The notes under the pieces are model-generated. The model saw nothing but the letters and a program-made list of their open reading frames with translations, made no database searches and was not told the origin of the DNA. The position numbers and the translations under genes were made by a program. From NCBI RefSeq assembly GCF_020991085.1, contig NZ_CP087719.1:1508001-1572000 (forward strand): a stretch of 64,000 bases of DNA, in the 5' to 3' direction. The DNA comes from Roseomonas sp. OT10. Its GTDB lineage: Bacteria > Pseudomonadota > Alphaproteobacteria > Acetobacterales > Acetobacteraceae. This document shows, piece by piece, positions 1-64,000 of the stretch; position 1 is the stretch's first letter; the number at the start of each line of letters is the position of its first letter.

Positions 1-505
1 CGATGGTGCTGTCCGCGAAGGGGGCCGGCTCGGCCGCCGGGGCGGCGGCGACAGGGGCCGGCGGCGCGGAGAGCTGGGCGGCGAAGCGGTCGAAGAACTG
101 GTCCGCCATCTGCTTGGCCGTGCTGTCGATCAGCCGCGCGCCGAGCTGGGCCATCTTGCCGCCCACCTGGGCCTTCACCGCGTATTTCAGCAGGGTGGCG
201 CCCGGGTCGATCTCCTCCAGCGCCACGTCGGCGCCGCCCTTGGCGAAGCCCATGGCGCCGCCATTCCCCTCGCCGGTGATGGTGTAGGAGACGGGCGGGT
301 TGATGTTGGTCAGCGTGACCTTGCCGCCGAACTTCGCCGCCATCGGGCCGATCCGCATGGCCACCCGGGCCTGGAACTGGTCGTCCGCGGTACGCTCCAC
401 CGACTCGCAGCCGGGAATGGCGGCCTTCAGCGCCTCCGGGTCGTTCAGCGCATCCCACACGCGCTGCCGCGGCGCCTCGATCCTCCGCTCGCCGGTCATT
501 TCCAT
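1..505 (-). CDS. CoxG-like SRPBCC family protein (partial, C-terminus off the window)
   Basis: The protein starts at the ATG at 505; a second in-frame ATG lies at 499. It resembles the CO dehydrogenase subunit G (CoxG) family of the SRPBCC/START fold, which helps assemble or membrane-anchor molybdenum hydroxylases. Visible family features are the opening strand GERRIEAPRQRVWDALNDPE, the AIPGCESVE segment near residues 35-43 and a late KMADQFFDRFAAQL helix. These are followed by a Pro/Ala linker of the kind that precedes the C-terminal membrane anchor in CoxG proteins. The end of the gene lies beyond base 1, so the anchor cannot be seen. No cox catalytic genes are in the window. The family is confident; a link to CO dehydrogenase is not. 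Confidence 0.85.
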   Translation of the reverse strand, partial: MEMTGERRIEAPRQRVWDALNDPEALKAAIPGCESVERTADDQFQARVAMRIGPMAAKFGGKVTLTNINPPVSYTITGEGNGGAMGFAKGGADVALEEIDPGATLLKYAVKAQVGGKMAQLGARLIDSTAKQMADQFFDRFAAQLSAPPAPVAAAPAAEPAPFADSTI

Positions 506-687
506 CGACGCAATTCCCTCACCCACTCGCTGGTCGGGCGCCACCCTAAGCGAGACGCCGCGGCCCGGAAACGGCCGGAGGGCGGATTTGCTGCGCCGCC
601 CCGCTCCGGGAAGGGCCCGGATTGGCGCCTGGGGGCGGGCGGGTGTAGGGCCTCCGGGCAGGATGGCCGCGGGGGTGGGCAGGGCGG

Positions 688-2145
688 ATGGCAGGCAGGT
701 GGAGCTCCGGCACATGCCTCCCGGCCAGGATCGGCGGCCTCCGGGGGGCGGTGCCGGCGGCCCTGGCGGGGCTGGCCGTGGTGGCCGCGCCGGCCTTCGC
801 CGCGGCGGAGCCACCGGCCGGGGGCGCGGGGCTGTCGCTGCTCTGGGGCCTGCCCTTCGCCGGCCTGCTGCTCTCCATCGCCCTCCTGCCGCTGCTGGCG
901 GCGCGGCTCTGGCACCATCACTACGGCAAGGTGGCGGCCGGCTGGGCGCTGGCGCTGCTGCTGCCCTTCGCCGCCCTGGCCGGGGCCGGGGCCGCCTTCC
1001 ACCTGCTGGCGCATGTGCTGCTGGGCGAGTACCTGCCCTTCCTCGCGCTGCTCCTCGCCCTCTACGCGACGGGGGGCGGGGTGCTGCTGCGCGGCACGCT
1101 GGTCGGCACGCCCGTGACCAACACCGCCCTGCTGGCCGCCGGCATGGCCGCGGCCTCCGTCATGGGAACCACCGGCGCCTCGATGCTGATGATCCGGCCG
1201 CTGCTGCGGGCCAATGCCTTCCGCCGGCACCGGACCCACACCGTGGTCTTCTTCATCTTCCTAGTCGCCAACCTGGGCGGCAGCCTGACGCCGCTGGGCG
1301 ACCCGCCGCTCTACCTCGGCTTCCTGCGCGGGGTGTCGTTCTTCTGGCCGGTGCGGCATCTGCTGCCGCCCTTCCTGTTCTGCGCCGGGCTGCTCCTGCT
1401 GCTCTATTTCCTGCTCGACCGCCGCGCCTTCGCCCGCGAGGCGCCGATGGCCCCGGCGCTGGCGCCCCACCGGCCGCTGCGGGTGGAGGGGCTGGTGAAC
1501 CTGGCCCTGCTGGGAGTCGTGGTGGGCACCGTGCTGCTCCAGGGGGTCTGGCAGCCCGGCCGGGTCATCGTGCTGGGCCAGCCGATGGGGGTGGAGCGGC
1601 TGCTGGCGGTGGCGGTGTTCCTGGCCGTTGCCTGGGCCTCCGTGCGCCTGACCCCCGCCTCCGTCCGGGAGGCGAACGGCTTCGGCTGGGGCGCGATGAT
1701 CGAGGTGGCGAAGCTCTTCGCCGCCATCTTCGTCACCATGGCCCCGGTGCTGCTGATCCTCCAGGCCGGCGCTTCCGGCGCCGCGGCGCCGCTGGTGGCG
1801 CTGACGGAGGATGCGCTCGGCCGGCCGGTCCCCTGGGTCTACTTCTGGCTGACCGGGGCGCTCTCCTCCTTCCTCGACAACGCGCCGACCTACCTGGTCT
1901 TCTTCGAGCTGGCCGGCGGCGACCCCGCCTGGCTGATGGGGCCGGGGGCGCGCATCCTGGCCGCCATCTCCTGCGGCGCGGTGTTCATGGGCGCCAACTC
2001 CTATATCGGCAACGCGCCGAACCTGATGGTCAAGGCCATCGCCGAGGGGCAGGGTACGCCCATGCCCTCCTTCTTCGGCTATTGTGGCTGGGCCGCCGTG
2101 GTGCTTCTGCCGGTCTTCTTCCTGGCCACGCTGATCTTCTTCTGA
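688..2145 (+). CDS. CitMHS-type sodium:proton antiporter / ion transporter
   Basis: This is a 485-residue polytopic inner-membrane protein with about eleven hydrophobic segments. It resembles the ion-transporter group annotated as sodium:proton antiporter or putative citrate transporter (CitMHS_2 type). Family-like features are the GTTGASMLMIRPLL segment near residues 158-171, then a second conserved run around NLGGSLTPLGDPPLYLGFL, and the late LSSFLDNAPTYLVFFEL and MGANSYIGNAPNLMVKAI half-repeats. The first 40 residues include an Ala-rich hydrophobic run that may be a signal sequence. ATG 688 is the first plausible start; a later start inside the N-terminal segment is possible. It ends 13 bases before the next gene, with GAGGA between them, so the two are probably co-transcribed. 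The transported ion cannot be told from sequence. Confidence 0.8.
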   Translation: MAGRWSSGTCLPARIGGLRGAVPAALAGLAVVAAPAFAAAEPPAGGAGLSLLWGLPFAGLLLSIALLPLLAARLWHHHYGKVAAGWALALLLPFAALAGAGAAFHLLAHVLLGEYLPFLALLLALYATGGGVLLRGTLVGTPVTNTALLAAGMAAASVMGTTGASMLMIRPLLRANAFRRHRTHTVVFFIFLVANLGGSLTPLGDPPLYLGFLRGVSFFWPVRHLLPPFLFCAGLLLLLYFLLDRRAFAREAPMAPALAPHRPLRVEGLVNLALLGVVVGTVLLQGVWQPGRVIVLGQPMGVERLLAVAVFLAVAWASVRLTPASVREANGFGWGAMIEVAKLFAAIFVTMAPVLLILQAGASGAAAPLVALTEDALGRPVPWVYFWLTGALSSFLDNAPTYLVFFELAGGDPAWLMGPGARILAAISCGAVFMGANSYIGNAPNLMVKAIAEGQGTPMPSFFGYCGWAAVVLLPVFFLATLIFF

Positions 2146-2158
2146 GGACGTCCCGACC

Positions 2159-3097
2159 ATGCCCTACGTGATTGCCGCCGACCTGCCCGATGCCCCGGCC
2201 GGGCAGCGCTTCCGCGCCCTGCTGGACCGGCCGGGCATCCTGCGCATGCCCGGCGCGCATTGCGGCATGGCGGCGCTGCTGGCGAAGCGGGCCGGCTTCG
2301 AGGCGCTGTACATGTCGGGCGCCGCCATGTCGGCCAATATGGGCCTGCCCGACCTGGGCATGATCACGGTGGACGACGTCGCCTGGCACATCCGCCAGGT
2401 GGTGCGCGCCTCGGGCCTGCCGGTGCTGGTGGATGGCGACACCGGCTACGGCGAGGCGCTGAACGTGATGAACATGGTCCGCACCTTCGAGGAGATGGGC
2501 GCGGGCGCCGTGCACCTCGAGGACCAGCTGCTGCCGAAGAAGTGCGGCCACCTGAACGACAAGAAGCTGGCCGATGCGCGCGACATGGCGGCCAAGGTGG
2601 CGGCGGCCCGCAAGGCGCGGCGGAACCTCTTCCTCATCGCCCGGACCGACGCGGCGGCCAGCGAGGGGATGGACGGCGCCGTGGCGCGGGCGAAGCTCTA
2701 CCTGGAGGCCGGGGCGGACGCGATCTTCCCCGAGGCGCTGACCACCGCCGAGATGTTCCGGGAGTTCGCCCGCCGCATGCCCGGCGTGACGCTGCTGGCG
2801 AACATGACCGAGTTCGGCCGCACCCCTTTCTTCACGGACAAGGAGTTCGAGGAGATGGGCTATGCCATGGTCATCTGGCCGGTCAGCCAGCTCCGCATCG
2901 CCAACAAGGCGATGGAGGAGCTCTATGCCGCGATCAACCGCGATGGCGGGACCATGAAGATGCTCGACCGGATGCAGACGCGGGCCGAGCTCTACGAGAC
3001 CATCGGCTACCACGACTACGAGGCGCTGGACGCGACCCTGGTGAAGACGGTCATCCCCCAGGGCATGCCGCAGGACGGCAGCAAGGCGGCGGAGTGA
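2159..3097 (+). CDS. Isocitrate lyase / PEP mutase family enzyme (methylisocitrate-lyase-like)
   Basis: This 312-residue cytosolic TIM-barrel enzyme belongs to the isocitrate lyase/phosphoenolpyruvate mutase superfamily. The superfamily signature KKCGH is at residues 127-131. The metal-binding DGDTGYG loop is at 92-98, and EDQLLPKK leads into the active-site loop. The length fits methylisocitrate lyase or carboxyphosphonoenolpyruvate mutase. No prpC or prpD lies nearby, so a role in the methylcitrate cycle is not supported by context. The family also includes oxaloacetate decarboxylases and 2,3-dimethylmalate lyases. GAGGA about 8 bases before ATG 2159 supports the start. The stop overlaps the GTG of the following DUF192 gene (GTGA), which suggests translational coupling. 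Confidence 0.85.
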   Translation: MPYVIAADLPDAPAGQRFRALLDRPGILRMPGAHCGMAALLAKRAGFEALYMSGAAMSANMGLPDLGMITVDDVAWHIRQVVRASGLPVLVDGDTGYGEALNVMNMVRTFEEMGAGAVHLEDQLLPKKCGHLNDKKLADARDMAAKVAAARKARRNLFLIARTDAAASEGMDGAVARAKLYLEAGADAIFPEALTTAEMFREFARRMPGVTLLANMTEFGRTPFFTDKEFEEMGYAMVIWPVSQLRIANKAMEELYAAINRDGGTMKMLDRMQTRAELYETIGYHDYEALDATLVKTVIPQGMPQDGSKAAE

Positions 3098-3585
3098 CCG
3101 TCTTGCGCCGGCGACGCCTGCTCCGTCTGGCCCTGGCGGCGCCGCTCGCCGCCGGGCCGCTGGCGGCCCGGGCCCAGACCGGGCCGCAGCCGCACCTGCC
3201 GACCGAGCGGCTGACCATCGTCACCCGCGACGGCAAGCGCCACGACTTCAACGTGGAGATGGCGCTCTCGCCCGAGCAGCAGACGGTGGGGCTGATGTTC
3301 CGCACCTCCGTCCCGGCCGATGGCGGCATGCTGTTCGACTGGGGCATGCCGCGCGAGAGCGCGATGTGGATGCGCAACACCGTCACCTCGCTGGACATGG
3401 TGTTCATCACCGCGGATGGCCGGGTGCACCGGGTCGCGGAGCGCACCGTGCCGCTCAGCCTCGCCACCATCGAGAGCCGCGGCCCGGTGCGCGCGACGCT
3501 GGAGCTGGCGGCGGGCACCGCCGAGCGGCTGGGCATCCACCCCGGCGACAGGGTGGAGCAGCGGATCTTCGGCAACGCGCGCTGA
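3094..3585 (+). CDS. DUF192 family exported protein
   Basis: This is a 163-residue protein read from GTG 3094, whose last two bases fall inside the stop of the upstream lyase gene. The first 28 residues are an Arg-rich start plus hydrophobic run ending in AARAQ, a likely export signal. The remainder is a single DUF192 domain: strand TIVTRDGKRHDFNVEMA, the conserved EQQTVGLMFR segment, GMLFDWG and the MWMRNTVTSLDMVFI core, ending GIHPGDRVEQRIFG. The biochemical role of DUF192 is unknown. The family is common in alphaproteobacteria as a small periplasmic or lipid-anchored protein. The overlap with the lyase gene points to co-expression rather than shared function. Confidence 0.88.
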   Translation: MTVLRRRRLLRLALAAPLAAGPLAARAQTGPQPHLPTERLTIVTRDGKRHDFNVEMALSPEQQTVGLMFRTSVPADGGMLFDWGMPRESAMWMRNTVTSLDMVFITADGRVHRVAERTVPLSLATIESRGPVRATLELAAGTAERLGIHPGDRVEQRIFGNAR

Positions 3586-3672
3586 TCCGGGCGCCGGGGC
3601 AGGCGGCGCGTTGACGCTGCGCCGCACCCTCCCATAGCCTCCTGCCCCAAGGACAACCGGGGGCTGGAAGCC

Positions 3673-5265
3673 ATGCGTCGTCGGACTCTGCTGGGGAGCG
3701 CCGCCGCGGGCGGGCTTGCCGCGCTCGCCTCGCCGGCCGTGGCGCAGCCCGCGCGCACCGCCGCCCTGCGCTTCGTGCCGCAGGCGAACCTGACGGCGCT
3801 GGACCCGATCTGGACCTCGGCCATCGTCACGCAGATGCATGGCTATGCGGTCTATGACACGCTCTATGCCGTGGACTCGCAGCAGCGGCCGCAACCGCAG
3901 ATGGCGGAGGGCCACACCGTCTCGGATGACGGCCGGGTCTGGCGTATCCGCCTGCGCGAGGGGCTGAAGTTCCACGACGACACGCCGGTGCGGGCGCAGG
4001 ACTGCGCCGCCAGCCTGGAGCGGTGGTCGAAGCGCGACGGCTTCGGCCAGGCGCTGGCGCGCTCGGTCGACAGCTGGGGCGCGGCGGACGACCGCACGCT
4101 GGAGATCCGGCTGAAGCGGCCCTTCCCGCTGCTGCTGGATGCCATCGCCAAGCCGGACGCCAACGTCGCCTTCATCATGCCCGAGCGCGTGGCGCGCGGC
4201 ACGGACGCCAACACCCAGATCACGGAGATCGTCGGCTCCGGCCCCTATCGCTTCCTGCGCGACGAGTTCGTCACCGGCAGCCGCGTCGCCTATGCGAAGT
4301 TCGACGGCTATGTGCCGCGCCAGGGCGCGCCGGACTGGGCGACGGGCGGCAAGGTCGCGCACTACCCGCGCATCGAGTGGCACATCCTGACCGACCCGGC
4401 GACGGCGGCGGCCGCCTTGCAGAACGGCGAGGTGGACTGGCTGGAACAGCCGCTGGGCGATCTGATCCCGACGCTGAAGCGCAACCGCGACATCACGGTG
4501 GACGTGCTGGCGCCGGCCGGCACGATGAGCGTGATGCGGCTGAACCACCTGCAACCGCCCTTCGACAACCCGAAGGTGCGCCGCGCCGTGGCGCTGGCGG
4601 TGAACCAGCCGGACTACATGACCGCCATCCTGGGCGACGAGAAATCCGTCTGGCGCGAGTGCCACAGCCTGTTCCCCTGCGGCACGCCCTACGGCGTCGA
4701 GAACCTCTCAGCCCTCAACGCCCCGCCGCGCAGCCTGGACCGGGCCAAGCAGGCGCTCGCTGAATCGGGCTATGCCGGGCAGAAGGTGGTCATCATCAAC
4801 CCCACCGACTTCCCGCTGATCGCGCCGCACGGCCAGATCACCGCCGATGCGCTGCGGCGGATCGGGATGAACGTGGAGCTGGCGGAGACGGACTGGGGCA
4901 CGGTGGTGCAGCGCCGCGCCTCGCGCGAGCCGGTGGAGAAGGGCGGCTGGAGCATCTTCCACACCTTCGGCTCGGCGCTGGCCTACCTGAACCCGGCCGT
5001 CTCCACCCTGGTCCGGGGCAACGGAGCGGCGGGCTGGTTCGGCTGGTACACCAGCCCGGGGACGGAGGAGAAGATCCAGGCCTGGTTCGACGCCGCGGAC
5101 CCGGCCGACCAGAAGCGCTTGGCCGAGGAGATCAACCGGGTCGCCCAGGACGACGTGGCCACGGTGCCGCTGGGCCAGTTCTTCATCCGCAGCGCCTGGC
5201 GCAAGAGCATCACGCCGCCGCTGAAGGGCTCGATGCCGTACATGTGGGGGGTGAAGCCGGCCTGA
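3673..5265 (+). CDS. ABC transporter substrate-binding protein, family 5 (peptide/nickel type)
   Basis: This 530-residue periplasmic solute-binding protein is of the DppA/OppA class. The N-terminus MRRRTLLGSAAAGGLAAL carries a twin-arginine-like motif followed by a hydrophobic run and an AVAQP cleavage region. Family landmarks are LTALDPIWTS near residues 40-50, MAEGHTVSDDGRVWRIRLREGLKFHD near 76-103 and VRRAVALAVNQPDYM near 305-320. No permease or ATPase genes are adjacent, so this is an orphan binding protein. It must work with an importer encoded elsewhere or act as a receptor. It ends 13 bases before the convergent metallo-hydrolase gene. The ligand cannot be predicted. Confidence 0.92.
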   Translation: MRRRTLLGSAAAGGLAALASPAVAQPARTAALRFVPQANLTALDPIWTSAIVTQMHGYAVYDTLYAVDSQQRPQPQMAEGHTVSDDGRVWRIRLREGLKFHDDTPVRAQDCAASLERWSKRDGFGQALARSVDSWGAADDRTLEIRLKRPFPLLLDAIAKPDANVAFIMPERVARGTDANTQITEIVGSGPYRFLRDEFVTGSRVAYAKFDGYVPRQGAPDWATGGKVAHYPRIEWHILTDPATAAAALQNGEVDWLEQPLGDLIPTLKRNRDITVDVLAPAGTMSVMRLNHLQPPFDNPKVRRAVALAVNQPDYMTAILGDEKSVWRECHSLFPCGTPYGVENLSALNAPPRSLDRAKQALAESGYAGQKVVIINPTDFPLIAPHGQITADALRRIGMNVELAETDWGTVVQRRASREPVEKGGWSIFHTFGSALAYLNPAVSTLVRGNGAAGWFGWYTSPGTEEKIQAWFDAADPADQKRLAEEINRVAQDDVATVPLGQFFIRSAWRKSITPPLKGSMPYMWGVKPA

Positions 5266-5278
5266 CCGGCCCGTCCCG

Positions 5279-6247
5279 CTACATCGGCAGCACCAGCGTC
5301 TCGCCGAAGGCGGGCACGCGGAAGGCGTCGGGCGGCAACCCGGCGGCCTCCCGCGCCGCCTCCATTCCCAGCACCGGCGCGTCGATCGCCTCCCGCGTCA
5401 GGCGGAAGGTGCCGAAATGCATGGCCACCGCCGTCCGCACCCGCAGGTCGCCGCGCATCCGCACCGCCTCCTCCGGGTCCACATGGACGACCTGCATGAA
5501 CCAGCGCGGCTCGTAGGCGCCGATCGGGACCAGCCCGACGCCGAAGGGACCGAGGCGTGCCCCGATCTCCGCTAGGTGCGGGCCATAGGCGGTGTCGCCC
5601 GCGAAGAAGAACCGCCCGCCTCCACGGGTCGTCACCGCGAAGCCGCCCCAGAGCATGCGGCCCGCGTCGCGAAAGCTCCGCGCGGAGAAATGCCGCATCG
5701 GCAGGTAGGTGGCCATCGCGCCCTGCGGCAGGGCCGACTCCTGCCACCAGTCCAGCTCCTCCGCCCCCGCGATCCCCTTGCGCGCGAGGTAGGCGCCGCA
5801 GCCCAGCCCGGTGAGGATGCGCGGGGCGCGCAGCGCGCGGAGCGTCGGCAGGTCCATGTGGTCGTAGTGGTTGTGCGACAGCAGCACCGCGTCGATCGGC
5901 GGCAATGCTTCCAGGGCCAGGGCGGGCGCCCGGTGGCGCTTCGGCCCGGCGAAGGAGAGGGGGCTGCAACGCGCGCTCCAGATCGGGTCGGTCAGCAGGG
6001 TCGGGCCGCCGGCGAAGCGGATCAGGAAGCTGTCATGGCCGATGAAGGTCACCGCCACATGGCCCGGCGGCGGCTCGGCCGGCGGGGGGAGCGGCGGGTC
6101 CTCCACCCATTCCGGCCAGGGCGGGCCGGGCGGTTCCCGGCGCAGCTTCCACACCGCGCGCCAGGGCTGGCCGGCGCGGCCGCCATCCGGGTTCAGGAAG
6201 CGCCCGCCCGGGCCGCGCCGGGCTCCGGCGGGTGGCGCCTCGCTCAA
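5279..6247 (-). CDS. MBL-fold metallo-hydrolase, UlaG/NAPE-PLD type
   Basis: About 322 residues with a metallo-beta-lactamase fold. The zinc motif HNHYDH is at residues 125-130, preceded by the TFIGHDSFLI strand and LLTDPIWSAR, typical of the UlaG / NAPE-phospholipase-D-like branch. Later ligands are in MRHFSAR, FFAGDTAYG and AMHFGTF. I take the start as TTG 6247, because its last two bases lie within the stop codon of the upstream DUF815 gene (TTGA). The frame stays open far upstream, but that part overlaps the DUF815 gene and has no homology-like character. The protein is probably cytosolic. The substrate is unknown: phosphodiesters and lactones are both used in this branch. Confidence 0.85.
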   Translation of the reverse strand: MSEAPPAGARRGPGGRFLNPDGGRAGQPWRAVWKLRREPPGPPWPEWVEDPPLPPPAEPPPGHVAVTFIGHDSFLIRFAGGPTLLTDPIWSARCSPLSFAGPKRHRAPALALEALPPIDAVLLSHNHYDHMDLPTLRALRAPRILTGLGCGAYLARKGIAGAEELDWWQESALPQGAMATYLPMRHFSARSFRDAGRMLWGGFAVTTRGGGRFFFAGDTAYGPHLAEIGARLGPFGVGLVPIGAYEPRWFMQVVHVDPEEAVRMRGDLRVRTAVAMHFGTFRLTREAIDAPVLGMEAAREAAGLPPDAFRVPAFGETLVLPM

Positions 6248-7104
6248 GCGGGGATGCGCACGCCCTGGCGGCCGGCCAGGTCGGTGATGTACTGCCACGC
6301 CACCCGGCCGGAGCGGGAGCCGCGGGTGACGGTCCATTCCTTGGCCCCGGCATGCAGCTCCTCCACCGGGACCTCGATCCCCAGCGCCTCGGCATAGCCC
6401 TCGACCATGGCGAGGTAGGTGGGCTGGTCGCAATTGTGGAAGCCGATCCACAGGCCGAAGCGGTCGGAGAGGCTGACCTTCTCCTCCACCGCCTCGCCCG
6501 GGTTGATGGCGCTGGACCGCTCGTTCTCGATCATGTCGCGCGGCATCAGGTGGCGACGGTTCGAGGTGGCATAGAACAGCACGTTGGCCGGCCGTCCCTC
6601 GATGCCGCCGTCCAGCACCGATTTCAGCGCCTTGTAGTCCGCATCCTCCTTCTCGAAGGAGAGGTCGTCGCAGAAGACCAGCGCCCGCCGCTCCTGCCCG
6701 CGCAGGAGGGTCAGCAGATCGGGCAGGGTGCGGATGTCCTCGCGATGGATCTCGATCAGCGCCAGGCTGCCCGGCACCTCCGCATTGGCCGTGGCGTGCG
6801 CCGCCTTGACCAGCGACGACTTGCCCATGCCGCGCGAGCCCCAGAGCATCGCGTTGTTGGCCGGGAAGCCGCGGGCAAAGCGCAGCGTGTTCTCCAGCAG
6901 GATGTCCTTCTGCCGGTCCACCCCGCGCAGCAGGTCGATCGCGACCGCCGAGACCTTCGGCACCGGCACCAGCCGGGGGGAGGGTCCCGGGTGCCAGACG
7001 AAGGCATCCGCCCCTTCCAGGCCGGGCGGCTCGGGCGGCACGGGCGCCATCCGCTCCAGCGCGGCGGCGATGCGGTTCAGGGCCGGCAGCAGATCGGCAT
7101 CCAT
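6244..7104 (-). CDS. DUF815 family AAA ATPase
   Basis: A 286-residue P-loop ATPase of the DUF815 family. The Walker A loop GSRGMGKSSLV is at about residues 89-99, the Walker B-like RALVFCDDLSFE at about 147-158 and the sensor-like LFYATSNRRHLMPRDM near 182-197. The C-terminus has the family RSGRVAWQYITDLAGRQGV. The family is widespread in alphaproteobacteria, but its client is not established. ATG 7104 is chosen because the upstream in-frame extension runs through yajC on the other strand and is not protein-like. The gene is divergent from yajC, with a 168-base space that contains a run of nine G. It is translationally coupled to the downstream metallo-hydrolase. Confidence 0.9.
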   Translation of the reverse strand: MDADLLPALNRIAAALERMAPVPPEPPGLEGADAFVWHPGPSPRLVPVPKVSAVAIDLLRGVDRQKDILLENTLRFARGFPANNAMLWGSRGMGKSSLVKAAHATANAEVPGSLALIEIHREDIRTLPDLLTLLRGQERRALVFCDDLSFEKEDADYKALKSVLDGGIEGRPANVLFYATSNRRHLMPRDMIENERSSAINPGEAVEEKVSLSDRFGLWIGFHNCDQPTYLAMVEGYAEALGIEVPVEELHAGAKEWTVTRGSRSGRVAWQYITDLAGRQGVRIPA

Positions 7105-7272
7105 GGCGGGACAGGCAGGCTCCGGTTGGGTCGGCACGGAGGGGCCCGGGAGGGATCGCGGGGGAGATCCCGGGGGGGGGCGTCCGGAAGGCCGACCGGC
7201 AAGGCGGGTTGACGGCAGGGGGGCGGAAGCTAGGTTCCGCCCTCCTCCTTCGCAAGCCGGGAACGCCCGTTC

Positions 7273-7626
7273 ATGTTCATCAGCCCCGCCTACGCCCAGG
7301 ACGCCGCCGGAGCAGGCGGTGCCGCCGCCATGGCGATGCAGATCCTGCCGCTCGCCCTGATCTTCGTCGTCTTCTACTTCCTGCTCATCCGGCCGCAGCA
7401 GAAGAAGATGAAGGAGCACCGGGACATGCTGGGCACACTCAAGCGGTCCGACCGCATCGTCACGGCGGGCGGCATCGTCGGCACCATCACCAAGGTCAAG
7501 GAAGGCTCGGACGAGATCGAGGTGGAAATCGCCCCGAACGTCCGCGTCACCGTCGTGCGCGGCACCATCGGCAGCGTGGTGCGGCCGCAGGCGGCAAACG
7601 ACGCGGCGGTCTCCGCCAAGGGCTGA
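7273..7626 (+). CDS. yajC: Preprotein translocase subunit YajC
   Basis: A 117-residue protein with one membrane segment (about residues 22-42, ending FYFLLIRPQQKKMKEH), the hallmark of YajC. YajC is the small accessory subunit of the SecDF-YajC complex at the inner-membrane Sec translocon. The rest is a cytoplasmic beta domain with RIVTAGGIVGTITKV. The start ATG 7273 gives the short extracytoplasmic N-terminus usual for the family. In many alphaproteobacteria secD and secF follow directly. Here a strong terminator hairpin follows and the next gene is sodB on the other strand, so the secDF genes must be elsewhere. Confidence 0.95.
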   Translation: MFISPAYAQDAAGAGGAAAMAMQILPLALIFVVFYFLLIRPQQKKMKEHRDMLGTLKRSDRIVTAGGIVGTITKVKEGSDEIEVEIAPNVRVTVVRGTIGSVVRPQAANDAAVSAKG

Positions 7627-7670
7627 TGCCGCACGGGCCCCGGGCCCGCCGGTACGAACCCACCGGAACG

Positions 7671-7705
7671 AACGGGGCGCCCCGGTGAAGGGACGCCCCG
7701 TTTTT
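7671..7705 (+). terminator. Rho-independent terminator after yajC
   Basis: The arms 7671-7682 and 7691-7702 pair over 12 positions with one mismatch (AACGGGGCG core) around an 8-base loop. A run of five T follows at 7701-7705. It lies 44 bases after the yajC stop, between convergent yajC and sodB. Confidence 0.88.
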
Positions 7706-7764
7706 CATGCCTCCCGCGCCGGGGTTGGGGCCATGGCCGCCCCGCCCGGACGCGGGGGTGCCGG

Positions 7765-8403
7765 TCAGGCCGTCTGGCCGCTCTTCAGGCCGCCCTGCTG
7801 CAGCAGGGCCGCCACGACCTCCCAGTTCACCAGCTTGTCGATGAAGTTCTGGAGGTAGTCCGGGCGGCGGTTGCGGAAATCGACGTAGTAGGAGTGCTCC
7901 CACACGTCCACGCCGAGGATGGGCGTGCCCTCGCCGGTGGAGAGCGGGTTGGCGCCGTTCGGGGTCTTGGTGACCTTCAGCTTGCCGCTGCCATCGACGA
8001 TCAGCCACGCCCAGCCGGAGCCGAACTGCGTCACGCCCGCCTGCTTGAAGTCCTCCTTGAACTTGGCGAGGCCGCCCAGGTCGCTGTCGACCTTCGCCGC
8101 CAGCGCGGCCGGCAGGCTGTCGCCGCCGCCGTTCGGGGACATCACCTGCCAGAACAGGATGTGGTTGTAGTGCTGGCCGGCCTGGTTGAGCACGGGCTGG
8201 GACTCGGCGCCGCCGGCCCCGGCCGCCTTCACGATCTCCTCCAGGCTCTTCCCGGCCAGGCCCTTGCTCTCGATCATGCCGTTGAGCGCGGTGACATAGG
8301 CCTGGTGGTGCTTGTCGTGGTGCAGCTCCAGCGTCTCCTGGGACATGCCGCGGGCCGCGAGGGCGCCGGCATCGTAGGGCAGCGGGGGCAGGCTGAAGGC
8401 CAT
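7765..8403 (-). CDS. sodB: Superoxide dismutase, iron type
   Basis: This 212-residue cytosolic enzyme converts superoxide to hydrogen peroxide and oxygen. The four metal ligands are recognisable: His in LELHHDKHH near residue 27, His in HYNHILFW, and Asp and His in DVWEHSYY. The Gln in NQAGQHYNH, four residues before the second His, sits where iron enzymes carry their outer-sphere Gln. The matching late Gln of manganese enzymes is absent (NGANPLS). This favours Fe, though cambialistic use cannot be excluded. There is no signal peptide. The gene is convergent with yajC and divergent from the squalene-synthase-like gene. Confidence 0.95.
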   Translation of the reverse strand: MAFSLPPLPYDAGALAARGMSQETLELHHDKHHQAYVTALNGMIESKGLAGKSLEEIVKAAGAGGAESQPVLNQAGQHYNHILFWQVMSPNGGGDSLPAALAAKVDSDLGGLAKFKEDFKQAGVTQFGSGWAWLIVDGSGKLKVTKTPNGANPLSTGEGTPILGVDVWEHSYYVDFRNRRPDYLQNFIDKLVNWEVVAALLQQGGLKSGQTA

Positions 8404-8513
8404 CTGGGTCTCTCCCGTGGTTGGGACCGCGCGGAAGGTGGGCAGGTGTTACAGCAGCGTCAACCGGGGGCGCCGCTGGACGTGACGCCGCGGCTTCGCC
8501 AGAACCCCGTCCG

Positions 8514-9329
8514 ATGCCCGAGCTTTCGCCCATCGGCACCCTGGCGCGTCGCGGCGACCCGGACCGGTTCCTCTGCGCCCTCTTCGCGCCGCCCGACCGG
8601 CGCGAGTCCCTCTTCGCCCTGATCGCCTTCGACCGCGAGCTGGCCCGGGCCCGCGCCGTGGCCAGCCAGCCGACCATCGCGCTGATCCGTCTGCAATGGT
8701 GGCGCGACGCGGTGGAGGCCGCCGCCGCCGGCCGCCCCGCCCGGCGGCACGAGGTGGCGGAGCCGCTGCACGCGGCCATCACCGCCGGGCAGCTCGATCC
8801 GGCCGACCTCGGCGCCATGATCGACGCGCGCGAGGCGGAGGTGGAGGAGGAGAGCCCCAGCCCCGCCGCCTTCGCCGCCTGGCTGCGCGGCACGGCGGGG
8901 GGATTCGCCGTGGCGTCGGGGCGGCTGCTGGGCGCGCCGCCGGGCACGCTGGTCGGGTTGCAGGCCTGGGGCGCCGCCTCCGGCCTCGCGCGGCTGCTAG
9001 GCGGGCTCGCGGTGTTGGCGGGGGAGGAGGGGGTCTCCCCCCTGCCGGTGGAGCTGCTCGACGGCGCGCGGAGCGCGGACCCGCGCGATCCGGCCGTGCG
9101 GGAGGCGACGAAGCGGCTGGCGGCCGAGGCGCTGGCCTCGCTGAACTCGGCGCGCCCGGTGCTGCGGGCCCTGCCGCGGCAGGCGGTGGCGGCGGCGCTG
9201 CCCGGGGTGCTGGCGCGGCGCGACCTGCACCGCATCGCGCGCGACGGCGCACCGCCGCATCCTCCCGCGGCGCGCGGCGCCGGGGATCGCTGGGCGGTGA
9301 CGCTGGCCGGGTTGCGCGGCCGGGTGTGA
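8514..9329 (+). CDS. Squalene/phytoene synthase family protein, NDUFAF6-like
   Basis: A 271-residue all-helical protein of the trans-isoprenyl diphosphate synthase superfamily. The segment LFALIAFDRELARARAVASQPTI continues into IRLQWWRDAVEA. It aligns with the helix that in true squalene or phytoene synthases carries the first aspartate-rich motif, but the Asp-rich DxxxD pattern is missing here. That loss, together with the QWWRDA motif, is typical of the alphaproteobacterial homologues of mitochondrial NDUFAF6, a complex I assembly factor. I therefore infer a non-catalytic role rather than terpene synthesis. The start ATG 8514 is the first Met that opens the conserved region. The gene sits close to yajC, a neighbour seen in related genomes from memory. 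Confidence 0.78.
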   Translation: MPELSPIGTLARRGDPDRFLCALFAPPDRRESLFALIAFDRELARARAVASQPTIALIRLQWWRDAVEAAAAGRPARRHEVAEPLHAAITAGQLDPADLGAMIDAREAEVEEESPSPAAFAAWLRGTAGGFAVASGRLLGAPPGTLVGLQAWGAASGLARLLGGLAVLAGEEGVSPLPVELLDGARSADPRDPAVREATKRLAAEALASLNSARPVLRALPRQAVAAALPGVLARRDLHRIARDGAPPHPPAARGAGDRWAVTLAGLRGRV

Positions 9330-9330
9330 T

Positions 9331-9576
9331 TCAGGCCCGTCCGCGCCCCGCCCCGGCATCGAGCAGGGCGCGCTCGCGGCGGCTCAGCATCCGATGGGCG
9401 ATGTACCAGGAGATCGGCACGGCCAGGGCGAAGCTGAGCGCCGCCGCGCCGTAGTAGAGCGTGGCGCCCTGGGCGAAGCTGTCGCGCAGGCCGGGGATCA
9501 TGGCGAGTGGCACGGCGAGCAGGCCGAACAGGACGGCGGCGGTGGGCAGGAAGGCCAGGGCGGCGACCTTGAGCAT
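9331..9576 (-). CDS. Small two-helix membrane protein of unknown function
   Basis: An 81-residue protein with two hydrophobic helices, at about residues 5-27 and 42-61. They are separated by a short polar loop, and the basic tail HRMLSRRERALL suggests a cytoplasmic C-terminus. I do not recognise a family with certainty. The composition and codon use match the surrounding genes, and the reading frame starts at a clear ATG at 9576. It lies between the squalene-synthase-like gene (convergent, gap of one base) and the esterase gene on the same strand. Nothing in it suggests an enzyme. Confidence 0.6.
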   Translation of the reverse strand: MLKVAALAFLPTAAVLFGLLAVPLAMIPGLRDSFAQGATLYYGAAALSFALAVPISWYIAHRMLSRRERALLDAGAGRGRA

Positions 9577-9671
9577 GACACGACTCCCCGAAGGCGGGCG
9601 TCCCGGCGCCGCGTGCGGGGGACATCCCGTTACCGGATCGAATGCCCGGGGCCGCCCTGGGTTGCAGGCCG

Positions 9672-10547
9672 TCAGCGCGGTTCCGGCAGGGCAGGGCGGG
9701 CGCTGAAGGAGAAGACGTAACGCATGGCGTCGCCGATCGTGCTCTCCCAGACCGGCCAGACATGCGCCCCGTCCACGATCCGCAGCTGCGCCGGCTGCTT
9801 CGCCCGGCGCAGGCGGTCGTAGAGGCGGGTCGCCTCGCCCTCGATGAAGAAGTCGTCGTCGTCGCCGGAGTTGATGTACATCGGCACGGCGATGCCCTTG
9901 GCCAGGAAGGCGTCCCACAGCACGGGCCAGTTTAGCGACGTCCAGATCGCCGTGTCGTACTGCTCCGCGCCGAAGACGCCGACGCGGCGGGCGGAGGAGG
10001 TCTCCGGCGGCTCCGGGTCGTAGATGGCGGGCGAGAGCAGGGCGGCGGCGGCGAACAGGTCGGGCCGCAGCATGACGAAGCGCAGCGCGCCATAGCCGCC
10101 CATGGACAACCCGCCGATCAGCCGCCCCTCGCGGGTGGTCAGGGTGCGGAAGCTGCGCTCCACGTCGGGGATCAGGTCCTGCAGGACCGCGCTCTCCATC
10201 CTCTCCTTGCGGTCCACGTACCAGCTCGTCCCCGCATCGGGCATGACGATGATGGCGGGCGGAATCTCGCCCGCGCGCATCAGCCGGTCGGCGGTGGCCT
10301 GGAGGTTGCCCTTCACCGGCCATTCGTTCAGCGAGCCGCCGTTGCCGTGCAGCAGGTAGAGCACGGGGTAGCGCAGGTTCCCGCCCTCGTAGCCGTCCGG
10401 CAGGTAGATCGAATAGCTCCACGGCCGGTCGAGCTGGGCGGAGCGGAACTCCCGCGTGACGATACTGCCCGCCCAGGCGGGGATCGCGGCGAGCGACAGC
10501 GCGACGGACAGCGCGGCGGCCATGCCGCGCCGGGTGAACCAGTTCAT
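9672..10547 (-). CDS. Exported alpha/beta-hydrolase esterase (esterase D / feruloyl-esterase type)
   Basis: A 291-residue secreted hydrolase. Residues 1-27 form a signal peptide with a twin-Arg start (MNWFTRRG) and the cleavage region PAWAG. The oxyanion region is LLHGNGG at 65-71 and the nucleophile Ser148 is in GGLSMGG. An Asp follows in GDDDDFF, and the catalytic His is in the late DGAHVWPVW segment. The arrangement is that of the esterase D / putative-esterase family, which includes S-formylglutathione hydrolase, mycolyltransferases and feruloyl esterases. Export argues against a formaldehyde-detoxifying role. The start ATG 10547 precedes the signal peptide directly. The physiological ester is unknown. 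Confidence 0.88.
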   Translation of the reverse strand: MNWFTRRGMAAALSVALSLAAIPAWAGSIVTREFRSAQLDRPWSYSIYLPDGYEGGNLRYPVLYLLHGNGGSLNEWPVKGNLQATADRLMRAGEIPPAIIVMPDAGTSWYVDRKERMESAVLQDLIPDVERSFRTLTTREGRLIGGLSMGGYGALRFVMLRPDLFAAAALLSPAIYDPEPPETSSARRVGVFGAEQYDTAIWTSLNWPVLWDAFLAKGIAVPMYINSGDDDDFFIEGEATRLYDRLRRAKQPAQLRIVDGAHVWPVWESTIGDAMRYVFSFSARPALPEPR

Positions 10548-10710
10548 GGAAGCGTCCTCCGTGCCGCGGCCCCCGTGCGGGCGCCACGCGACGGCGAGGA
10601 TAGGCCCGGCCATCGGCCGCCGGAAATGGTCACGGCGCTGGACGGGGAGGGGGTGCGGGGTCATCCTCCTGGCGAAACGGCCGCGAAGGCCAGCAAGGGA
10701 GAGACGGACC

Positions 10711-11544
10711 ATGTGCCCACCCGGCTGCCTGCAGGCCATGCACCGCCACGCCTCGCGCCGCGGCCTGCTCGGCGGAGGGCTGGCGGCCGTCGCCGTCGCG
10801 GCGGCGGGGGCCCCCGCCGCCGCGCAGGCGCCGCCATCGGCGCCCGCCGTGACCCGCAGCTTCACCGGGGTGCAGGACCTGACCCACCCGCTCTACGACG
10901 GCTTCCCGACCTTCGACGGCTCGCGCTGGTTCACCACGGAGCCGATGCTGCGCTTCGCCAAGGACCGGATGAACATCAACCGCTGGACCCTGGTCGAGCA
11001 CACCGGCACGCATCTGGACGCGCCGCTGCACTTCACCGCCGACGGCCGCAGCATCGATGCCATCCCCGCCAGCGAACTGGTGCTGCCGGTGGCGGTGATC
11101 GACATCCGCCAGCGGGCGCAGGAGGACGCGGACACGACCCTGACCCCTGACGACATCCGCCGCTGGGAGGCCGCAAACGGTCCCCTGCCGGAGGGATGCT
11201 GCGTCGTGATGAACTCCGGCTGGCACCGGCTCCTGGACTCCCCGCGCTTCACCAACCGCGACGCCGCCGGGGTCAACCACATGCCGGGCTTCCATGCCGA
11301 GACGGCGGCCATGCTGATGGCCGAGCGGCAGGTGCGATCCATCGGCGTGGACACGCTCTCCCTCGATCCCGGGCGGGACGCCACCTTCCCGGTCCACTAC
11401 GCCTGGCTGGGCAGCGGGCGCTGGGGGATCGAGGGGCTCGCCAACCTCGACGCCCTGCCCGCGAAGGGCGCGCAGATCGTCGTCGGCGCCCCGAAGGTGC
11501 GCGGCGCGACCGGCGGGCCGGGGCGAATCCTGGCGCTGGTGTGA
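10711..11544 (+). CDS. Exported cyclase-family protein (kynurenine formamidase-like)
   Basis: A 277-residue protein of the metal-dependent cyclase / bacterial kynurenine formamidase family. The signature HTGTHLDAP is at residues 97-105, and a second conserved segment is SIGVDTLSLDPG. Residues 1-39 are an export signal: a basic stretch HRHASRRG, then a Gly/Ala run ending AAAQA. GGGAGAG just upstream supports ATG 10711. An internal ATG at 10738 would also leave a complete signal. Extracytoplasmic members of this family are not tied to tryptophan breakdown, so I do not assign kynB. The gene is divergent from the esterase gene and convergent with uvrA. Confidence 0.87.
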   Translation: MCPPGCLQAMHRHASRRGLLGGGLAAVAVAAAGAPAAAQAPPSAPAVTRSFTGVQDLTHPLYDGFPTFDGSRWFTTEPMLRFAKDRMNINRWTLVEHTGTHLDAPLHFTADGRSIDAIPASELVLPVAVIDIRQRAQEDADTTLTPDDIRRWEAANGPLPEGCCVVMNSGWHRLLDSPRFTNRDAAGVNHMPGFHAETAAMLMAERQVRSIGVDTLSLDPGRDATFPVHYAWLGSGRWGIEGLANLDALPAKGAQIVVGAPKVRGATGGPGRILALV

Positions 11545-11563
11545 GCCAGGGCGGTAGGGTCGG

Positions 11564-14572
<3,009 letters not shown>

Positions 14573-14801
14573 ATGGGGCTGGCGGGAAGGGGCTTGCCGG
14601 GGGGCGGCCCTGGACCGCTCTCTCCGCATGGTTCCGTGGTCGGGTTTCTCCACCGGCCTGTCCATGGGGGGCCTCCCCGGGGGTGGCTAGCGCCGCCCCC
14701 GGGGTCTAGGTTGCGCGTTCCCGCCGGCCCTGCCGCGCGGGCGCGTGCGATTCTCCGCGATCCCGGAGAGGTTGCGGTTCCGGAGCGAAGGACAGGGCGG
14801 C

Positions 14802-15356
14802 ATGGCCGGTAGCGTCAACAAGGTGATCCTGATCGGGAATCTGGGTCGGGACCCGGAGGTCCGCAACTTCCAGAACGGCGGCAAGGTCGTGAACCTGCGG
14901 CTGGCGACCACCGAGACCTACAAGGACCGCGAGGGCAACCGGCAGGAGAAGACCGAGTGGCACTCGGTCGCGATCTTCAACGAGCGGCTGGGCGACGTCG
15001 CCGAGAAGTACCTGCGCAAGGGCAGCTCGGTGTATATCGAGGGCAAGCTCGAGACCCGGAAGTGGGCCGACAAGGAAGGCCAGGAGCGCTACACGACCGA
15101 GATCGTGCTCCGGAACTTCGGCGGCGAGCTGACCCTGCTGGGCGGCCGCGGCGGCGGGGAGGGGGGTGAGGCCCCCTCCGGTGGCGGCTTCGGCGGCGAG
15201 CGCGGCGGCTATGGCGGCGGCGCCCGCTCCGGCGGCGGGGAGCGCGGCGGCTTCGGCGGCGGTTCGGGCGGCGGCGCCTCCCGCCCGGCACGCGGCGGCG
15301 GCGGCGGCGGCTGGGACGCGCCGAAGGGCGACCTGGACGACGACATCCCGTTCTGA
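14802..15356 (+). CDS. ssb: Single-stranded DNA-binding protein
   Basis: A 184-residue protein. The OB fold spans about residues 1-108, with [24 protein letters not shown] and [20 protein letters not shown] long Gly/Arg/Ser-rich disordered linker follows at about 115-170, ending in the acidic tip DLDDDIPF. The last residues DIPF are the docking peptide that recruits replication and repair enzymes. It works as a tetramer on single-stranded DNA. It is divergent from uvrA and lies 60 bases upstream of gyrA on the same strand. The ssb-gyrA-coaD order is common in alphaproteobacteria. Confidence 0.97.
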
Positions 15357-15416
15357 GCCCCCATCCCGTTCCCCCGGGGACGGCCGGCCTGAACGACTTC
15401 TGACTGGAACGAGAGC

Positions 15417-18242
15417 GTGAGCGAGAGCGACGACGACGGCAGCAGCCCCGGCGAGGAGCCGGGCTCGGGCACGACCCCCGAAGGCACGCTGACGGGGATT
15501 CCCGTGGCGCTCGAGGAGGAGATGCGCCGCTCCTACCTCGATTATGCGATGAGCGTGATCGTCTCGCGCGCCCTGCCGGATGCGCGGGACGGGCTGAAGC
15601 CCGTGCACCGGCGCATCCTCTTCGCGATGCACGAGGCGGGCTACACGCCGGACAAGCCGCACCGCAAGTCGGCCCGCGTGGTCGGCGACGTGATGGGCGT
15701 CTACCACCCGCATGGCGACGCCGCGATCTACGACGCCATGGTCCGCATGGCGCAGCCCTTCTCGATGCGGCTGCCGCTGATCGACGGGCAGGGGAATTTC
15801 GGCTCGATCGACGGCGATCCGCCGGCGGCGATGCGCTACACCGAGGCGCGTCTGGCGAAGTCCGCCGCCGCGCTGCTGGCCGGCATCGACGAGGACACGG
15901 TCGACTTCCAGCCGAACTACGACGAGAGCGCGCAGGAGCCGCGGGTCCTGCCGGCGGCCTTCCCGAACCTGCTGGTGAACGGCGCCAACGGCATCGCCGT
16001 CGGCATGGCGACGAACATCCCGACCCACAATGCAGGGGAGGTGATCGACGCGACGCTCGCGCTGATCCGCGAGCCGGATACGACGCTGGAAGAACTGATG
16101 CGGATCATCCCCGGGCCGGACTTCCCGACCGGCGGGCTGATCCTCGGGCGTTCCGGCATCCGGCTGGCCTTCGAGACGGGGCGCGGCTCCATCCCCGTGC
16201 GGGCGCGCGCCAGCATCGAGGAGCTGCGCGGCGGCCGCTCCCTCATCGCGATCACCGAGATCCCGTACCAGGTCAACAAGACGACGCTGATCGAGCGCAT
16301 GGCGGAGCTGGTGCGCTCCAAGCAGGTCGAGGGCATCTCCGACCTGCGCGACGAGAGCGACCGCTCCGGCATGCGCATCGTCGTCGAGCTGAAGCGCGAG
16401 GCGACGCCGGAGGTGGTGCTGAACCAGCTCTACCGCTTCACCGCGCTGCAGACGACCTTCGCGGTGAATATGCTGGCGCTCGACCACGGCCGGCCGCGGC
16501 AGATGGGGCTGAAGGACGCGCTGCAGGCCTTCATCGCCTTCCGCGAGGAGGTGATCCTCCGCCGCTCGCGCTACCGGCTGGGCAAGGCGCGCGAGCGCGG
16601 CCACCTGCTGATCGGCCTGGCCATCGCGGTCGCCAACATCGACGAGGTGATCCGCCTGATCCGCGAGAGCCCCGACGCGAACGCGGCGCGGGAGGCGTTG
16701 ATGGCGCGCGCCTGGCCGGCGGGCGATGTCGGCGCGCTGCTGGCGCTGGTGGACGATGCGGGCAACGTCGTCATCGACGACACGGTGCACCTCACCGAGA
16801 CCCAGGCGCGCGGCATCCTGGAGCTGCGGCTCCAGCGCCTCACCGGCCTGGAGCGCGAGAAGATCATCGCCGAGCTGGACGAGATCGCCGGGCGCATCCG
16901 CGAGCTGCTGGAGATCCTCGCCTCCCGCCCGCGCCGGCTGGAGCTGATGGCGCAGGAGCTGGCGGAGGTCCGCGCCCAGATCGCGACGCCGCGCCTGACG
17001 GAGATCGTGGACGGCTTCGCCGAGCAGGATGACGAGAGCCTGATCGAGCCGGGGCTGATGGTCGTCACCCTGACCCGCGACGGCTACGTCAAGCGCACGA
17101 CGCTGGAGAGCTTCCGCGCGCAGAACCGCGGCGGGCGCGGGCGTTCGGCCGCCACGACGCGCGAGGACGACGTGGTCGTGCGCTCCTTCAACGCGCACAC
17201 GCACCAGTGGGTGCTGTTCTTCACCTCGCGCGGGATGGCCTTCCGCGAGAAGGTGTGGAAGCTGCCGCTCGCCGCCCCGGCCGCGCGCGGCCGTTCCCTG
17301 CGCCAGCTCCTCCAGCTCCAGCAGGACGAGCAGGTGACGGCGGTCCTGCCGCTGCCGCAGGACGAGTCGCTGTGGGACAACCTGCACCTCGTCTTCGCGA
17401 CCATCCAGGGCAACGTCCGGCGCAACCGCCTGTCGGATTTCCGCAACGTCCGCTCCACCGGCCTCATCGCCATGAAGCTGGACGAGGGGGATTCGCTGGT
17501 CGGCGTGCAGACCTGCCGCGAGGGGGACGACGTGATGCTCGCGACCCGCGGCGGCCGCTGCATCCGCTTCGTGGCGGAGGCGGACCAGCTCCGCGTCTTC
17601 GCCGGGCGCGACAGCACGGGGGTGCGCGGCATCCGCCTCGCCGACGGGGACAGCGTGATCGCGCTGTCCGTGCTGCGCCACGTCGCGGCGACCCAGGCGG
17701 AGCGCATGGCCTATCTCAAGGCCGCCGCCGCGAGGCGCCGCAACGGCGCCGAGGAGGGCGAGGCGGAGGCGAACGGCAACGGCGCCGAGGTGGAGGCCGA
17801 GGAGAGCGAGGAGGAGGGGGAGGGCGCCTCCCTGTCCGCCGAGCGCCTGTCCGAGATGGAGCAGGCGGAGGAGCTGATCCTCTCCGTCACCGATGGCGGC
17901 TTCGGCAAGCGTTCCTCGGCCTACGAGTACCGGGTGACCGGGCGCGGCGGGCAGGGGATCTCCAACATCTCCCTCAGCCCCCGCACCGGGCGCGAGGTGG
18001 TGGCGACCTTCCCGGCGCGCCCCGGGGACGACGTGATGCTGGTGACCGATGCCGGCCGCCTGATCCGCCTACCGGTCGACCAGGTCCGGGTGACCGGGCG
18101 GCAGGCCATGGGCGTCACCCTGCTGCGGCTTGACGACAGCGAGCGCGTCACCTCCTGCTTCCCCGTGGTGGAGGATGGAGAGGCCACGGATGCCGGAGCG
18201 GGGGAAACCGCGGCGGGAGACAGCGGGGCGGAGGATGCCTGA
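15417..18242 (+). CDS. gyrA: DNA gyrase subunit A
   Basis: A 941-residue type II topoisomerase subunit that introduces negative supercoils together with GyrB. The catalytic Tyr is Tyr141 in AMRYTEARL. The GyrA box QNRGGRG begins at residue 569, which separates it from ParC. The QRDR reads [10 protein letters not shown], so the position of E. coli Ser83 is Ala102, while Asp106 matches Asp87. The C-terminal pinwheel contains an acidic insertion (about 778-830, rich in Glu and Ala) between two blades. The start is GTG 15417, with GAACGAGAG just upstream. The stop overlaps the probable start of coaD by a few bases. Confidence 0.97.
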
Positions 18243-18807
18243 ATCGGGCGTGCCTGAGCCGGGCATGCCCCGGCCGGGCGGGACCGAGCGGGTGGGGCTG
18301 TATCCGGGCACCTTCGACCCGGTGACCAACGGCCACCTGGACGTCATCGCCCGGGCCGCCCGGCTGGTCGACCGCCTCATCGTCGGCGTGGCCACCAATG
18401 CCGAGAAGAACCCGCTCTTCCCGCTGGAGGAGCGGGTGGAGCTGGCCGCGGCCGAGGTCGCCCTGGTCGCCGAGCGCACCGGCACCTGCATCGAGGTCCG
18501 GCCCTTCCAGGGGCTGCTGATCGGCTATGCGCGGGAGGTGGGCGCGGGGATGATCGTGCGCGGCCTGCGCGCCGTGTCCGATTTCGACTACGAGTTCCAG
18601 ATGGCCGGGATGAACCACCGCCTCGATGCCGGGGTGGAGACGGTCTTCCTGATGGCCAGCGAACGCAACCAGTTCATCTCCTCGCGGTTCGTGAAGGAGA
18701 TCGCGAGGCTGGGGGGGGACGTGTCCAGCTTCGTCCCGCCCCTGACCCACGCCCGCACCCTGGCCCGCCTCGGCCTGGACGGGGTGCCGGAATCCAAGGG
18801 GAGCTAG
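18235..18807 (+). CDS. coaD: Pantetheine-phosphate adenylyltransferase
   Basis: About 190 residues. It catalyses 4'-phosphopantetheine + ATP to dephospho-CoA, the fourth step of CoA synthesis. The nucleotidyltransferase motif is in [13 protein letters not shown], and the ISSRFVKE segment near the C-terminus is the second family signature. [20 protein letters not shown] is the conserved substrate-binding stretch. The start is uncertain. ATG 18235 overlaps the gyrA stop but sits directly against a GGAGG. ATG 18265 would give the usual short N-terminus. A run of eight G (18711-18718) lies inside the coding region and is read in frame (ARLGGDV). Confidence 0.94.
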
Positions 18808-18863
18808 CCCAGATGCGGCGACGCACGTTGCTGACCGCCACTATGATTGCTGGAGGAACGCTG

Positions 18864-19400
<537 letters not shown>

Positions 19401-19464
19401 CCGGTGCGACGCGCCGTGCCGGCTTGACACCCGGCACGGCGGCTGCTTCCCGTACCCCCGGGAC

Positions 19465-19540
19465 GTGCCCGTAGCTCAGTCGGTAGAGCACGAGACTTTT
19501 AATCTTGGGGTCCTCGGTTCGAGCCCGAGCGGGCACACCA
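19465..19540 (+). tRNA. tRNA-Lys (anticodon UUU)
   Basis: A complete 76-base cloverleaf. The acceptor stem GTGCCCG (19465-19471) pairs with CGGGCAC (19530-19536). The D arm is GCTC/GAGC and the anticodon arm CGAGA/TCTTG encloses the loop CTTTTAA, giving anticodon TTT. The T arm is CTCGG/CCGAG with TTCGAGC. The discriminator is A and the 3' CCA is encoded. Confidence 0.97.
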
Positions 19541-19584
19541 GTTCTGTTCCCCGTCCCGGCGCCCCTGTGTCAGCGCCGCCCGCG

Positions 19585-20280
19585 TCAGCGCTGCTGTTCC
19601 TCCCCCTCGATGACGGCCTGCCTCACGGCTGACCGGAACTCCCGCCGGTGCAGCTCCGCCACCACCCACAGGCTCGCCAGCATCAGCGCCACCGGATGCA
19701 GGATCCAGGCGAGGGCGGCGAGGCCGAAATAGTATGCGCGCAGCCCCGTGTTGAAGTGCCGCGCCGCCCGGTTCACCACCCGCGCGGCGATCTCGGCCGC
19801 CGGCAGGCCATTCGCCGCGTCGCGCGGGAAGGCGCCGATCAGGATGGAGCCGTAGTTGAACTGGCGAAGCGCCCAGGTCAGCTCGAAGAACGTCCGCACG
19901 AAGATCAGCAGCAGCAGCAGGATCCGCGCCTCCCACCCGCCGTCGGACAGGCCGGTCTGGGCGAAGGGCACGGATTCCAGCACGCGGCGCCCGACCTCCG
20001 GCGAGGCGAGGAGCGCCATCAGGCCGCCGATGATGAAGATGCAGGTATTGGCGAGGAAGGAGGTGGAGGACATCAGGTTGCCGACGATGGCCACGTCGGC
20101 GATCCGGTTCTCCTTGGGCAGGGTGGAGACCAGCCAGCGGCGCCGGTGCTCGTCCATGGCCGCGATGACGCTGCGGGCGCGGATCGCGGGGATGCGGTCG
20201 GCGACCAGGGCGTAGCCGGCCCAGCAGAGGAGGAAGACCGCGAGGCCCAGCAGGTCGAGGTGGCTGAGGAAGGGGATCAT
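19585..20280 (-). CDS. DUF599 family integral membrane protein
   Basis: A 231-residue inner-membrane protein of the DUF599 family, with four or five hydrophobic helices. The first runs at about residues 7-27 (LDLLGLAVFLLCWAGYALVAD) and a second at about 77-92. Two more are at about 116-135 and 185-206. Conserved family features are the RRRWL segment near 46-50, the NYGSILIGA turn near 143-151 and NTGLRAYYFGLAALAW. The function of the family is unknown. The gene ends about 45 bases past the tRNA on the opposite strand. It lies downstream of the diguanylate cyclase gene on the same strand, with an 82-base gap. Confidence 0.88.
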   Translation of the reverse strand: MIPFLSHLDLLGLAVFLLCWAGYALVADRIPAIRARSVIAAMDEHRRRWLVSTLPKENRIADVAIVGNLMSSTSFLANTCIFIIGGLMALLASPEVGRRVLESVPFAQTGLSDGGWEARILLLLLIFVRTFFELTWALRQFNYGSILIGAFPRDAANGLPAAEIAARVVNRAARHFNTGLRAYYFGLAALAWILHPVALMLASLWVVAELHRREFRSAVRQAVIEGEEQQR

Positions 20281-20362
20281 CGGCCCCGGCCCCGGCTGGG
20301 GGGCGGAATCCGGAACGGTCGGCTGCGCATGCGGCCGGTGTAGGACAGGCCGGCCCGGACGC

Positions 20363-21220
20363 CTATCGAACCGGTCCCGAGGCGACGATCACGCGGTCGC
20401 GGCCGGCAGCCTTCGCCGCGTAGAGGGCCTGGTCGGCGGCGGACAGGGCCTTCTCCAGCGCGGCCACCGGCTCGCCCGGCCCGATCGCGGCCAGGCCGGC
20501 GCTCAGCGTGATCCGGTGGCCTTCGCCACCGGGGTGCGGGATCAGCCGGGCGACGTCCTCGCGCAGCCGCTCCGCGACGCTGCGCGCCCCGTCCACGCCC
20601 TCGCCCGGGAGCAGGAGGACGAATTCCTCGCCGCCGACGCGGGCGATGATGTCCCTGCCACGGCTGGCGGATCGCAGGACGGCGCCGAGCTGTTGCAGCA
20701 CCGCATCCCCGGCGGCATGGCCGTGCCCGTCGTTGATCCGCTTGAAGTGGTCCAGGTCGAGCATCACCAGGGAAGAGGGCTCGCCCTGCCGGCGCGGCCG
20801 CTCCAGCGCCGGCCCCGCCAGCGCCATCAGGGCGCGCCGGTTCAGGACGCCGGTCAGCGGATCGGTCGTGGCTTCGGAAAGAAGGCGCTGCAACTGGTCG
20901 TCGCGCTGGCGCGACACGGCCAGCAGCGCCAGCGCCAGCAGGCCCATGGCCCCGTCGACCAGCAGCCAGCCGTCCCAGGCGGGCACGGCCATGCCAGCCA
21001 TCCGGTCCGGCAGGACGCGCAGCCGGTAGTCCTGCGCGAGGAGGAAGGCGGTCATCCCCAGCACCGCCGTGGCGCCGAGCAGCAGCAGGAGGAGGGCCCG
21101 GTCCTGCTGCCGTCGCCGCAGCCAGCAACGGTGCAGGCAGGCGGTGGTCGCCAGCACCAGCAGGGCCAGCACCGCGGCCCGGATCAGATCCTGGGGAAGC
21201 AGGAACGCGGAGGACGGCAT
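20363..21220 (-). CDS. Membrane-bound diguanylate cyclase (GGDEF)
   Basis: A 285-residue protein with three hydrophobic helices (about residues 10-30, 42-62 and 83-103) and then a single GGDEF domain (about 118-283). The active-site motif is GGEEF at 196-200, the functional variant, and TDPLTGVLNRRAL opens the domain. Arg187 and Asp190 form an RxxD five residues before the motif. This is the product-inhibition I-site. The protein should therefore make cyclic di-GMP with feedback control. The short membrane part has no recognised sensor domain, so the input signal is unknown. The start ATG 21220 gives a natural first helix. Confidence 0.92.
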   Translation of the reverse strand: MPSSAFLLPQDLIRAAVLALLVLATTACLHRCWLRRRQQDRALLLLLLGATAVLGMTAFLLAQDYRLRVLPDRMAGMAVPAWDGWLLVDGAMGLLALALLAVSRQRDDQLQRLLSEATTDPLTGVLNRRALMALAGPALERPRRQGEPSSLVMLDLDHFKRINDGHGHAAGDAVLQQLGAVLRSASRGRDIIARVGGEEFVLLLPGEGVDGARSVAERLREDVARLIPHPGGEGHRITLSAGLAAIGPGEPVAALEKALSAADQALYAAKAAGRDRVIVASGPVR

Positions 21221-21360
21221 CGGCGCGGTATCCGGGGCATCGCCGCGCCGGGCGGGATGCGGGAGCGTTCGTCACCCGGCTCGCGGGCGCGCGGCTGGCC
21301 GCGCCAGCCATGCCGCAACGCGGCAGCGGGCCCCCCTGGCCGGGAGGCCCGCGTCGCGGC

Positions 21361-22575
21361 TCAGGCCATGGCCTTCTTCAGGTTCTCGTCCAGCTTGTCG
21401 AGGAAGGCCTGGGTGTTCAGCCAGGGCTGGTCCTTGCCGATCAGGATGGCGAGGTCCTTGGTCATGTAGCCGGACTCGACCGTCTCGACGCAGACCTTCT
21501 CCAGCGCGTCGGCGAAGGCCACCACGTCCGGCGTGCCGTCGAACTTGCCGCGATAGGCGAGGCCGCGGGTCCAGGCGAAGATCGAGGCGATCGGGTTCGT
21601 GCTGGTCTCGCGGCCCTTCTGGTGCTCGCGGTAGTGGCGCGTCACCGTGCCGTGCGCCGCCTCGGACTCGACCGTCTTGCCGTCCGGGGAGAGCAGCACG
21701 GAGGTCATCAGGCCGAGCGAGCCGAAGCCCTGGGCCACGATGTCGGACTGCACGTCGCCGTCGTAGTTCTTGCAGGCCCAGACGTAGCCGCCCTCCCACT
21801 TCAGCGCGGCGGCGACCATGTCGTCGATCAGCCGGTGCTCGTAGGTCAGGCCACGCTTGTCGAACTCGGCCTTGAATTCGGCGTCGAAGATGGACTGGAA
21901 GATGTCCTTGAACTCGCCGTCATAGGCCTTGAGGATCGTGTTCTTGGTCGAGAGGTAGACGGGGAAGTTGCGCGCCAGGCCGTAGTTGAAGGAGGCCCGC
22001 GCGAAGCCCTCGATCGAGGCGTTGGTGTTGTGCATGCCCATCAGCACGCCCTTGCCCTTGAAGTGCGTCACCTCGAGTTCGATCGGGGTGCCGCCGCCAT
22101 CGGGCGTCCAGGTGATGGTGGCCTTGCCGGGCCCCGGGATCTTGGTCTCGGCGGCGCGGTAGATGTCGCCATAGGCGTGGCGGCCGATGACGATCGGCTT
22201 GGACCAGTGCGGCACCAGGCGCGGCACGTTGTTGCAGATGATCGGCTCGCGGAAGATCGTGCCGTCGAGGATGTTGCGGATCGTCCCGTTGGGCGAGCGC
22301 CACATCTTCTTCAGGTTGAACTCCTTCACCCGCGCCTCGTCCGGGGTGATGGTCGCGCACTTCACGCCCACGCCGTACTGCTTGGTGGCGTTCGCCGCGT
22401 CCACCGTCACCTGGTCGTCCGTCGCGTCGCGGTGCTCGATGCCCAGGTCGTAGTACTTCAGGTCGATGTCGAGGTAGGGAAGGATCAGCTTCTCCTTGAT
22501 GAACCCCCAGATGATGCGGGTCATCTCGTCCCCGTCCATCTCCACGACGGGGGTCTTCACCTTGATCTTGGCCAT
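21361..22575 (-). CDS. icd: NADP-dependent isocitrate dehydrogenase (eukaryotic-type homodimer)
   Basis: A 404-residue TCA-cycle enzyme: isocitrate + NADP to 2-oxoglutarate + CO2 + NADPH. It is the short homodimeric class shared with eukaryotes. Diagnostic segments are [81 protein letters not shown] and [20 protein letters not shown] chose ATG 22575 because [11 protein letters not shown] is the usual start. The upstream in-frame ATG at 22596 adds only seven unconserved residues. The 140-base stretch between its stop and the cyclase start contains a 7-bp GC-rich inverted repeat that may end transcription. Confidence 0.97.
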
Positions 22576-22727
22576 TGCGATCCTGCTCCGCGACAAGCTC
22601 GTTGCGGCCCGGTAATGTCACGGGCGCTGCGGCCGGACATTCGCACCGGCACCGCCGTGCAGCAACCCCGGCCGGGCCGCCGAGGCGCGCGCTGGGCGCT
22701 GCCCGGGCGTGCCGCGCGGGGGAGGCG

Positions 22728-23723
22728 TCAGGGCAGCCCGGCGGAGAGGGCCAGCGGCATCCAGCCATAGCCATCGGCCCCGCGCACCACATGGCCGGCC
22801 CCGACCCAGGCGAAGTGGTAGACCAGGGCGGGCACGCGATCGGTGGAAAGCTGGTCCAGCACGCGGCGGCGGGTGGCGATGCCGCGGTCCGGATCGGTGT
22901 CGAAGGCCATCTTCCAGCCCGGCCGGCGCAGCTGCAGCGGGTGGTGCACCACGTCCCCCAGGTTCACCAGCGCCTGGTTTCCGGAGGTGACGGCATAGCT
23001 GACATGGCCGACCGTATGGCCGGGGGTGGCGAGCACCTGGATGCCCGGCGCCACCTCCTGCCCGTCGCGCACCATCACCAGCCGGTCGCGATAGGCGCCC
23101 AGGTTCTTCCGGGCGCCATCGATCATCGCGCCGAAGGGGCCGAGCCCGGCGCGGTTGCCCTCATCCGTCCAGAAGCGCAGGTCCGCCTCGGCGATCGCCA
23201 CCTGCGCGTTGGGAAAGACCGGCGCGCCGGCCGCATCGGCCAGACCCCAGCAATGGTCGCTGTGCGCATGCGTCAGGCAGACCAGGTCGATCTGCGCCGG
23301 TTCGATCCCGGCGGCGCGCAGGTTCGTCGCCAGCCGCCCGGTGCCGGGCGGCACCGCGTCCGGAACGTCCGCCATGCTGGAGCCCATGCCCGTGTCGAAC
23401 AGGATGAGCTGCCGGCCGGTGTTCACCACCAGCGCGTTCAGCTCCAGCACCACGCGGTCGGTCGGCAGGAGGCGCTCGGCCAGCAGGCGCTCCGGTTCGC
23501 CCGCCGGCGCTTCCGGCACCATGAGGGCGGGCGGGAAGCCGATGGCGCCGTCCGAGAGGATGGTCGCCTCGAAGCCGCCGATGCGGAAGCGGTGCCAGCC
23601 GGGCGAGGCATCGTTGCGGAAGGGCGCGGCGGCGAAGGCACGGCCGCCCGGGCCGAAGGCCGTGCCGGCCATGGGAAGGGCCAGCGAGGCGCCCAGCAGG
23701 GCACGGCGGGTGGGGTGCTGCAT
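22728..23723 (-). CDS. Exported MBL-fold metallo-hydrolase
   Basis: A 331-residue zinc hydrolase with the HxHxDH motif HAHSDH at residues 152-157. Further metal ligands are in ATPGHTVGH and LVNLGDVVHHP, and a late His is in YHFAWVGAGH. Residues 1-33 form a twin-Arg-like signal peptide (MQHPTRRALLG, then a hydrophobic run, FAAAP). The N-terminal part (GFEATILSDGAIGFPP) is shared with quorum-quenching lactonase-like and methyl-parathion-hydrolase-like members. Lactonase activity is possible but not shown. It is a single gene between icd and the thioesterase gene, all on the minus strand with intergenic gaps above 150 bases. Confidence 0.88.
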   Translation of the reverse strand: MQHPTRRALLGASLALPMAGTAFGPGGRAFAAAPFRNDASPGWHRFRIGGFEATILSDGAIGFPPALMVPEAPAGEPERLLAERLLPTDRVVLELNALVVNTGRQLILFDTGMGSSMADVPDAVPPGTGRLATNLRAAGIEPAQIDLVCLTHAHSDHCWGLADAAGAPVFPNAQVAIAEADLRFWTDEGNRAGLGPFGAMIDGARKNLGAYRDRLVMVRDGQEVAPGIQVLATPGHTVGHVSYAVTSGNQALVNLGDVVHHPLQLRRPGWKMAFDTDPDRGIATRRRVLDQLSTDRVPALVYHFAWVGAGHVVRGADGYGWMPLALSAGLP

Positions 23724-23890
23724 TCGGCCTTCTCCGCGGCAGGGCAGGGGGTGGAGCGTCTTCGGTCCGCATGCCGTCACCGAAGCGCCCCGGCCCGCGG
23801 GCGGGCCCCGCGCAGGCTGGCCGCCGGGGAGCCAGGACGCAAGCGCCGGCAGCACGGCCCCGGAACGGGAACCTTGGAACTGGCGCGCGC

Positions 23891-24373
23891 TCAGCCGGCC
23901 GGGCCTCCGCAACGCTGCCGGTAGGCGAGCAGCGCGGCGCGCAGGTCCTCGGGCACGGCCACCGGGCGGCGGGTGTCCAGGTCGGTGGTGGCGACCAGCA
24001 GGTGCAGCCGCGCCAGCTCCTCCTCGCCCCGGTGGATATGCACGGTCAGCGCGTAGGAGGCGCCGCCGATCCGCCCGGCCAGCGGGGTGAGGTGGACGAC
24101 CTCCCCCATCAGCCCGGGCCGGAAGTAGTCCGCCTCGGCATGGGCATAGCCGGTGGCGATCCGCCGTGCCGCGTGCAGCGCGTGGAAGCCGATGCCCAGC
24201 GCCTCGTCGAACCAGTCCTCCAGCGCCGCGTGCCCCATGGCGAACCAGGCGGGGAAGAAGACGATGCCGGCGGGGTCGCAATCCCCGAAGCGCACCCGCT
24301 GCCGGCCGCGCCAGGCCGCCGCCGGCAGGGCGGAGGCGGGCAGGGGGACCGGTCGGGGCAGGGCACGGGACAT
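23891..24373 (-). CDS. Acyl-CoA thioesterase, 4-hydroxybenzoyl-CoA thioesterase family
   Basis: A 160-residue single hotdog-fold protein. The family motif VRFGDCDPAGIVFFP is at residues 27-41, with the catalytic Asp in the DPAG turn (Asp33). The following helix AWFAMGHAALEDWFDEAL is also typical. Members hydrolyse 4-hydroxybenzoyl-CoA or short acyl-CoA thioesters in the cytosol. No aromatic degradation genes or tol-pal genes are beside it, so context does not narrow the substrate. The N-terminal 20 residues are Pro/Ala-rich and unconserved, so the true start could be slightly downstream of ATG 24373. Confidence 0.88.
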   Translation of the reverse strand: MSRALPRPVPLPASALPAAAWRGRQRVRFGDCDPAGIVFFPAWFAMGHAALEDWFDEALGIGFHALHAARRIATGYAHAEADYFRPGLMGEVVHLTPLAGRIGGASYALTVHIHRGEEELARLHLLVATTDLDTRRPVAVPEDLRAALLAYRQRCGGPAG

Positions 24374-24486
24374 GGCCGCTCATACGCAGGACGGGGCGGC
24401 GCGGCCATGCCCCCGGGGCGGGCGGCAACCGGCCTGCCGGGGCGGCCGTTTGCCCCGCAGACGCGCCACGGCAGGGAGCATGGACC

Positions 24487-24954
24487 ATGACACGACGGGT
24501 GACGGCGCTGTTCGACAACCGCGCCGCGGCGGAGGCCGTGGCAGCGCACCTCCAGGCCCATGACGGGGTGGCGCCGGAGCAGGTCCACCTGGTGCCGGGC
24601 GAGGGCCGCACGCGGCTGGGCGCCGGCAGCGGCGTCGACGAGACGCTGTCGCGGCTCCTCTTGCCCGACCCGGAGCGGCAGGCCTGGCTGGAAGGGCTGC
24701 GCCGCGGCGGCACGGTGGTCTCCGCCGAGCTGGGGGACGATCTGGTCGAGCACGCGCTGGACGTGTTCGAGGATCACGGCGCCGTCGACCTGGACGCCCG
24801 GACGGAGGAGTGGCGCCGCGACGGCTGGGCGCCCGGCGGGACCACGGACGAGATCGGGCTGATGGCGACGGGCGTCATCGACGATCCCGGCACCGGGGCG
24901 CTGAACCCGCCCACCGGCACGCGCGTGCCGGTGGTGGATTCGGACGAGGCCTGA
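24487..24954 (+). CDS. Hypothetical protein with stress-protein-like N-terminal domain
   Basis: A 155-residue acidic soluble protein. The opening TRRVTALFDNRAAAEAVAAHLQAH resembles the alpha/beta start of general-stress proteins of the YflT/17M type, where a strand is followed by an A-A-E-x-A-V helix. The RRGGTVVSAELGDDLVEHALDVFEDHGAVDLDAR segment then forms a second strand-helix unit ending in a strand. The C-terminal 45 residues are Gly/Pro-rich and probably disordered. I cannot assign a function. ATG 24487 is preceded by GGGAGCATGGACC. It is convergent with the amidase gene, with 18 bases between the stops and a short GCCCC/GGGGC hairpin there. Confidence 0.75.
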   Translation: MTRRVTALFDNRAAAEAVAAHLQAHDGVAPEQVHLVPGEGRTRLGAGSGVDETLSRLLLPDPERQAWLEGLRRGGTVVSAELGDDLVEHALDVFEDHGAVDLDARTEEWRRDGWAPGGTTDEIGLMATGVIDDPGTGALNPPTGTRVPVVDSDEA

Positions 24955-24972
24955 ACTGCCCCGAGGGGCGGC

Positions 24973-26325
24973 TCAGCGCCGGATCGCGGCCTCCACCGAT
25001 TGCGCCAGGGCCAGAAGCGCCCGGTCGGCCCCGTTCGCGCCGGTCAGCATCAGCCCGACCGGGGCGGTCCCGGGCTCCTGGCAGGGGATGCTGATGGAGC
25101 AGCGGTCCAGGAAGTTGCCCACCGCCGTGTTCCGCAGCAGCAGAAGGTTGATCCGGTCGTACTCCGCGACCTCCGCCACCTCCGACAGGGCGGGCGGGGT
25201 CAGGGCGGATGTCGGGCAGAGGAGGGCGTCGTAGGACGCCGTGCGCGCATCGATGCGGGCGGTGATCCGTGCCCGCTCCCGCTGGAGCGTCAGGTAGTCC
25301 GCCGCGCTCATCGTCCCGCCGCGCTCGATCCGCGCCAGGATGCGCGGGTCGTAGGAATCGCGGGCCCGGGCGACCAGCGGCGCGTGCCAGGCCCAGGCCT
25401 CCGAGGCGGCGTAGCCGCCCTTGGCATTGGCCCGCGGGATCTCCGCCAGCTCCGGCAGGTCCAGATCCTCAATGACCGCGCCCGCCGCGCGCAGCGCGTC
25501 GAGCGCCGCCTCGAAGGCCCGTCCGACGGCCGCCTCCACCCCGTCGAACAGATAGGTGCCGCGCGGCACGGCGAAGCGCGCCCCGGCCAGCGGTGCGGGC
25601 GGCGGAGCGGCGGGGTCCGCCTCGCCCGCCATCCAGCCGTCGATCACCGCGCAGCAGGCGACGGTGTTGGCGATCGGCCCCAGGCTGTCCAGCGTCTGCG
25701 AGAGGGGCACCGTGCCCTCCAGCGGCACGCGCCGGGCGGTGGGCTTCCAGCCGACGAGGCCGCAGAGCGCGGCCGGGATGCGGCAGGAGCCGCCGGTGTC
25801 CGAGCCAAGCCCGGCCAGCCCCATGCCATCCGCCACGGCGACCGCGGCGCCGGAGGATGACCCCCCGGGCAGACGTCCCGTCCGCCGGTCCCAGGGCGAG
25901 AGCGGCGTGCCGTAATGCGGATTCACGCCGAGGCCGGAAAAGGCGAACTCCACCATGTTGGTCCGGCCGAGCACCACGAATCCCGCGCGTTCCAGGCGCT
26001 GCACCGCCGGCGCGGTCGCCGCGGCGGGCGCCGCGCCGCGCAGCGCGACGGAGCCGGCGAGGCTGGTGACGCCCGCCTGGTCGTAGAGGTCCTTCACGCT
26101 GATCGGGATGCCCGCCCAGCGGGAGGGCGCCCGGCCCGCCCGGCGCAGCGCGTCCATCGCGCCGGCGGCGGCGCGCGCCTGCTCCGCCTGCACGGCGATG
26201 AAGGCGCGGCTGCCCTCGCCATCCGTGTCGGCGATGCGCGCCAGCGCCTCCTCGGCCAGCTCCTTGGCGGTGGCGGTGCCCGCCTCCAGCGCGGTCGCTG
26301 CGGCCTCGATGCTGCGGAACTCCAT
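24973..26325 (-). CDS. Amidase signature family enzyme
   Basis: A 450-residue hydrolase of the amidase signature family. The Ser-cisSer-Lys triad is visible: Lys78 in GIPISVKDLYD, cis-Ser156 in PGGSSSGAAVAVADG and nucleophile Ser180 in GSDTGGSCRIPAA. There is no signal peptide, so it acts in the cytosol. Substrates in this family range from allophanate and aryl amides to short amides. The sequence lacks the partner subunits of GatCAB and the allophanate C-terminal domain, so neither of those roles applies. The start ATG 26325 gives the usual MEFRSIEAAA opening. It is divergent from the sugar-utilisation cluster across about 139 bases. Confidence 0.92.
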   Translation of the reverse strand: MEFRSIEAAATALEAGTATAKELAEEALARIADTDGEGSRAFIAVQAEQARAAAGAMDALRRAGRAPSRWAGIPISVKDLYDQAGVTSLAGSVALRGAAPAAATAPAVQRLERAGFVVLGRTNMVEFAFSGLGVNPHYGTPLSPWDRRTGRLPGGSSSGAAVAVADGMGLAGLGSDTGGSCRIPAALCGLVGWKPTARRVPLEGTVPLSQTLDSLGPIANTVACCAVIDGWMAGEADPAAPPPAPLAGARFAVPRGTYLFDGVEAAVGRAFEAALDALRAAGAVIEDLDLPELAEIPRANAKGGYAASEAWAWHAPLVARARDSYDPRILARIERGGTMSAADYLTLQRERARITARIDARTASYDALLCPTSALTPPALSEVAEVAEYDRINLLLLRNTAVGNFLDRCSISIPCQEPGTAPVGLMLTGANGADRALLALAQSVEAAIRR

Positions 26326-26464
26326 GCCCTGCCCCCTGGTGCTGCCGGGTGACAGGAAACCCGTGGCGGAGGTTTGACAAGCGGCCGGCGCGGCGGCCAG
26401 CCTCCGCGCCAACGGGTCCGTCCGCCCTGGGCCGCCGGACTCCATCGCGATGCAAGGAAACGCC

Positions 26465-27313
26465 GTGACCCTTCCCGCCAAGCCCGTGCTGATCACCGGC
26501 GCCTCCGGCAATCTCGGCCGCATGCTGGCGCGCGAGCTGGGCGCTCTGGGCTGGACCCTGGTGCTGACCGACATCAGCCCCTTCCCGGACGAGCTGCCGG
26601 CCAAGGCCCGCTTCGAGCGCGCCGACCTGAACGACGGCCCCACCATCCTGCGGCTGGCGGAGGGCTGCGGCGCCATCCTGCACTTCGGCGGCATCAGCAA
26701 CGACCAGCCCTTCGAGACGGTGATCGGCCCCAACATCCGCGGCCTGTTCCACATCTACGAGGCGGCGCGGCGGGAGAAGGCGCGGGTGGTCTTCGCCACC
26801 TCCAACCACGCCATCGGCTTCCACGAGCGCCCGAAGGGCAACGAGGCCAAGCTGGACGCCGACTGCGAGTTCCGCCCCGACAGCTTCTACGGCCTGTCCA
26901 AGGCCTATGGCGAGCTGATGGGCCGGATGTACTGGGACAAGCACGGGGTGGAGAACGTCAACGTCCGCATCGGCTCCTCCTTCCCCGAGGCGGTGGATGC
27001 GCGGATGCTCTCCACTTGGCTGTCCTACGCCGACCTCGCCCGCATGATGGAGGCCGCCGTGCTGGCCGAGCGCACCGGCCACTGCGTGATCTGGGGCGCC
27101 AGCGCCAACCCGGACACCTTCTGGGGCAAGGACCACCGCGACCGCATCGGCTGGCAGCCGCAGGACAGCGCCGAGATCTTCCGCGAGCAGGTCGGCCACA
27201 AGCTCAGCGGCGACCCGGTGACGGAGCGCTACCAGGGCGGCGGCTACACCGCCTCCGGCTATACCCGCGCCACGCCCAGCCCGCGCCATTCCTTCGACCT
27301 GGACGAGGGCTGA
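26465..27313 (+). CDS. NAD-dependent epimerase/dehydratase family, uronate-dehydrogenase-like
   Basis: A 282-residue short-chain dehydrogenase. The NAD-binding TGASGNLG loop is at residues 11-18, Asp36 follows the second strand (LVLTDIS), and the catalytic YGLSK pair is Tyr142/Lys146. The segments LHFGGISND and TSNHAIGFH are those of uronate dehydrogenase, which oxidises hexuronates at C1 to aldarolactones. I chose GTG 26465 because AAGGAAA lies 4-10 bases before it; ATG 26450 upstream would add five residues. It is the first gene of a tightly packed sugar cluster, with only 7 bases before the epimerase gene. The substrate may be another aldose. Confidence 0.88.
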   Translation: MTLPAKPVLITGASGNLGRMLARELGALGWTLVLTDISPFPDELPAKARFERADLNDGPTILRLAEGCGAILHFGGISNDQPFETVIGPNIRGLFHIYEAARREKARVVFATSNHAIGFHERPKGNEAKLDADCEFRPDSFYGLSKAYGELMGRMYWDKHGVENVNVRIGSSFPEAVDARMLSTWLSYADLARMMEAAVLAERTGHCVIWGASANPDTFWGKDHRDRIGWQPQDSAEIFREQVGHKLSGDPVTERYQGGGYTASGYTRATPSPRHSFDLDEG

Positions 27314-27320
27314 CCGCGCC

Positions 27321-28193
27321 GTGCTGGTCCTCGCCGCCGGCGGCTGGCAGGCCGTGCTGCTGCCGGAGGCCGGGGCGGCCTTCGCCTCCCTGACCCGGGA
27401 CGGCCGGGACGTGCTGGCGCCGATCCCGCCCGGAGGCGACCCGAACTCTGCCCGGGCCGGCGCCTTCTGGATGATCCCCTGGTCGAACCGGATCGAGGAC
27501 GGCCGCTTCCGCTGGTCGATCGGCGCCGAGGGCGAGGCGGGGGAGCGGGAGCACCGCTACCCGGTCAACGACCTCTCCGGCGGCAACGCCATCCACGGGC
27601 TGGCGCGCGAGCACCCCTGGGAGATGGCGCGCTCCGCCCCGGATTCCGCGCGGCTGGTGCAGCGCTTCGCGGCCAGGGACCAGCCCTACCGCTACGAGGC
27701 GGTGCTGGAGGTGTCGCTGACCCCGGCCGGGCTGCGGCTGGCGCTGGGCGTGACCAACGCGGCCCCCACCATCCTGCCCTTCGGCTTCGGCTGGCACCCC
27801 TGGTTCGTGCGGCCGGAGGGCACGCGGCTCGGCTTCCATGCCACGCACCGCTTCGCCAAGGATGCGCGCAACCTGCTGACCGAGGCGTTGCCCTCTCCGG
27901 GCCTGGAGGGCGGGGAGGCGGACTGGCTCGGCCTGGACGGTCACTTCGCCGGCTGGGACGGAGTGGCGCGGCTGGAGCTGGGCGGCGCGCCGCTGGAGCT
28001 GCGCGCCGAGGGCGCCTGGGCCGGGAACCTCCAGGTCTATGCCCCGCGCGACAAGGCGGTGCTGTGCGTCGAGCCGGTCAGCCACATCACCAACGTGCTG
28101 CACCGGCGCGCCCTGGCGCCCTGGGGGGACATGGCCTGGCTGGCGCCGGAAGAATCGCTCTCCGCCAGCCTCACCCTGGCCGAGGCGCCGTAG
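27321..28193 (+). CDS. Aldose 1-epimerase family protein
   Basis: A 290-residue beta-sandwich mutarotase. The conserved histidines are in NAIHGLAREHPW and GFGWHPWF. The catalytic Glu is in LCVEPVSHITN. Members interconvert alpha and beta anomers of aldoses in the cytosol. The start is GTG 27321, seven bases after the dehydrogenase stop and in frame throughout. It lies eight bases before the kinase gene. The placement suggests that it supplies the right anomer to the dehydrogenase or kinase of the same pathway. Sugar specificity cannot be read from the sequence. Confidence 0.9.
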   Translation: MLVLAAGGWQAVLLPEAGAAFASLTRDGRDVLAPIPPGGDPNSARAGAFWMIPWSNRIEDGRFRWSIGAEGEAGEREHRYPVNDLSGGNAIHGLAREHPWEMARSAPDSARLVQRFAARDQPYRYEAVLEVSLTPAGLRLALGVTNAAPTILPFGFGWHPWFVRPEGTRLGFHATHRFAKDARNLLTEALPSPGLEGGEADWLGLDGHFAGWDGVARLELGGAPLELRAEGAWAGNLQVYAPRDKAVLCVEPVSHITNVLHRRALAPWGDMAWLAPEESLSASLTLAEAP

Positions 28194-28201
28194 GGTCCCG
28201 C

Positions 28202-29662
28202 GTGGACCTCGTCCTTGCCTGCGACCTGGGGGGCACCAACTTCCGGGCCGCGCTGCTGGACCGCGACGGGGCGGTGGTGCGGGAGGCGAGCCGGCCCAGC
28301 GGCCTGGGCGCCGGCACCGAGGCCGACCCGGAGCACTGGTGGCGCCTCCTCGCCGATGGCGCCGGCGCCCTGCTGGGCGAGGAGCCGGTGCGCGCGGTCG
28401 CCATCTGCGGCGCGACCCGCACGCAGGTCTTCCTGGATGCGGCCGGCGCGGTGCTGCGCCCCGCCATCACCTGGCACGACAGCCGGGCGGAGGAGCAGGC
28501 GGAGCGCCTGCGCGGCCTCGCCCCGCCGGGCTGGGCGGAGGCGGAGCATCTCAACCCCTACCACCCCGCCGCCCGCCTCGCCTGGCTGGCAGAACGGGCA
28601 CCGGATGCCTTCGCCCGCCTCGCGGCGGTGGTGGACCCGAAGGATTTCCTCAACGCCCGGCTGACCGGCCGGATCGCCAACGACCGCGTCTCCGCCGCCC
28701 GGATGCGCGCCGCCGCCATGCCCTGGGACGCGGCGGGGGTCAGCCTGCTCGGCGCCCTCGGCGTGCCGCCTGCCGTGGCGGCCGTGCCGGTGCTGGAGCC
28801 GACGGCGATCCTCGGCCCGGTGCGGCCGGGCCTGCCCGGGGCGCTGGGGCGGCTGGCCGGGGTGCCGGTGCTGGCCATGGCGCACGACACCTGGGCGACG
28901 GTGGTGGGGATGGGCGCGCTGCGGCCCGGCCTCGCCTACGCCATCTCCGGCACCACGGAGGTCTTCGGCGCGATCGGCGCGAAGCCGGCCGCAGCGCCCG
29001 GCCTGCTCTCGGTGGATTGGGGGGAGGGGGCGCAGCAGCTCGGCGGCCCCAGCCAGTCCGGCGCGGACACGCTCGCCTGGCTGCGCGGCGCGCTCGGCGG
29101 CGCCTGGCCGGAAGGCGGGCTGGAGGCGCTGCTCTCCACCCCGCGCGCGGCGCATCCGGCGCTGTTCCTGCCCTTCCTCCAGGGCGAACGCGTGCCCTTC
29201 TGGGACCCGTCGCTGCGCGGCGCCTTCCTGGGGCTGGACCGGTCGCATGGGGCCGTGGACCTCGCCTGGGCTGTGCTGGAGGGCGTGGCCTTCCTCAACC
29301 GCACGGTGCTGGAGCGGGCCGAGGTGGCGCTCGGCGCCCCGGTCGCGGAGATCCGCTTCGGCGGCGGCGGCGCGGCCAGCCCCGCCTGGGCGCAGGCGAA
29401 GGCGGACGTCACCGGCCGGCCGGTGGCGGTGGGCGCGGCGGCGGAACCCGGCCTGCTGGGCGGGGCGATCGCCGCCTGGGCGGGGCTGGGCGCCTTCGAC
29501 GGGATCGGCGCGGCGCAGGCGGCGCTGGCGCGGGTGGCGCGGCGGCATGCGCCCGATCTGGCGCGGCACGCCGCCTATGCGCCGCTCTTCGCCGCCTGGA
29601 CCGGGGCGGTGGCGGCGACCCGGGAGGCCGGTGCGACCCTGGCGGCCCTGCCCGCGCCCTGA
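28202..29662 (+). CDS. FGGY-family carbohydrate kinase
   Basis: A 486-residue ATP-dependent sugar kinase of the xylulokinase/gluconokinase type. The N-terminal ATPase fold opens with VLACDLGGTNFRAALLD. The FGGY-N substrate region has ICGATRTQVFLDAAG and PAITWHDSRAEEQ. The C-terminal half has SGTTEVFGAIG and the late nucleotide motif RFGGGGAASPAWAQ. The start GTG 28202 lies eight bases after the epimerase stop. It is followed by a 125-base gap before the importer genes. The cluster suggests phosphorylation of a sugar or polyol brought in by that importer. The first glycine-rich loop is close to consensus, so I expect an active enzyme. Confidence 0.9.
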   Translation: MDLVLACDLGGTNFRAALLDRDGAVVREASRPSGLGAGTEADPEHWWRLLADGAGALLGEEPVRAVAICGATRTQVFLDAAGAVLRPAITWHDSRAEEQAERLRGLAPPGWAEAEHLNPYHPAARLAWLAERAPDAFARLAAVVDPKDFLNARLTGRIANDRVSAARMRAAAMPWDAAGVSLLGALGVPPAVAAVPVLEPTAILGPVRPGLPGALGRLAGVPVLAMAHDTWATVVGMGALRPGLAYAISGTTEVFGAIGAKPAAAPGLLSVDWGEGAQQLGGPSQSGADTLAWLRGALGGAWPEGGLEALLSTPRAAHPALFLPFLQGERVPFWDPSLRGAFLGLDRSHGAVDLAWAVLEGVAFLNRTVLERAEVALGAPVAEIRFGGGGAASPAWAQAKADVTGRPVAVGAAAEPGLLGGAIAAWAGLGAFDGIGAAQAALARVARRHAPDLARHAAYAPLFAAWTGAVAATREAGATLAALPAP

Positions 29663-29787
29663 CCGCATCCGGGCCGGGAGGGGGCCGGGCGGGCCGCGCC
29701 GGAATCGCGCGCCGGCCTCTTCCGGTCCGCCGCGATCCGCTTTAGGCGCAGGGGCATGGAACAGGCCCGAACCCCCCGGCCGGCGGC

Positions 29788-30753
29788 ATGACGACCCTCC
29801 TCGCGCGCTACGGCACCGCCTTCGCGGGCCTCCTGGTGGTGCTGTTCTTCGCCCTCTTCGCCGACAACTTCGCCAGCCCCGGCAACCTCGCCGTGATCCT
29901 GAAGGAGACGGCGGTGCTGGCCATCCTGGCCACCGGCTTCGCCCTGGCGCTCTCGACCGCCGAGCTGGACCTCTCCGTGACCGAGGTGGCGAGCCTCGCC
30001 GCCGTCACCACGGGGGCGCTGATCCAGGGCGGCGCCGCGCCGGCCGTGGGGGTGCTGGCCGGGCTGGGCGTCGGGCTGGCGGCGGGGCTGCTGAACGGGG
30101 TGGCGGTGACGGTGCTGAAGGTGCCCTCGCTGATCGCGACGCTGGGCACGGCGGCCATCGCCAAGGGGCTGGGCTTCATGCTGACCCAGGGCGTGGCCTT
30201 CGTCGGGCGCTGGCCCACGGGCTTCACCGGGCTGGCGCGCGGGTCGCTGCTGGGCATCTCCAACCTCGTCTGGTGGATGGCGCTGGTGGCGCTCGCCGCC
30301 TGGTGGCTGCTGCGCTGGACCCGCACCGGGCTGCACATGGTCGCCACCGGCGAGGCGGAGGAGGCGGCGCGCCTCGCCGGCATCCGCACCGCGCGGATGA
30401 AGCGGCTGGGTCTGGCGCTGGCCGGGCTGCTCGCCGGGCTGGCGGCGGTGCTGCTGGCGGCGGGTCTGTCCTCGGCCGCGCCGAACATGGCGAACGACCA
30501 CTTCCTCTACGCCATCGCCGCCGTGCTGCTGGGCATGACGATGATCGAGCCGGGGCGGCCCAACGTCGCCGGCACGCTGCTCGCCGCGCTGATGCTCAAG
30601 GCGCTGGGCAACGGGCTGGTGCTGCTGGGCGCGCCCTACTACGCGCAGGACATCGTGCTCGGCGGCATCATCATCGGCTCGGTCGCGCTCTCGGCCACGG
30701 TGATGCGGCGCGCGGCCTTCACCAAGACGCTGAACATGCGGATGGCCGGCTGA
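29788..30753 (+). CDS. Sugar ABC transporter permease (RbsC/XylH type)
   Basis: A 321-residue inner-membrane protein with eight to ten hydrophobic helices, of the ribose/xylose/galactose permease family. The family markers are NLAVILKETAVLAILATGFALALSTAELDLSV near residues 24-55 and the EAA-like ATGEAEEAARLAGIRTARMK loop at about 185-205, which contacts the ATPase. The late helices are LLGMTMIEPGRPNVAGTLL and DIVLGGIIIGSVAL. A single permease gene implies a homodimeric channel. It is followed after 26 bases by the binding-protein gene. The 125 bases before it may hold a separate promoter. Confidence 0.92.
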   Translation: MTTLLARYGTAFAGLLVVLFFALFADNFASPGNLAVILKETAVLAILATGFALALSTAELDLSVTEVASLAAVTTGALIQGGAAPAVGVLAGLGVGLAAGLLNGVAVTVLKVPSLIATLGTAAIAKGLGFMLTQGVAFVGRWPTGFTGLARGSLLGISNLVWWMALVALAAWWLLRWTRTGLHMVATGEAEEAARLAGIRTARMKRLGLALAGLLAGLAAVLLAAGLSSAAPNMANDHFLYAIAAVLLGMTMIEPGRPNVAGTLLAALMLKALGNGLVLLGAPYYAQDIVLGGIIIGSVALSATVMRRAAFTKTLNMRMAG

Positions 30754-30779
30754 ACCGGCCCCCGGCAAGGAGACGAACG

Positions 30780-31748
30780 ATGCGCAGACGCGACCTCACC
30801 CTCGCCGCGGCGGCGGCCGCCACCGCCTCGCTCGCGGCGCGCCCCGCCTCGGCCCAGGGGACGAACCCGGCGTTCAGCCTCGCGGTCATCGGCTTCCAGA
30901 TGTCGTCCGAGACCCATGCCCGCGCCGCCAACGCGGCGGCGGCCTACGGCAGGGAGAAGGGCTGGGACGTCACCCTGCTGAACTCCGAGGGCTCGCTGCC
31001 CAAGCACGCGGAGCAGTTCGCCGCCCTGGTGCAGCGCAGGCCCGGCGCCATCGTGGTGTGCATGGGCAAGCCGGTGGAGGCGGACGCGCAGTTCCAGGCG
31101 GCGAAGGCGGCCGGCATCCCCGTCATCACCGTCATGTCCGGCACCAGCCCGCACACGCTGTTCGACATCGCGGTGAACGAGTACCAGGTGGGCGCCCAGG
31201 CGGCGCTGTGGCTGCTGGGGCGGATGAACTACCGCGGCGCGCTGCTGACGGTGCGCTTCGACGGCAATGTCGGCACCCGCATCCGCGGCAAGATGCTCGA
31301 CGCCGTGCTGTCGGAGAACCAGGCGGTGTCGGTGCTGGGCAGCCACAGCATGGCCCGCACCGCGAGCTGGCAGGACGACGTGCGCGCGGGGATGCAGGCG
31401 CTGCTGCTGCGCCATCGCGGCCGCTTCCAGGGCGTCTGGGCCTCCTTCGACGGGCAGGCCTATGTCGTGGACGACCTGCTCCAGGCCCAGGGCGTGAAGA
31501 AGGGCGAGGTCTCCTTCGTCTCGATCGACGGCGGCAAGGAGACCTATCGCCGCATCGCCGATCCGGAATCGACGCTCCAGGCCACCGTCGCCATCCCTTT
31601 CGAGGAGATGGGCCGCCGCGCCGCCGCCGCCGTCGAGAGCATCGTCGTGCGGAAGCAGCCGGCCTCCGACGTGACCACCGGCCCCTACCTGCTGCTCGAC
31701 GCCACGCTGGTGGACGCCTCCAACGTGGCGCAGTTCGCCGCGCGATGA
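30780..31748 (+). CDS. Periplasmic sugar-binding protein of the ABC importer
   Basis: A 322-residue solute-binding protein of the ribose-binding (type I periplasmic) class. The N-terminus MRRRDLTLAAAAAATASL is a twin-Arg-like export signal ending near PASAQ. The mature protein shows FSLAVIGFQMSSETHARAANAAA near 30-53, then QRRPGAIVVCMGKPVEAD and IPVITVMSG, the usual hinge segments. AAGGAGA lies 8 bases before ATG 30780. Its stop overlaps the ATG of the ATPase gene. The ligand is unknown; the family takes monosaccharides, autoinducer-2 and polyols. Confidence 0.92.
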   Translation: MRRRDLTLAAAAAATASLAARPASAQGTNPAFSLAVIGFQMSSETHARAANAAAAYGREKGWDVTLLNSEGSLPKHAEQFAALVQRRPGAIVVCMGKPVEADAQFQAAKAAGIPVITVMSGTSPHTLFDIAVNEYQVGAQAALWLLGRMNYRGALLTVRFDGNVGTRIRGKMLDAVLSENQAVSVLGSHSMARTASWQDDVRAGMQALLLRHRGRFQGVWASFDGQAYVVDDLLQAQGVKKGEVSFVSIDGGKETYRRIADPESTLQATVAIPFEEMGRRAAAAVESIVVRKQPASDVTTGPYLLLDATLVDASNVAQFAAR

Positions 31749-32521
31749 GCGACGCGCCGCCGCTGCTGTCGCTGCACGGAATCCGCAGGTCCTACGGCGC
31801 GGTGGAGGCGGTGCGCGGCGTCGACCTGGAGATCCGCGCCGGCGAGGTGCTGGCGCTGTGCGGCGACAACGGCGCGGGCAAGTCCAGCCTGGTGAAGGTG
31901 ATCGCGGGCGCGCAGCCGGCCAGCGACGGCACGCTGCGCCTGCGCGGCGAGGCGGTGGCGTTCCGTTCGCCGCAGGATGCGCTGCGCCGGGGCATCGCCA
32001 CCATCTACCAGGACCTCGCCCTCGCCCCGCGGCTCTCCATCGCGCAGAACGTCTTCCTCGGCAGCGAGCTGACGCGGGGCATGCTCGGCCTGCGCTGGCT
32101 GGACAAGCGCGGCATGGCGGCGGCGGCGCGCGGCTTCCTCGACCGGCTGGAGCTGCCGCAGCGGGACATGTCCGTGCCGGTGGAACGCCTCTCCGGCGGG
32201 CAGCGCCAGGCGGTGGCGATCGCCCGCGCGCTCCGCTGGCAGGCCGAGCTCATCATCATGGACGAGCCGACGGCGGCGCTGGGGGTGAAGGAGACGGCGC
32301 AGGTGCTGGGCCTGATCCGCCGCCTGCACGCCGAGGGCAAGGCGGTGCTGCTGGTCAGCCACAACATGGCCGATGTCTGCGCCGTCTCCACGCGGGTCGC
32401 GATCATGAAGGCGGGCCGCAAGGTGATCGACCGGCCCGTGGCGGGGCTCGATCCCGACACGCTCGCCCACATGGTGATGACGGGGCAGGAGGCGGGCGCG
32501 GCGCTGTCCGTGCCGGGCTGA
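31745..32521 (+). CDS. Sugar ABC transporter ATP-binding protein
   Basis: A 258-residue ATPase. Walker [13 protein letters not shown] is at about residues 40-51, the signature LSGGQRQAVAIARAL at about 148-162 and Walker B LIIMDEPTAALG near 168-179. The H-loop is SHNM. Most ribose-type importers use a double-module ATPase of about 500 residues. This one is a single module, as in the FrcA subgroup of alphaproteobacteria, so it should act as a homodimer. Its ATG overlaps the stop of the binding-protein gene (ATGA). It is the last gene of the cluster; cytochrome b561 follows after 68 bases and need not be linked. Confidence 0.93.
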   Translation: MSDAPPLLSLHGIRRSYGAVEAVRGVDLEIRAGEVLALCGDNGAGKSSLVKVIAGAQPASDGTLRLRGEAVAFRSPQDALRRGIATIYQDLALAPRLSIAQNVFLGSELTRGMLGLRWLDKRGMAAAARGFLDRLELPQRDMSVPVERLSGGQRQAVAIARALRWQAELIIMDEPTAALGVKETAQVLGLIRRLHAEGKAVLLVSHNMADVCAVSTRVAIMKAGRKVIDRPVAGLDPDTLAHMVMTGQEAGAALSVPG

Positions 32522-32589
32522 TGCGGGCCGGGCCTTGGCACCCGCCGCCGGGCTCCACATCTTTCGCGGTGCAGCAAGAGGAGCGAGCC

Positions 32590-33186
32590 ATGCCACCCGC
32601 CCCATCTCCCTCGGCCCTGGAAGATACGCCGGCGGCCTATGGCCGCGTCACCCGGGTCCTGCACTGGGGCATGGCGGTGCTGCTTGCCTGGATGTTCCTC
32701 ACCGCCACCGCCCGTGCGCTGTTCTGGGACGTGCCGCTGGTCCGCTCGCTCTGGTGGACCCATGCCTCGACGGGCTTCCTGGTCTTCATCCTCGCCCTGG
32801 TGCGGGTGAGCTGGGCGGTGGCGAACCGGCACCGGCGCCCGCCCAAGGACCCGTCGCTGCTCGGCCGCCTCGCCACGCTGGGGCATGGGCTGCTCTACAC
32901 GCTGATGCTCGTGATCCCTGCCCTGGGGTTGCTGCGCGCCTATGGCTTCGGCCGTGGCTTCGCGCCCTTCGGCCTGCCCCTCTTCCCGCCGCTGCCGGAG
33001 CGCATCCCCGCCCTGATGGCGCCGGCCAATGCTGTCCATGGCCTGCTGGGCTGGTGCCTGCTGGCGCTCGTGGCGGGCCATGTCGCAATGGCGCTGGTCC
33101 ATGCCTTCGCCTGGCGCGACGGGCTGCTCGCCCGCATGGCCGGCCGGCGGCCGCGGCTGGCCCTGGCCGGGCAGGAAGCAAGGTAG
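32590..33186 (+). CDS. Cytochrome b561 family protein
   Basis: A 198-residue inner-membrane haem b protein with four transmembrane helices. Candidate haem ligands are His25 (RVLHWGM), His58 (THAST), His150 and His164/His171 (HVAMALVH), in the four-helix pattern of bacterial b561. The family passes electrons from quinol, in some cases to superoxide. The start ATG 32590 follows AAGAGGAGCG. Downstream, a structured repeat fills the 470-base gap up to a convergent gene. Confidence 0.92.
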   Translation: MPPAPSPSALEDTPAAYGRVTRVLHWGMAVLLAWMFLTATARALFWDVPLVRSLWWTHASTGFLVFILALVRVSWAVANRHRRPPKDPSLLGRLATLGHGLLYTLMLVIPALGLLRAYGFGRGFAPFGLPLFPPLPERIPALMAPANAVHGLLGWCLLALVAGHVAMALVHAFAWRDGLLARMAGRRPRLALAGQEAR

Positions 33187-33252
33187 ACCCGCTGGCCCTC
33201 CGTATCGTCCAGGCTCGCGGCGCCATACGCGCGGCGTCCCTGGTGGCGTGGC

Positions 33253-33609
33253 GCCCGTGGCCCGGGGGCAAGGCTCTGCCTCGCCCCCGTACCCCCACTC
33301 CGCCAGGACCCTGCGGGCCCTGGACCCGATCAGCGCTGCCGCGGGACAGCTTTCGACGGGGTCACAGCGCCGAGGAGCCATGCTCCTCGGCGGGTACAGC
33401 CGCAGCACTCTCTGACGCCTTCTGAAGTTTTTCCAGAGTCCCGCCTGTCCACGCTCTGTCAGGGTTCAGCCCGGAGGCTGAAGCCTACCGGAAGCACCAA
33501 ACTCCCAGCGGGGACCGGGGCCCGCTTGTGGCCCCGGCAGGGGAGGGTCCGGGACGGGGATCGACGCACGGCGTCGATGCCGAAGGCCGGCGTCCCCTCC
33601 CGGTCCGAC
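33253..33609 (+). repeat. Structured interspersed repeat, copy A
   Basis: This fills most of the gene-free stretch 33187-33655 between convergent genes. It matches the reverse complement of about 45127-45468, at roughly 80-85% identity by eye apart from gaps. Its hairpins, in order, are 33263-33289 (GGGGGC arms and an inner AGGC/GCCT); 33368-33392 (11-bp CGCCGAGGAGC stem, loop CAT); 33465-33482 (TTCAGCC stem); 33515-33537 (CCGGGGCC stem, 7-base loop); and an extra 33560-33578 (ATCGACGC stem). The extra hairpin lies in an insertion absent from copy B. I see no gene in it. The outer parts, 33187-33252 and 33610-33655, show nothing recognisable. Confidence 0.85.
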
Positions 33610-33655
33610 GATGGAACACCACAGCACGACGGTTCAAGACATCCCGCCATCCGTA

Positions 33656-35515
33656 TCAGGCGGCCGGTTCCTCCGGTGCCCGGCTGCGCTCGCGCTCGGA
33701 TTGCAGGGCCAGGGCCTGGGCCAGCCCGGCCATCTCGCGCAGCGTGCTGACCACCGTCTCGTTCTGGCCCTCGGCGCGCAGCGCCTGCAGCATCGGGCTG
33801 TCGGCATCCGTGTGCCAAAGCGCGATGATCACCGTGGCATCCGGCAACTGCCGCCGGATGCGTCGCAGGAAGTAGCGGATGCTGGCGGCGCTGTTGCCCT
33901 CCTCCAGCACGCAGAGGCAGCACAGCCGCACGGTTGTCGGATCCAGCCGTTCCAGATGCGCGCCCAGCACGGCATTCGGCTCTGCGCGCGCGCCGAAGCC
34001 GTGGCGCTGCAGCACCTGCGCCGCCATGCCGGCGCCCAGGTCGTCGAAGCGGCTGCGCCCGGCGACGCAGACCACCGCATCCTCCCGCCGCCAGCCCGGC
34101 GGCAGCTCCCCCGTCAGGGCGGCCGGACGCGCGACGGCCGGCAGCGGCAGGTCGCGATGCGCCAGATCATCCAGCAAGGTCTCGATCTGCTGGTGCATCG
34201 CCTCCAGCCGCTCGCCCTCCAGCGCCTCCCGCGTCATGTCCGCCTGGGCCAGGACCAGCCCCCGCAGTGCCACCTCGTCGTAGTAGGTGGCCAGGGGCGT
34301 GTCGCGCAGCCGGCGCTTCGCCTGCTCCACCAGCCCGTCGGCATCGCCTTCGAGCGCGCGCTGGTAGAAGGTTTCTTCCGGCCGCAGCGGCGGCCGGTCG
34401 CCGAGCATGACGTCGAGGAACTCCAGCCGGTCGACATGCCGCCCCAGCACGACGAGGCAGACGGTGAGCGGTGTCGCCAGCAGCAGCCCGATCGGGCCCC
34501 ACATGAAGGTCCAGAAGGTCGCGGAGAGGATCACCGAGATCGGCGAGAGCCCGGTGCTCTGGCTGTAGAGCAGGGGCTCGACCAGCTGGCTCATCAGCAG
34601 CCCGCAGACCGCGTAGAGCGCCAGCACCTGCAGGGCCAGGCTCCAGCCGGGGTCCACCGCCAGGGCCAGCAGCAGCATGGGCGCCAGGGCGATCGGGTTG
34701 CCCAGGAAGGGCACGAAGCGCATCAGCCCGGCCAGGATCCCCCAGAGCGGCGGGTTGGGTAGCCCGATCGCCCAGAGGCCGAGGGCGATGGCGATGCCGA
34801 AGCAGGCATTCACCCCCACCTGGCTGAGGAAGAATCGCGACAGCCGGTAGGCGGCGTCGTTCATCGCCAGCGTGGTGCGCGGCAGGTCGCGGCTGCCGGC
34901 CAGGCGGACCAGCCGGTCGCGCAGGTTCTCGCGGTAGAGCAGGACGAAGACGGTAAAGACGATCACCACGCCGGTCGTCGCCAGGGGCCCCAGCAGGGGG
35001 GTGACGATGCTGCCCAGCAGGCCCAGCGCGCTGGTGTCGGGGCCGGTGCCCTCGATCACCGTGGCCGGGCGCCGGGCGGGGCGCTCCGCCTCCTCCCCGC
35101 CGCGGTTCAGCGCCTGGCCGAGGTCGCGCAGCGTGGCATTGGCACGCTCCAGCATCTGCCCGCCCATGCGCACCGAATCCAGCTTCGCGCGCATGGTGGC
35201 CTGGTAGGCCGGAAGGTTCTCCGCCAGCAGCCCCACCTGCCGGCCGACCGCAGCGCCGATGCCGAGGATGATGGCGAAGGCCAGCAGCACGGCGATCAGC
35301 ACCGCCGGGGCGCCGGGCAGACGGAGGCTGCGGAACAGCCGGACCAGCGGCGCCAGGACGAAGGCCAGCAGGACCGCCAGCACCAGGGGGACGAAGAGAT
35401 CGCGGCCGAAGTAGATGGCCGCCACCACGATCGCCCCGTTGACCAGGGTGCCGGAGGCGGGGGCCACGAGGGCGGAGGTCGTCAGGGCCGGCCGCCGGGG
35501 GTCGAAAGGGGCCAT
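33656..35515 (-). CDS. AI-2E family transporter with long soluble C-terminal region
   Basis: A 619-residue protein. Residues 24-360 form the AI-2E/PerM-type permease: helices at about 24-60 and 70-92, a soluble insert to about 165, then helices to 360. It carries the family segments MRFVPFLGNPIALAPM and SQLVEPLLYSQSTGLSP. Residues 371-619 form an unusual soluble extension. A helical stretch (371-460, with QRALEGDADGLVEQAKRRL) leads into an alpha/beta part starting AVVCVAGRSRFDDLGAGMAAQVLQ. The latter resembles a cobalamin-binding-like Rossmann fold but lacks the DxHxxG cobalamin motif. Plain family members stop near 350-380 residues. The transported molecule is unknown. Confidence 0.85.
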   Translation of the reverse strand: MAPFDPRRPALTTSALVAPASGTLVNGAIVVAAIYFGRDLFVPLVLAVLLAFVLAPLVRLFRSLRLPGAPAVLIAVLLAFAIILGIGAAVGRQVGLLAENLPAYQATMRAKLDSVRMGGQMLERANATLRDLGQALNRGGEEAERPARRPATVIEGTGPDTSALGLLGSIVTPLLGPLATTGVVIVFTVFVLLYRENLRDRLVRLAGSRDLPRTTLAMNDAAYRLSRFFLSQVGVNACFGIAIALGLWAIGLPNPPLWGILAGLMRFVPFLGNPIALAPMLLLALAVDPGWSLALQVLALYAVCGLLMSQLVEPLLYSQSTGLSPISVILSATFWTFMWGPIGLLLATPLTVCLVVLGRHVDRLEFLDVMLGDRPPLRPEETFYQRALEGDADGLVEQAKRRLRDTPLATYYDEVALRGLVLAQADMTREALEGERLEAMHQQIETLLDDLAHRDLPLPAVARPAALTGELPPGWRREDAVVCVAGRSRFDDLGAGMAAQVLQRHGFGARAEPNAVLGAHLERLDPTTVRLCCLCVLEEGNSAASIRYFLRRIRRQLPDATVIIALWHTDADSPMLQALRAEGQNETVVSTLREMAGLAQALALQSERERSRAPEEPAA

Positions 35516-35660
35516 GAGGCGTTCGCTGTCTCTCCCGGGCAGGGGGCCGGCCGGTCGGCGCCGCGATTCGCGCGGCAGGAGGCAAACACCGCGCGGCGCG
35601 GCGGGTTTGGCGCGCGGGCGGGCGCGGCAATGTCGTGGGTCGCGCCGGCCGGGGGAAGGC

Positions 35661-36299
35661 TTACCGGAGCAGCCGCGACACGTCCCGCCGCAGGGCCGGG
35701 ATCACCTCCGCCTCGAACCAGGGGTTCCGCTTCGCCCAGGCGAGGGTGCGCCAGGAGGGGTGGGGCAGGGGGAAGTGCGCCGGCTGCACGTCGGCATGGC
35801 GCCGCACCCGCTCCGCCAGTGGCGGGCCCTTTGCCCCCAGCACCCGGCGGATGGCGTAGGAGCCGACCAGCAGCCGCAGCCGCACCCCTGTCAGCAGCGG
35901 CACGATCCGGGGGTGCCAGAGCGGCGCGCATTCCGGGCGCGGCGGCGCGTCGCCTCCGCGCGGCAGCCGGCCCGGGTAGCACAGGCCGGTGGGCAGGATG
36001 GCGAAGCAGGCCGGGTCGTAGAAGGTGTCCCGGTCCACGCCGAGCCAGTCGCGCAGCCGCTCGCCCGAGGCGTCGTCGAAGGGGATGCCCGAGAGGTGCG
36101 CCTTGGTCCCCGGCGCCTGGGACGTGATCAGGATCCGGGCGCGTGGGTCGAGCTGCATGATCGGCCGTGGCCCCAGCGGCAGCACCGGGGCGCAGAGGGT
36201 GCAGGCCCGCGCCGCTGCCTCCGCCTCCGCCAGCCCGGCCGCGGGGACGGGCGCCGGCGCGGCGGCCGCGCCGGGCGGCCGATGGGCGGCGGCCGTCAC
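35661..36299 (-). CDS. Uracil-DNA glycosylase family protein with Fe-S cysteines
   Basis: A 212-residue protein of the iron-sulfur uracil-DNA glycosylase superfamily (families 4/5 and relatives). Four cysteines fit the cluster pattern: Cys33 and Cys36 (CTLC), Cys107 and Cys124. Their spacing of 17 between the last two is close to that in Thermus UDG. The first active-site segment is ITSQAPGTKAHLSG, and HPS is at 180-182. The PFDDASGERLRDWLG segment marks a subgroup common in proteobacteria whose activity is little studied. The start GTG 36299 overlaps the sirtuin stop (GTGA), so the two genes are translationally coupled. Confidence 0.85.
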   Translation of the reverse strand: MTAAAHRPPGAAAAPAPVPAAGLAEAEAAARACTLCAPVLPLGPRPIMQLDPRARILITSQAPGTKAHLSGIPFDDASGERLRDWLGVDRDTFYDPACFAILPTGLCYPGRLPRGGDAPPRPECAPLWHPRIVPLLTGVRLRLLVGSYAIRRVLGAKGPPLAERVRRHADVQPAHFPLPHPSWRTLAWAKRNPWFEAEVIPALRRDVSRLLR

Positions 36300-37003
36300 G
36301 GCAGCCGGCCCAGCATCTCGCGGACGAAGGCCGGTACCAGCACGGTGGCCGGGCCGTGCCGCGTCTCGTGAAAGCCGGCGGCGCCGGCGCTGGGCTCCAG
36401 GTTCAGCTCCAGCGTGCGCGCGTGGCGGCGCGCCTGCGCCACGAAGCCCGCCGCCGGGTACACGTTGCCCGAGGTGCCGATGGAGACGAAGATGTCGCAG
36501 CGGGCGAGCGCCGCCTCGATCGCCTCCATGTGCATGGGCATCTCGCCGAACCAGACGATGTCGGGCCGCATGCCGCCCGCCTGGCCGCAGGCGGGGCAGG
36601 GCGTGACGGTGGAGAGGTCCTCCTCCCAGGAGGACACGGCGCCGCAGCGCAGGCAGCGCGCCTTGCGCAGCTCGCCATGCATGTGCACCAGCCGCTTCGT
36701 GCCGGCCCGGTCGTGCAGGTCGTCCACGTTCTGCGTCACCAGCAGCAGCTCGCCCGGCCAGCGCGCGTCCAGCTCCGCCAGGGCGAGGTGGGCGGCATTC
36801 GGCTGCACCTCCCGAAGCTGCGCGCGGCGGGCGTTGTAGAAGCCCTGGACCTTCCCCGGATCGCGGGCGAAGGCCTCCGGCGTCGCGACCTCCTCCAGCG
36901 GCACCGTCGCCCAGATCCCGCCCCGGTCGCGGAAGGTGTGCAGCCCGGATTCCTGGCTGATCCCGGCGCCGGTGAGGAGGAGGATGGCAGGCGAGGAGGA
37001 CAT
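36296..37003 (-). CDS. cobB: Sir2-family NAD-dependent protein deacylase
   Basis: A 235-residue cytosolic sirtuin. The NAD-binding GAGIS is at residues 12-16, the catalytic His109 is in VHMHGEL, and QNVDDLH is at 91-97. The zinc is held by Cys117/Cys120 and Cys136/Cys139. Tyr56 and Arg59 (FYNARR) form the Y-x-x-R pair of class III sirtuins, which remove succinyl and malonyl groups as well as acetyl. I chose ATG 37003, just before SSSPAILLLTGAG. The upstream in-frame ATG 37045 adds unconserved residues. It shares a 4-base overlap with the uracil-DNA glycosylase gene. Confidence 0.94.
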   Translation of the reverse strand: MSSSPAILLLTGAGISQESGLHTFRDRGGIWATVPLEEVATPEAFARDPGKVQGFYNARRAQLREVQPNAAHLALAELDARWPGELLLVTQNVDDLHDRAGTKRLVHMHGELRKARCLRCGAVSSWEEDLSTVTPCPACGQAGGMRPDIVWFGEMPMHMEAIEAALARCDIFVSIGTSGNVYPAAGFVAQARRHARTLELNLEPSAGAAGFHETRHGPATVLVPAFVREMLGRLP

Positions 37004-37226
37004 GTGCCGGATGGGCCATGGCCCGTGCGGGGCGGTCAATCCCACCCGGCCCTCACGCCCTTGTGGGCGGTGCCCTGTTACCGGCTGCCCTAGATATCCG
37101 CGGGGGCTCTGCTACAGGGACGGCCCCAGGTTACAGGACGAGCATGCAGCGGCCCCAGGGTTTTGGGCGAGACGAGGCTGCGGCCCCGGACGACGGATGG
37201 TATGGCGTGGCGGGCGGAGGCCAGGC

Positions 37227-39275
37227 GTGATCCGTTCTCCTCGCGTGTTGTGCCAGGTTCCGGTGAAGCCCGGCTGGCGTGGCGCCTGGAGCCGCCTGTC
37301 CGGCCGCGTGGCGGGGCTCGGGCCCCGGGACATGCTGGTCCTGTCCTTTCTCGACGCACGGGGCTGTCCGGCGCATGGCCCGCTCCACCTGCCATCCCCG
37401 GCGACGGGCGAGGCGAGGGAGGGAGAGAGGTTCGACCTGATCGCCTTCCTGCCCGCCGGGGCCGCGACGGCACAGCTCGCCGTCATCTCCGAGACCGACC
37501 GGGCGCAGGAGACGGAGCCGCTTTCCCTGCGCAGGATCGGCGCCGCGACGGCGTCGGCGCGGCTGCTGGCGCAGGTGCCCCGCCCGGTGCTGCTGCGGCG
37601 CCTGGTCGGGGCGATGCGCCAGCCGCGCCAGTTCGGCGCGGCACTGCGCGGGCTGCTGGCCGAGACCGCCTACCGCCTGCAACTGCCGCGCTACGGCTAC
37701 GGCACCTGGATCACCGCCTACGAGGCCTGGCCGGCGCAGGGCCGACCCGATCCCGCGGCGCCGTCCATCGCCTATCTCGTCCTCGCGCAGGAGCCGGCCT
37801 CCGCCGCGCTGGAGGCCACGCGGTCCAGCCTGGCGGCCCAGGGGGACGCCACGTGGGAGGTCGTGACCGGCCACCCCTCCGCGGAGGTCCTGCGGCAGGC
37901 GGTCGAGAGGCTGCCGGGCGAGGTCGTCGGACTGCTCCAGGCAGGGGAAGTGCTTCCCCCCTACGCGACCCGGGTGGCCGGCGGTGCCCTGGCCGCGCTT
38001 GGCCTGCCCGAGATCGCGCTGACCGACGAGGATACGCTGACCGCCCGGGGCGAGCGCACGGAGCCCCGGTTCCGGCCCTCGCCCGGCGAGGCGCTGATGC
38101 TGTCGGGCACGCTCTCCCGCGGCCTCTGGCTCGTGCGGCGGGAGGTGCTGCTGCGGCACCTGGGCACGCCCGGGGCGGCGGCCGGCTGGGCGGAGGCACT
38201 GCGGCTCGACCTCTGGCTGGCCCGCCACGCGGCCGGGGCGCGTTCCTTCAGCGCCCGCATTCCGCATGTGCTGACGCACCGCCGCCAGGATGCGGAGGCG
38301 GCGCCGCCGGAAATCCTGGCGGCGGTGGCCGGGCGCCGGCTGGACAATGCCGCCCCCGCCGTGGTGCCGCTGCCGACCTTCCCCCTGACCTTCCGGCTGA
38401 GGGGCGAGGAGCCGCCGCCGCGGGTGACGGCGATCGTGCCCTCGACCCTGCGGCAGCCGCACTCCCTGGCCTGCCTACGCGCCATCCTGGACGGGACGGA
38501 CTATCCGGCGCTCGACCTGCATGTGGTGGTGATGCAGCCGGGGCCGCTGGACGCGGTCCAGCGCGCCGCGGCCGACGCGCTCTCGGCCGATCCCCGCGCC
38601 ACGGTCGCCTGGCTGCAGGCGCCGCGCTTCAACTTCTCCACCGCCAACAACCATGCCGCCGCGCATACCGCCGGTGAGCATATCCTGCTGCTGAACGACG
38701 ACGTCTCGCCCATCCGCGCCGACTGGCTGCGCTGGATGGCCGCCTGGCTGGCCGACCCGGCCACCGGCATGGTGGGCGCGCGGCTGCTCTACCCCGATGG
38801 CAGCCTGCAACATGGCGGCGTGCTGATGGGCCCGGGCGGGGTGTGCGAACATGCCAACCGGCACCTGCCCGGCGCCGCGCCCGGCTACCTGTCGCGCGCG
38901 GTGCTGGCGCAGGACTTCTCCGCCGTCACCGCCGCCTGCATGCTAGTCCGCCGAACGCTGTACGAGCGCCTCGGCGGGCTCGACGAAGCCTATCCCAGCG
39001 CCTTCAACGACGTGGACCTCGCCTTGCGGGTGCGGGAGGCGGGATACGCGGTGGTCTATGCACCCCAGGCGGAACTGCATCACCACGAGCTGCAGACCTA
39101 CGGCTCGCACTATGCCGGGGAGCGCGCGGCCTTCCAGGCGGCGGAGGTCGCACGGCTGCGGCAGCGCTGGGCCGCGGTGATCGCCGCGGACCCGTTCCAC
39201 AACCCGAACCTCAGCCTGTTGCCCGGGTCCGAATGGGATCTCGCCTTCCCGCCGCGGCACCTGGCCGGGGGGTAG
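37227..39275 (+). CDS. Glycosyltransferase family 2 protein
   Basis: A 682-residue protein. The C-terminal half (from about residue 395) is a GT-A glycosyltransferase. It has RVTAIVPSTLRQPHSLACLRAIL, the ILLLNDDVSPIRADWL metal-binding region, then GARLLYPDGSLQHGG and the LDEAYPSAFNDVDLALRVREAGY acceptor helix. The latter segments are typical of rhamnosyl or O-antigen transferases. The N-terminal 390 residues have no clear domain that I recognise but read as protein-like. GTG 37227 is chosen because GGAGG lies 6 bases upstream; an ATG at 37197 is also open. No polysaccharide cluster surrounds it. Confidence 0.88.
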   Translation: MIRSPRVLCQVPVKPGWRGAWSRLSGRVAGLGPRDMLVLSFLDARGCPAHGPLHLPSPATGEAREGERFDLIAFLPAGAATAQLAVISETDRAQETEPLSLRRIGAATASARLLAQVPRPVLLRRLVGAMRQPRQFGAALRGLLAETAYRLQLPRYGYGTWITAYEAWPAQGRPDPAAPSIAYLVLAQEPASAALEATRSSLAAQGDATWEVVTGHPSAEVLRQAVERLPGEVVGLLQAGEVLPPYATRVAGGALAALGLPEIALTDEDTLTARGERTEPRFRPSPGEALMLSGTLSRGLWLVRREVLLRHLGTPGAAAGWAEALRLDLWLARHAAGARSFSARIPHVLTHRRQDAEAAPPEILAAVAGRRLDNAAPAVVPLPTFPLTFRLRGEEPPPRVTAIVPSTLRQPHSLACLRAILDGTDYPALDLHVVVMQPGPLDAVQRAAADALSADPRATVAWLQAPRFNFSTANNHAAAHTAGEHILLLNDDVSPIRADWLRWMAAWLADPATGMVGARLLYPDGSLQHGGVLMGPGGVCEHANRHLPGAAPGYLSRAVLAQDFSAVTAACMLVRRTLYERLGGLDEAYPSAFNDVDLALRVREAGYAVVYAPQAELHHHELQTYGSHYAGERAAFQAAEVARLRQRWAAVIAADPFHNPNLSLLPGSEWDLAFPPRHLAGG

Positions 39276-39282
39276 GGGCGGT

Positions 39283-39303
39283 CGGCCCGGCTACGCCGGG
39301 CCG
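39283..39303. terminator. Candidate bidirectional terminator hairpin between convergent genes
   Basis: A perfect 9-bp inverted repeat, CGGCCCGGC / GCCGGGCCG with loop TAC, in the 36 bases between the glycosyltransferase and copper-chaperone stops. It has no T run, so it may be only a processing or Rho-assisted signal. Confidence 0.55.
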
Positions 39304-39311
39304 TGCCCCCC

Positions 39312-39878
39312 TCAGTGCCGGTGCGCCGGCTCCGACCCGCCGCGCGGGGCGTCCACCGAAAGCTCCACCGTCACCTCCCCCGCCCGGGCGAAGCGCAGGG
39401 TCAGCGGCACCCGGTCGCCCACCCGGAAGGGGCGGTCGATGGCCAGCAGCATCAGGTGCAGCCCGCCGGGTGCCAGCGCGACCTCCTGGCCGGGCGGCAG
39501 GTCCACCGCCTCGACCGGGCGCATCCGCATCACGCCGTTCTCCTCGCGGGTGACATGGATCTGCACCTCGCGGGCGGCGGGGCTGCTGGCGCCGACAAGC
39601 CGGTCGGCCTCGCTGCCGCCGTTGCGCAGGGTCAGGTAGCCGGCGCCGGTACCGCCCTGTGCCGCGGGGCGTGACCAGGGATGGCCGATGCTGACCTCGC
39701 CCGCCTTGTAGCTGTGGGCCAGCAACGGGGCGGGAAGGGTGAGGGCCGCAAGCAGGGCCAGGACAGGGCGTCGCGCCAAAGGCGCGCGGAGATGGGAGGC
39801 CAAGGGCGCGCGGAGATGGGACGCCAAGGGCGAGCGGGGGGAGGGCGCCACGGGCGCGTGGCGGAAGGAAATGGTCAT
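39312..39878 (-). CDS. Periplasmic copper chaperone PCu(A)C family protein
   Basis: A 188-residue exported protein of the PCu(A)C family, which loads copper onto the CuA site of cytochrome oxidase. The mature domain starts near residue 55 (AHSYKAGEVSIGHPWSRPA). Copper-ligand candidates are His66, the GVMRMRP methionines and the His/Met of GGLHLMLL. The hydrophobic signal core is at about 38-53, but some 36 residues precede it. Those residues include a repeated S-x-L-A-S-H-L-R-A-P-L unit encoded by two 24-base tandem repeats (39782-39829). The true signal may be shorter if an internal start is used, but I find no internal Met before the core. Confidence 0.88.
   Translation of the reverse strand: MTISFRHAPVAPSPRSPLASHLRAPLASHLRAPLARRPVLALLAALTLPAPLLAHSYKAGEVSIGHPWSRPAAQGGTGAGYLTLRNGGSEADRLVGASSPAAREVQIHVTREENGVMRMRPVEAVDLPPGQEVALAPGGLHLMLLAIDRPFRVGDRVPLTLRFARAGEVTVELSVDAPRGGSEPAHRH
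39782..39829. repeat. Two 24-base tandem repeats within the copper-chaperone gene
   Basis: Two consecutive units, 39782-39805 and 39806-39829, differ at one base. A degenerate third begins at 39830. Because the unit is a multiple of three, copy-number change would lengthen or shorten the pre-signal N-terminus by eight residues without a frameshift. Confidence 0.85.
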
Positions 39879-39934
39879 GCGAAAGGATCCTGACGGTTGA
39901 GGGGGCGCGCCGCCGGATGGCGGCACGCATCGGT

Positions 39935-40375
39935 TCAACCGGGGATCGGGGGGCCGCGCGCGCCATGCGGCGGCCCGCGCACCGGAGGGCGCAACGCCGG
40001 GGCGGTGGGCACGCTGCCGGCCTCGGCCAGCAACACCCAGCGCGGTGCGGGCGGCACCGGCCCGTCCGGCAAGGCCAGCTGCGGCAGGGCGTGGCAGGCG
40101 GGGCAGAAGCCATGCGGCCCGGCATGGCCATGGTCCGCAGGGTCCTGGGTCTGTCCGTCGGGCAGGAGCCAGCGCATGCCCTCCGGGGTGCAGATCTCCA
40201 TGGCCGCCCCGGCCTGGAAACCTGCGTCCGCCCCGGCCTGGAAACCTGCGTCCGCCCCGGCCTGGAATGCCGCGTTCGCGCCAGCCTGGAGCGGGCGCAG
40301 GCAATGCGCCGCCGCCAACCCCGTTTGCAGGGCCAGCAGCGCCGCAAGCAGCCAGGAAAGGCGCCGACGAGCCAT
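39935..40375 (-). CDS. Exported DUF2946-like small protein with octapeptide repeats
   Basis: A 146-residue protein with a cleavable signal (residues 1-23, ending GLAAAHC). A short repeat region follows, with an eight-residue unit QAGADAGF present in about four copies. The core has a Cys in EICTPEG, a His-rich HGHAGPHG and the CPAC motif. The Cys/His pattern resembles the DUF2946 proteins found beside copper and cobalamin transport genes. The family assignment is tentative. It sits directly upstream of the copper chaperone on the same strand, with 56 bases between them. That placement supports a metal-related periplasmic role. Confidence 0.7.
   Translation of the reverse strand: MARRRLSWLLAALLALQTGLAAAHCLRPLQAGANAAFQAGADAGFQAGADAGFQAGAAMEICTPEGMRWLLPDGQTQDPADHGHAGPHGFCPACHALPQLALPDGPVPPAPRWVLLAEAGSVPTAPALRPPVRGPPHGARGPPIPG
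40206..40301. repeat. Four 24-base tandem repeats within the DUF2946-like gene
   Basis: Units start at 40206, 40230, 40254 and 40278. The first two are identical and the last two progressively degenerate. Each encodes eight residues (minus strand QAGADAGF-type). Expansion or loss keeps the frame. Confidence 0.88.
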
Positions 40376-40440
40376 CGCCGCCCTATACCCGATCGCCCGG
40401 CGCAGACCAGCAGGCGCGGAGCGGCGGACGGAGGAGGGGG

Positions 40441-40977
40441 TCAGGCCAGGTCGTACTCCACCTCGGGCACGTAGACCGGGCTCTCCTTGGTCAGCCGCGA
40501 GGAGAAGAGGGTGAACTGCTCCACCCGGATCGTCGGCGCGCGGAAGAGGTTGTGCGCCTGCACCCAGGCGACGAGCTTCGCCGGGTCGGCCCGGTCCGTG
40601 CGGGCCAGGGTGACGTGCGGAGCGAAGCGCTTCCGCTCCGGTTCCAGCCCGATGCGCTGCAAGGCGGTCTCCACCTTGGCCTGCAGGTGGGACAGGGCGT
40701 CGGTCCGCTCGACCCCCACCCAGAGCGACTGGATCTTTCCCGCCTTCTCGAAGGTCCCGACGCCGCGCAGCGACAGGTCGAAGGGGCGGGCGCGGATGGC
40801 GGCCAGGGCCTCGTCCACCTCGTCCGCCTTCCAGTTCTGCACCTCGCCGATGAAGCGCAGGGTCAGGTGGTAGTTCCCGGGCGGCACCCATCGCGCGCCC
40901 TGGATGCCGCCGGTGAGCAGGGCGAGCTGCTCGCGTAGCTCCTCCGGCAGGGACAGCGCCACGAACAGACGCAGCAT
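40441..40977 (-). CDS. thpR: RNA 2',3'-cyclic phosphodiesterase (2'-5' RNA ligase family)
   Basis: A 178-residue cytosolic enzyme of the 2H phosphoesterase superfamily. The two signature motifs are HLTL at residues 37-40 and HVTL at 121-124. The opening RLFVALSLPEELREQL is typical of ThpR. The enzyme hydrolyses 2',3'-cyclic phosphates and, in vitro, makes 2'-5' RNA linkages. The length matches the family. It lies 3 bases downstream of the arylesterase stop region on the same strand, so the two may be co-transcribed. Confidence 0.93.
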   Translation of the reverse strand: MLRLFVALSLPEELREQLALLTGGIQGARWVPPGNYHLTLRFIGEVQNWKADEVDEALAAIRARPFDLSLRGVGTFEKAGKIQSLWVGVERTDALSHLQAKVETALQRIGLEPERKRFAPHVTLARTDRADPAKLVAWVQAHNLFRAPTIRVEQFTLFSSRLTKESPVYVPEVEYDLA

Positions 40978-40980
40978 CGC

Positions 40981-41707
40981 TCAGCCCCCCCTGCGCGCTG
41001 CTGCCACCTTGTCGAGCAGCGCCTCCACGGAGGGAAGCATCCGCTGCACGATCACCCCCACGCCCTGCGGGTTGGGGTGGATGCGGTCGGGCTGGTTCAG
41101 CGCCTCCTCCCCCGCGACGCCGTCGAGGAGGAAGGGGTAGAAGACCGCCTCCGGATGTTCCTGCGCCAGGCGCTGGAACACGGCGCCGAACTCCCGCCCG
41201 TAATCGGCCCCCAGGTTCGGCGGCGCCAGCATGCCGGCCAGCAGGGTGGGGACGTTGCGCTCCTTCAGCGTGTCCAGGATGGCGGCCAGGTTCGCGTAGG
41301 TGTCGCGCGGCTCGACCACGCGCAGGCCGTCATTGCCGCCCAGCGCCACGATCACCGCATCCGGCTTCTCGGCCAGGGACCAGTCCAGCCGGGCGCGTCC
41401 GCCGGCCGTGGTATCGCCCGAGACCCCGGCATCGATGACGCGCACCGGCCGGCTGCGCTCGCGCAGCGCCGCCTCCAGCCGCGCCGGCAGCCCCTCGTTG
41501 CGGGCGAGGCCATAGGCGGCGGTGATCGAATCGCCCAGCATCAGCAGGGCGGGCGGGCCGCCGGACGCGCCCCCCGCGGCCGATGGCTGGGCCATGGCCC
41601 GACCCAGCGGCGCCACGCCCGGCGCTGCCGGCCCCAGCGTCACCAGACACAGTGCGAAACCGACCAGCCCCCTGTGCAGCGCAATACGCCGGGCCAATCT
41701 TCGGGCG

Positions 41708-41721
<14 letters not shown>
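40981..41721 (-). CDS. GDSL-type arylesterase / lysophospholipase (TesA-like)
   Basis: A 246-residue SGNH hydrolase. The catalytic Ser65 is in GDSIT, with block II in GVSGDTTAGG, block III in ALGGNDGLR and block V in DRIHPNPQG. Residues 1-45 contain an export signal (basic RRLARRIALHRG, hydrophobic run, AMAQ), so it acts in the periplasm. It is divergent from the YbbA-like ATPase, as tesA is in E. coli. The start codons overlap: its ATG on the minus strand and an ATG of the ATPase gene share the CATG at 41719-41722. Substrates in this family are aryl esters, thioesters and lysophospholipids. Confidence 0.92.
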
Positions 41722-42453
<732 letters not shown>

Positions 42454-42457
<4 letters not shown>

Positions 42458-45045
42458 GCGCCAGCGGAGCCACCGCCGGCCGCCTGGCCGGCACGGCGAG
42501 CGGGGCCGCCCCGGCCGGCCCCGCCTCCTCCCTCGCCATGGGCTGGGCCTTCGCGCGGCGCGAGCTGCGCGGCGGGGTGAAGGGGCTGCGCATCGTCCTG
42601 GCCTGCCTGGCCCTGGGCGTGGCGGCCATTGCCGCCGTGGGGACGCTGCGCGCCGCCACCGAGGCCGGGCTGGCCGCGGATGGCGCCCGCATCCTGGGCG
42701 GCGACCTGGAGGTGCAGATGTCCTACCGCCCGCTGCCGGATTCGGCGCGGGCCTGGATCGCCGGCCGCGGCGCCGCCCTGTCCGAGGTGGTGGAGATGCG
42801 CGCCATGGCCGTCGCGCCCTCCGGCGAGCGCACCCTGGTCGAGCTGAAGGCGGTGGACGGCGCCTATCCGCTCTATGGCGACCTGGTGCTGGACCCGCCC
42901 GGCCCGCTCGGCGCGCAGCCCGATCCGCAGGGCCGCTACCCGCTGGCGCTGGAGCCCATCGTGGCGGAACGGCTGAACCTGACCCCGGGCCAGGAGGTCC
43001 GGTTGGGCGAGGGGCGCTTCGTCTATCGCGGCCAGGTCACGGGCGAGCCGGACAAGGTGGCGCGCCCCACCATCCTCGGCCCGCGCGCCATGGTGCCGCT
43101 GGCCGCGGTGCCGGGGACGCAGCTGATCCAGCCGGGCTCCCTGGTGCAGTACCAGTACCGCCTGCGCCTGCCGCCCGGCACCGACCCCGCCGCCTTCTCC
43201 GCCGAGCTGCGTGCCCAGCCCTTCGCGGACCATGGCTGGCGGCTGCGCTCCTCGGCCGAGGGGTCGCCCGGGGTGAACCGCTTCCTGGACCGCGCCGCCT
43301 CCTTCCTGACGCTCGCCGGGCTCACCGCGCTGCTGGTCGGCGGCATCGGCGTGGCGACGGGCGTGCGCGCCTGGCTGGACAGGCGGGCCAGGACCATCGC
43401 CACCCTCCGCTGCCTCGGGGCGCCGGGGGCGACCATCTTCGCGACCTACCTGATCCAGGTGCTGGTCCTGGCCGTGGCGGGCACCCTCCTCGGCCTCGTC
43501 GCGGGCGTCGGGCTGACCTGGCTGGGGGCGCAGGCCCTGGCGGGCACCCTGCCGGTGCCGCCGCGCCTCGGCTTCTACCCGGCGCCGCTGGCGCTGGCGG
43601 CGCTCTATGGGCTGCTGACGGCGGTGGCCTTCTCCCTCTGGCCGCTGGGCCGGGCGCTGGAGATCCCCGGCGCCGCGCTGTTCCGCGACGCGGTGCAGCC
43701 GGCCGGCGCCAGGCCGCGCGCGGCGCTGCTGGGGGCGACCGGCGCCGCCGTCGGGCTGCTGGTGGCGCTGGTGGTCGGCACGGCCGAGCAGCCGCTCTTC
43801 GCGCTGTGGTTCTGCCTCGGCGCCATCGCGACCCTCGGCCTGTTCCGCATGGGTGCCTGGGGGCTACAGGCGGTGGCGCGGCGGTTGCGCGGCGTGCGGC
43901 ATCCCGCGCTGCGGCTGGGGCTGGCCAACCTGCACCGGCCCGGCGCGCCGACCGCGCTGATGCTGGTGTCGCTGGGCATCGGCCTCACCACCCTCGCCGC
44001 CATCGCGCTGATCGAGGGCAACATCCGCCGCCAGATCGGCGACCAGATGCCGGCCGCGGCGCCCAGCTTCTTCTTCATCGACATCCAGAACGACCAGGCG
44101 GCGCGCTTCGATTCGCTGACCCGCGGCTTGCCGGGGGTGACGGAGGTGGCGCGCGTGCCCTCCCTGCGCGCCCGCATCGTCGCGGTGAACGGCGTGCCGG
44201 CCGAGCAGGTGCAGAGCAGCGAGGAGGCCGCCTGGGCCCTGCGCGGCGACCGCGGGCTGACCTATGCCGCCACCCCGCCGGAGGGCACGCGGATCGTCCA
44301 GGGCGAGTGGTGGCCCACGGACTACCGCGGCCCGCCGCTGGTCTCGATCGACGACCGGCTGGCACGCGGCTGGAAGGCGGGGCCGGGCTCCACCATCACC
44401 GTCAACGTGCTGGGCCGCGACGTGGAGCTGCGCGTCGCCTCCACCCGCGACATCGAGTGGCGGGGCCTGGGCCTGAACTTCGCCCTGATCGCCTCGCCCG
44501 GGCTGCTGGAGGCGGCGCCGCACACGCACATCGCCACGGTCCGCTCCGACGCCGCGCGCGAGGGGGCGGTGCTGCGCGCGGTCGGCGACGCCTTCCCCAA
44601 CGTCTCCGGCATCCGCGTGCGCGATGCCATCGAGGCGGTGGCCGAGCTGCTCTCCCGCATCGGCGCCGCGCTGACCGCCACCGCCGGGCTGACCCTGCTG
44701 GCGGGCGTGCTGGTGCTGGCCGGCGCCGTGGCGGCGGGGCAGGGGCGGCGCATCCGCGACGCGGTGGTGCTCAAGACCGTCGGCGCGACCCGTGCCCAGA
44801 TCCGCGCCGCCTGGCTGGTGGAGTTCGGCCTGCTCGGCGCCACGGCGGGGATCATCGCGGCAGCGGCGGGGACACTGGCCTCCTGGGGGGTGACGCGCTT
44901 CGTGATGCGGGCCGACTGGGTCTTCCTGCCGGGCACGCTGGCGCTCACCGTCCTGGGCTGCACCCTTCTGACCATGGCGATGGGCTGGGTGGGCACGGCG
45001 CTGGCCCTGCGGGCCCGGCCGGCACCGTACCTGCGCAACGAGTAG
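42454..45045 (+). CDS. ybbP: FtsX-family ABC transporter permease, YbbP type
   Basis: An 863-residue inner-membrane protein. There is a transmembrane helix near residues 48-67 (LRIVLACLALGVAAIAAVGTL), a periplasmic domain to about 285, and then three helices of the first FtsX core. A middle block follows with NLHRPGAPTALMLVSLGIGLTTL, then a second periplasmic domain and a final FtsX core ending near the C-terminus. This long double-FtsX layout is the YbbP class. It probably acts mechanically on envelope lipids or lipoproteins with YbbA; the substrate is not known. It is followed by a gene-free stretch holding repeat copy B. Confidence 0.93.
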
Positions 45046-45126
45046 CGGCAGGTCCCCGCCGTCCCGACAGGGCGGGGCGGGGCGCGCTGGCGGGATGTCG
45101 CGACCTTTTGCGCTGGGCGCCCTGGC

Positions 45127-45468
45127 GTGGGACCGGGAGGGGACGCCGTCCCCTCCCAGGCCCTCCCCTGCCGGGGCCACAAGCGGGCCCCGGACCCCGC
45201 TGGGGGTCTGGTGCTTCGTGGCCGCCGTCAGCCTGCGGGCTGAACCCTGACGGAGCTCGGACAGGCGGGACTCCAGAAGAAATCCAGAAAGCGTCAGCGC
45301 GAGCGGAGGCCGTACCCGCCGAGGAGCGTGGCTCCTCGGCGCCTCGACCCCGTCGCAGTCATCCGCGCGGCAGCGCTGATCGGGTCCAGGGCCCCCAAGG
45401 GGGATCAGCGGGGCCTGGCGGAGTGGGGGTATCGGGGGCGAGGCGGAGCCTTGCCCCCGGGCCATGGG
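45127..45468 (-). repeat. Structured interspersed repeat, copy B (inverted relative to copy A)
   Basis: This occupies most of the gene-free stretch 45046-45506 between convergent genes. It is the reverse complement of copy A, with matching hairpins in the same order: 45433-45459, 45317-45341 (11-bp CGCCGAGGAGC stem), 45228-45243 and 45171-45193. At 45135-45157 a perfect 10-bp GGGAGGGGAC stem takes the place of the insertion seen in copy A. Loops differ where stems are kept: CAT in A, and CAC in B when read in the A orientation. Before it, 45054-45077 is a CCCCGCC/GGCGGGG hairpin that may end ybbP transcription. I see no gene here. Confidence 0.85.
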
Positions 45469-45506
45469 CGGCAACCGGCAGGCGTCAACGCATCACGCCC
45501 CGCGGA

Positions 45507-46862
45507 TCAGACGAAGGCGTAGTCGCCCGCTGCCAGGGCAACGCCGCCGCTGCTGACCAACAGCCGCCCCAGCGCCTCGCCGCCGGCATGGACCTCGTAG
45601 ACCAGGGCGTTGCCCGTGCTGCCAACGAGGTCGAGGGTCGCGCCGGGGCCGAAGCCGCTCAGCCGGATGACGTCGCCGCCGGCCACGCCTGCGCCCTGGA
45701 AGTCCACGATGTGGTCCGTGGCGTTGGTGGCCCCCAGCTCGCCGCGGGCGATGGCGAAGGTGTCGTTGCCGCCCCCGCCGGCCATGCGGTCCGCGCCCTG
45801 GCCGCCGGTGATCAGGTCGTTGCCGCCGCCGCCGTTCAGCACGTCGTTCCCTGCACCGCCGTTCAGCGCATCCGCGGCCGCCCCGCCGCGCAGCGTGTCG
45901 TCCCCGTCCAGCCCCGCAATCAGCACCCGGTCCGTGGCCGTGCTGCGGTCGAACAGGTCCGCCGAGGCCGTGCCCCGCAGGTAGGCGGGGCTGCCCGCGC
46001 CGACCGAGACGGTCACGGTGGCGGTGTCGGACAGGCCGGTGCCGTCGCCGACGGTATAGGTGAAGCTGGCCGTGCCGCTGAACCCGGCGGCCGGGGTGAA
46101 GGTGATGGTGCCGCCGGCGAGCGCGACGCTGCCATGGGTAGCGCCGCCCACCCCGGTCACGGCCAAGCTGTCGCCATCCGCGTCCGTGTCGTTGGCGAGG
46201 AGCAGTGCCGCGGAGAGGGTCAGCGGCGTGCCGAAGGCGGTGGAGACGGAGTCCGCGGCGGCGACCGGCGCGTCCGGCACCGGGGTCACCGTGATCACGA
46301 CCGGCGTCCGCTGCTGTGGCCCGCCGAAGGCACCGAAGCTGAGGTAGAAGGAATCGGTGCCGTTGTAGTCGGGATCCGGCGTGTAGAAGATGAACTGCTC
46401 CCGGGTGTAGTCCGGGTTTCCTTCCTGCGTCGTCTCGCCATGCGCGGGCTGGGTGTAGGTCGTCCCGCCACCCAGGGCGATGACGTAGGACGTCACGAAG
46501 ACCCGCGAATCCTCCGCCACCGTCAGCTCCAGCGCCGGCAGGTCCGGCAGCCCGTAGCGGATCTGGATGACGGCGGAGGAGGTCAGCCCGGCGGGATCGG
46601 CCACCGTGTAGACGATGGTGGAGAGCGAGGCGCCGGCGGAGAAGTCGCCGATGTAGTAGATCCCCTCCGGCGTCAACTCGACCGAGCCGGTGCTGCCGGT
46701 CGAGAGGGTCGCCCCGACGACCGTCAGTGGATCGCCATCCGGGTCGGAGTCGTTGGCGAGGAGGTCCTCCACCGGCAGGAAGGTGACGACGTCCGGCCGG
46801 ATATCAAAGGCATCGTCGGCTGCCATGGGGGCGGCGTTGGCAAGCGCGGCGGCGGAGGCCAT
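45507..46862 (-). CDS. Secreted RTX-type calcium-binding protein with cadherin-like domains
   Basis: A 451-residue protein without an N-terminal signal. Two Ig/cadherin-like domains (about residues 15-105 and 200-290) carry the family segments LLANDSDPDGDPLTVV and LLANDTDADGDSLAVTGV. Between them is a third beta-rich stretch. Residues 305-380 hold RTX nonapeptides of the GGxGxD type (GGAGNDVLNGGGGND). The end DHIVDFQGA...VIRLSGFG is the usual C-terminal type I secretion signal region. I therefore expect export by a type I system not encoded here, and an adhesive or surface role. It is convergent with ybbP and divergent from the deaminase gene. Confidence 0.88.
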   Translation of the reverse strand: MASAAALANAAPMAADDAFDIRPDVVTFLPVEDLLANDSDPDGDPLTVVGATLSTGSTGSVELTPEGIYYIGDFSAGASLSTIVYTVADPAGLTSSAVIQIRYGLPDLPALELTVAEDSRVFVTSYVIALGGGTTYTQPAHGETTQEGNPDYTREQFIFYTPDPDYNGTDSFYLSFGAFGGPQQRTPVVITVTPVPDAPVAAADSVSTAFGTPLTLSAALLLANDTDADGDSLAVTGVGGATHGSVALAGGTITFTPAAGFSGTASFTYTVGDGTGLSDTATVTVSVGAGSPAYLRGTASADLFDRSTATDRVLIAGLDGDDTLRGGAAADALNGGAGNDVLNGGGGNDLITGGQGADRMAGGGGNDTFAIARGELGATNATDHIVDFQGAGVAGGDVIRLSGFGPGATLDLVGSTGNALVYEVHAGGEALGRLLVSSGGVALAAGDYAFV

Positions 46863-46887
46863 GGCTGGAACATCCCGGTGTTCGTTA

Positions 46888-46957
46888 CCCTGCCGCTTTT
46901 AGCAGGGCAGCGCCGGTCTGCATGCCGAAATGACGACGCGGCCGTTACGATCGGCCG
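46888..46957. promoter_or_regulatory. Inverted repeats in the divergent RTX/deaminase spacer
   Basis: Two short inverted repeats lie in the 176-base space between divergent genes: CCCTGC/GCAGGG (46888-46893, 46902-46907) and CGGCCG/CGGCCG separated by 7 bases (46939-46957). Either may be an operator. No confident -10/-35 pair is visible. Confidence 0.3.
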
Positions 46958-47038
46958 TGCCGGCCTTGTCCCGGCGGGCTCGCCTCGCCGGGGCCGCCGT
47001 GGCACCGTGCGCCGGCGCGCGAGGTCGCGGAGGGGGCG

Positions 47039-47539
47039 ATGAGCGGGGATTTCACCGAGGAGGACGCCTTCTGGCTACGCCGCGCCTACCGGGCCGCGGC
47101 CGATGCCCGGGCGCGGGGCGACCGCCCCTTCGGCGCGGTGGTCGTGGATGCGGAAGGCGAGGTGCTGGCCGAGGCCGGCTCCACCCAGGGCGCCAGCGGC
47201 GACGGCACCCTAGCGCATTCGGAGATGAACGCCCTGGCGCAGATCGTCTCCGCCCGCGTCCCGCGGGAGCGGCTGGCCGGCGCCAGCATCTATTCCTCCG
47301 GGGAACCCTGCGCGATGTGCGCCGCGGCGATCTTCTACGTCGGCATCGGCCGGGTGGTGTATGGCCTGTCGGCCGAGGCCATCCTGCACCTGCGCAACGC
47401 CCGGCCGGAGACGGCGGGCCTGTCGCTCTCCTGCCGCGCGGTCTTGGAGAGCGCCCATGCACCCCCCACAGTGATAGGACCCTGCCTGGAGGGCGAGGGG
47501 GCGGAACCCCATCGCGGCTACTGGACGGAAACGGCCTGA
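47039..47539 (+). CDS. Nucleoside/base deaminase (CMP/dCMP-deaminase fold)
   Basis: A 166-residue zinc deaminase. His60 and Glu62 (HSEMNAL) with Cys91 and Cys94 (PCAMC) make the metal site and proton shuttle. The motif is HSE rather than the common HAE. The FYVGIGRVVYGLSAEAI stretch after the PCxxC is typical of the guanine deaminase and related branch rather than the tRNA-specific TadA branch. The substrate could be guanine or a modified base. The start ATG 47039 follows CGGAGGGGG. It lies upstream of the Bax-inhibitor gene, whose own promoter-like signal separates them. Confidence 0.88.
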   Translation: MSGDFTEEDAFWLRRAYRAAADARARGDRPFGAVVVDAEGEVLAEAGSTQGASGDGTLAHSEMNALAQIVSARVPRERLAGASIYSSGEPCAMCAAAIFYVGIGRVVYGLSAEAILHLRNARPETAGLSLSCRAVLESAHAPPTVIGPCLEGEGAEPHRGYWTETA

Positions 47540-47563
47540 AGGGGCCTGGCCGAATCTCTCTGG

Positions 47564-47593
47564 TTGAACCGCATTACGGATTGTCCATATTAC
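47564..47593 (+). promoter_or_regulatory. Candidate sigma-70-type promoter of the Bax-inhibitor gene
   Basis: TTGAAC (47564-47569) and TATTAC (47588-47593) are separated by 18 bases, in a locally AT-richer stretch. The pair lies about 60 bases before the ATG, with a GGAGGAG ribosome site between. Confidence 0.45.
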
Positions 47594-47649
47594 TCACGTC
47601 AGCGGGGATGGTCCCAACCCTCATTCCCGCCGGAGGAGTCTTTCTCGCT

Positions 47650-48453
47650 ATGGCATTGCGTCCCGACAACCGCTTCCCGACGGGCGGCTCGGCCTGGACC
47701 CAGCCTCTGGGTCGGGCCTCGACCACCGATGCCGCCGTCCTGGATGCCGGGCTCCGCGCCTACATGCTCCGGGTCTACAACTGGATGGCGTCGGGCCTGG
47801 CCCTCACCGCGATCGTCGCCTACGTGATCGCGAACACCTCGGCCGCGCAGGCCTTCTACACGATCGGCCGCACGGCGAGCGGCTACGTGACCACGCAGCC
47901 GACGCTGCTGGGCTGGGCCGCCATCCTGTCGCCGCTGGCCTTCGTCCTGGCCCTGTCCTTCGGCGTGAACCGCATGTCGAAGGGCACGGTGCAGGCGCTG
48001 TTCTGGGTGTTCTGCGCCGCGATGGGCGCCAGCATGGCGAACCTGTTCGCGATCTACGTGGGCACCTCGATCGCCAGCACCTTCCTGGTGACCGCGGGCA
48101 TGTTCGCGGCGGTCAGCCTGTACGGCTACACCACGAAGACGGATCTGACCCGCATGGGCAGCTTCCTGATGATGGGCCTGATCGGCATCATCATCGCGGG
48201 CATCGTGAACATGTTCATCGGCAGCACGGCGCTGCAGTTCGCGATCAGCGTCATCGGCGTGGTCGTCTTCGTCGGCCTGACGGCCTTCGACACCCAGCGC
48301 ATCAAGGCGGACTACGTCCAGTACGCCTATGCCGAGGGCACGGACGAGGCGGCGAAGCGCAGCGTGTTCGACGCGCTGGGCCTGTACCTGAACTTCGTGA
48401 ACCTGTTCCAGCTGATGCTGCAGTTCATGGGTGTCCGCCAGTCCTCGGACTGA
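47650..48453 (+). CDS. Bax inhibitor-1 / YccA family membrane protein
   Basis: A 267-residue inner-membrane protein with seven hydrophobic helices, of the TMBIM family. The markers are AYMLRVYNWMASGLALTAIVAYV at about 37-59 and the late GLTAFDTQRIK at about 208-218, whose Asp lies in the calcium-leak motif. The final LGLYLNFVNLFQLMLQFMG helix is also conserved. Bacterial homologues form pH-sensitive calcium leak channels. GGAGGAG lies 11 bases before ATG 47650. It is followed by a strong bidirectional terminator shared with the convergent carD gene. Confidence 0.94.
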   Translation: MALRPDNRFPTGGSAWTQPLGRASTTDAAVLDAGLRAYMLRVYNWMASGLALTAIVAYVIANTSAAQAFYTIGRTASGYVTTQPTLLGWAAILSPLAFVLALSFGVNRMSKGTVQALFWVFCAAMGASMANLFAIYVGTSIASTFLVTAGMFAAVSLYGYTTKTDLTRMGSFLMMGLIGIIIAGIVNMFIGSTALQFAISVIGVVVFVGLTAFDTQRIKADYVQYAYAEGTDEAAKRSVFDALGLYLNFVNLFQLMLQFMGVRQSSD

Positions 48454-48492
48454 CGACGCCTCGGCCTGATGACCGGCGGCGACAGCCAATGG

Positions 48493-48526
48493 AAAACCCC
48501 CGGGGATCGCTCCCCGGGGGTTTTTT
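48493..48526. terminator. Bidirectional Rho-independent terminator
   Basis: The arms 48493-48506 and 48511-48524 form a perfect 14-bp stem (AAAACCCCCGGGGA) with a 4-base loop. Runs of A on one side and T on the other serve transcription from both directions. It lies between convergent Bax-inhibitor and carD genes. Confidence 0.93.
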
Positions 48527-48567
48527 CATGGGGCCGTCGCCTGCCGGGCAGCGGGGGCGGCCGGGGA

Positions 48568-49299
48568 TCAGCCGCCGCCGGCCTTGCCCAGGTGGTCCAT
48601 CAGCTTCTGGGTCGCCGCGGGCTTGTCCGTGCCGTCCCGCGCCGCGACCTCCATGGCCAGCCGGTCCAGCGCCAGCTCGTAGATCTGCCGCTCGGAGAAG
48701 GACTGGTCGGGCTGGCCGGCGTTGCGGTGCAGGTCGCGCACCACCTCGGCGATGGCGATCGGGTCGCCGCTGTTGATCTTCTGCTCGTACTCCTGGGCGC
48801 GCCGGGACCACATGGTGCGCTTGATGCGCGCCTTGCCCTTCAGCGTGTCCATCGCCTCGTCCATGACCTTGGGCGAGGCGAGCTTGCGCAGGCCGGAGGA
48901 GGGCGCCTTGGCCATCGGCACCTTCAGCGTCATCCGGTTCTCCTCGAAGGTGATGACGATTACCTTGAGGGTGGTGCCGGCGACCGGGATCTCCTCGATC
49001 CCCTGCACCTGGCCGACGCCATGGGTCGGGTAGACGACATGGTCCCCCGCCTTGAAGTCCTTGCCCTGGTTGCCCAGCGGCTTGGGCGGCGGGGCGGGGC
49101 GGATCGGGCCGGCGGCGACGGACGGCGCGGCCTCCTCCGCCGGCTCCGCCGGGGCCTCGGCGGGGGGGGCGGCCTCCTCGACGGTCTCGCCGGCCTTCCT
49201 GGTGGGGGTGGAGGTCCGGGCCGCGGCCGCCCTCGGGCGCGCGGCCGGGGCAGCCGGCGGGGTGGCGGACGCGGGGTCCTTCCTGGCATTTGCCGCCAT
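48568..49299 (-). CDS. carD: CarD family transcriptional regulator
   Basis: A 243-residue protein. The first 80 residues are Ala/Pro/Glu-rich and probably disordered. The CarD N-terminal domain (about 85-145) begins FKAGDHVVYPTHGVGQV. It binds the beta subunit of RNA polymerase and stabilises open complexes. The helical DNA-binding part follows, with RKLASPKVMDEAMDTLKG and WSRRAQEYEQKINSGD, the latter near 170-185. I chose ATG 49299, because an AAGGAG lies 9 bases before it but abuts the alternative ATG 49308. It is next to fdxA on the same strand, a common alphaproteobacterial order. Confidence 0.93.
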   Translation of the reverse strand: MAANARKDPASATPPAAPAARPRAAAARTSTPTRKAGETVEEAAPPAEAPAEPAEEAAPSVAAGPIRPAPPPKPLGNQGKDFKAGDHVVYPTHGVGQVQGIEEIPVAGTTLKVIVITFEENRMTLKVPMAKAPSSGLRKLASPKVMDEAMDTLKGKARIKRTMWSRRAQEYEQKINSGDPIAIAEVVRDLHRNAGQPDQSFSERQIYELALDRLAMEVAARDGTDKPAATQKLMDHLGKAGGG

Positions 49300-49547
49300 G
49301 CGGTTCATCTCCTTCGCGGGGCGGCCCCGTCAGGACGGGGCGGCGGTCATCGCGTGGGTCCCGGGCGTCGCGGCACACCGCCACGCCTCCGGTCTCCCGG
49401 AGGAAACGCGCGAGGGCAAGCGAAGGCACCGTGGCCAACAGCGCGCGGCGGAATCACCCCTGGGTGACGGCCGCCGGGCACAGGCTGGACCCAGGGGACG
49501 CTGCCCCTAGCACGGAATCGGCCCCGCGTCATGCGCGGGGCGGCAGG

Positions 49548-49880
49548 TCACGGCTTGCCGGCGGCCGGGTCGAACAGCTCGCGCTTGCCCGGCTTGCCAT
49601 CCCACTCCGCGGCATCGGCCGGCGGCTCGCCCTTGCGCGAGATGTTGGGCCACTGCGACGCATAGGTCCGGTTCAGCTCCGCCCAGTCCGTCGCCCGGTC
49701 GTCGCTGTCGGGGAAGATGGCCTCCGCGGGGCATTCCGGCTCGCACACGCCGCAGTCGATGCATTCGTCGGGGTGGATCACCAGCATGTTCTCGCCCACG
49801 TAGAAGCAGTCCACCGGGCAGACCTCGACGCAGTCCATGTACTTGCAGCGGATGCAGTTCTCGGTGACGACATAGGTCAC
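49548..49880 (-). CDS. fdxA: Seven-iron ferredoxin FdxA
   Basis: A 110-residue [3Fe-4S][4Fe-4S] ferredoxin. The cysteines match Azotobacter ferredoxin I with an offset of one. Cys9, Cys17 and Cys50 hold the 3Fe cluster, and Cys21, Cys40, Cys43 and Cys46 hold the 4Fe cluster, with free Cys12 and Cys25. The C-terminal 55 residues ([21 protein letters not shown]) are the usual extension. The start is GTG 49880, directly before TYVVTENC. It is a cytosolic one-electron carrier. It lies between carD and the S4 protein gene; the 248 bases between its stop and the carD start hold no recognised gene. Confidence 0.96.
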
Positions 49881-50027
49881 GGTGGGCGACTCCTGGCGAA
49901 GCGCCGCGGCAGGCGCAGGGCGGCGGCGGGCGTCACATGGCGCGGGCGGCGGGTCGCGGCAAGCCGCCAAATCGGCGGGCTGTCCCGGCCGCGCCGCATC
50001 CGTGGCGGGCTGGCCGGCGGCGGCAGC

Positions 50028-50318
50028 TCAGCCGGGCAGTTCCTCGTAGAGCAGCCGGGCCTCGGCGGCGGGGCCGCGCCGGCCCGCCAGGGCCAGGACG
50101 CGCCAGACCCGGATGGCGCCGCGCTCCGCATCGCCCAGCGCCAGGGTCAGCACGTCGCCGGGGCGCAGCCGGGCATGCGCCTTCTCCGCCGGCTGGCGGT
50201 TCAGACGGACGGCGCCGGCCTCCACCAGCCGGGTGCAGGCGGCCCGGGTCTTCGCCACCCGGGCGCACCAGAGCCAGGCATCCAGGCGCTGCCAGTCCCG
50301 GCCCTCCGCCTCCGTCAC
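50028..50318 (-). CDS. S4-domain RNA-binding protein (HslR-like)
   Basis: A 96-residue protein that is almost entirely one S4 RNA-binding domain. It opens QRLDAWLWCARVAKTR, then has VEAGAVRLNRQPAEKAHARLRPGDVLTL. The layout is that of HslR/Hsp15, a heat-shock protein that rescues stalled 50S subunits carrying tRNA. Alphaproteobacterial homologues lie next to the Suv3-like helicase gene, as here with 37 bases between them. A heat-shock role is inferred from the family only. Confidence 0.93.
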   Translation of the reverse strand: MTEAEGRDWQRLDAWLWCARVAKTRAACTRLVEAGAVRLNRQPAEKAHARLRPGDVLTLALGDAERGAIRVWRVLALAGRRGPAAEARLLYEELPG

Positions 50319-50355
50319 GCGGCGCGCGGCCTCGCGGCCGGGCTGTGGCGTGGCG

Positions 50356-53304
50356 TCACTTGCCCAGCTTCAGCTTCGCCAGCACGGCGAAGGGGCTGTC
50401 CGGGTCCATCGCCCGGTCCTCCCGGCGCGGCGGCTGCTGGAAGGCGCGCTGCGGCCGCTCGCCACGGTTGTCGCGGGGCGGCCGGTCGCCGCGCTCGCCC
50501 GGCGGCCCGCCGCGGCCGCCCTGGCGCTCGTTGCCCTCGGCGTTCCGGCCGCCGCCCTGGGGCGCGCCCGGGAAGGGACGCTCGCCGCGCGGCTTGCCGT
50601 GATGCGGGCGGTTGTGGCGCGGGTCGCCCTGACGGGGATCGCCGTGTCGCTGCTCCCGCTGGGGCGGACGCGGGGCGTCGCGGCGCGGCGCCTCGGCGCC
50701 GGCTTCCGCACCCGCCTCGGCGGCGGCGGGCTCCGGGGCCGCCGCGCCGTCCTGCGGCACGGCCGGGGCGGGCTTCGGCGGCCCGCGATGCTGGCGCTCC
50801 GGGCGGGGATGGCGGTGGCGCTGGTGGTCCTCCCGGCGGGTCGCGACCATGGGCGGGGCAGGGGGGCCATAGACCTCCTCGCCCACCGCCTCGGCCGTCA
50901 CCAGCCGGAAGCCCAGCGCCTGGAGCGCCGGCGCCAGCGCCTCGGCCTTCAGCCCCAGGCGGCTGGCCACGTCGTGCGGCATCACCGCCGGGGCGCGCCG
51001 GGTCAGGTGGCCCAGCTCGCCCGCGATGCGCTCGGCGACGTCCAGGCGCACCAGCACCTCGCCCGCGTTCACCCAGCCCATCGTCTCGGCGAAGCCGCGC
51101 GGCCAGTTGCTGGGCGGCGTGATCGAGACCAGCCCCCCCACCGGCAGCGGCGGCACCGCGCTCTGCGCCGAGAGCGCCCAGAGCTGCGCCCGCAGCGCCA
51201 TCGGGCGCGGCTTCAGCATCTCCGGCAGATAGAGGGCGAAGCGGCCGGCGCGCACGCCGACGGCCTTCAGCTTGGCCCGCAGCTCGGGAGTGATCTCGCG
51301 CTCCGTGCCGCCGGGCAGCAGGCCGAGGTATTCGCGCAGGCGGAACAGGTGGCCGCGCAGGGCGGCGTCCTCGGCGGCCTTGGTCTCCGCCGCCTCCAGC
51401 GGGGCGAGGGCCTTCTTGACCAGCCCTTCCAGCCAGGTGGCGAGACGCGCCCGCACCCGCTCCCGCTGGGCGCCATCCAGGAATTCGGAGGACAGCGGCT
51501 CGACGATCGGCTTGTCGGGGCTCGGCCCCGCCTTGAGGCGGGCGATCTCGGCGGATTCATGCCCCGGCGCGCCGGGCGGCGGCGAGCCGGGCAGGGTCCA
51601 GGTCACCCGTTGCAGCGGCGTGAGGCCGAAGGCGTCGTCGGGGCTGGCTTCCAGCAGGGCGACGCGGCGCGGCATCTCCTCGCGCAGCGCCCGGCGGGCG
51701 GCGCGCAGGACGACCTTGCGCTCCTCCTCCCCCGCATCCGCGGCGGTGTCGGCCTGGAACTCGAAGCCCGAGATCTTGCCGACCGGATGCCCTTCCACCA
51801 CCACCTCGCCGCGGCGGGTGACGGCGGAGAGCATCTCCTCCTCGCTGTCGTCCAGCTTGCGCATGAGCTGCGCGGCGCGGCGGTCGACGAAGCGGGCGGT
51901 CAGGCGCTCGTGCAGCGCGTCGGAGACCTTGTCCTCCACCGCGCGGGCCTCGCCCTGGAAGCGGGCGGCATCCTTCACCCAGTCGGCGCGGGCGGCGATG
52001 TAGGCCCAGACCCGGATCGAGGCGAGGCGCGCCATCAGCGTGTCGAGGTCGCCCTCGATGTTGGAGAGCTGGGCGATCTGCCCGTCCACCCAATCCTCCG
52101 GCAGCGCGCCGTCCTCGACCAGGTGGCGGAACACGCGGGAGCACAGGCGGGTGTGGCTGTCGTCGGCCAGCTTGCGGAAGTCGGGGATCTGGCACGCTTC
52201 CCACAACAGCCGCACGCGGCCGCGGGAATCGGCCAGCCGCCGCACCTCCTCCTCCCGCGCCAGGGCGGCCAGGGTGACGTGGTCGGTGGCGTCGTTGCCC
52301 TTGGCGAGCCCCGCGAAGGGCGGGGGTGCGGCGAGGCTGTCCAGCAGCGCGTCCACGCCCGCGTAGTCGAGCGCGCTGTTGCGCCAGGCCAGCGTGGTCA
52401 GCGGCTCGAACTGGTGGCCCTCGATCTTCTCCACCAGCTCGTCGGAGAGGGGAGGGCAGTCGCCGGTGACGCCGAAGGTGCCGTCGCGCATCCCGCGCCC
52501 GGCGCGTCCGGCGATCTGCGCCGCCTCCTGCGCGGTCAGCGGCCGGGGGCGGTGGCCGTCGAACTTGCTGAGGCTGGCGAAGGCGACATGGTCCACGTCC
52601 ATGTTCAGCCCCATGCCGATGGCGTCGGTCGCCACCAGGAAATCCACCTCCCGCTCCTGGTACAGCGCCACCTGGGCGTTGCGGGTGCGGGGGCTGAGCC
52701 GGCCCATCACCACGGCGCAGCCGCCCCGGCGGCGGCGGATGGCCTCGGCGATGGCATAGACCTCGCCGGCCGAGAAGGCGACGACGGCCGAGCGCGGCGG
52801 CAGGCGGGTGAGCTTGGCCGGCCCGGCATAGGAGAGCTGGGAGAGGCGCGGCCGGGTCTCGACCTCGGCCGAGGGGACCAGCTTCTGCAACAGGGGGCGG
52901 ATGGTCTCGGCGCCGAGGAACATGGTCTCGACCAGCCCGCGCGCGTGCAGCAGGCGCTCGGTGAAGACATGGCCGCGATCCGGGTCGGCGCAGAGCTGGA
53001 TCTCGTCCACCGCCACGAACTCGACCTGCCGGTCGAGCGGCATGGCCTCCACCGTGCAGGCGAACCAGCGCGCCTCGGGCGGGACGATCTTCTCCTCGCC
53101 GGTGATGAGGGCGACCAGCCCCTCGCCCTTGGCGGCCACCATCCGGTCGTAGTTCTCGCGCGCCAGCAGGCGCAGCGGGAAGCCGATGATGCCGGAGCTG
53201 TGGGCCAGCATCCGGGTGATGGCGAGGTGCGTCTTGCCGGTGTTGGTGGGGCCGAGGACGGCCTTCACCCGCGGTTCGAACATGGGCGGCGCGTGGTGGC
53301 TCAT
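50356..53304 (-). CDS. Suv3-like DEAD/DEAH RNA helicase
   Basis: A 982-residue protein homologous to the mitochondrial degradosome helicase Suv3. Walker A is LGPTNTGKTH at 17-26, and the DEAH-like VDEIQL sits in the next conserved block. Motif VI is QIAGRAGRG. The Suv3 C-terminal helical core continues to about residue 640. The last 170 residues are a disordered tail rich in Pro, Arg and Gly with RGG-like runs, probably RNA-binding. I chose ATG 53304, because MSHHAPPMFEPRVKAVLGP is a natural opening. It is divergent from the MFS gene across about 108 bases. Confidence 0.92.
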   Translation of the reverse strand: MSHHAPPMFEPRVKAVLGPTNTGKTHLAITRMLAHSSGIIGFPLRLLARENYDRMVAAKGEGLVALITGEEKIVPPEARWFACTVEAMPLDRQVEFVAVDEIQLCADPDRGHVFTERLLHARGLVETMFLGAETIRPLLQKLVPSAEVETRPRLSQLSYAGPAKLTRLPPRSAVVAFSAGEVYAIAEAIRRRRGGCAVVMGRLSPRTRNAQVALYQEREVDFLVATDAIGMGLNMDVDHVAFASLSKFDGHRPRPLTAQEAAQIAGRAGRGMRDGTFGVTGDCPPLSDELVEKIEGHQFEPLTTLAWRNSALDYAGVDALLDSLAAPPPFAGLAKGNDATDHVTLAALAREEEVRRLADSRGRVRLLWEACQIPDFRKLADDSHTRLCSRVFRHLVEDGALPEDWVDGQIAQLSNIEGDLDTLMARLASIRVWAYIAARADWVKDAARFQGEARAVEDKVSDALHERLTARFVDRRAAQLMRKLDDSEEEMLSAVTRRGEVVVEGHPVGKISGFEFQADTAADAGEEERKVVLRAARRALREEMPRRVALLEASPDDAFGLTPLQRVTWTLPGSPPPGAPGHESAEIARLKAGPSPDKPIVEPLSSEFLDGAQRERVRARLATWLEGLVKKALAPLEAAETKAAEDAALRGHLFRLREYLGLLPGGTEREITPELRAKLKAVGVRAGRFALYLPEMLKPRPMALRAQLWALSAQSAVPPLPVGGLVSITPPSNWPRGFAETMGWVNAGEVLVRLDVAERIAGELGHLTRRAPAVMPHDVASRLGLKAEALAPALQALGFRLVTAEAVGEEVYGPPAPPMVATRREDHQRHRHPRPERQHRGPPKPAPAVPQDGAAAPEPAAAEAGAEAGAEAPRRDAPRPPQREQRHGDPRQGDPRHNRPHHGKPRGERPFPGAPQGGGRNAEGNERQGGRGGPPGERGDRPPRDNRGERPQRAFQQPPRREDRAMDPDSPFAVLAKLKLGK

Positions 53305-53412
53305 ATCGGGGGCGAGTGTGTGACGCCCGCCTGCGCGCTTGGCAACAGGCCCCGGCATTTCCGCTCGCCGGACGGCCTTGGCAAGCGCGGCGGAGCGGGC
53401 AAGCCTGCCGCC

Positions 53413-54543
53413 GTGCCGGCCTCTCCCGCCCCTCGCTATGCCCTGCTGCTGAGCACGTTGTTCGGCGGGGTCGGGATCACCATGCCCTTCCTGCCGCCCT
53501 ACCTGGCGGCCAAGGGCCTGTCGCCCGAGGCCGTCGGGCTGGTCCTGTTCCTGGGCTCCGCCACGCGGCTGGCCGTCGCCCCGCCGCTGGGCGCGCTGGC
53601 CGACCGGATGCCCGATCCGCGCGGGATGCTGTCCCTCGGCGCGCTGCTGGGGGCGGGCGCGGCGCTGCTCTGGCTGCCGGCGCAGGGGCTGGCGGCGCTG
53701 ATGGCGCTGCAGATCCTCTGGAGCCTCTGCATGGCGCCGCTGGGGCCGCTGGCCGAGGCGATGACCCTGGTGGCCTCCCGCGCCGGGCTGCTCGATTTCG
53801 GCCGCGTCCGCGCCATCGGCTCGGTCGCCTTCATCCTCGGCTCGATCGCGGGCGGGCTGGTGGCGGAACGCGCGGGCTATGGCGCGGTGCCGCTGCTGCT
53901 CTGCGCCACCATGGCGGCATCGGCCGCCGCGGCGTGGCTGCTGCCGGCGGCGATGCGGGCCGGGCGGCCGGTCCGCACGGGCCTCGCCGGGCTGCTCTCG
54001 CTCCCCGGGCTGCGCCGGCTGCTCCTGGTCTCGGCGCTGATCAACGGCAGCCACGCCGCGCTCTACGGCTTCAGCAGCATCCACTGGGCGCGGGCGGGCC
54101 ATGACACGGCGGCGATCGGCCTGCTCTGGGGCCTCAGCGTGGCGGCCGAGGTGGCGATGTTCTGGTTCGGCCGCCGGGTGCTGCTGCGCCTCGATCCCCG
54201 CCGGCTCTTCCTGGCCGCGGCGGTGGCGGGGGTGTTGCGCTGGTCCGTGCTGGCGGCCACCACCGCCCTGCCGGCCCTGGCCGCGGCGCAGTTGCTGCAT
54301 GCGCTGACCTTCGGGGCCTATCACCTCGCGGCCATGCACCTGCTGTCGCAGATGGTGCCGCCGAATCGCGCGGCCGCGGCGCAGACCCTGCATGCGAGCC
54401 TGGGGGCCGGCGGCGCGCTGGCCCTGCTGACCCTGGCCTGCGGGCCGCTCTACGCGGCGATGGGCGGCGGCATGTTCCTGGTCATGGCCGGGCTGTGCCT
54501 GGCCGCGCTGCCGCTGGCCTGGACCCTGAAGCCCGATCGCTGA
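53413..54543 (+). CDS. MFS transporter (HcaT/phenylpropionate-transporter-like)
   Basis: A 376-residue inner-membrane protein of 11-12 helices. Family-like segments are LLSTLFGGVGITMPFLPPYLAAKGLSP near 10-36, GALADRMPDP between helices 2 and 3, and RVRAIGSVAFILGSIAGGLV in the middle. The pattern LLSQMVPPNRAAAAQTLHA near 310-328 is that of the 3-phenylpropionic acid transporter (HcaT) branch. The start GTG 53413 precedes PASPAPRYALL. Substrate unknown. It ends 55 bases before a convergent RTX gene, with a terminator-like hairpin between them. Confidence 0.88.
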   Translation: MPASPAPRYALLLSTLFGGVGITMPFLPPYLAAKGLSPEAVGLVLFLGSATRLAVAPPLGALADRMPDPRGMLSLGALLGAGAALLWLPAQGLAALMALQILWSLCMAPLGPLAEAMTLVASRAGLLDFGRVRAIGSVAFILGSIAGGLVAERAGYGAVPLLLCATMAASAAAAWLLPAAMRAGRPVRTGLAGLLSLPGLRRLLLVSALINGSHAALYGFSSIHWARAGHDTAAIGLLWGLSVAAEVAMFWFGRRVLLRLDPRRLFLAAAVAGVLRWSVLAATTALPALAAAQLLHALTFGAYHLAAMHLLSQMVPPNRAAAAQTLHASLGAGGALALLTLACGPLYAAMGGGMFLVMAGLCLAALPLAWTLKPDR

Positions 54544-54550
54544 AGCCGGA

Positions 54551-54593
54551 CCGCCCGCGCTGCCTGCCACGGCCGGGCAGGCAGGAGGGGGCG
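54551..54593. terminator. Candidate terminator hairpin between convergent MFS and RTX genes
   Basis: A 9-bp perfect stem, CTGCCTGCC (54560-54568) / GGCAGGCAG (54576-54584), with a 7-base loop. CCGCC (54551-54555) and GGCGG (54589-54593) may extend it. There is no T run. Confidence 0.5.
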
Positions 54594-54598
54594 GCCCC

Positions 54599-55804
54599 TC
54601 AGGCCGCGCGGGCCCGGGCGGCCTGCTGCCAGCGGGCGGCGATCCCGGCCCGGATCGCGGGGAGGCGCGGATCCTCCGCGGCGAAGCGGGGGGCGAGCCG
54701 GTCGGCGTCGCGGCCGTCATCGGCGCCGAAATCCGGATGGAGGTCGGTCGCCGCGCCATTGGCGAAGGCGGCGCGGTTGCCGGTGTCCAGGTAGCTCTCC
54801 GCCGGGCAGCCTTCGGCCAGCAGCGCGTCGTGGCGCGGCAGTTCGACGTGCCAGTAGGTCACGCGCGCCACGCCCGAATCCCGCAGGATGGCGGCGCCAT
54901 CGACCAGCATGCGGGCGGGGATCAGCAGGCCCTCGATCCAGAGGCAGTGGTCGGGCGAGACGACCAGGTCCCGCGACGGCGCGCCCTGGCCCAACGCCCC
55001 GGCCCGGATGCGGATCGGGCAGACCTTCCCGGGCTGCGGATGGCGAAGCAGGTCCACCTCGCGCCAGCCGAGCCACAGCACCGGCGCGAAGGCCCCCTGG
55101 CGGCCGGAGAGGACCTGAACCTCGTCGCCGACCTCCAGCTCCTCCACCGCCACCTCGCCACGACGGGTCGCGATGCGCGTGCCGGCGGCGAAGCAGGGGT
55201 TGGGGCTGCTGATGCTGGTGTCGGCGAACTGCCAGGTCTCGAAGCCATGGATGCGGTTGAGCGTGCCATCGGCGCCGGTGACGAGGGAGTTGCCGGGACT
55301 CACGAACTGGAAGGTGTAGTCGCCGATGGCCCCGGAGAAGACAACGGTGTCGCTGCCGCCGCCCGCATAGACGGAGTTGTCGCCCGGGCCGAGGTGGACG
55401 ATGTCGTCCCCGGCGCCGCCGAAGAGGCTGTCGTTGCCCTCGCCGCCAAGGATCGTGTCGTCGCCCAGGCCGCCGACGACCGTGTCGTTGCCCGCGCCGC
55501 CGTCCAGCAGCCCGGTGCCGCCGAAGCCGACGATCTTGTCGTCGCCCTCCTCGCCATAGGCGACATTGCCGATCCCGGGGCCGGTCTTGATGTAGTCGTT
55601 GCCGATGCCGCCCGAGAGGCTGTCGACTCCCTCGCCGCCGGAGAGCAGGTCGTCGCCGCTGCCGCCATCGAGGGTGTCGTTGCCGTCGCGGCCGGCCAGA
55701 AGGTCATCGCCACCCAGGCCCTGGACCGCATTGGTGTCGCCGCCACCGACGAAGGTGTCGTTCCCTTCGGTGGCAGCGGGTCCGGGGGTGAAAGTTCCGC
55801 TCAT
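54599..55804 (-). CDS. RTX protein with C-terminal Hint domain
   Basis: A 401-residue protein. Residues 12-150 hold RTX-type GGxGxD calcium-binding repeats (GGSGDDLLSGG, GGAGNDTVVGG, GGEGNDSLFGG). A Hint domain (hedgehog/intein fold, about 203-340) opens CFAAGTRIATRRGEVAVEELEVGD and includes VSPDHCLWIEG. The first Cys after SSPNP is the nucleophile position of Hint proteins. Inteins end His-Asn, which is not seen, so self-splicing is unlikely; cleavage or thioester formation is possible. There is no signal peptide, so type I export is inferred. The start ATG 55804 follows an AT-richer leader. Confidence 0.9.
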   Translation of the reverse strand: MSGTFTPGPAATEGNDTFVGGGDTNAVQGLGGDDLLAGRDGNDTLDGGSGDDLLSGGEGVDSLSGGIGNDYIKTGPGIGNVAYGEEGDDKIVGFGGTGLLDGGAGNDTVVGGLGDDTILGGEGNDSLFGGAGDDIVHLGPGDNSVYAGGGSDTVVFSGAIGDYTFQFVSPGNSLVTGADGTLNRIHGFETWQFADTSISSPNPCFAAGTRIATRRGEVAVEELEVGDEVQVLSGRQGAFAPVLWLGWREVDLLRHPQPGKVCPIRIRAGALGQGAPSRDLVVSPDHCLWIEGLLIPARMLVDGAAILRDSGVARVTYWHVELPRHDALLAEGCPAESYLDTGNRAAFANGAATDLHPDFGADDGRDADRLAPRFAAEDPRLPAIRAGIAARWQQAARARAA

Positions 55805-56102
55805 CCGATGCGCTCCTGATGATGGGGCGGCGCTTCCTCGGGGCAGTCGGGTTACGACCCGTTAACCTCGTGTACTATAGAAATTCGCCGGTCGTGCAGA
55901 AATCTGACACTGCAACGAGGCATTGTTTGGTTTCACATACGCTCCAGGTTGTGCATGATGGACCTGATACCGTATCGATCGGGCGAGTTTCGGCGTTCTG
56001 CACCAACCTGTCGGCGTTTTCGTCTGTGGAATGTGCAAGGATCAGCGGGTTCTGTTGTGCATAAGGGCTGACAGCAGCAACCCCGGGTCTCGGGCCTGTG
56101 TT
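55805..56102 (-). promoter_or_regulatory. AT-richer gene-free leader upstream of the RTX-Hint gene
   Basis: This stretch has clearly lower GC than the surrounding genes. On the minus strand, TATAGT (55874-55879) sits about 70 bases before the start and may be a -10 element. The -35 region (TTTCTG with 17 bases spacing) is poor. I see no gene, tRNA or inverted repeat that I trust. It also contains the downstream flank of the phosphoesterase gene. Confidence 0.35.
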
Positions 56103-56873
56103 CTAGGCCGCTTCCATCCAGGCCGTGCCGGTCCAGCGCGACACCGTCCAGGAAACATTCCCGGCTTCCACGATGATCCGGTTGTAGGCGTTCGCCTCGC
56201 CGCGGAGACGCAGGGATGTGGCGGAGCCGGCCTGCAGCACCGTCAGGCGATGCCTGTGCGTGGCGGCGACGTCGAAGTCGCTGACGTATCCGCGGTGCAG
56301 ATGGCCGGCGAGGATGAGCCGCACGCCGCTGCGCGCCAGAGCCCGGAGGGCGCGCGGCGCGCCCCGGACCAGGGTGGTCTCCGGTGCCCAGGATGGTGCC
56401 AGGAAGGGATGGTGCGCCAGCACGATGCGCACCGGCCCCCGTGGCAGTCCGCGCAGCCGCCGCAGCAGGCGCAGCAGCGCCCGGCGATGGACGGCGCCGT
56501 CGGCCCAGCTGTGCCACAGCCCCCCGCGGCTCACGGTGTTGAGGCCCAGCACCGCGATTTCCGGATCGATCCAGTCGGGCTCCGTCGTCGCGCCCACGGC
56601 CTCCTGCCAACGGCCGAAGGGCACCAGGAAACGCTCCCAGGGCCAGTAGGCCGTGATGTCGTGGTTCCCCGGCACGGCGATCCAGGGCGCGCGGAGGGCC
56701 CGCAGGAACTCGGCGGCCGCCGCGTATTCCCGGCGCCGCGCCCGCATCGTCAGGTCCCCGGAGACGGCGACCAGGTCGGCGGGGTCCTCGTTCAGCCGGT
56801 CCAGCAGCGCCGCCGTCGCCGCCGGGTCGATGCGGTTGAAATGCAGGTCGGAGATGTGGTCGATCCGCCTCAT
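56103..56873 (-). CDS. Metallophosphoesterase (calcineurin-like)
   Basis: A 256-residue enzyme of the calcineurin-like phosphoesterase family. The metal motifs are ISDLHFN at 7-13, SGDLTMRAR near 38-46, the GNHD at 68-71, AHHPF near 150 and GHLHRG near 187-192. No signal peptide or membrane helix is present. Family substrates include cyclic nucleotides and UDP-diacylglucosamine, and none is implied by context. Its ATG overlaps the stop of the lipid kinase gene by 4 bases, so both are expressed together. The pairing of a phosphoesterase and a lipid kinase may point to envelope lipid turnover. Confidence 0.93.
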   Translation of the reverse strand: MRRIDHISDLHFNRIDPAATAALLDRLNEDPADLVAVSGDLTMRARRREYAAAAEFLRALRAPWIAVPGNHDITAYWPWERFLVPFGRWQEAVGATTEPDWIDPEIAVLGLNTVSRGGLWHSWADGAVHRRALLRLLRRLRGLPRGPVRIVLAHHPFLAPSWAPETTLVRGAPRALRALARSGVRLILAGHLHRGYVSDFDVAATHRHRLTVLQAGSATSLRLRGEANAYNRIIVEAGNVSWTVSRWTGTAWMEAA

Positions 56874-57802
56874 GCCGCCGGGCCTTCCGCCGCGGCGTCC
56901 ACGGGCGGCGGAGGCACCCGGACCCGCAAGGCGCCCGGGCGGCTGCGGTACTCGAGCGGGGTGGCGAGCACCAGCATCTCGCCGTCGTTCATCACCCGGA
57001 GATGCGAGCGGCGCGAGCGGAGCGTGAGCGCCGGCGTGTGCAGGATCTCCAGCTCTGCCGGATTGCGCCAGGCGCCGAGCGCCATCGCCAGCAGCATGCG
57101 GATCGCCCAGAGCAACCCGAAGCGGCGGGGCCGATAGACCGCCAGCACGCCGCCACTCAGGCGCGGGCGGTGGAACAGGCGGCCCAGCGATTCCTCATAG
57201 GGGTTGTTCACCACCGACAGCGCCAGCGCCCAGATCCGCCGCCGGCGCGGGTCGCCCGGCCGCGTCAGGGCCAGGCGCAGCGGCGGATGCCCCATGGCCC
57301 GGATCAGGGCGATCCAGAGGCGCAGCCGGGAGAAGATCGTGCGCTCCCGGCGATGCAGCTGCCGGTGCCGGCCGATATGGTTGGGCAGCCCCAGCACGGA
57401 CTGGCAGGTGAAGACCTCGCCGTTCACCTCGCCGACATCGATCTCGCGCGTGATCCCATGGGCGGCGACCTGCGTCGCCTCCTCGGGATCGAGCGGCAGG
57501 CCCAGATCCTTGGCCAGCAGGTTCAGCGTTCCGAGCGGAAGAATTCCGAGGAGGCGGCCGGTGCCGGCGAGGCGCTGCGCGGCGCCGCGCAGCGTGCCGT
57601 CGCCGCCGCCCACGATCACCAGCTCCGCCGGATCGGCGGCGGCGAGGTCAAGCCGCCCCTCCATGTCGGGGGCTGCGTCCTCACCGATGACCCGCAGGTC
57701 GAGGCCCGAATCCCGCAGGATGGCCTCGATGCGCTCGGGTAGCTCGGGCCGGCCGGTCAGCGTGCCGGCCCGCGTATTCAACACCAGAACAGCGCGGGTC
57801 AT
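56870..57802 (-). CDS. Diacylglycerol kinase family lipid kinase
   Basis: A 310-residue protein of the DagK/YegS catalytic family. The nucleotide loop is the GGGDGT motif near residue 70, preceded by VLNTRAGTLTG, and the LPLGTLNLLAKDLGLP segment is also conserved. The C-terminal part is the usual beta sandwich. No transmembrane helices are predicted. The enzyme phosphorylates diacylglycerol, ceramide or a sphingoid lipid with ATP; the substrate is not determined. I chose ATG 57802, because MTRAVLVLNTRAG is the natural opening. It is upstream of and overlapping the phosphoesterase gene. Confidence 0.9.
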   Translation of the reverse strand: MTRAVLVLNTRAGTLTGRPELPERIEAILRDSGLDLRVIGEDAAPDMEGRLDLAAADPAELVIVGGGDGTLRGAAQRLAGTGRLLGILPLGTLNLLAKDLGLPLDPEEATQVAAHGITREIDVGEVNGEVFTCQSVLGLPNHIGRHRQLHRRERTIFSRLRLWIALIRAMGHPPLRLALTRPGDPRRRRIWALALSVVNNPYEESLGRLFHRPRLSGGVLAVYRPRRFGLLWAIRMLLAMALGAWRNPAELEILHTPALTLRSRRSHLRVMNDGEMLVLATPLEYRSRPGALRVRVPPPPVDAAAEGPAA

Positions 57803-57872
57803 GCGGTCATCCGTCTCCGCGCCGCGCAACGCGGGGCCGGGACGGCAAGTTGCCCTCCCGGCCCGCAGGGGA

Positions 57873-60575
<2,703 letters not shown>

Positions 60576-60580
60576 GGTAG

Positions 60581-60604
60581 TTGCGAACCTTTCGCAAAAA
60601 GGTT
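60581..60604 (-). promoter_or_regulatory. Overlapping inverted repeats in the acnA leader
   Basis: TTGCGAA (60581-60587) pairs with TTCGCAA (60591-60597) around a 3-base loop. AACCTTT (60586-60592) pairs with AAAGGTT (60598-60604) around a 5-base loop. The two share bases and exclude each other. Read towards acnA, the only ribosome-site-like GAAAGG (60588-60593) lies within both. The function could be an operator or a translational switch. Confidence 0.5.
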
Positions 60605-60638
60605 GATGTTTTTCAATCGGCTTGAAGCATGGCGGCCG

Positions 60639-61265
60639 ATGCGGGTCCAGGGGAACCACGGCGGAGTTGGGCGGCTGCTGCACGTCGAGAACATGTCCCT
60701 GCGTCGGGGCGGCCATTCCGTCATCACCGGTCTGACCGTTTCCGTGGCAGGCGGCGAGGCGCTGGTGCTGACCGGGCGCAACGGCGCCGGGAAGTCGTCG
60801 CTGCTGCGGGCCCTGTCGGGGCTGCTGCGGCCCGAGTCCGGCACCGTGTCCTGGTGCGGCCAGGACATCGCTGCCGATCCCGCCGCGCATGCCAGGCGGC
60901 TGCGCTGGGTGGGGCACCTGGACGCGGCCAAGCCCGGCCTGACGGTGCGGGAGAATCTCCGCTTCGCCGCACGCCTGCTCGGCGGCGCGGTGCAGCCGGC
61001 GCTGGACGCGCTGGCGCTGAACGCGGTCGCGGACCTGCCGGCGCGGGCCCTGTCCTCCGGGCAGAGGCGGCGGCTGGCGCTGGCGCGGCTCGCGCTGGGG
61101 CCGGCGGCGCTGTGGCTGCTGGACGAGCCCACGGTCGGCCTCGACGCCGCCTCGGTCGCGCGCCTCGCGCCGCTTCTCGCCGCGCACCGGGCGGCGGGGG
61201 GCATCGTCGTCGTCACCACCCACCTGCCGCTGCCGCTGGATGCACCGCGCGAGCTCGCGCTGTGA
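60639..61265 (+). CDS. ccmA: Cytochrome c biogenesis ATP-binding protein CcmA
   Basis: A 208-residue ATPase of the haem exporter CcmABCD. Walker [15 protein letters not shown], the signature [16 protein letters not shown] and Walker [13 protein letters not shown] are present, and H-loop TTHL follows. [23 protein letters not shown] is the CcmA-typical middle segment. I chose ATG 60639 as the start closest to the usual length; an ATG at 60606 is also in frame. Its stop overlaps the ccmB GTG (GTGA). In complex with CcmB it drives release of holo-CcmE. Confidence 0.95.
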
Positions 61266-61924
61266 CCGCGATCTGGCTGGCCGTCCTGGCGCGCGAGCTG
61301 CGGCTGGCGCTGCGCCATCCCGGCGACATCCTCGCCGCGGTGCTGTTCTTCCTCGTCGTCTGCGCGCTCTTCCCCTTCGGCGTCGGCCCCAGCCCGGAGG
61401 CGCTGGCCCGGCTCGCGCCCGGCGCGCTGATGGCCTCCGGCCTGCTCGCCGCCCTGCTGCCGCTGGACCGGATGTTCGGGGCGGAGGCGGAGGACGGCTC
61501 GCTCGACCTGCTGCGCCTCTCCGGCCTGCCGCCGGCCGGAATCGCGCTGGCCAAGGCGGTGGGGCACTGGCTGGTCACCGGCCTGCCGCTGGTGGCGGCG
61601 ACGCCGCTGGCGGGGGCAATGCTGAACCTGTCGCCGGAGGCCTGGCCCGCGGCCTGCGCGGCGCTGGCGCTGGCCGGGGCCGCGCTGTCGCTGCTGGGGA
61701 CGATGGGCGCGGCGCTGACGCTCGGCGCCCGCCGCGGCGGGGCGCTGCTGCCGGTGCTGGTGCTGCCGCTGGCCGTGCCGGTCGCCATCTTCGCCGCCGC
61801 CGCGATCGAGGCGGCGGCGGGCGGGCTGTCCCCGCGCCCCTACCTGCTGCTGCTGGGCGCGCTGGTGGCGGCGATGCTGCCGCTGGCCCCGCTGGCGGCC
61901 GGCGCCGCCCTCCGCGGGGACTGA
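61262..61924 (+). CDS. ccmB: Haem exporter subunit CcmB
   Basis: A 220-residue inner-membrane protein with six hydrophobic helices. Family signatures are [19 protein letters not shown] near residues 30-48, [28 protein letters not shown] near 65-92 and [26 protein letters not shown] near 155-180. It is the membrane partner of CcmA. The start GTG 61262 overlaps the ccmA stop. The next gene is not ccmC, so the rest of the haem-handling complex lies elsewhere. Confidence 0.95.
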
Positions 61925-62024
61925 CGGTCCCGGGCGGGTGATCGGGCGGATGGGCGCGGGAAGGGGATTGAACCGCGGCCCGTCCCGGCGCATCGGAGGG
62001 GACGAGACAGGAGCGAACCCGTCC

Positions 62025-62444
62025 ATGCCGTCCTTCAAGGGCAAGGCGCCCGGTGCCGGCGCCGGCGAGATCTCCCGCCGCACCCAGGCGCTGCGGCCCT
62101 CCATCGCGCTGCAGCCGAAGCAGCGGGACAAGGCGCGCCAGCTCCGCCGCCAGGGGCTGGAGCCGGCGCAGATCGCCGAGGCGCTGAACGTCCCGCTGGA
62201 GGAGGTGGAGAAGGCGCTGGTGCAGATGCGCATGCCGCGTCCGGAGACGACGCGCGGCACGCTGAACGTGACCCTGGCCGCGCACCGGCTGGTCATGCAG
62301 GAGCGCAAGGGGAACGAGCCGATCTGGGTCACGATGGACCGGATGCTGGACGAGCTGCTGCGCCTGCGCGCCGAGAAGGAGCGTCCCAAGCGCCGCGCGG
62401 GCGAGCCGGCGCCGCTGCCGCTCTTCGGCGGCGAGGGCTCCTGA
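62025..62444 (+). CDS. Hypothetical protein with a helix-turn-helix-like segment
   Basis: A 139-residue basic soluble protein. Residues about 38-65 (LRRQGLEPAQIAEALNVPLEEVEKAL) have the shape of a helix-turn-helix, with the QIAEALNVP turn, so DNA binding is possible. The N-terminal 15 residues and the last 25 are Gly/Lys/Pro-rich. I recognise no family with certainty. The ATG at 62025 is preceded by GGAGCGAACCCGTCC, a moderately placed ribosome site. It lies 100 bases after ccmB on the same strand and 8 bases before the alginate-lyase-like gene. It may be co-transcribed with that gene. Confidence 0.6.
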   Translation: MPSFKGKAPGAGAGEISRRTQALRPSIALQPKQRDKARQLRRQGLEPAQIAEALNVPLEEVEKALVQMRMPRPETTRGTLNVTLAAHRLVMQERKGNEPIWVTMDRMLDELLRLRAEKERPKRRAGEPAPLPLFGGEGS

Positions 62445-62452
62445 GCCGCGCG

Positions 62453-63565
62453 ATGCGGCGGGCGCCGTGCGGCGCGGTGGTGGCCGTGCTGCTTTCCGCC
62501 CCAGGCGCCTGGTCTGCCGAGCCGCTGCGCGGGCCTTTCCCGCCGGCCCCGCCCGCCGCCGGCCCCGCCCGCGACTGCCCGCCGCCGCCCGAGCCGGTCC
62601 GCGCCATCGAGGGCGTCTCCTTCTACGCCGATCCCGCCTTCTCGCGCCCCGATCCTGCCCGCTTGGCCGCCGACCGGGCGGTCCAGGCGCGGCTCGACCG
62701 CTTCCTCGACGCGGTGCAGGGCCCGGCCGACCGGCACCGCGAGGGGATGGCCGGGGCCGCCGCCTGCGCTCTGGCCACGCTCGATTCCTGGGCGAAGGAC
62801 GGGGCCCTGCTGGGCGCCGTGAACCAGCAGGGCGGCTATCACCGGGTCTGGGCCCTGGCCGGCGCCGCGCTGGCCTTCCTCAAGGTCCGGGATGCACCGG
62901 GGCTGGACCCCGTGGCGCTGGGGCGCGTCGGGCTCTGGCTGCGCCGCGTGGCCGAGGCGGCCCGGCCGCGCTACGACCGGCCCTCGGCCGCGGCCATCAG
63001 CGACACCCGCAACAACCACGCCGCCTGGGCCGGGCTGGCGGTCGCGGCCGCCGGGATCGCGGGGAACGACCGCGTGCTGTTCGACTGGGGCATGGAGCGC
63101 CTGCGCGCCCAGCTCGCCCAGGTCACGGGGCAGGGCGCGCTGCCGCAGGAGCTGGCCCGCGGCGCGCTGGCGTTGCACTACCACCTCTTCGCGCTGCAGG
63201 CCGTGGCGGTGCTGGAGCGCCTGGCCGCCGCGAACGGCGTGGCGCTGCCGGCGGCGGAAGCGGCGGCACTCGACCGGCTGACGCGCTTCGCCCTGGCCGG
63301 CGCCCAGGAGCCGGAGACGGTCGCGGCCCTGGCCGGGGTGGCGCAGGACGACCCCTGGCTGGGCGGGCGGCCACCCCTGCGGTCCGGGGCAGGGCTGGAA
63401 ATCCGGGCGCAGGCGGCGCCCGATCCGTCCCTGGAGGCGGCGCTGGCGCCCTTCCGACCCTATGCGGTGCGCTGGCTCGGCGGCCGGGTCAGCGGGGCCT
63501 GGGGGGCGGCAGCTCCTCCCGCCGCGGCCGGTCCAGCAGCCGCGCCACCGCCTCCGGCACGCTGA
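62453..63565 (+). CDS. Alginate lyase family (PL5-like) protein, exported
   Basis: A 370-residue protein with a short N-terminal signal (residues 1-21, ending AWSAE). The alpha/alpha-barrel lyase motif NNHAAW at 187-192 contains the Asn-Asn-His triplet of polysaccharide lyase family 5. QQGGYHRVWALAGAALAFLK at 125-144 is the earlier conserved helix, and LHYHLFALQAV near 236-246 is later. It is probably periplasmic and cleaves a uronate polymer; the polymer cannot be named. No alginate synthesis genes are present. The last 77 bases overlap the convergent gpsA gene, encoding an Ala/Pro-rich tail. Confidence 0.85.
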   Translation: MRRAPCGAVVAVLLSAPGAWSAEPLRGPFPPAPPAAGPARDCPPPPEPVRAIEGVSFYADPAFSRPDPARLAADRAVQARLDRFLDAVQGPADRHREGMAGAAACALATLDSWAKDGALLGAVNQQGGYHRVWALAGAALAFLKVRDAPGLDPVALGRVGLWLRRVAEAARPRYDRPSAAAISDTRNNHAAWAGLAVAAAGIAGNDRVLFDWGMERLRAQLAQVTGQGALPQELARGALALHYHLFALQAVAVLERLAAANGVALPAAEAAALDRLTRFALAGAQEPETVAALAGVAQDDPWLGGRPPLRSGAGLEIRAQAAPDPSLEAALAPFRPYAVRWLGGRVSGAWGAAAPPAAAGPAAAPPPPAR

Positions 63566-64000
63566 GCCCGCCCTCCAGCACGGCCACCACGGCGGCGCAG
63601 AGCGGCATCTCCACCCCGGCGGCCTGCGCCCGGGCGAGCAGGGCCGGGGCGGTCGCCGCACCCTCCGCCACGCCCGTGCCGGCCGCCAGGGCCTCGGCGG
63701 CGCCGCGCCCCTGGCCGAGCGCATGGCCCAGGGCGAAGTTCCGGCTGCTCGGCCCGCAGCAGGTCAGCAGCAGGTCGCCGAGCCCGGAGAGGCCAGCGGT
63801 GGTTTCCCTCCGCCCGCCCTCGGCATCGACCAGCCGGCCGATCTCCGCCAGGGCGCGGGCGACCAGCGCGGCGCGCGCATTCTCCCCCAGCCCCGCCCCG
63901 ACCACGGCCCCGGCGGCGATGGCGGCGACGTTCTTGGCCGCGCCGCAGATCTGCACCCCGACCGGGTCGTCATTGTCGTAGAGGCGGAAGGCGGCGGTGG
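63489..64000 (-). CDS. gpsA: Glycerol-3-phosphate dehydrogenase [NAD(P)+], C-terminal part
   Basis: The C-terminal 170 residues of GpsA; the start lies beyond the right edge. GpsA reduces dihydroxyacetone phosphate to sn-glycerol-3-phosphate for phospholipid synthesis. The visible catalytic region is ICGAAKNVAAIAAGAVVGAGLGENARAALV, where the Lys of AAKN is catalytic. The TAGLSGLGDLLLTCCGPSSRNFALG loop follows, as in the family. The C-terminus ends RREELPPPRPR, past the conserved VAVLEGGLSVPEAVARLL. Its last 77 bases overlap the convergent lyase gene. Confidence 0.95.
   Translation of the reverse strand, partial: TAAFRLYDNDDPVGVQICGAAKNVAAIAAGAVVGAGLGENARAALVARALAEIGRLVDAEGGRRETTAGLSGLGDLLLTCCGPSSRNFALGHALGQGRGAAEALAAGTGVAEGAATAPALLARAQAAGVEMPLCAAVVAVLEGGLSVPEAVARLLDRPRREELPPPRPR

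What the first reader, a model, noticed from the sequence alone, without database searches (positions are those of the whole stretch)
33253..33609. Paired, inverted, multi-hairpin interspersed repeat (copies A and B)
About 340 bases at 33253-33609 match the reverse complement of 45127-45468, 12 kb away. Identity is roughly 80-85% by eye outside a few gaps. At least four hairpins are kept in both, including an 11-bp stem whose 3-base loop differs (CAT versus CAC). A 7-base loop is the same in both copies of the CCGGGGCC hairpin. Stem preservation with loop and linker drift suggests selection on folded RNA or DNA. Both copies sit between convergent genes and neither contains an open frame. Copy A carries an extra hairpin where copy B has a perfect 10-bp stem. 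This looks like an undescribed structured repeat family, possibly a terminator/recombination element or a non-coding RNA.
Basis: partly seen in the sequence, partly recalled or inferred. Interest (0 to 1): 0.75.

Follow-up and report, generated by a model that had tools for sequence, protein, structure and literature searches.

The report
Paired hairpin repeat between converging genes
A 430-base, mirror-built set of hairpins with the footprints of a transposon sits in many places where two genes of this bacterium run towards each other, and related bacteria carry the same design, which suggests an apparently undescribed mobile signal for ending gene transcripts.

Summary
Copies A and B belong to a family with 213 core matches in the genome. 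In 1.66 Mb read here 109 copies are near full length; of the 107 with genes on both sides, 85 lie between convergent genes, 22 between tandem genes, none between divergent genes. In an unbiased 400 kb all 24 convergent gaps of 235-3000 bases hold one. So they arrived by transposition. Inside lie two head-to-head units (hairpin, C-rich linker, hairpin) around a central hairpin. Nearest-neighbour copies differ at 16-22% of sites in the end repeats but 0% in three core blocks. The unit is found in 78 of 249 genomes of the family, and in 2 of 289 drawn from the class, this one included, with compensatory stem changes. Best reading: a formerly mobile, bidirectional transcript-end element. Termination is inferred; neither copy has a U-tract and I had no RNA data.

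The parts
33223..33225 (.). Copy A, left target duplication (CCA here, probably a changed TCA)
   Evidence: Sequence; duplication rule
33226..33245 (+). Copy A, left terminal inverted repeat (consensus TACSGACGGCGGGATG), decayed
33264..33288 (+). Copy A, outer hairpin H1L (GGGGGCAAGGC-TCT-GCCTCGCCCCC)
   Evidence: R2 match 33264-33333, 73.7 bits; stems
33289..33302 (+). Copy A, conserved C-rich linker (GTACCCCCACTCCG)
   Evidence: No difference at 143 compared sites in 11 nearest-neighbour pairs of copies
33303..33323 (+). Copy A, hairpin H2L (CCAGGACCC-TGC-GGGCCCTGG)
33368..33392 (.). Copy A, central hairpin H3 (11-bp stem, loop CAT)
33515..33537 (-). Copy A, hairpin H2R (CCGGGGCC, 7-base loop)
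33550..33603 (-). Copy A, outer hairpin H1R with the extra inner hairpin (not reached by model R2)
33640..33655 (-). Copy A, right terminal inverted repeat
   Evidence: The end-repeat pattern with 1 mismatch is listed at C1:1541640-1541659 = window 33640-33659, duplication included
33656..33658 (-). Copy A, right target duplication TCA = TGA stop codon of gene 33656-35515(-)
45507..45509 (-). Copy B, target duplication TGA = stop codon of gene 45507-46862(-)
45434..45458 (-). Copy B, outer hairpin H1L
   Evidence: R2 match 45377-45458 (-), 53 bits
45386..45418 (-). Copy B, hairpin H2L with an insertion in its upper stem
45134..45203 (+). Copy B, right-hand unit (H1R-linker-H2R), found with the same model as the left-hand unit
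   Evidence: R2 match, 36.6 bits, E 6.4e-06
45082..45097 (+). Copy B, right terminal inverted repeat, decayed (placed by eye)

Best explanation
It is a formerly mobile, non-coding element that serves as a transcript-end signal for both genes of a convergent pair. Shown: it has terminal inverted repeats and duplicates a TSA target, most often a TGA stop codon, which leaves the stop codon whole; it holds two head-to-head copies of one unit (H1 hairpin, C-rich linker, H2 hairpin) around a central hairpin; the hairpins and the left linker are held nearly fixed in copies whose ends and most other linkers have drifted. Inferred: whichever gene is read, its transcript leaves the stop codon, enters H1-linker-H2 and the central hairpin, and meets the mirror unit; these stable structures stop the polymerase (with Rho or a pause rather than a U-tract) or block 3' exonucleases, so that neither transcript runs as antisense far into the other gene.
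For: Placement: 85 convergent, 22 tandem, 0 divergent of the 107 full-length copies with genes on both sides, against 57 convergent, 218 tandem, 58 divergent gene pairs in an unbiased 400 kb. In that 400 kb 34 head-to-head pairs account for 68 of 70 units, and all 24 convergent gaps of 235-3000 bases hold a pair. Transposition: target triplets equal in 45 of 49 copies where both ends read TSA; 45 of 91 overall, shuffle mean 24, maximum 37 in 5000. Constraint: 11 mutual nearest-neighbour pairs of copies, 8.2-10.5% apart, differ at 0.159 and 0.220 per site in the end repeats and 0.131-0.136 in three inner linkers (0.077 in a fourth), but at 0 of 625 sites in left linker, H2L and H2R, and 0.015-0.033 in H1L, H3, H1R and right linker. 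Structure across species: from 127 half units, 29 distinct H2 and 38 distinct H1 strings with compensatory changes; Watson-Crick fraction 0.915 and 0.895 against shuffled maxima 0.792 and 0.822. Breadth: 78 of 249 genomes of the family, 34 of 102 genera. At one site Roseomonas mucosa has lost the inside but keeps one outer hairpin.
Against: No intrinsic terminator (no U-tract) and no promoter by consensus in either copy. 33 of 57 convergent gaps, all but one 234 bases or shorter, do without it. One compact pair lies in a gap called divergent. Of three G012 sites read in R. mucosa one holds the element, one keeps a single outer hairpin, one keeps only debris, so it is dispensable. Placement follows without any function from a CTSAG target (40 of 42 such sites in element-free convergent gaps under 200 bases are stop codons) plus loss of harmful insertions. 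Singletons per site are only 1.46 times rarer in stems than in other inner sites. Wobble counts point, weakly, to the outward-read strand rather than the strand first read by the nearest gene. 171 of 249 family genomes show no match at this threshold. No RNA data were at hand.
Confidence: 0.5

Rival explanations
1. A purely selfish MITE-like element. It lands at CTSAG, which in convergent gaps is nearly always a stop codon; insertions elsewhere are lost because they hurt. The hairpins were needed by the element itself (for mobility), or are kept alike by gene conversion.
For: End repeats and target duplications; stop codon equals the duplication in 65 of 91, which target preference explains (40 of 42 background sites at stops); presence and absence between sister genomes; singleton rates in stems and non-stems differ little.
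Against: No recent copy among 109: nearest pair 8.2% apart. What mobility needs most, the end repeats, is the least conserved part (0.21-0.23 from consensus, against 0.006-0.051 for hairpins). Conversion would be expected to carry along the linkers lying between stems. No parent IS found, though only part of the genome was read.
Confidence: 0.28
2. A DNA-level element: cruciform-prone palindromes or a binding site for gyrase or a nucleoid protein, placed where convergent transcription piles up positive supercoils (as proposed for BIMEs in E. coli; recalled).
For: Convergent placement; near-perfect palindromes; fixed linear sequence in the left linker as well as in stems, as a protein site would show.
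Against: The inner H2 pairs change sequence between genera while pairing is kept, which argues for structure over a fixed site; no binding data.
Confidence: 0.12
3. A processed non-coding RNA: the element is cut out of the convergent transcripts, or read outward from within, and acts in trans.
For: Non-Watson-Crick pairs in the H1/H2 stems are mostly A.C when read inward, that is G.U when read outward, so the outward-read RNA may be the folded one.
Against: No promoter-like site in either copy; hundreds of similar copies fit poorly with a trans-acting RNA; most of the wobble count comes from one inherited pair in H2 and one in H1L.
Confidence: 0.07

Closest known systems
Bacterial MITEs (such as NEMIS, RUP, Nezha)
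   Same: Terminal inverted repeats, no coding capacity, high copy number, foldable (definition in passages of PMC3733652); target duplication.
   Different: About 430 bases, above the 70-300 given there; 3-base TSA target; head-to-head double units; inner hairpins far better kept than the end repeats; no parent IS found.
REP/BIME elements (GTAG and CGTC families)
   Same: Palindromic units, many in inverted pairs, downstream of genes, mostly at convergent or tandem pairs (passages of PMC3733652).
   Different: REPs are 20-40 bases; here the unit is 63-75 bases with two hairpins and a linker, and no Y1 transposase is found in the genome. That paper says CGTC repeats are missing from Acetobacteraceae.
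RepRanger-predicted REPs of Lichenicola cladoniae
   Same: A genome (Acetobacteraceae by recall) with very many predicted palindromes (passages of PMC12306157).
   Different: A mechanical count; no family, architecture or convergent placement is described in the passages seen.
Bidirectional intrinsic terminators
   Same: Symmetric hairpins between convergent genes.
   Different: No U-tract hit on either strand of copies A and B; five hairpins with conserved linkers.
RIME / intergenic mosaic elements of rhizobia
   Same: Recalled: short intergenic elements of two palindromes in Alphaproteobacteria.
   Different: Recalled as about 108 bases in Rhizobiales; not compared by sequence. R2 matches 2 of 289 genomes drawn from the class, one of them this genome.

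Membership tests
MITE | Terminal inverted repeats | tested here: met
   CTSATACSGACGGCGGGATG at both ends; in 1.66 Mb 126 such sites (3 or fewer mismatches) lie at copies and 0 elsewhere
MITE | Target-site duplication | tested here: met
   TSA, equal in 45 of 49 copies with TSA at both ends; 45 of 91 overall against shuffle mean 24
MITE | No coding capacity | tested here: met
   The codon-usage caller puts no gene inside any of 107 full copies; overlap with called genes at most 58 bases
MITE | A partner IS with matching ends | tested here: inconclusive
   12 loci fetched of 26 DUF4096 hits; ends of 10 of them compared and different; no end repeat at 4 or fewer mismatches in the 12, two chance-like ones at 5; whole genome not read
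MITE | Size 70-300 bases (PMC3733652) | tested here: not met
   About 430 bases; three compact forms in 400 kb, 209-215 bases between outer units, fit
REP/BIME | 20-40 base single palindrome unit | tested here: not met
   Unit of 63-75 bases with two hairpins
REP/BIME | RAYT (Y1) transposase in the genome | tested here: not met
   PF01797: 0 matches in the genome; controls ring in 5 of 14
REP/BIME | GTAG or CGTC tag at one end | not tested
   -
Intrinsic terminator | GC hairpin followed by a U-tract | tested here: not met
   0 sites in both copies, shuffle means 0.2 and 0.1; other copies not scanned
Transcript-end element (function) | RNA 3' ends at the hairpins | not testable with these tools
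   No expression data
Known Rfam family | Score at or above gathering | tested here: not met
   Only a tRNA in the window; best weak match over copy A is CRISPR-DR20, 26.7 bits against 42

The most novel reading that the evidence does not exclude
A new class of mobile genetic element of this bacterial family that carries a two-way transcript-end cassette and inserts into TGA stop codons, rebuilding the stop as it lands. It would spread by giving both convergent genes a clean 3' end, so that selfish spread and host use coincide, and would be the family's substitute for intrinsic terminators at high G+C.
Probability: 0.28. Interest if true: 0.78.

Novelty: new variant of a known kind. Interest (0 to 1): 0.6.

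Why it matters
How high-G+C bacteria end transcripts between convergent genes is, to my knowledge, poorly known. Here is a conserved design, seen in 34 of 102 sampled genera of one family, whose presence predicts the length of nearly every longer convergent gap in the 400 kb examined. It also gives a clean case of a transposon whose target preference (CTSAG) makes insertion at stop codons harmless, and of structures apparently held by selection at over a hundred sites at once. Each step can be tested with one strand-specific RNA-seq set.

Tried and rejected
RAYT/REP origin: rejected for lack of a Y1 transposase. Parent IS of the IS5 type: loci fetched, ends differ. Orthologous site of copy A: the AI-2E-type gene (name by recall) was followed into 12 genus mates; none shows the element behind it, and in those read by eye the downstream neighbours differ, so no empty site of copy A could be read. 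Shared gene pairs between this genome and G003/G012 in the stretches held: 17, none convergent and none with an element on either side. Intrinsic terminators and promoters: none in copies A and B. Rfam: none. Strand-polarity test by G.U against A.C: weak and dominated by two inherited pairs, so not used as proof. H4 was a wrongly placed stem and is ignored. Recombination hot spot: left open, see Noticed in passing.

Papers: passages only of PMC3733652 and PMC12306157; all others seen as search listings (titles and starts of abstracts). Where more papers matched than were listed the rest were not seen.

Genes were called with a codon-usage script of my own, not by a curated pipeline; tandem and divergent counts may hold misses.

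Full report
What was checked. The two copies are there as described: three inverted blocks of 173, 68 and 48 nt at 83, 91 and 88%. Rfam has no family for them. A search of the window's own genome (5.69 Mb, 3 contigs) with copy A gave 40 long places, copy A itself among them and the other 39 at 83-91%, and 13 short ones; the tool scored 40 of 407 candidates. The 17-base core ACCCCCACTCCGCCAGG, at most one mismatch, occurs 213 times, 103 forward and 110 reverse, against 0 for the reversed control.

Census and placement. Stretches adding up to 1.66 Mb of the genome, window included, were read. Those (400 kb in a row) were chosen as a block; the others because they hold a listed core match. A profile from 30 loci and copy B finds 132 matches, 109 near full length. 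With a codon-usage gene caller, 85 lie between convergent, 22 between tandem and 0 between divergent genes, 2 at a stretch end. Gene pairs in the 400 kb are 57 convergent, 218 tandem, 58 divergent. A covariance model of the half unit (R2) finds 70 units in the 400 kb: 34 head-to-head pairs and 2 single units. Pairs fall in 24 convergent gaps (343-653 bases), 9 tandem and 1 called divergent; three of the pairs are compact forms of 209-215 bases (2 tandem, 1 divergent). The 33 convergent gaps without a pair measure -23 to 234 bases, and one 3499. Apart from that one the lengths do not overlap.

Transposition footprints. Outside H1L and H1R lie end repeats, CTSATACSGACGGCGGGATG read inward from each side. 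Where both could be placed (91 of 108 copies with anchors) the target triplets are the same in 45, against a shuffle mean of 24 and maximum of 37 in 5000; of 49 with TSA at both ends 45 agree. In 1.66 Mb, 126 end-repeat sites lie at copies and none elsewhere. In 65 of 91 copies one duplication is exactly the stop codon of a flanking gene. The same is seen in copy A (33656-33658) and copy B (45507-45509) by sequence. It needs no stop-codon sensing: of 42 CTSAG sites in element-free convergent gaps under 200 bases, 40 are stop codons. No RAYT transposase is found, and the DUF4096-type IS elements whose ends were read have other ends, so the transposase is unknown.

Constraint. Copies are old: the closest pair of 109 differs by 8.2% and the mean pair by 16%. 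Over 11 mutual nearest-neighbour pairs the differences per site are 0.159 and 0.220 in the end repeats, 0.179 and 0.132 just inside them, 0.131-0.136 in three inner linkers and 0.077 in a fourth, 0.033 in H1L, 0.015 in H3, 0.016 in H1R, 0.021 in the right linker, and 0 of 143, 0 of 231 and 0 of 251 in the left linker, H2L and H2R. From consensus the end repeats stand at 0.21-0.23, hairpins at 0.006-0.051. Against this, singletons per site are 0.34 in stems (35 over 104 sites) and 0.49 in the other inner sites (100 over 204), a ratio of only 1.46; variable sites hide singletons, so I weigh more. Conservation within this genome covers sequence and not only pairing, so repair of imperfect palindromes alone does not explain it.

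Relatives. The architecture, not just the first hairpin, is found in genus mates G003 and G012: in G012 13 convergent and 7 tandem, in G003 4 convergent and 8 tandem, 1 at an edge; these stretches were chosen for holding matches. G004 is Roseomonas mucosa ATCC BAA-692. Farther off in the family the element is compact: stop codon, H1, linker, H2, a central palindrome, then the mirror image and the other gene's stop. Of the 12 loci fetched for having R1 matches, seven (G203 x4, G065, G109 x2) are convergent with units from both sides. The three G096 loci are tandem gaps; one has a single unit and two a second unit on the other strand at 30.4 and 56.5 bits. The G177 locus has a facing pair but no right-hand gene call, the G197 locus one strong unit. 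R2 finds the unit in 78 of 249 genomes of the family (34 of 102 genera) at E 1e-4. In a draw of 289 from the class it matches 2: this genome and one of another family, once, E 1.7e-5; three genomes listed as the same family had none. R1, made from genus copies alone, found 32 of 200.

Pairing across species. 127 half units went in (16 from other genera, 64 from G003/G012, 47 distinct from this genome). Kept were hairpins with a pairing score of 6 or more, distinct strings only: 29 for H2, 38 for H1. The three H2 pairs next to the loop change on both sides in 27 cells and pair in 96-100%; H1 pairs 4-7 change on both sides in 29 cells and pair in 68-100%. Overall Watson-Crick fractions 0.915 (H2) and 0.895 (H1) exceed all 500 shuffles (maxima 0.792 and 0.822). 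Shuffles do not keep relatedness, and the choice by pairing leans the same way; stems such as CCAGGAACC/GGTTCCTGG and CCAGGAGCAT/ATGCTCCTGG speak for themselves. H2 pair 6 is A.C in 15, A-T in 11, G-C in 3: a wobble only if the outward strand is the RNA. This is a hint, not proof.

Turnover. Three sites of G012 were read in R. mucosa. Site c has the element. Site a keeps one outer hairpin only, in the same gap behind the same stop codon. Site b keeps inner debris without the outer hairpins. So the element can be lost, and is not essential at every site.

Mechanism. The steps shown are transposition, landing at stop codons, and later constraint on hairpins and linker. The step inferred is that they end or protect transcripts from both sides. 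Neither copy has a U-tract; the unit's C-rich, G-poor linker would suit Rho loading, which is a recalled property of Rho sites and was not tested.

Novelty. Searches for Roseomonas or Acetobacteraceae with repeat, MITE, REP, terminator or structured-RNA terms listed nothing on it by title and abstract start; two searches looked for convergent-gene repeats in general. The library is open access only and several listings were cut, so this is not proof of absence. It resembles MITEs and BIMEs and does not meet either definition in full; hence 'new variant of a known kind'.

Noticed in passing
L079 16432 to L080 1246 (G012); L094 8429-13248 (G003): A 4.8-kb segment is inverted between G012 and G003, and both ends lie in or at units of this repeat in both genomes, as recombination between inverted copies would leave it.
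   Followed up: partly
L084 (G012) 5125-5395, 12043-12401, 17515-17886: Three more of the five G012/G003 synteny breaks in 40 kb fall inside elements of G012, but the G003 ends show no unit at E 0.01 (only chance-level scores of 13.7-16.2 bits near two of them). The fifth break (L084 7197-7262) is not in an element.
   Followed up: partly
L201 about 895-965 (own genome C1 near 1034401): An IS with DUF4096-type transposase has landed at the foot of the central hairpin H3 of one element copy.
   Followed up: partly
G000 C1:360835-361043, 412529-412743, 481807-482015: A second, compact form of the element (209-215 bases between outer units, long central palindrome), like that of G203, coexists with the 430-base form.
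   Followed up: partly
window 33548-33583 (-): The extra hairpin in copy A's right arm resembles Rfam CRISPR-DR20 (26.7 bits, below its gathering score 42, E 0.0018); probably chance likeness of palindromes.
   Followed up: no
G000 contig C2: C2 carries 15 of the 26 DUF4096-type transposase matches, nine of them one 285-aa frame with the same score; it also holds one unit of this repeat (C2:8474-8544).
   Followed up: no
L055 (G012 near C1:706320): The element is cut after its first unit, and a frame that looks like an IS110-type transposase (name from recall, read by eye) begins shortly beyond.
   Followed up: no
L167 (G007) behind the AI-2E-type gene: A single plain GC hairpin (CGGGGGAGGC...GCCTCCCCCG) follows the stop codon here, where copy A stands in the window genome.
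   Followed up: no
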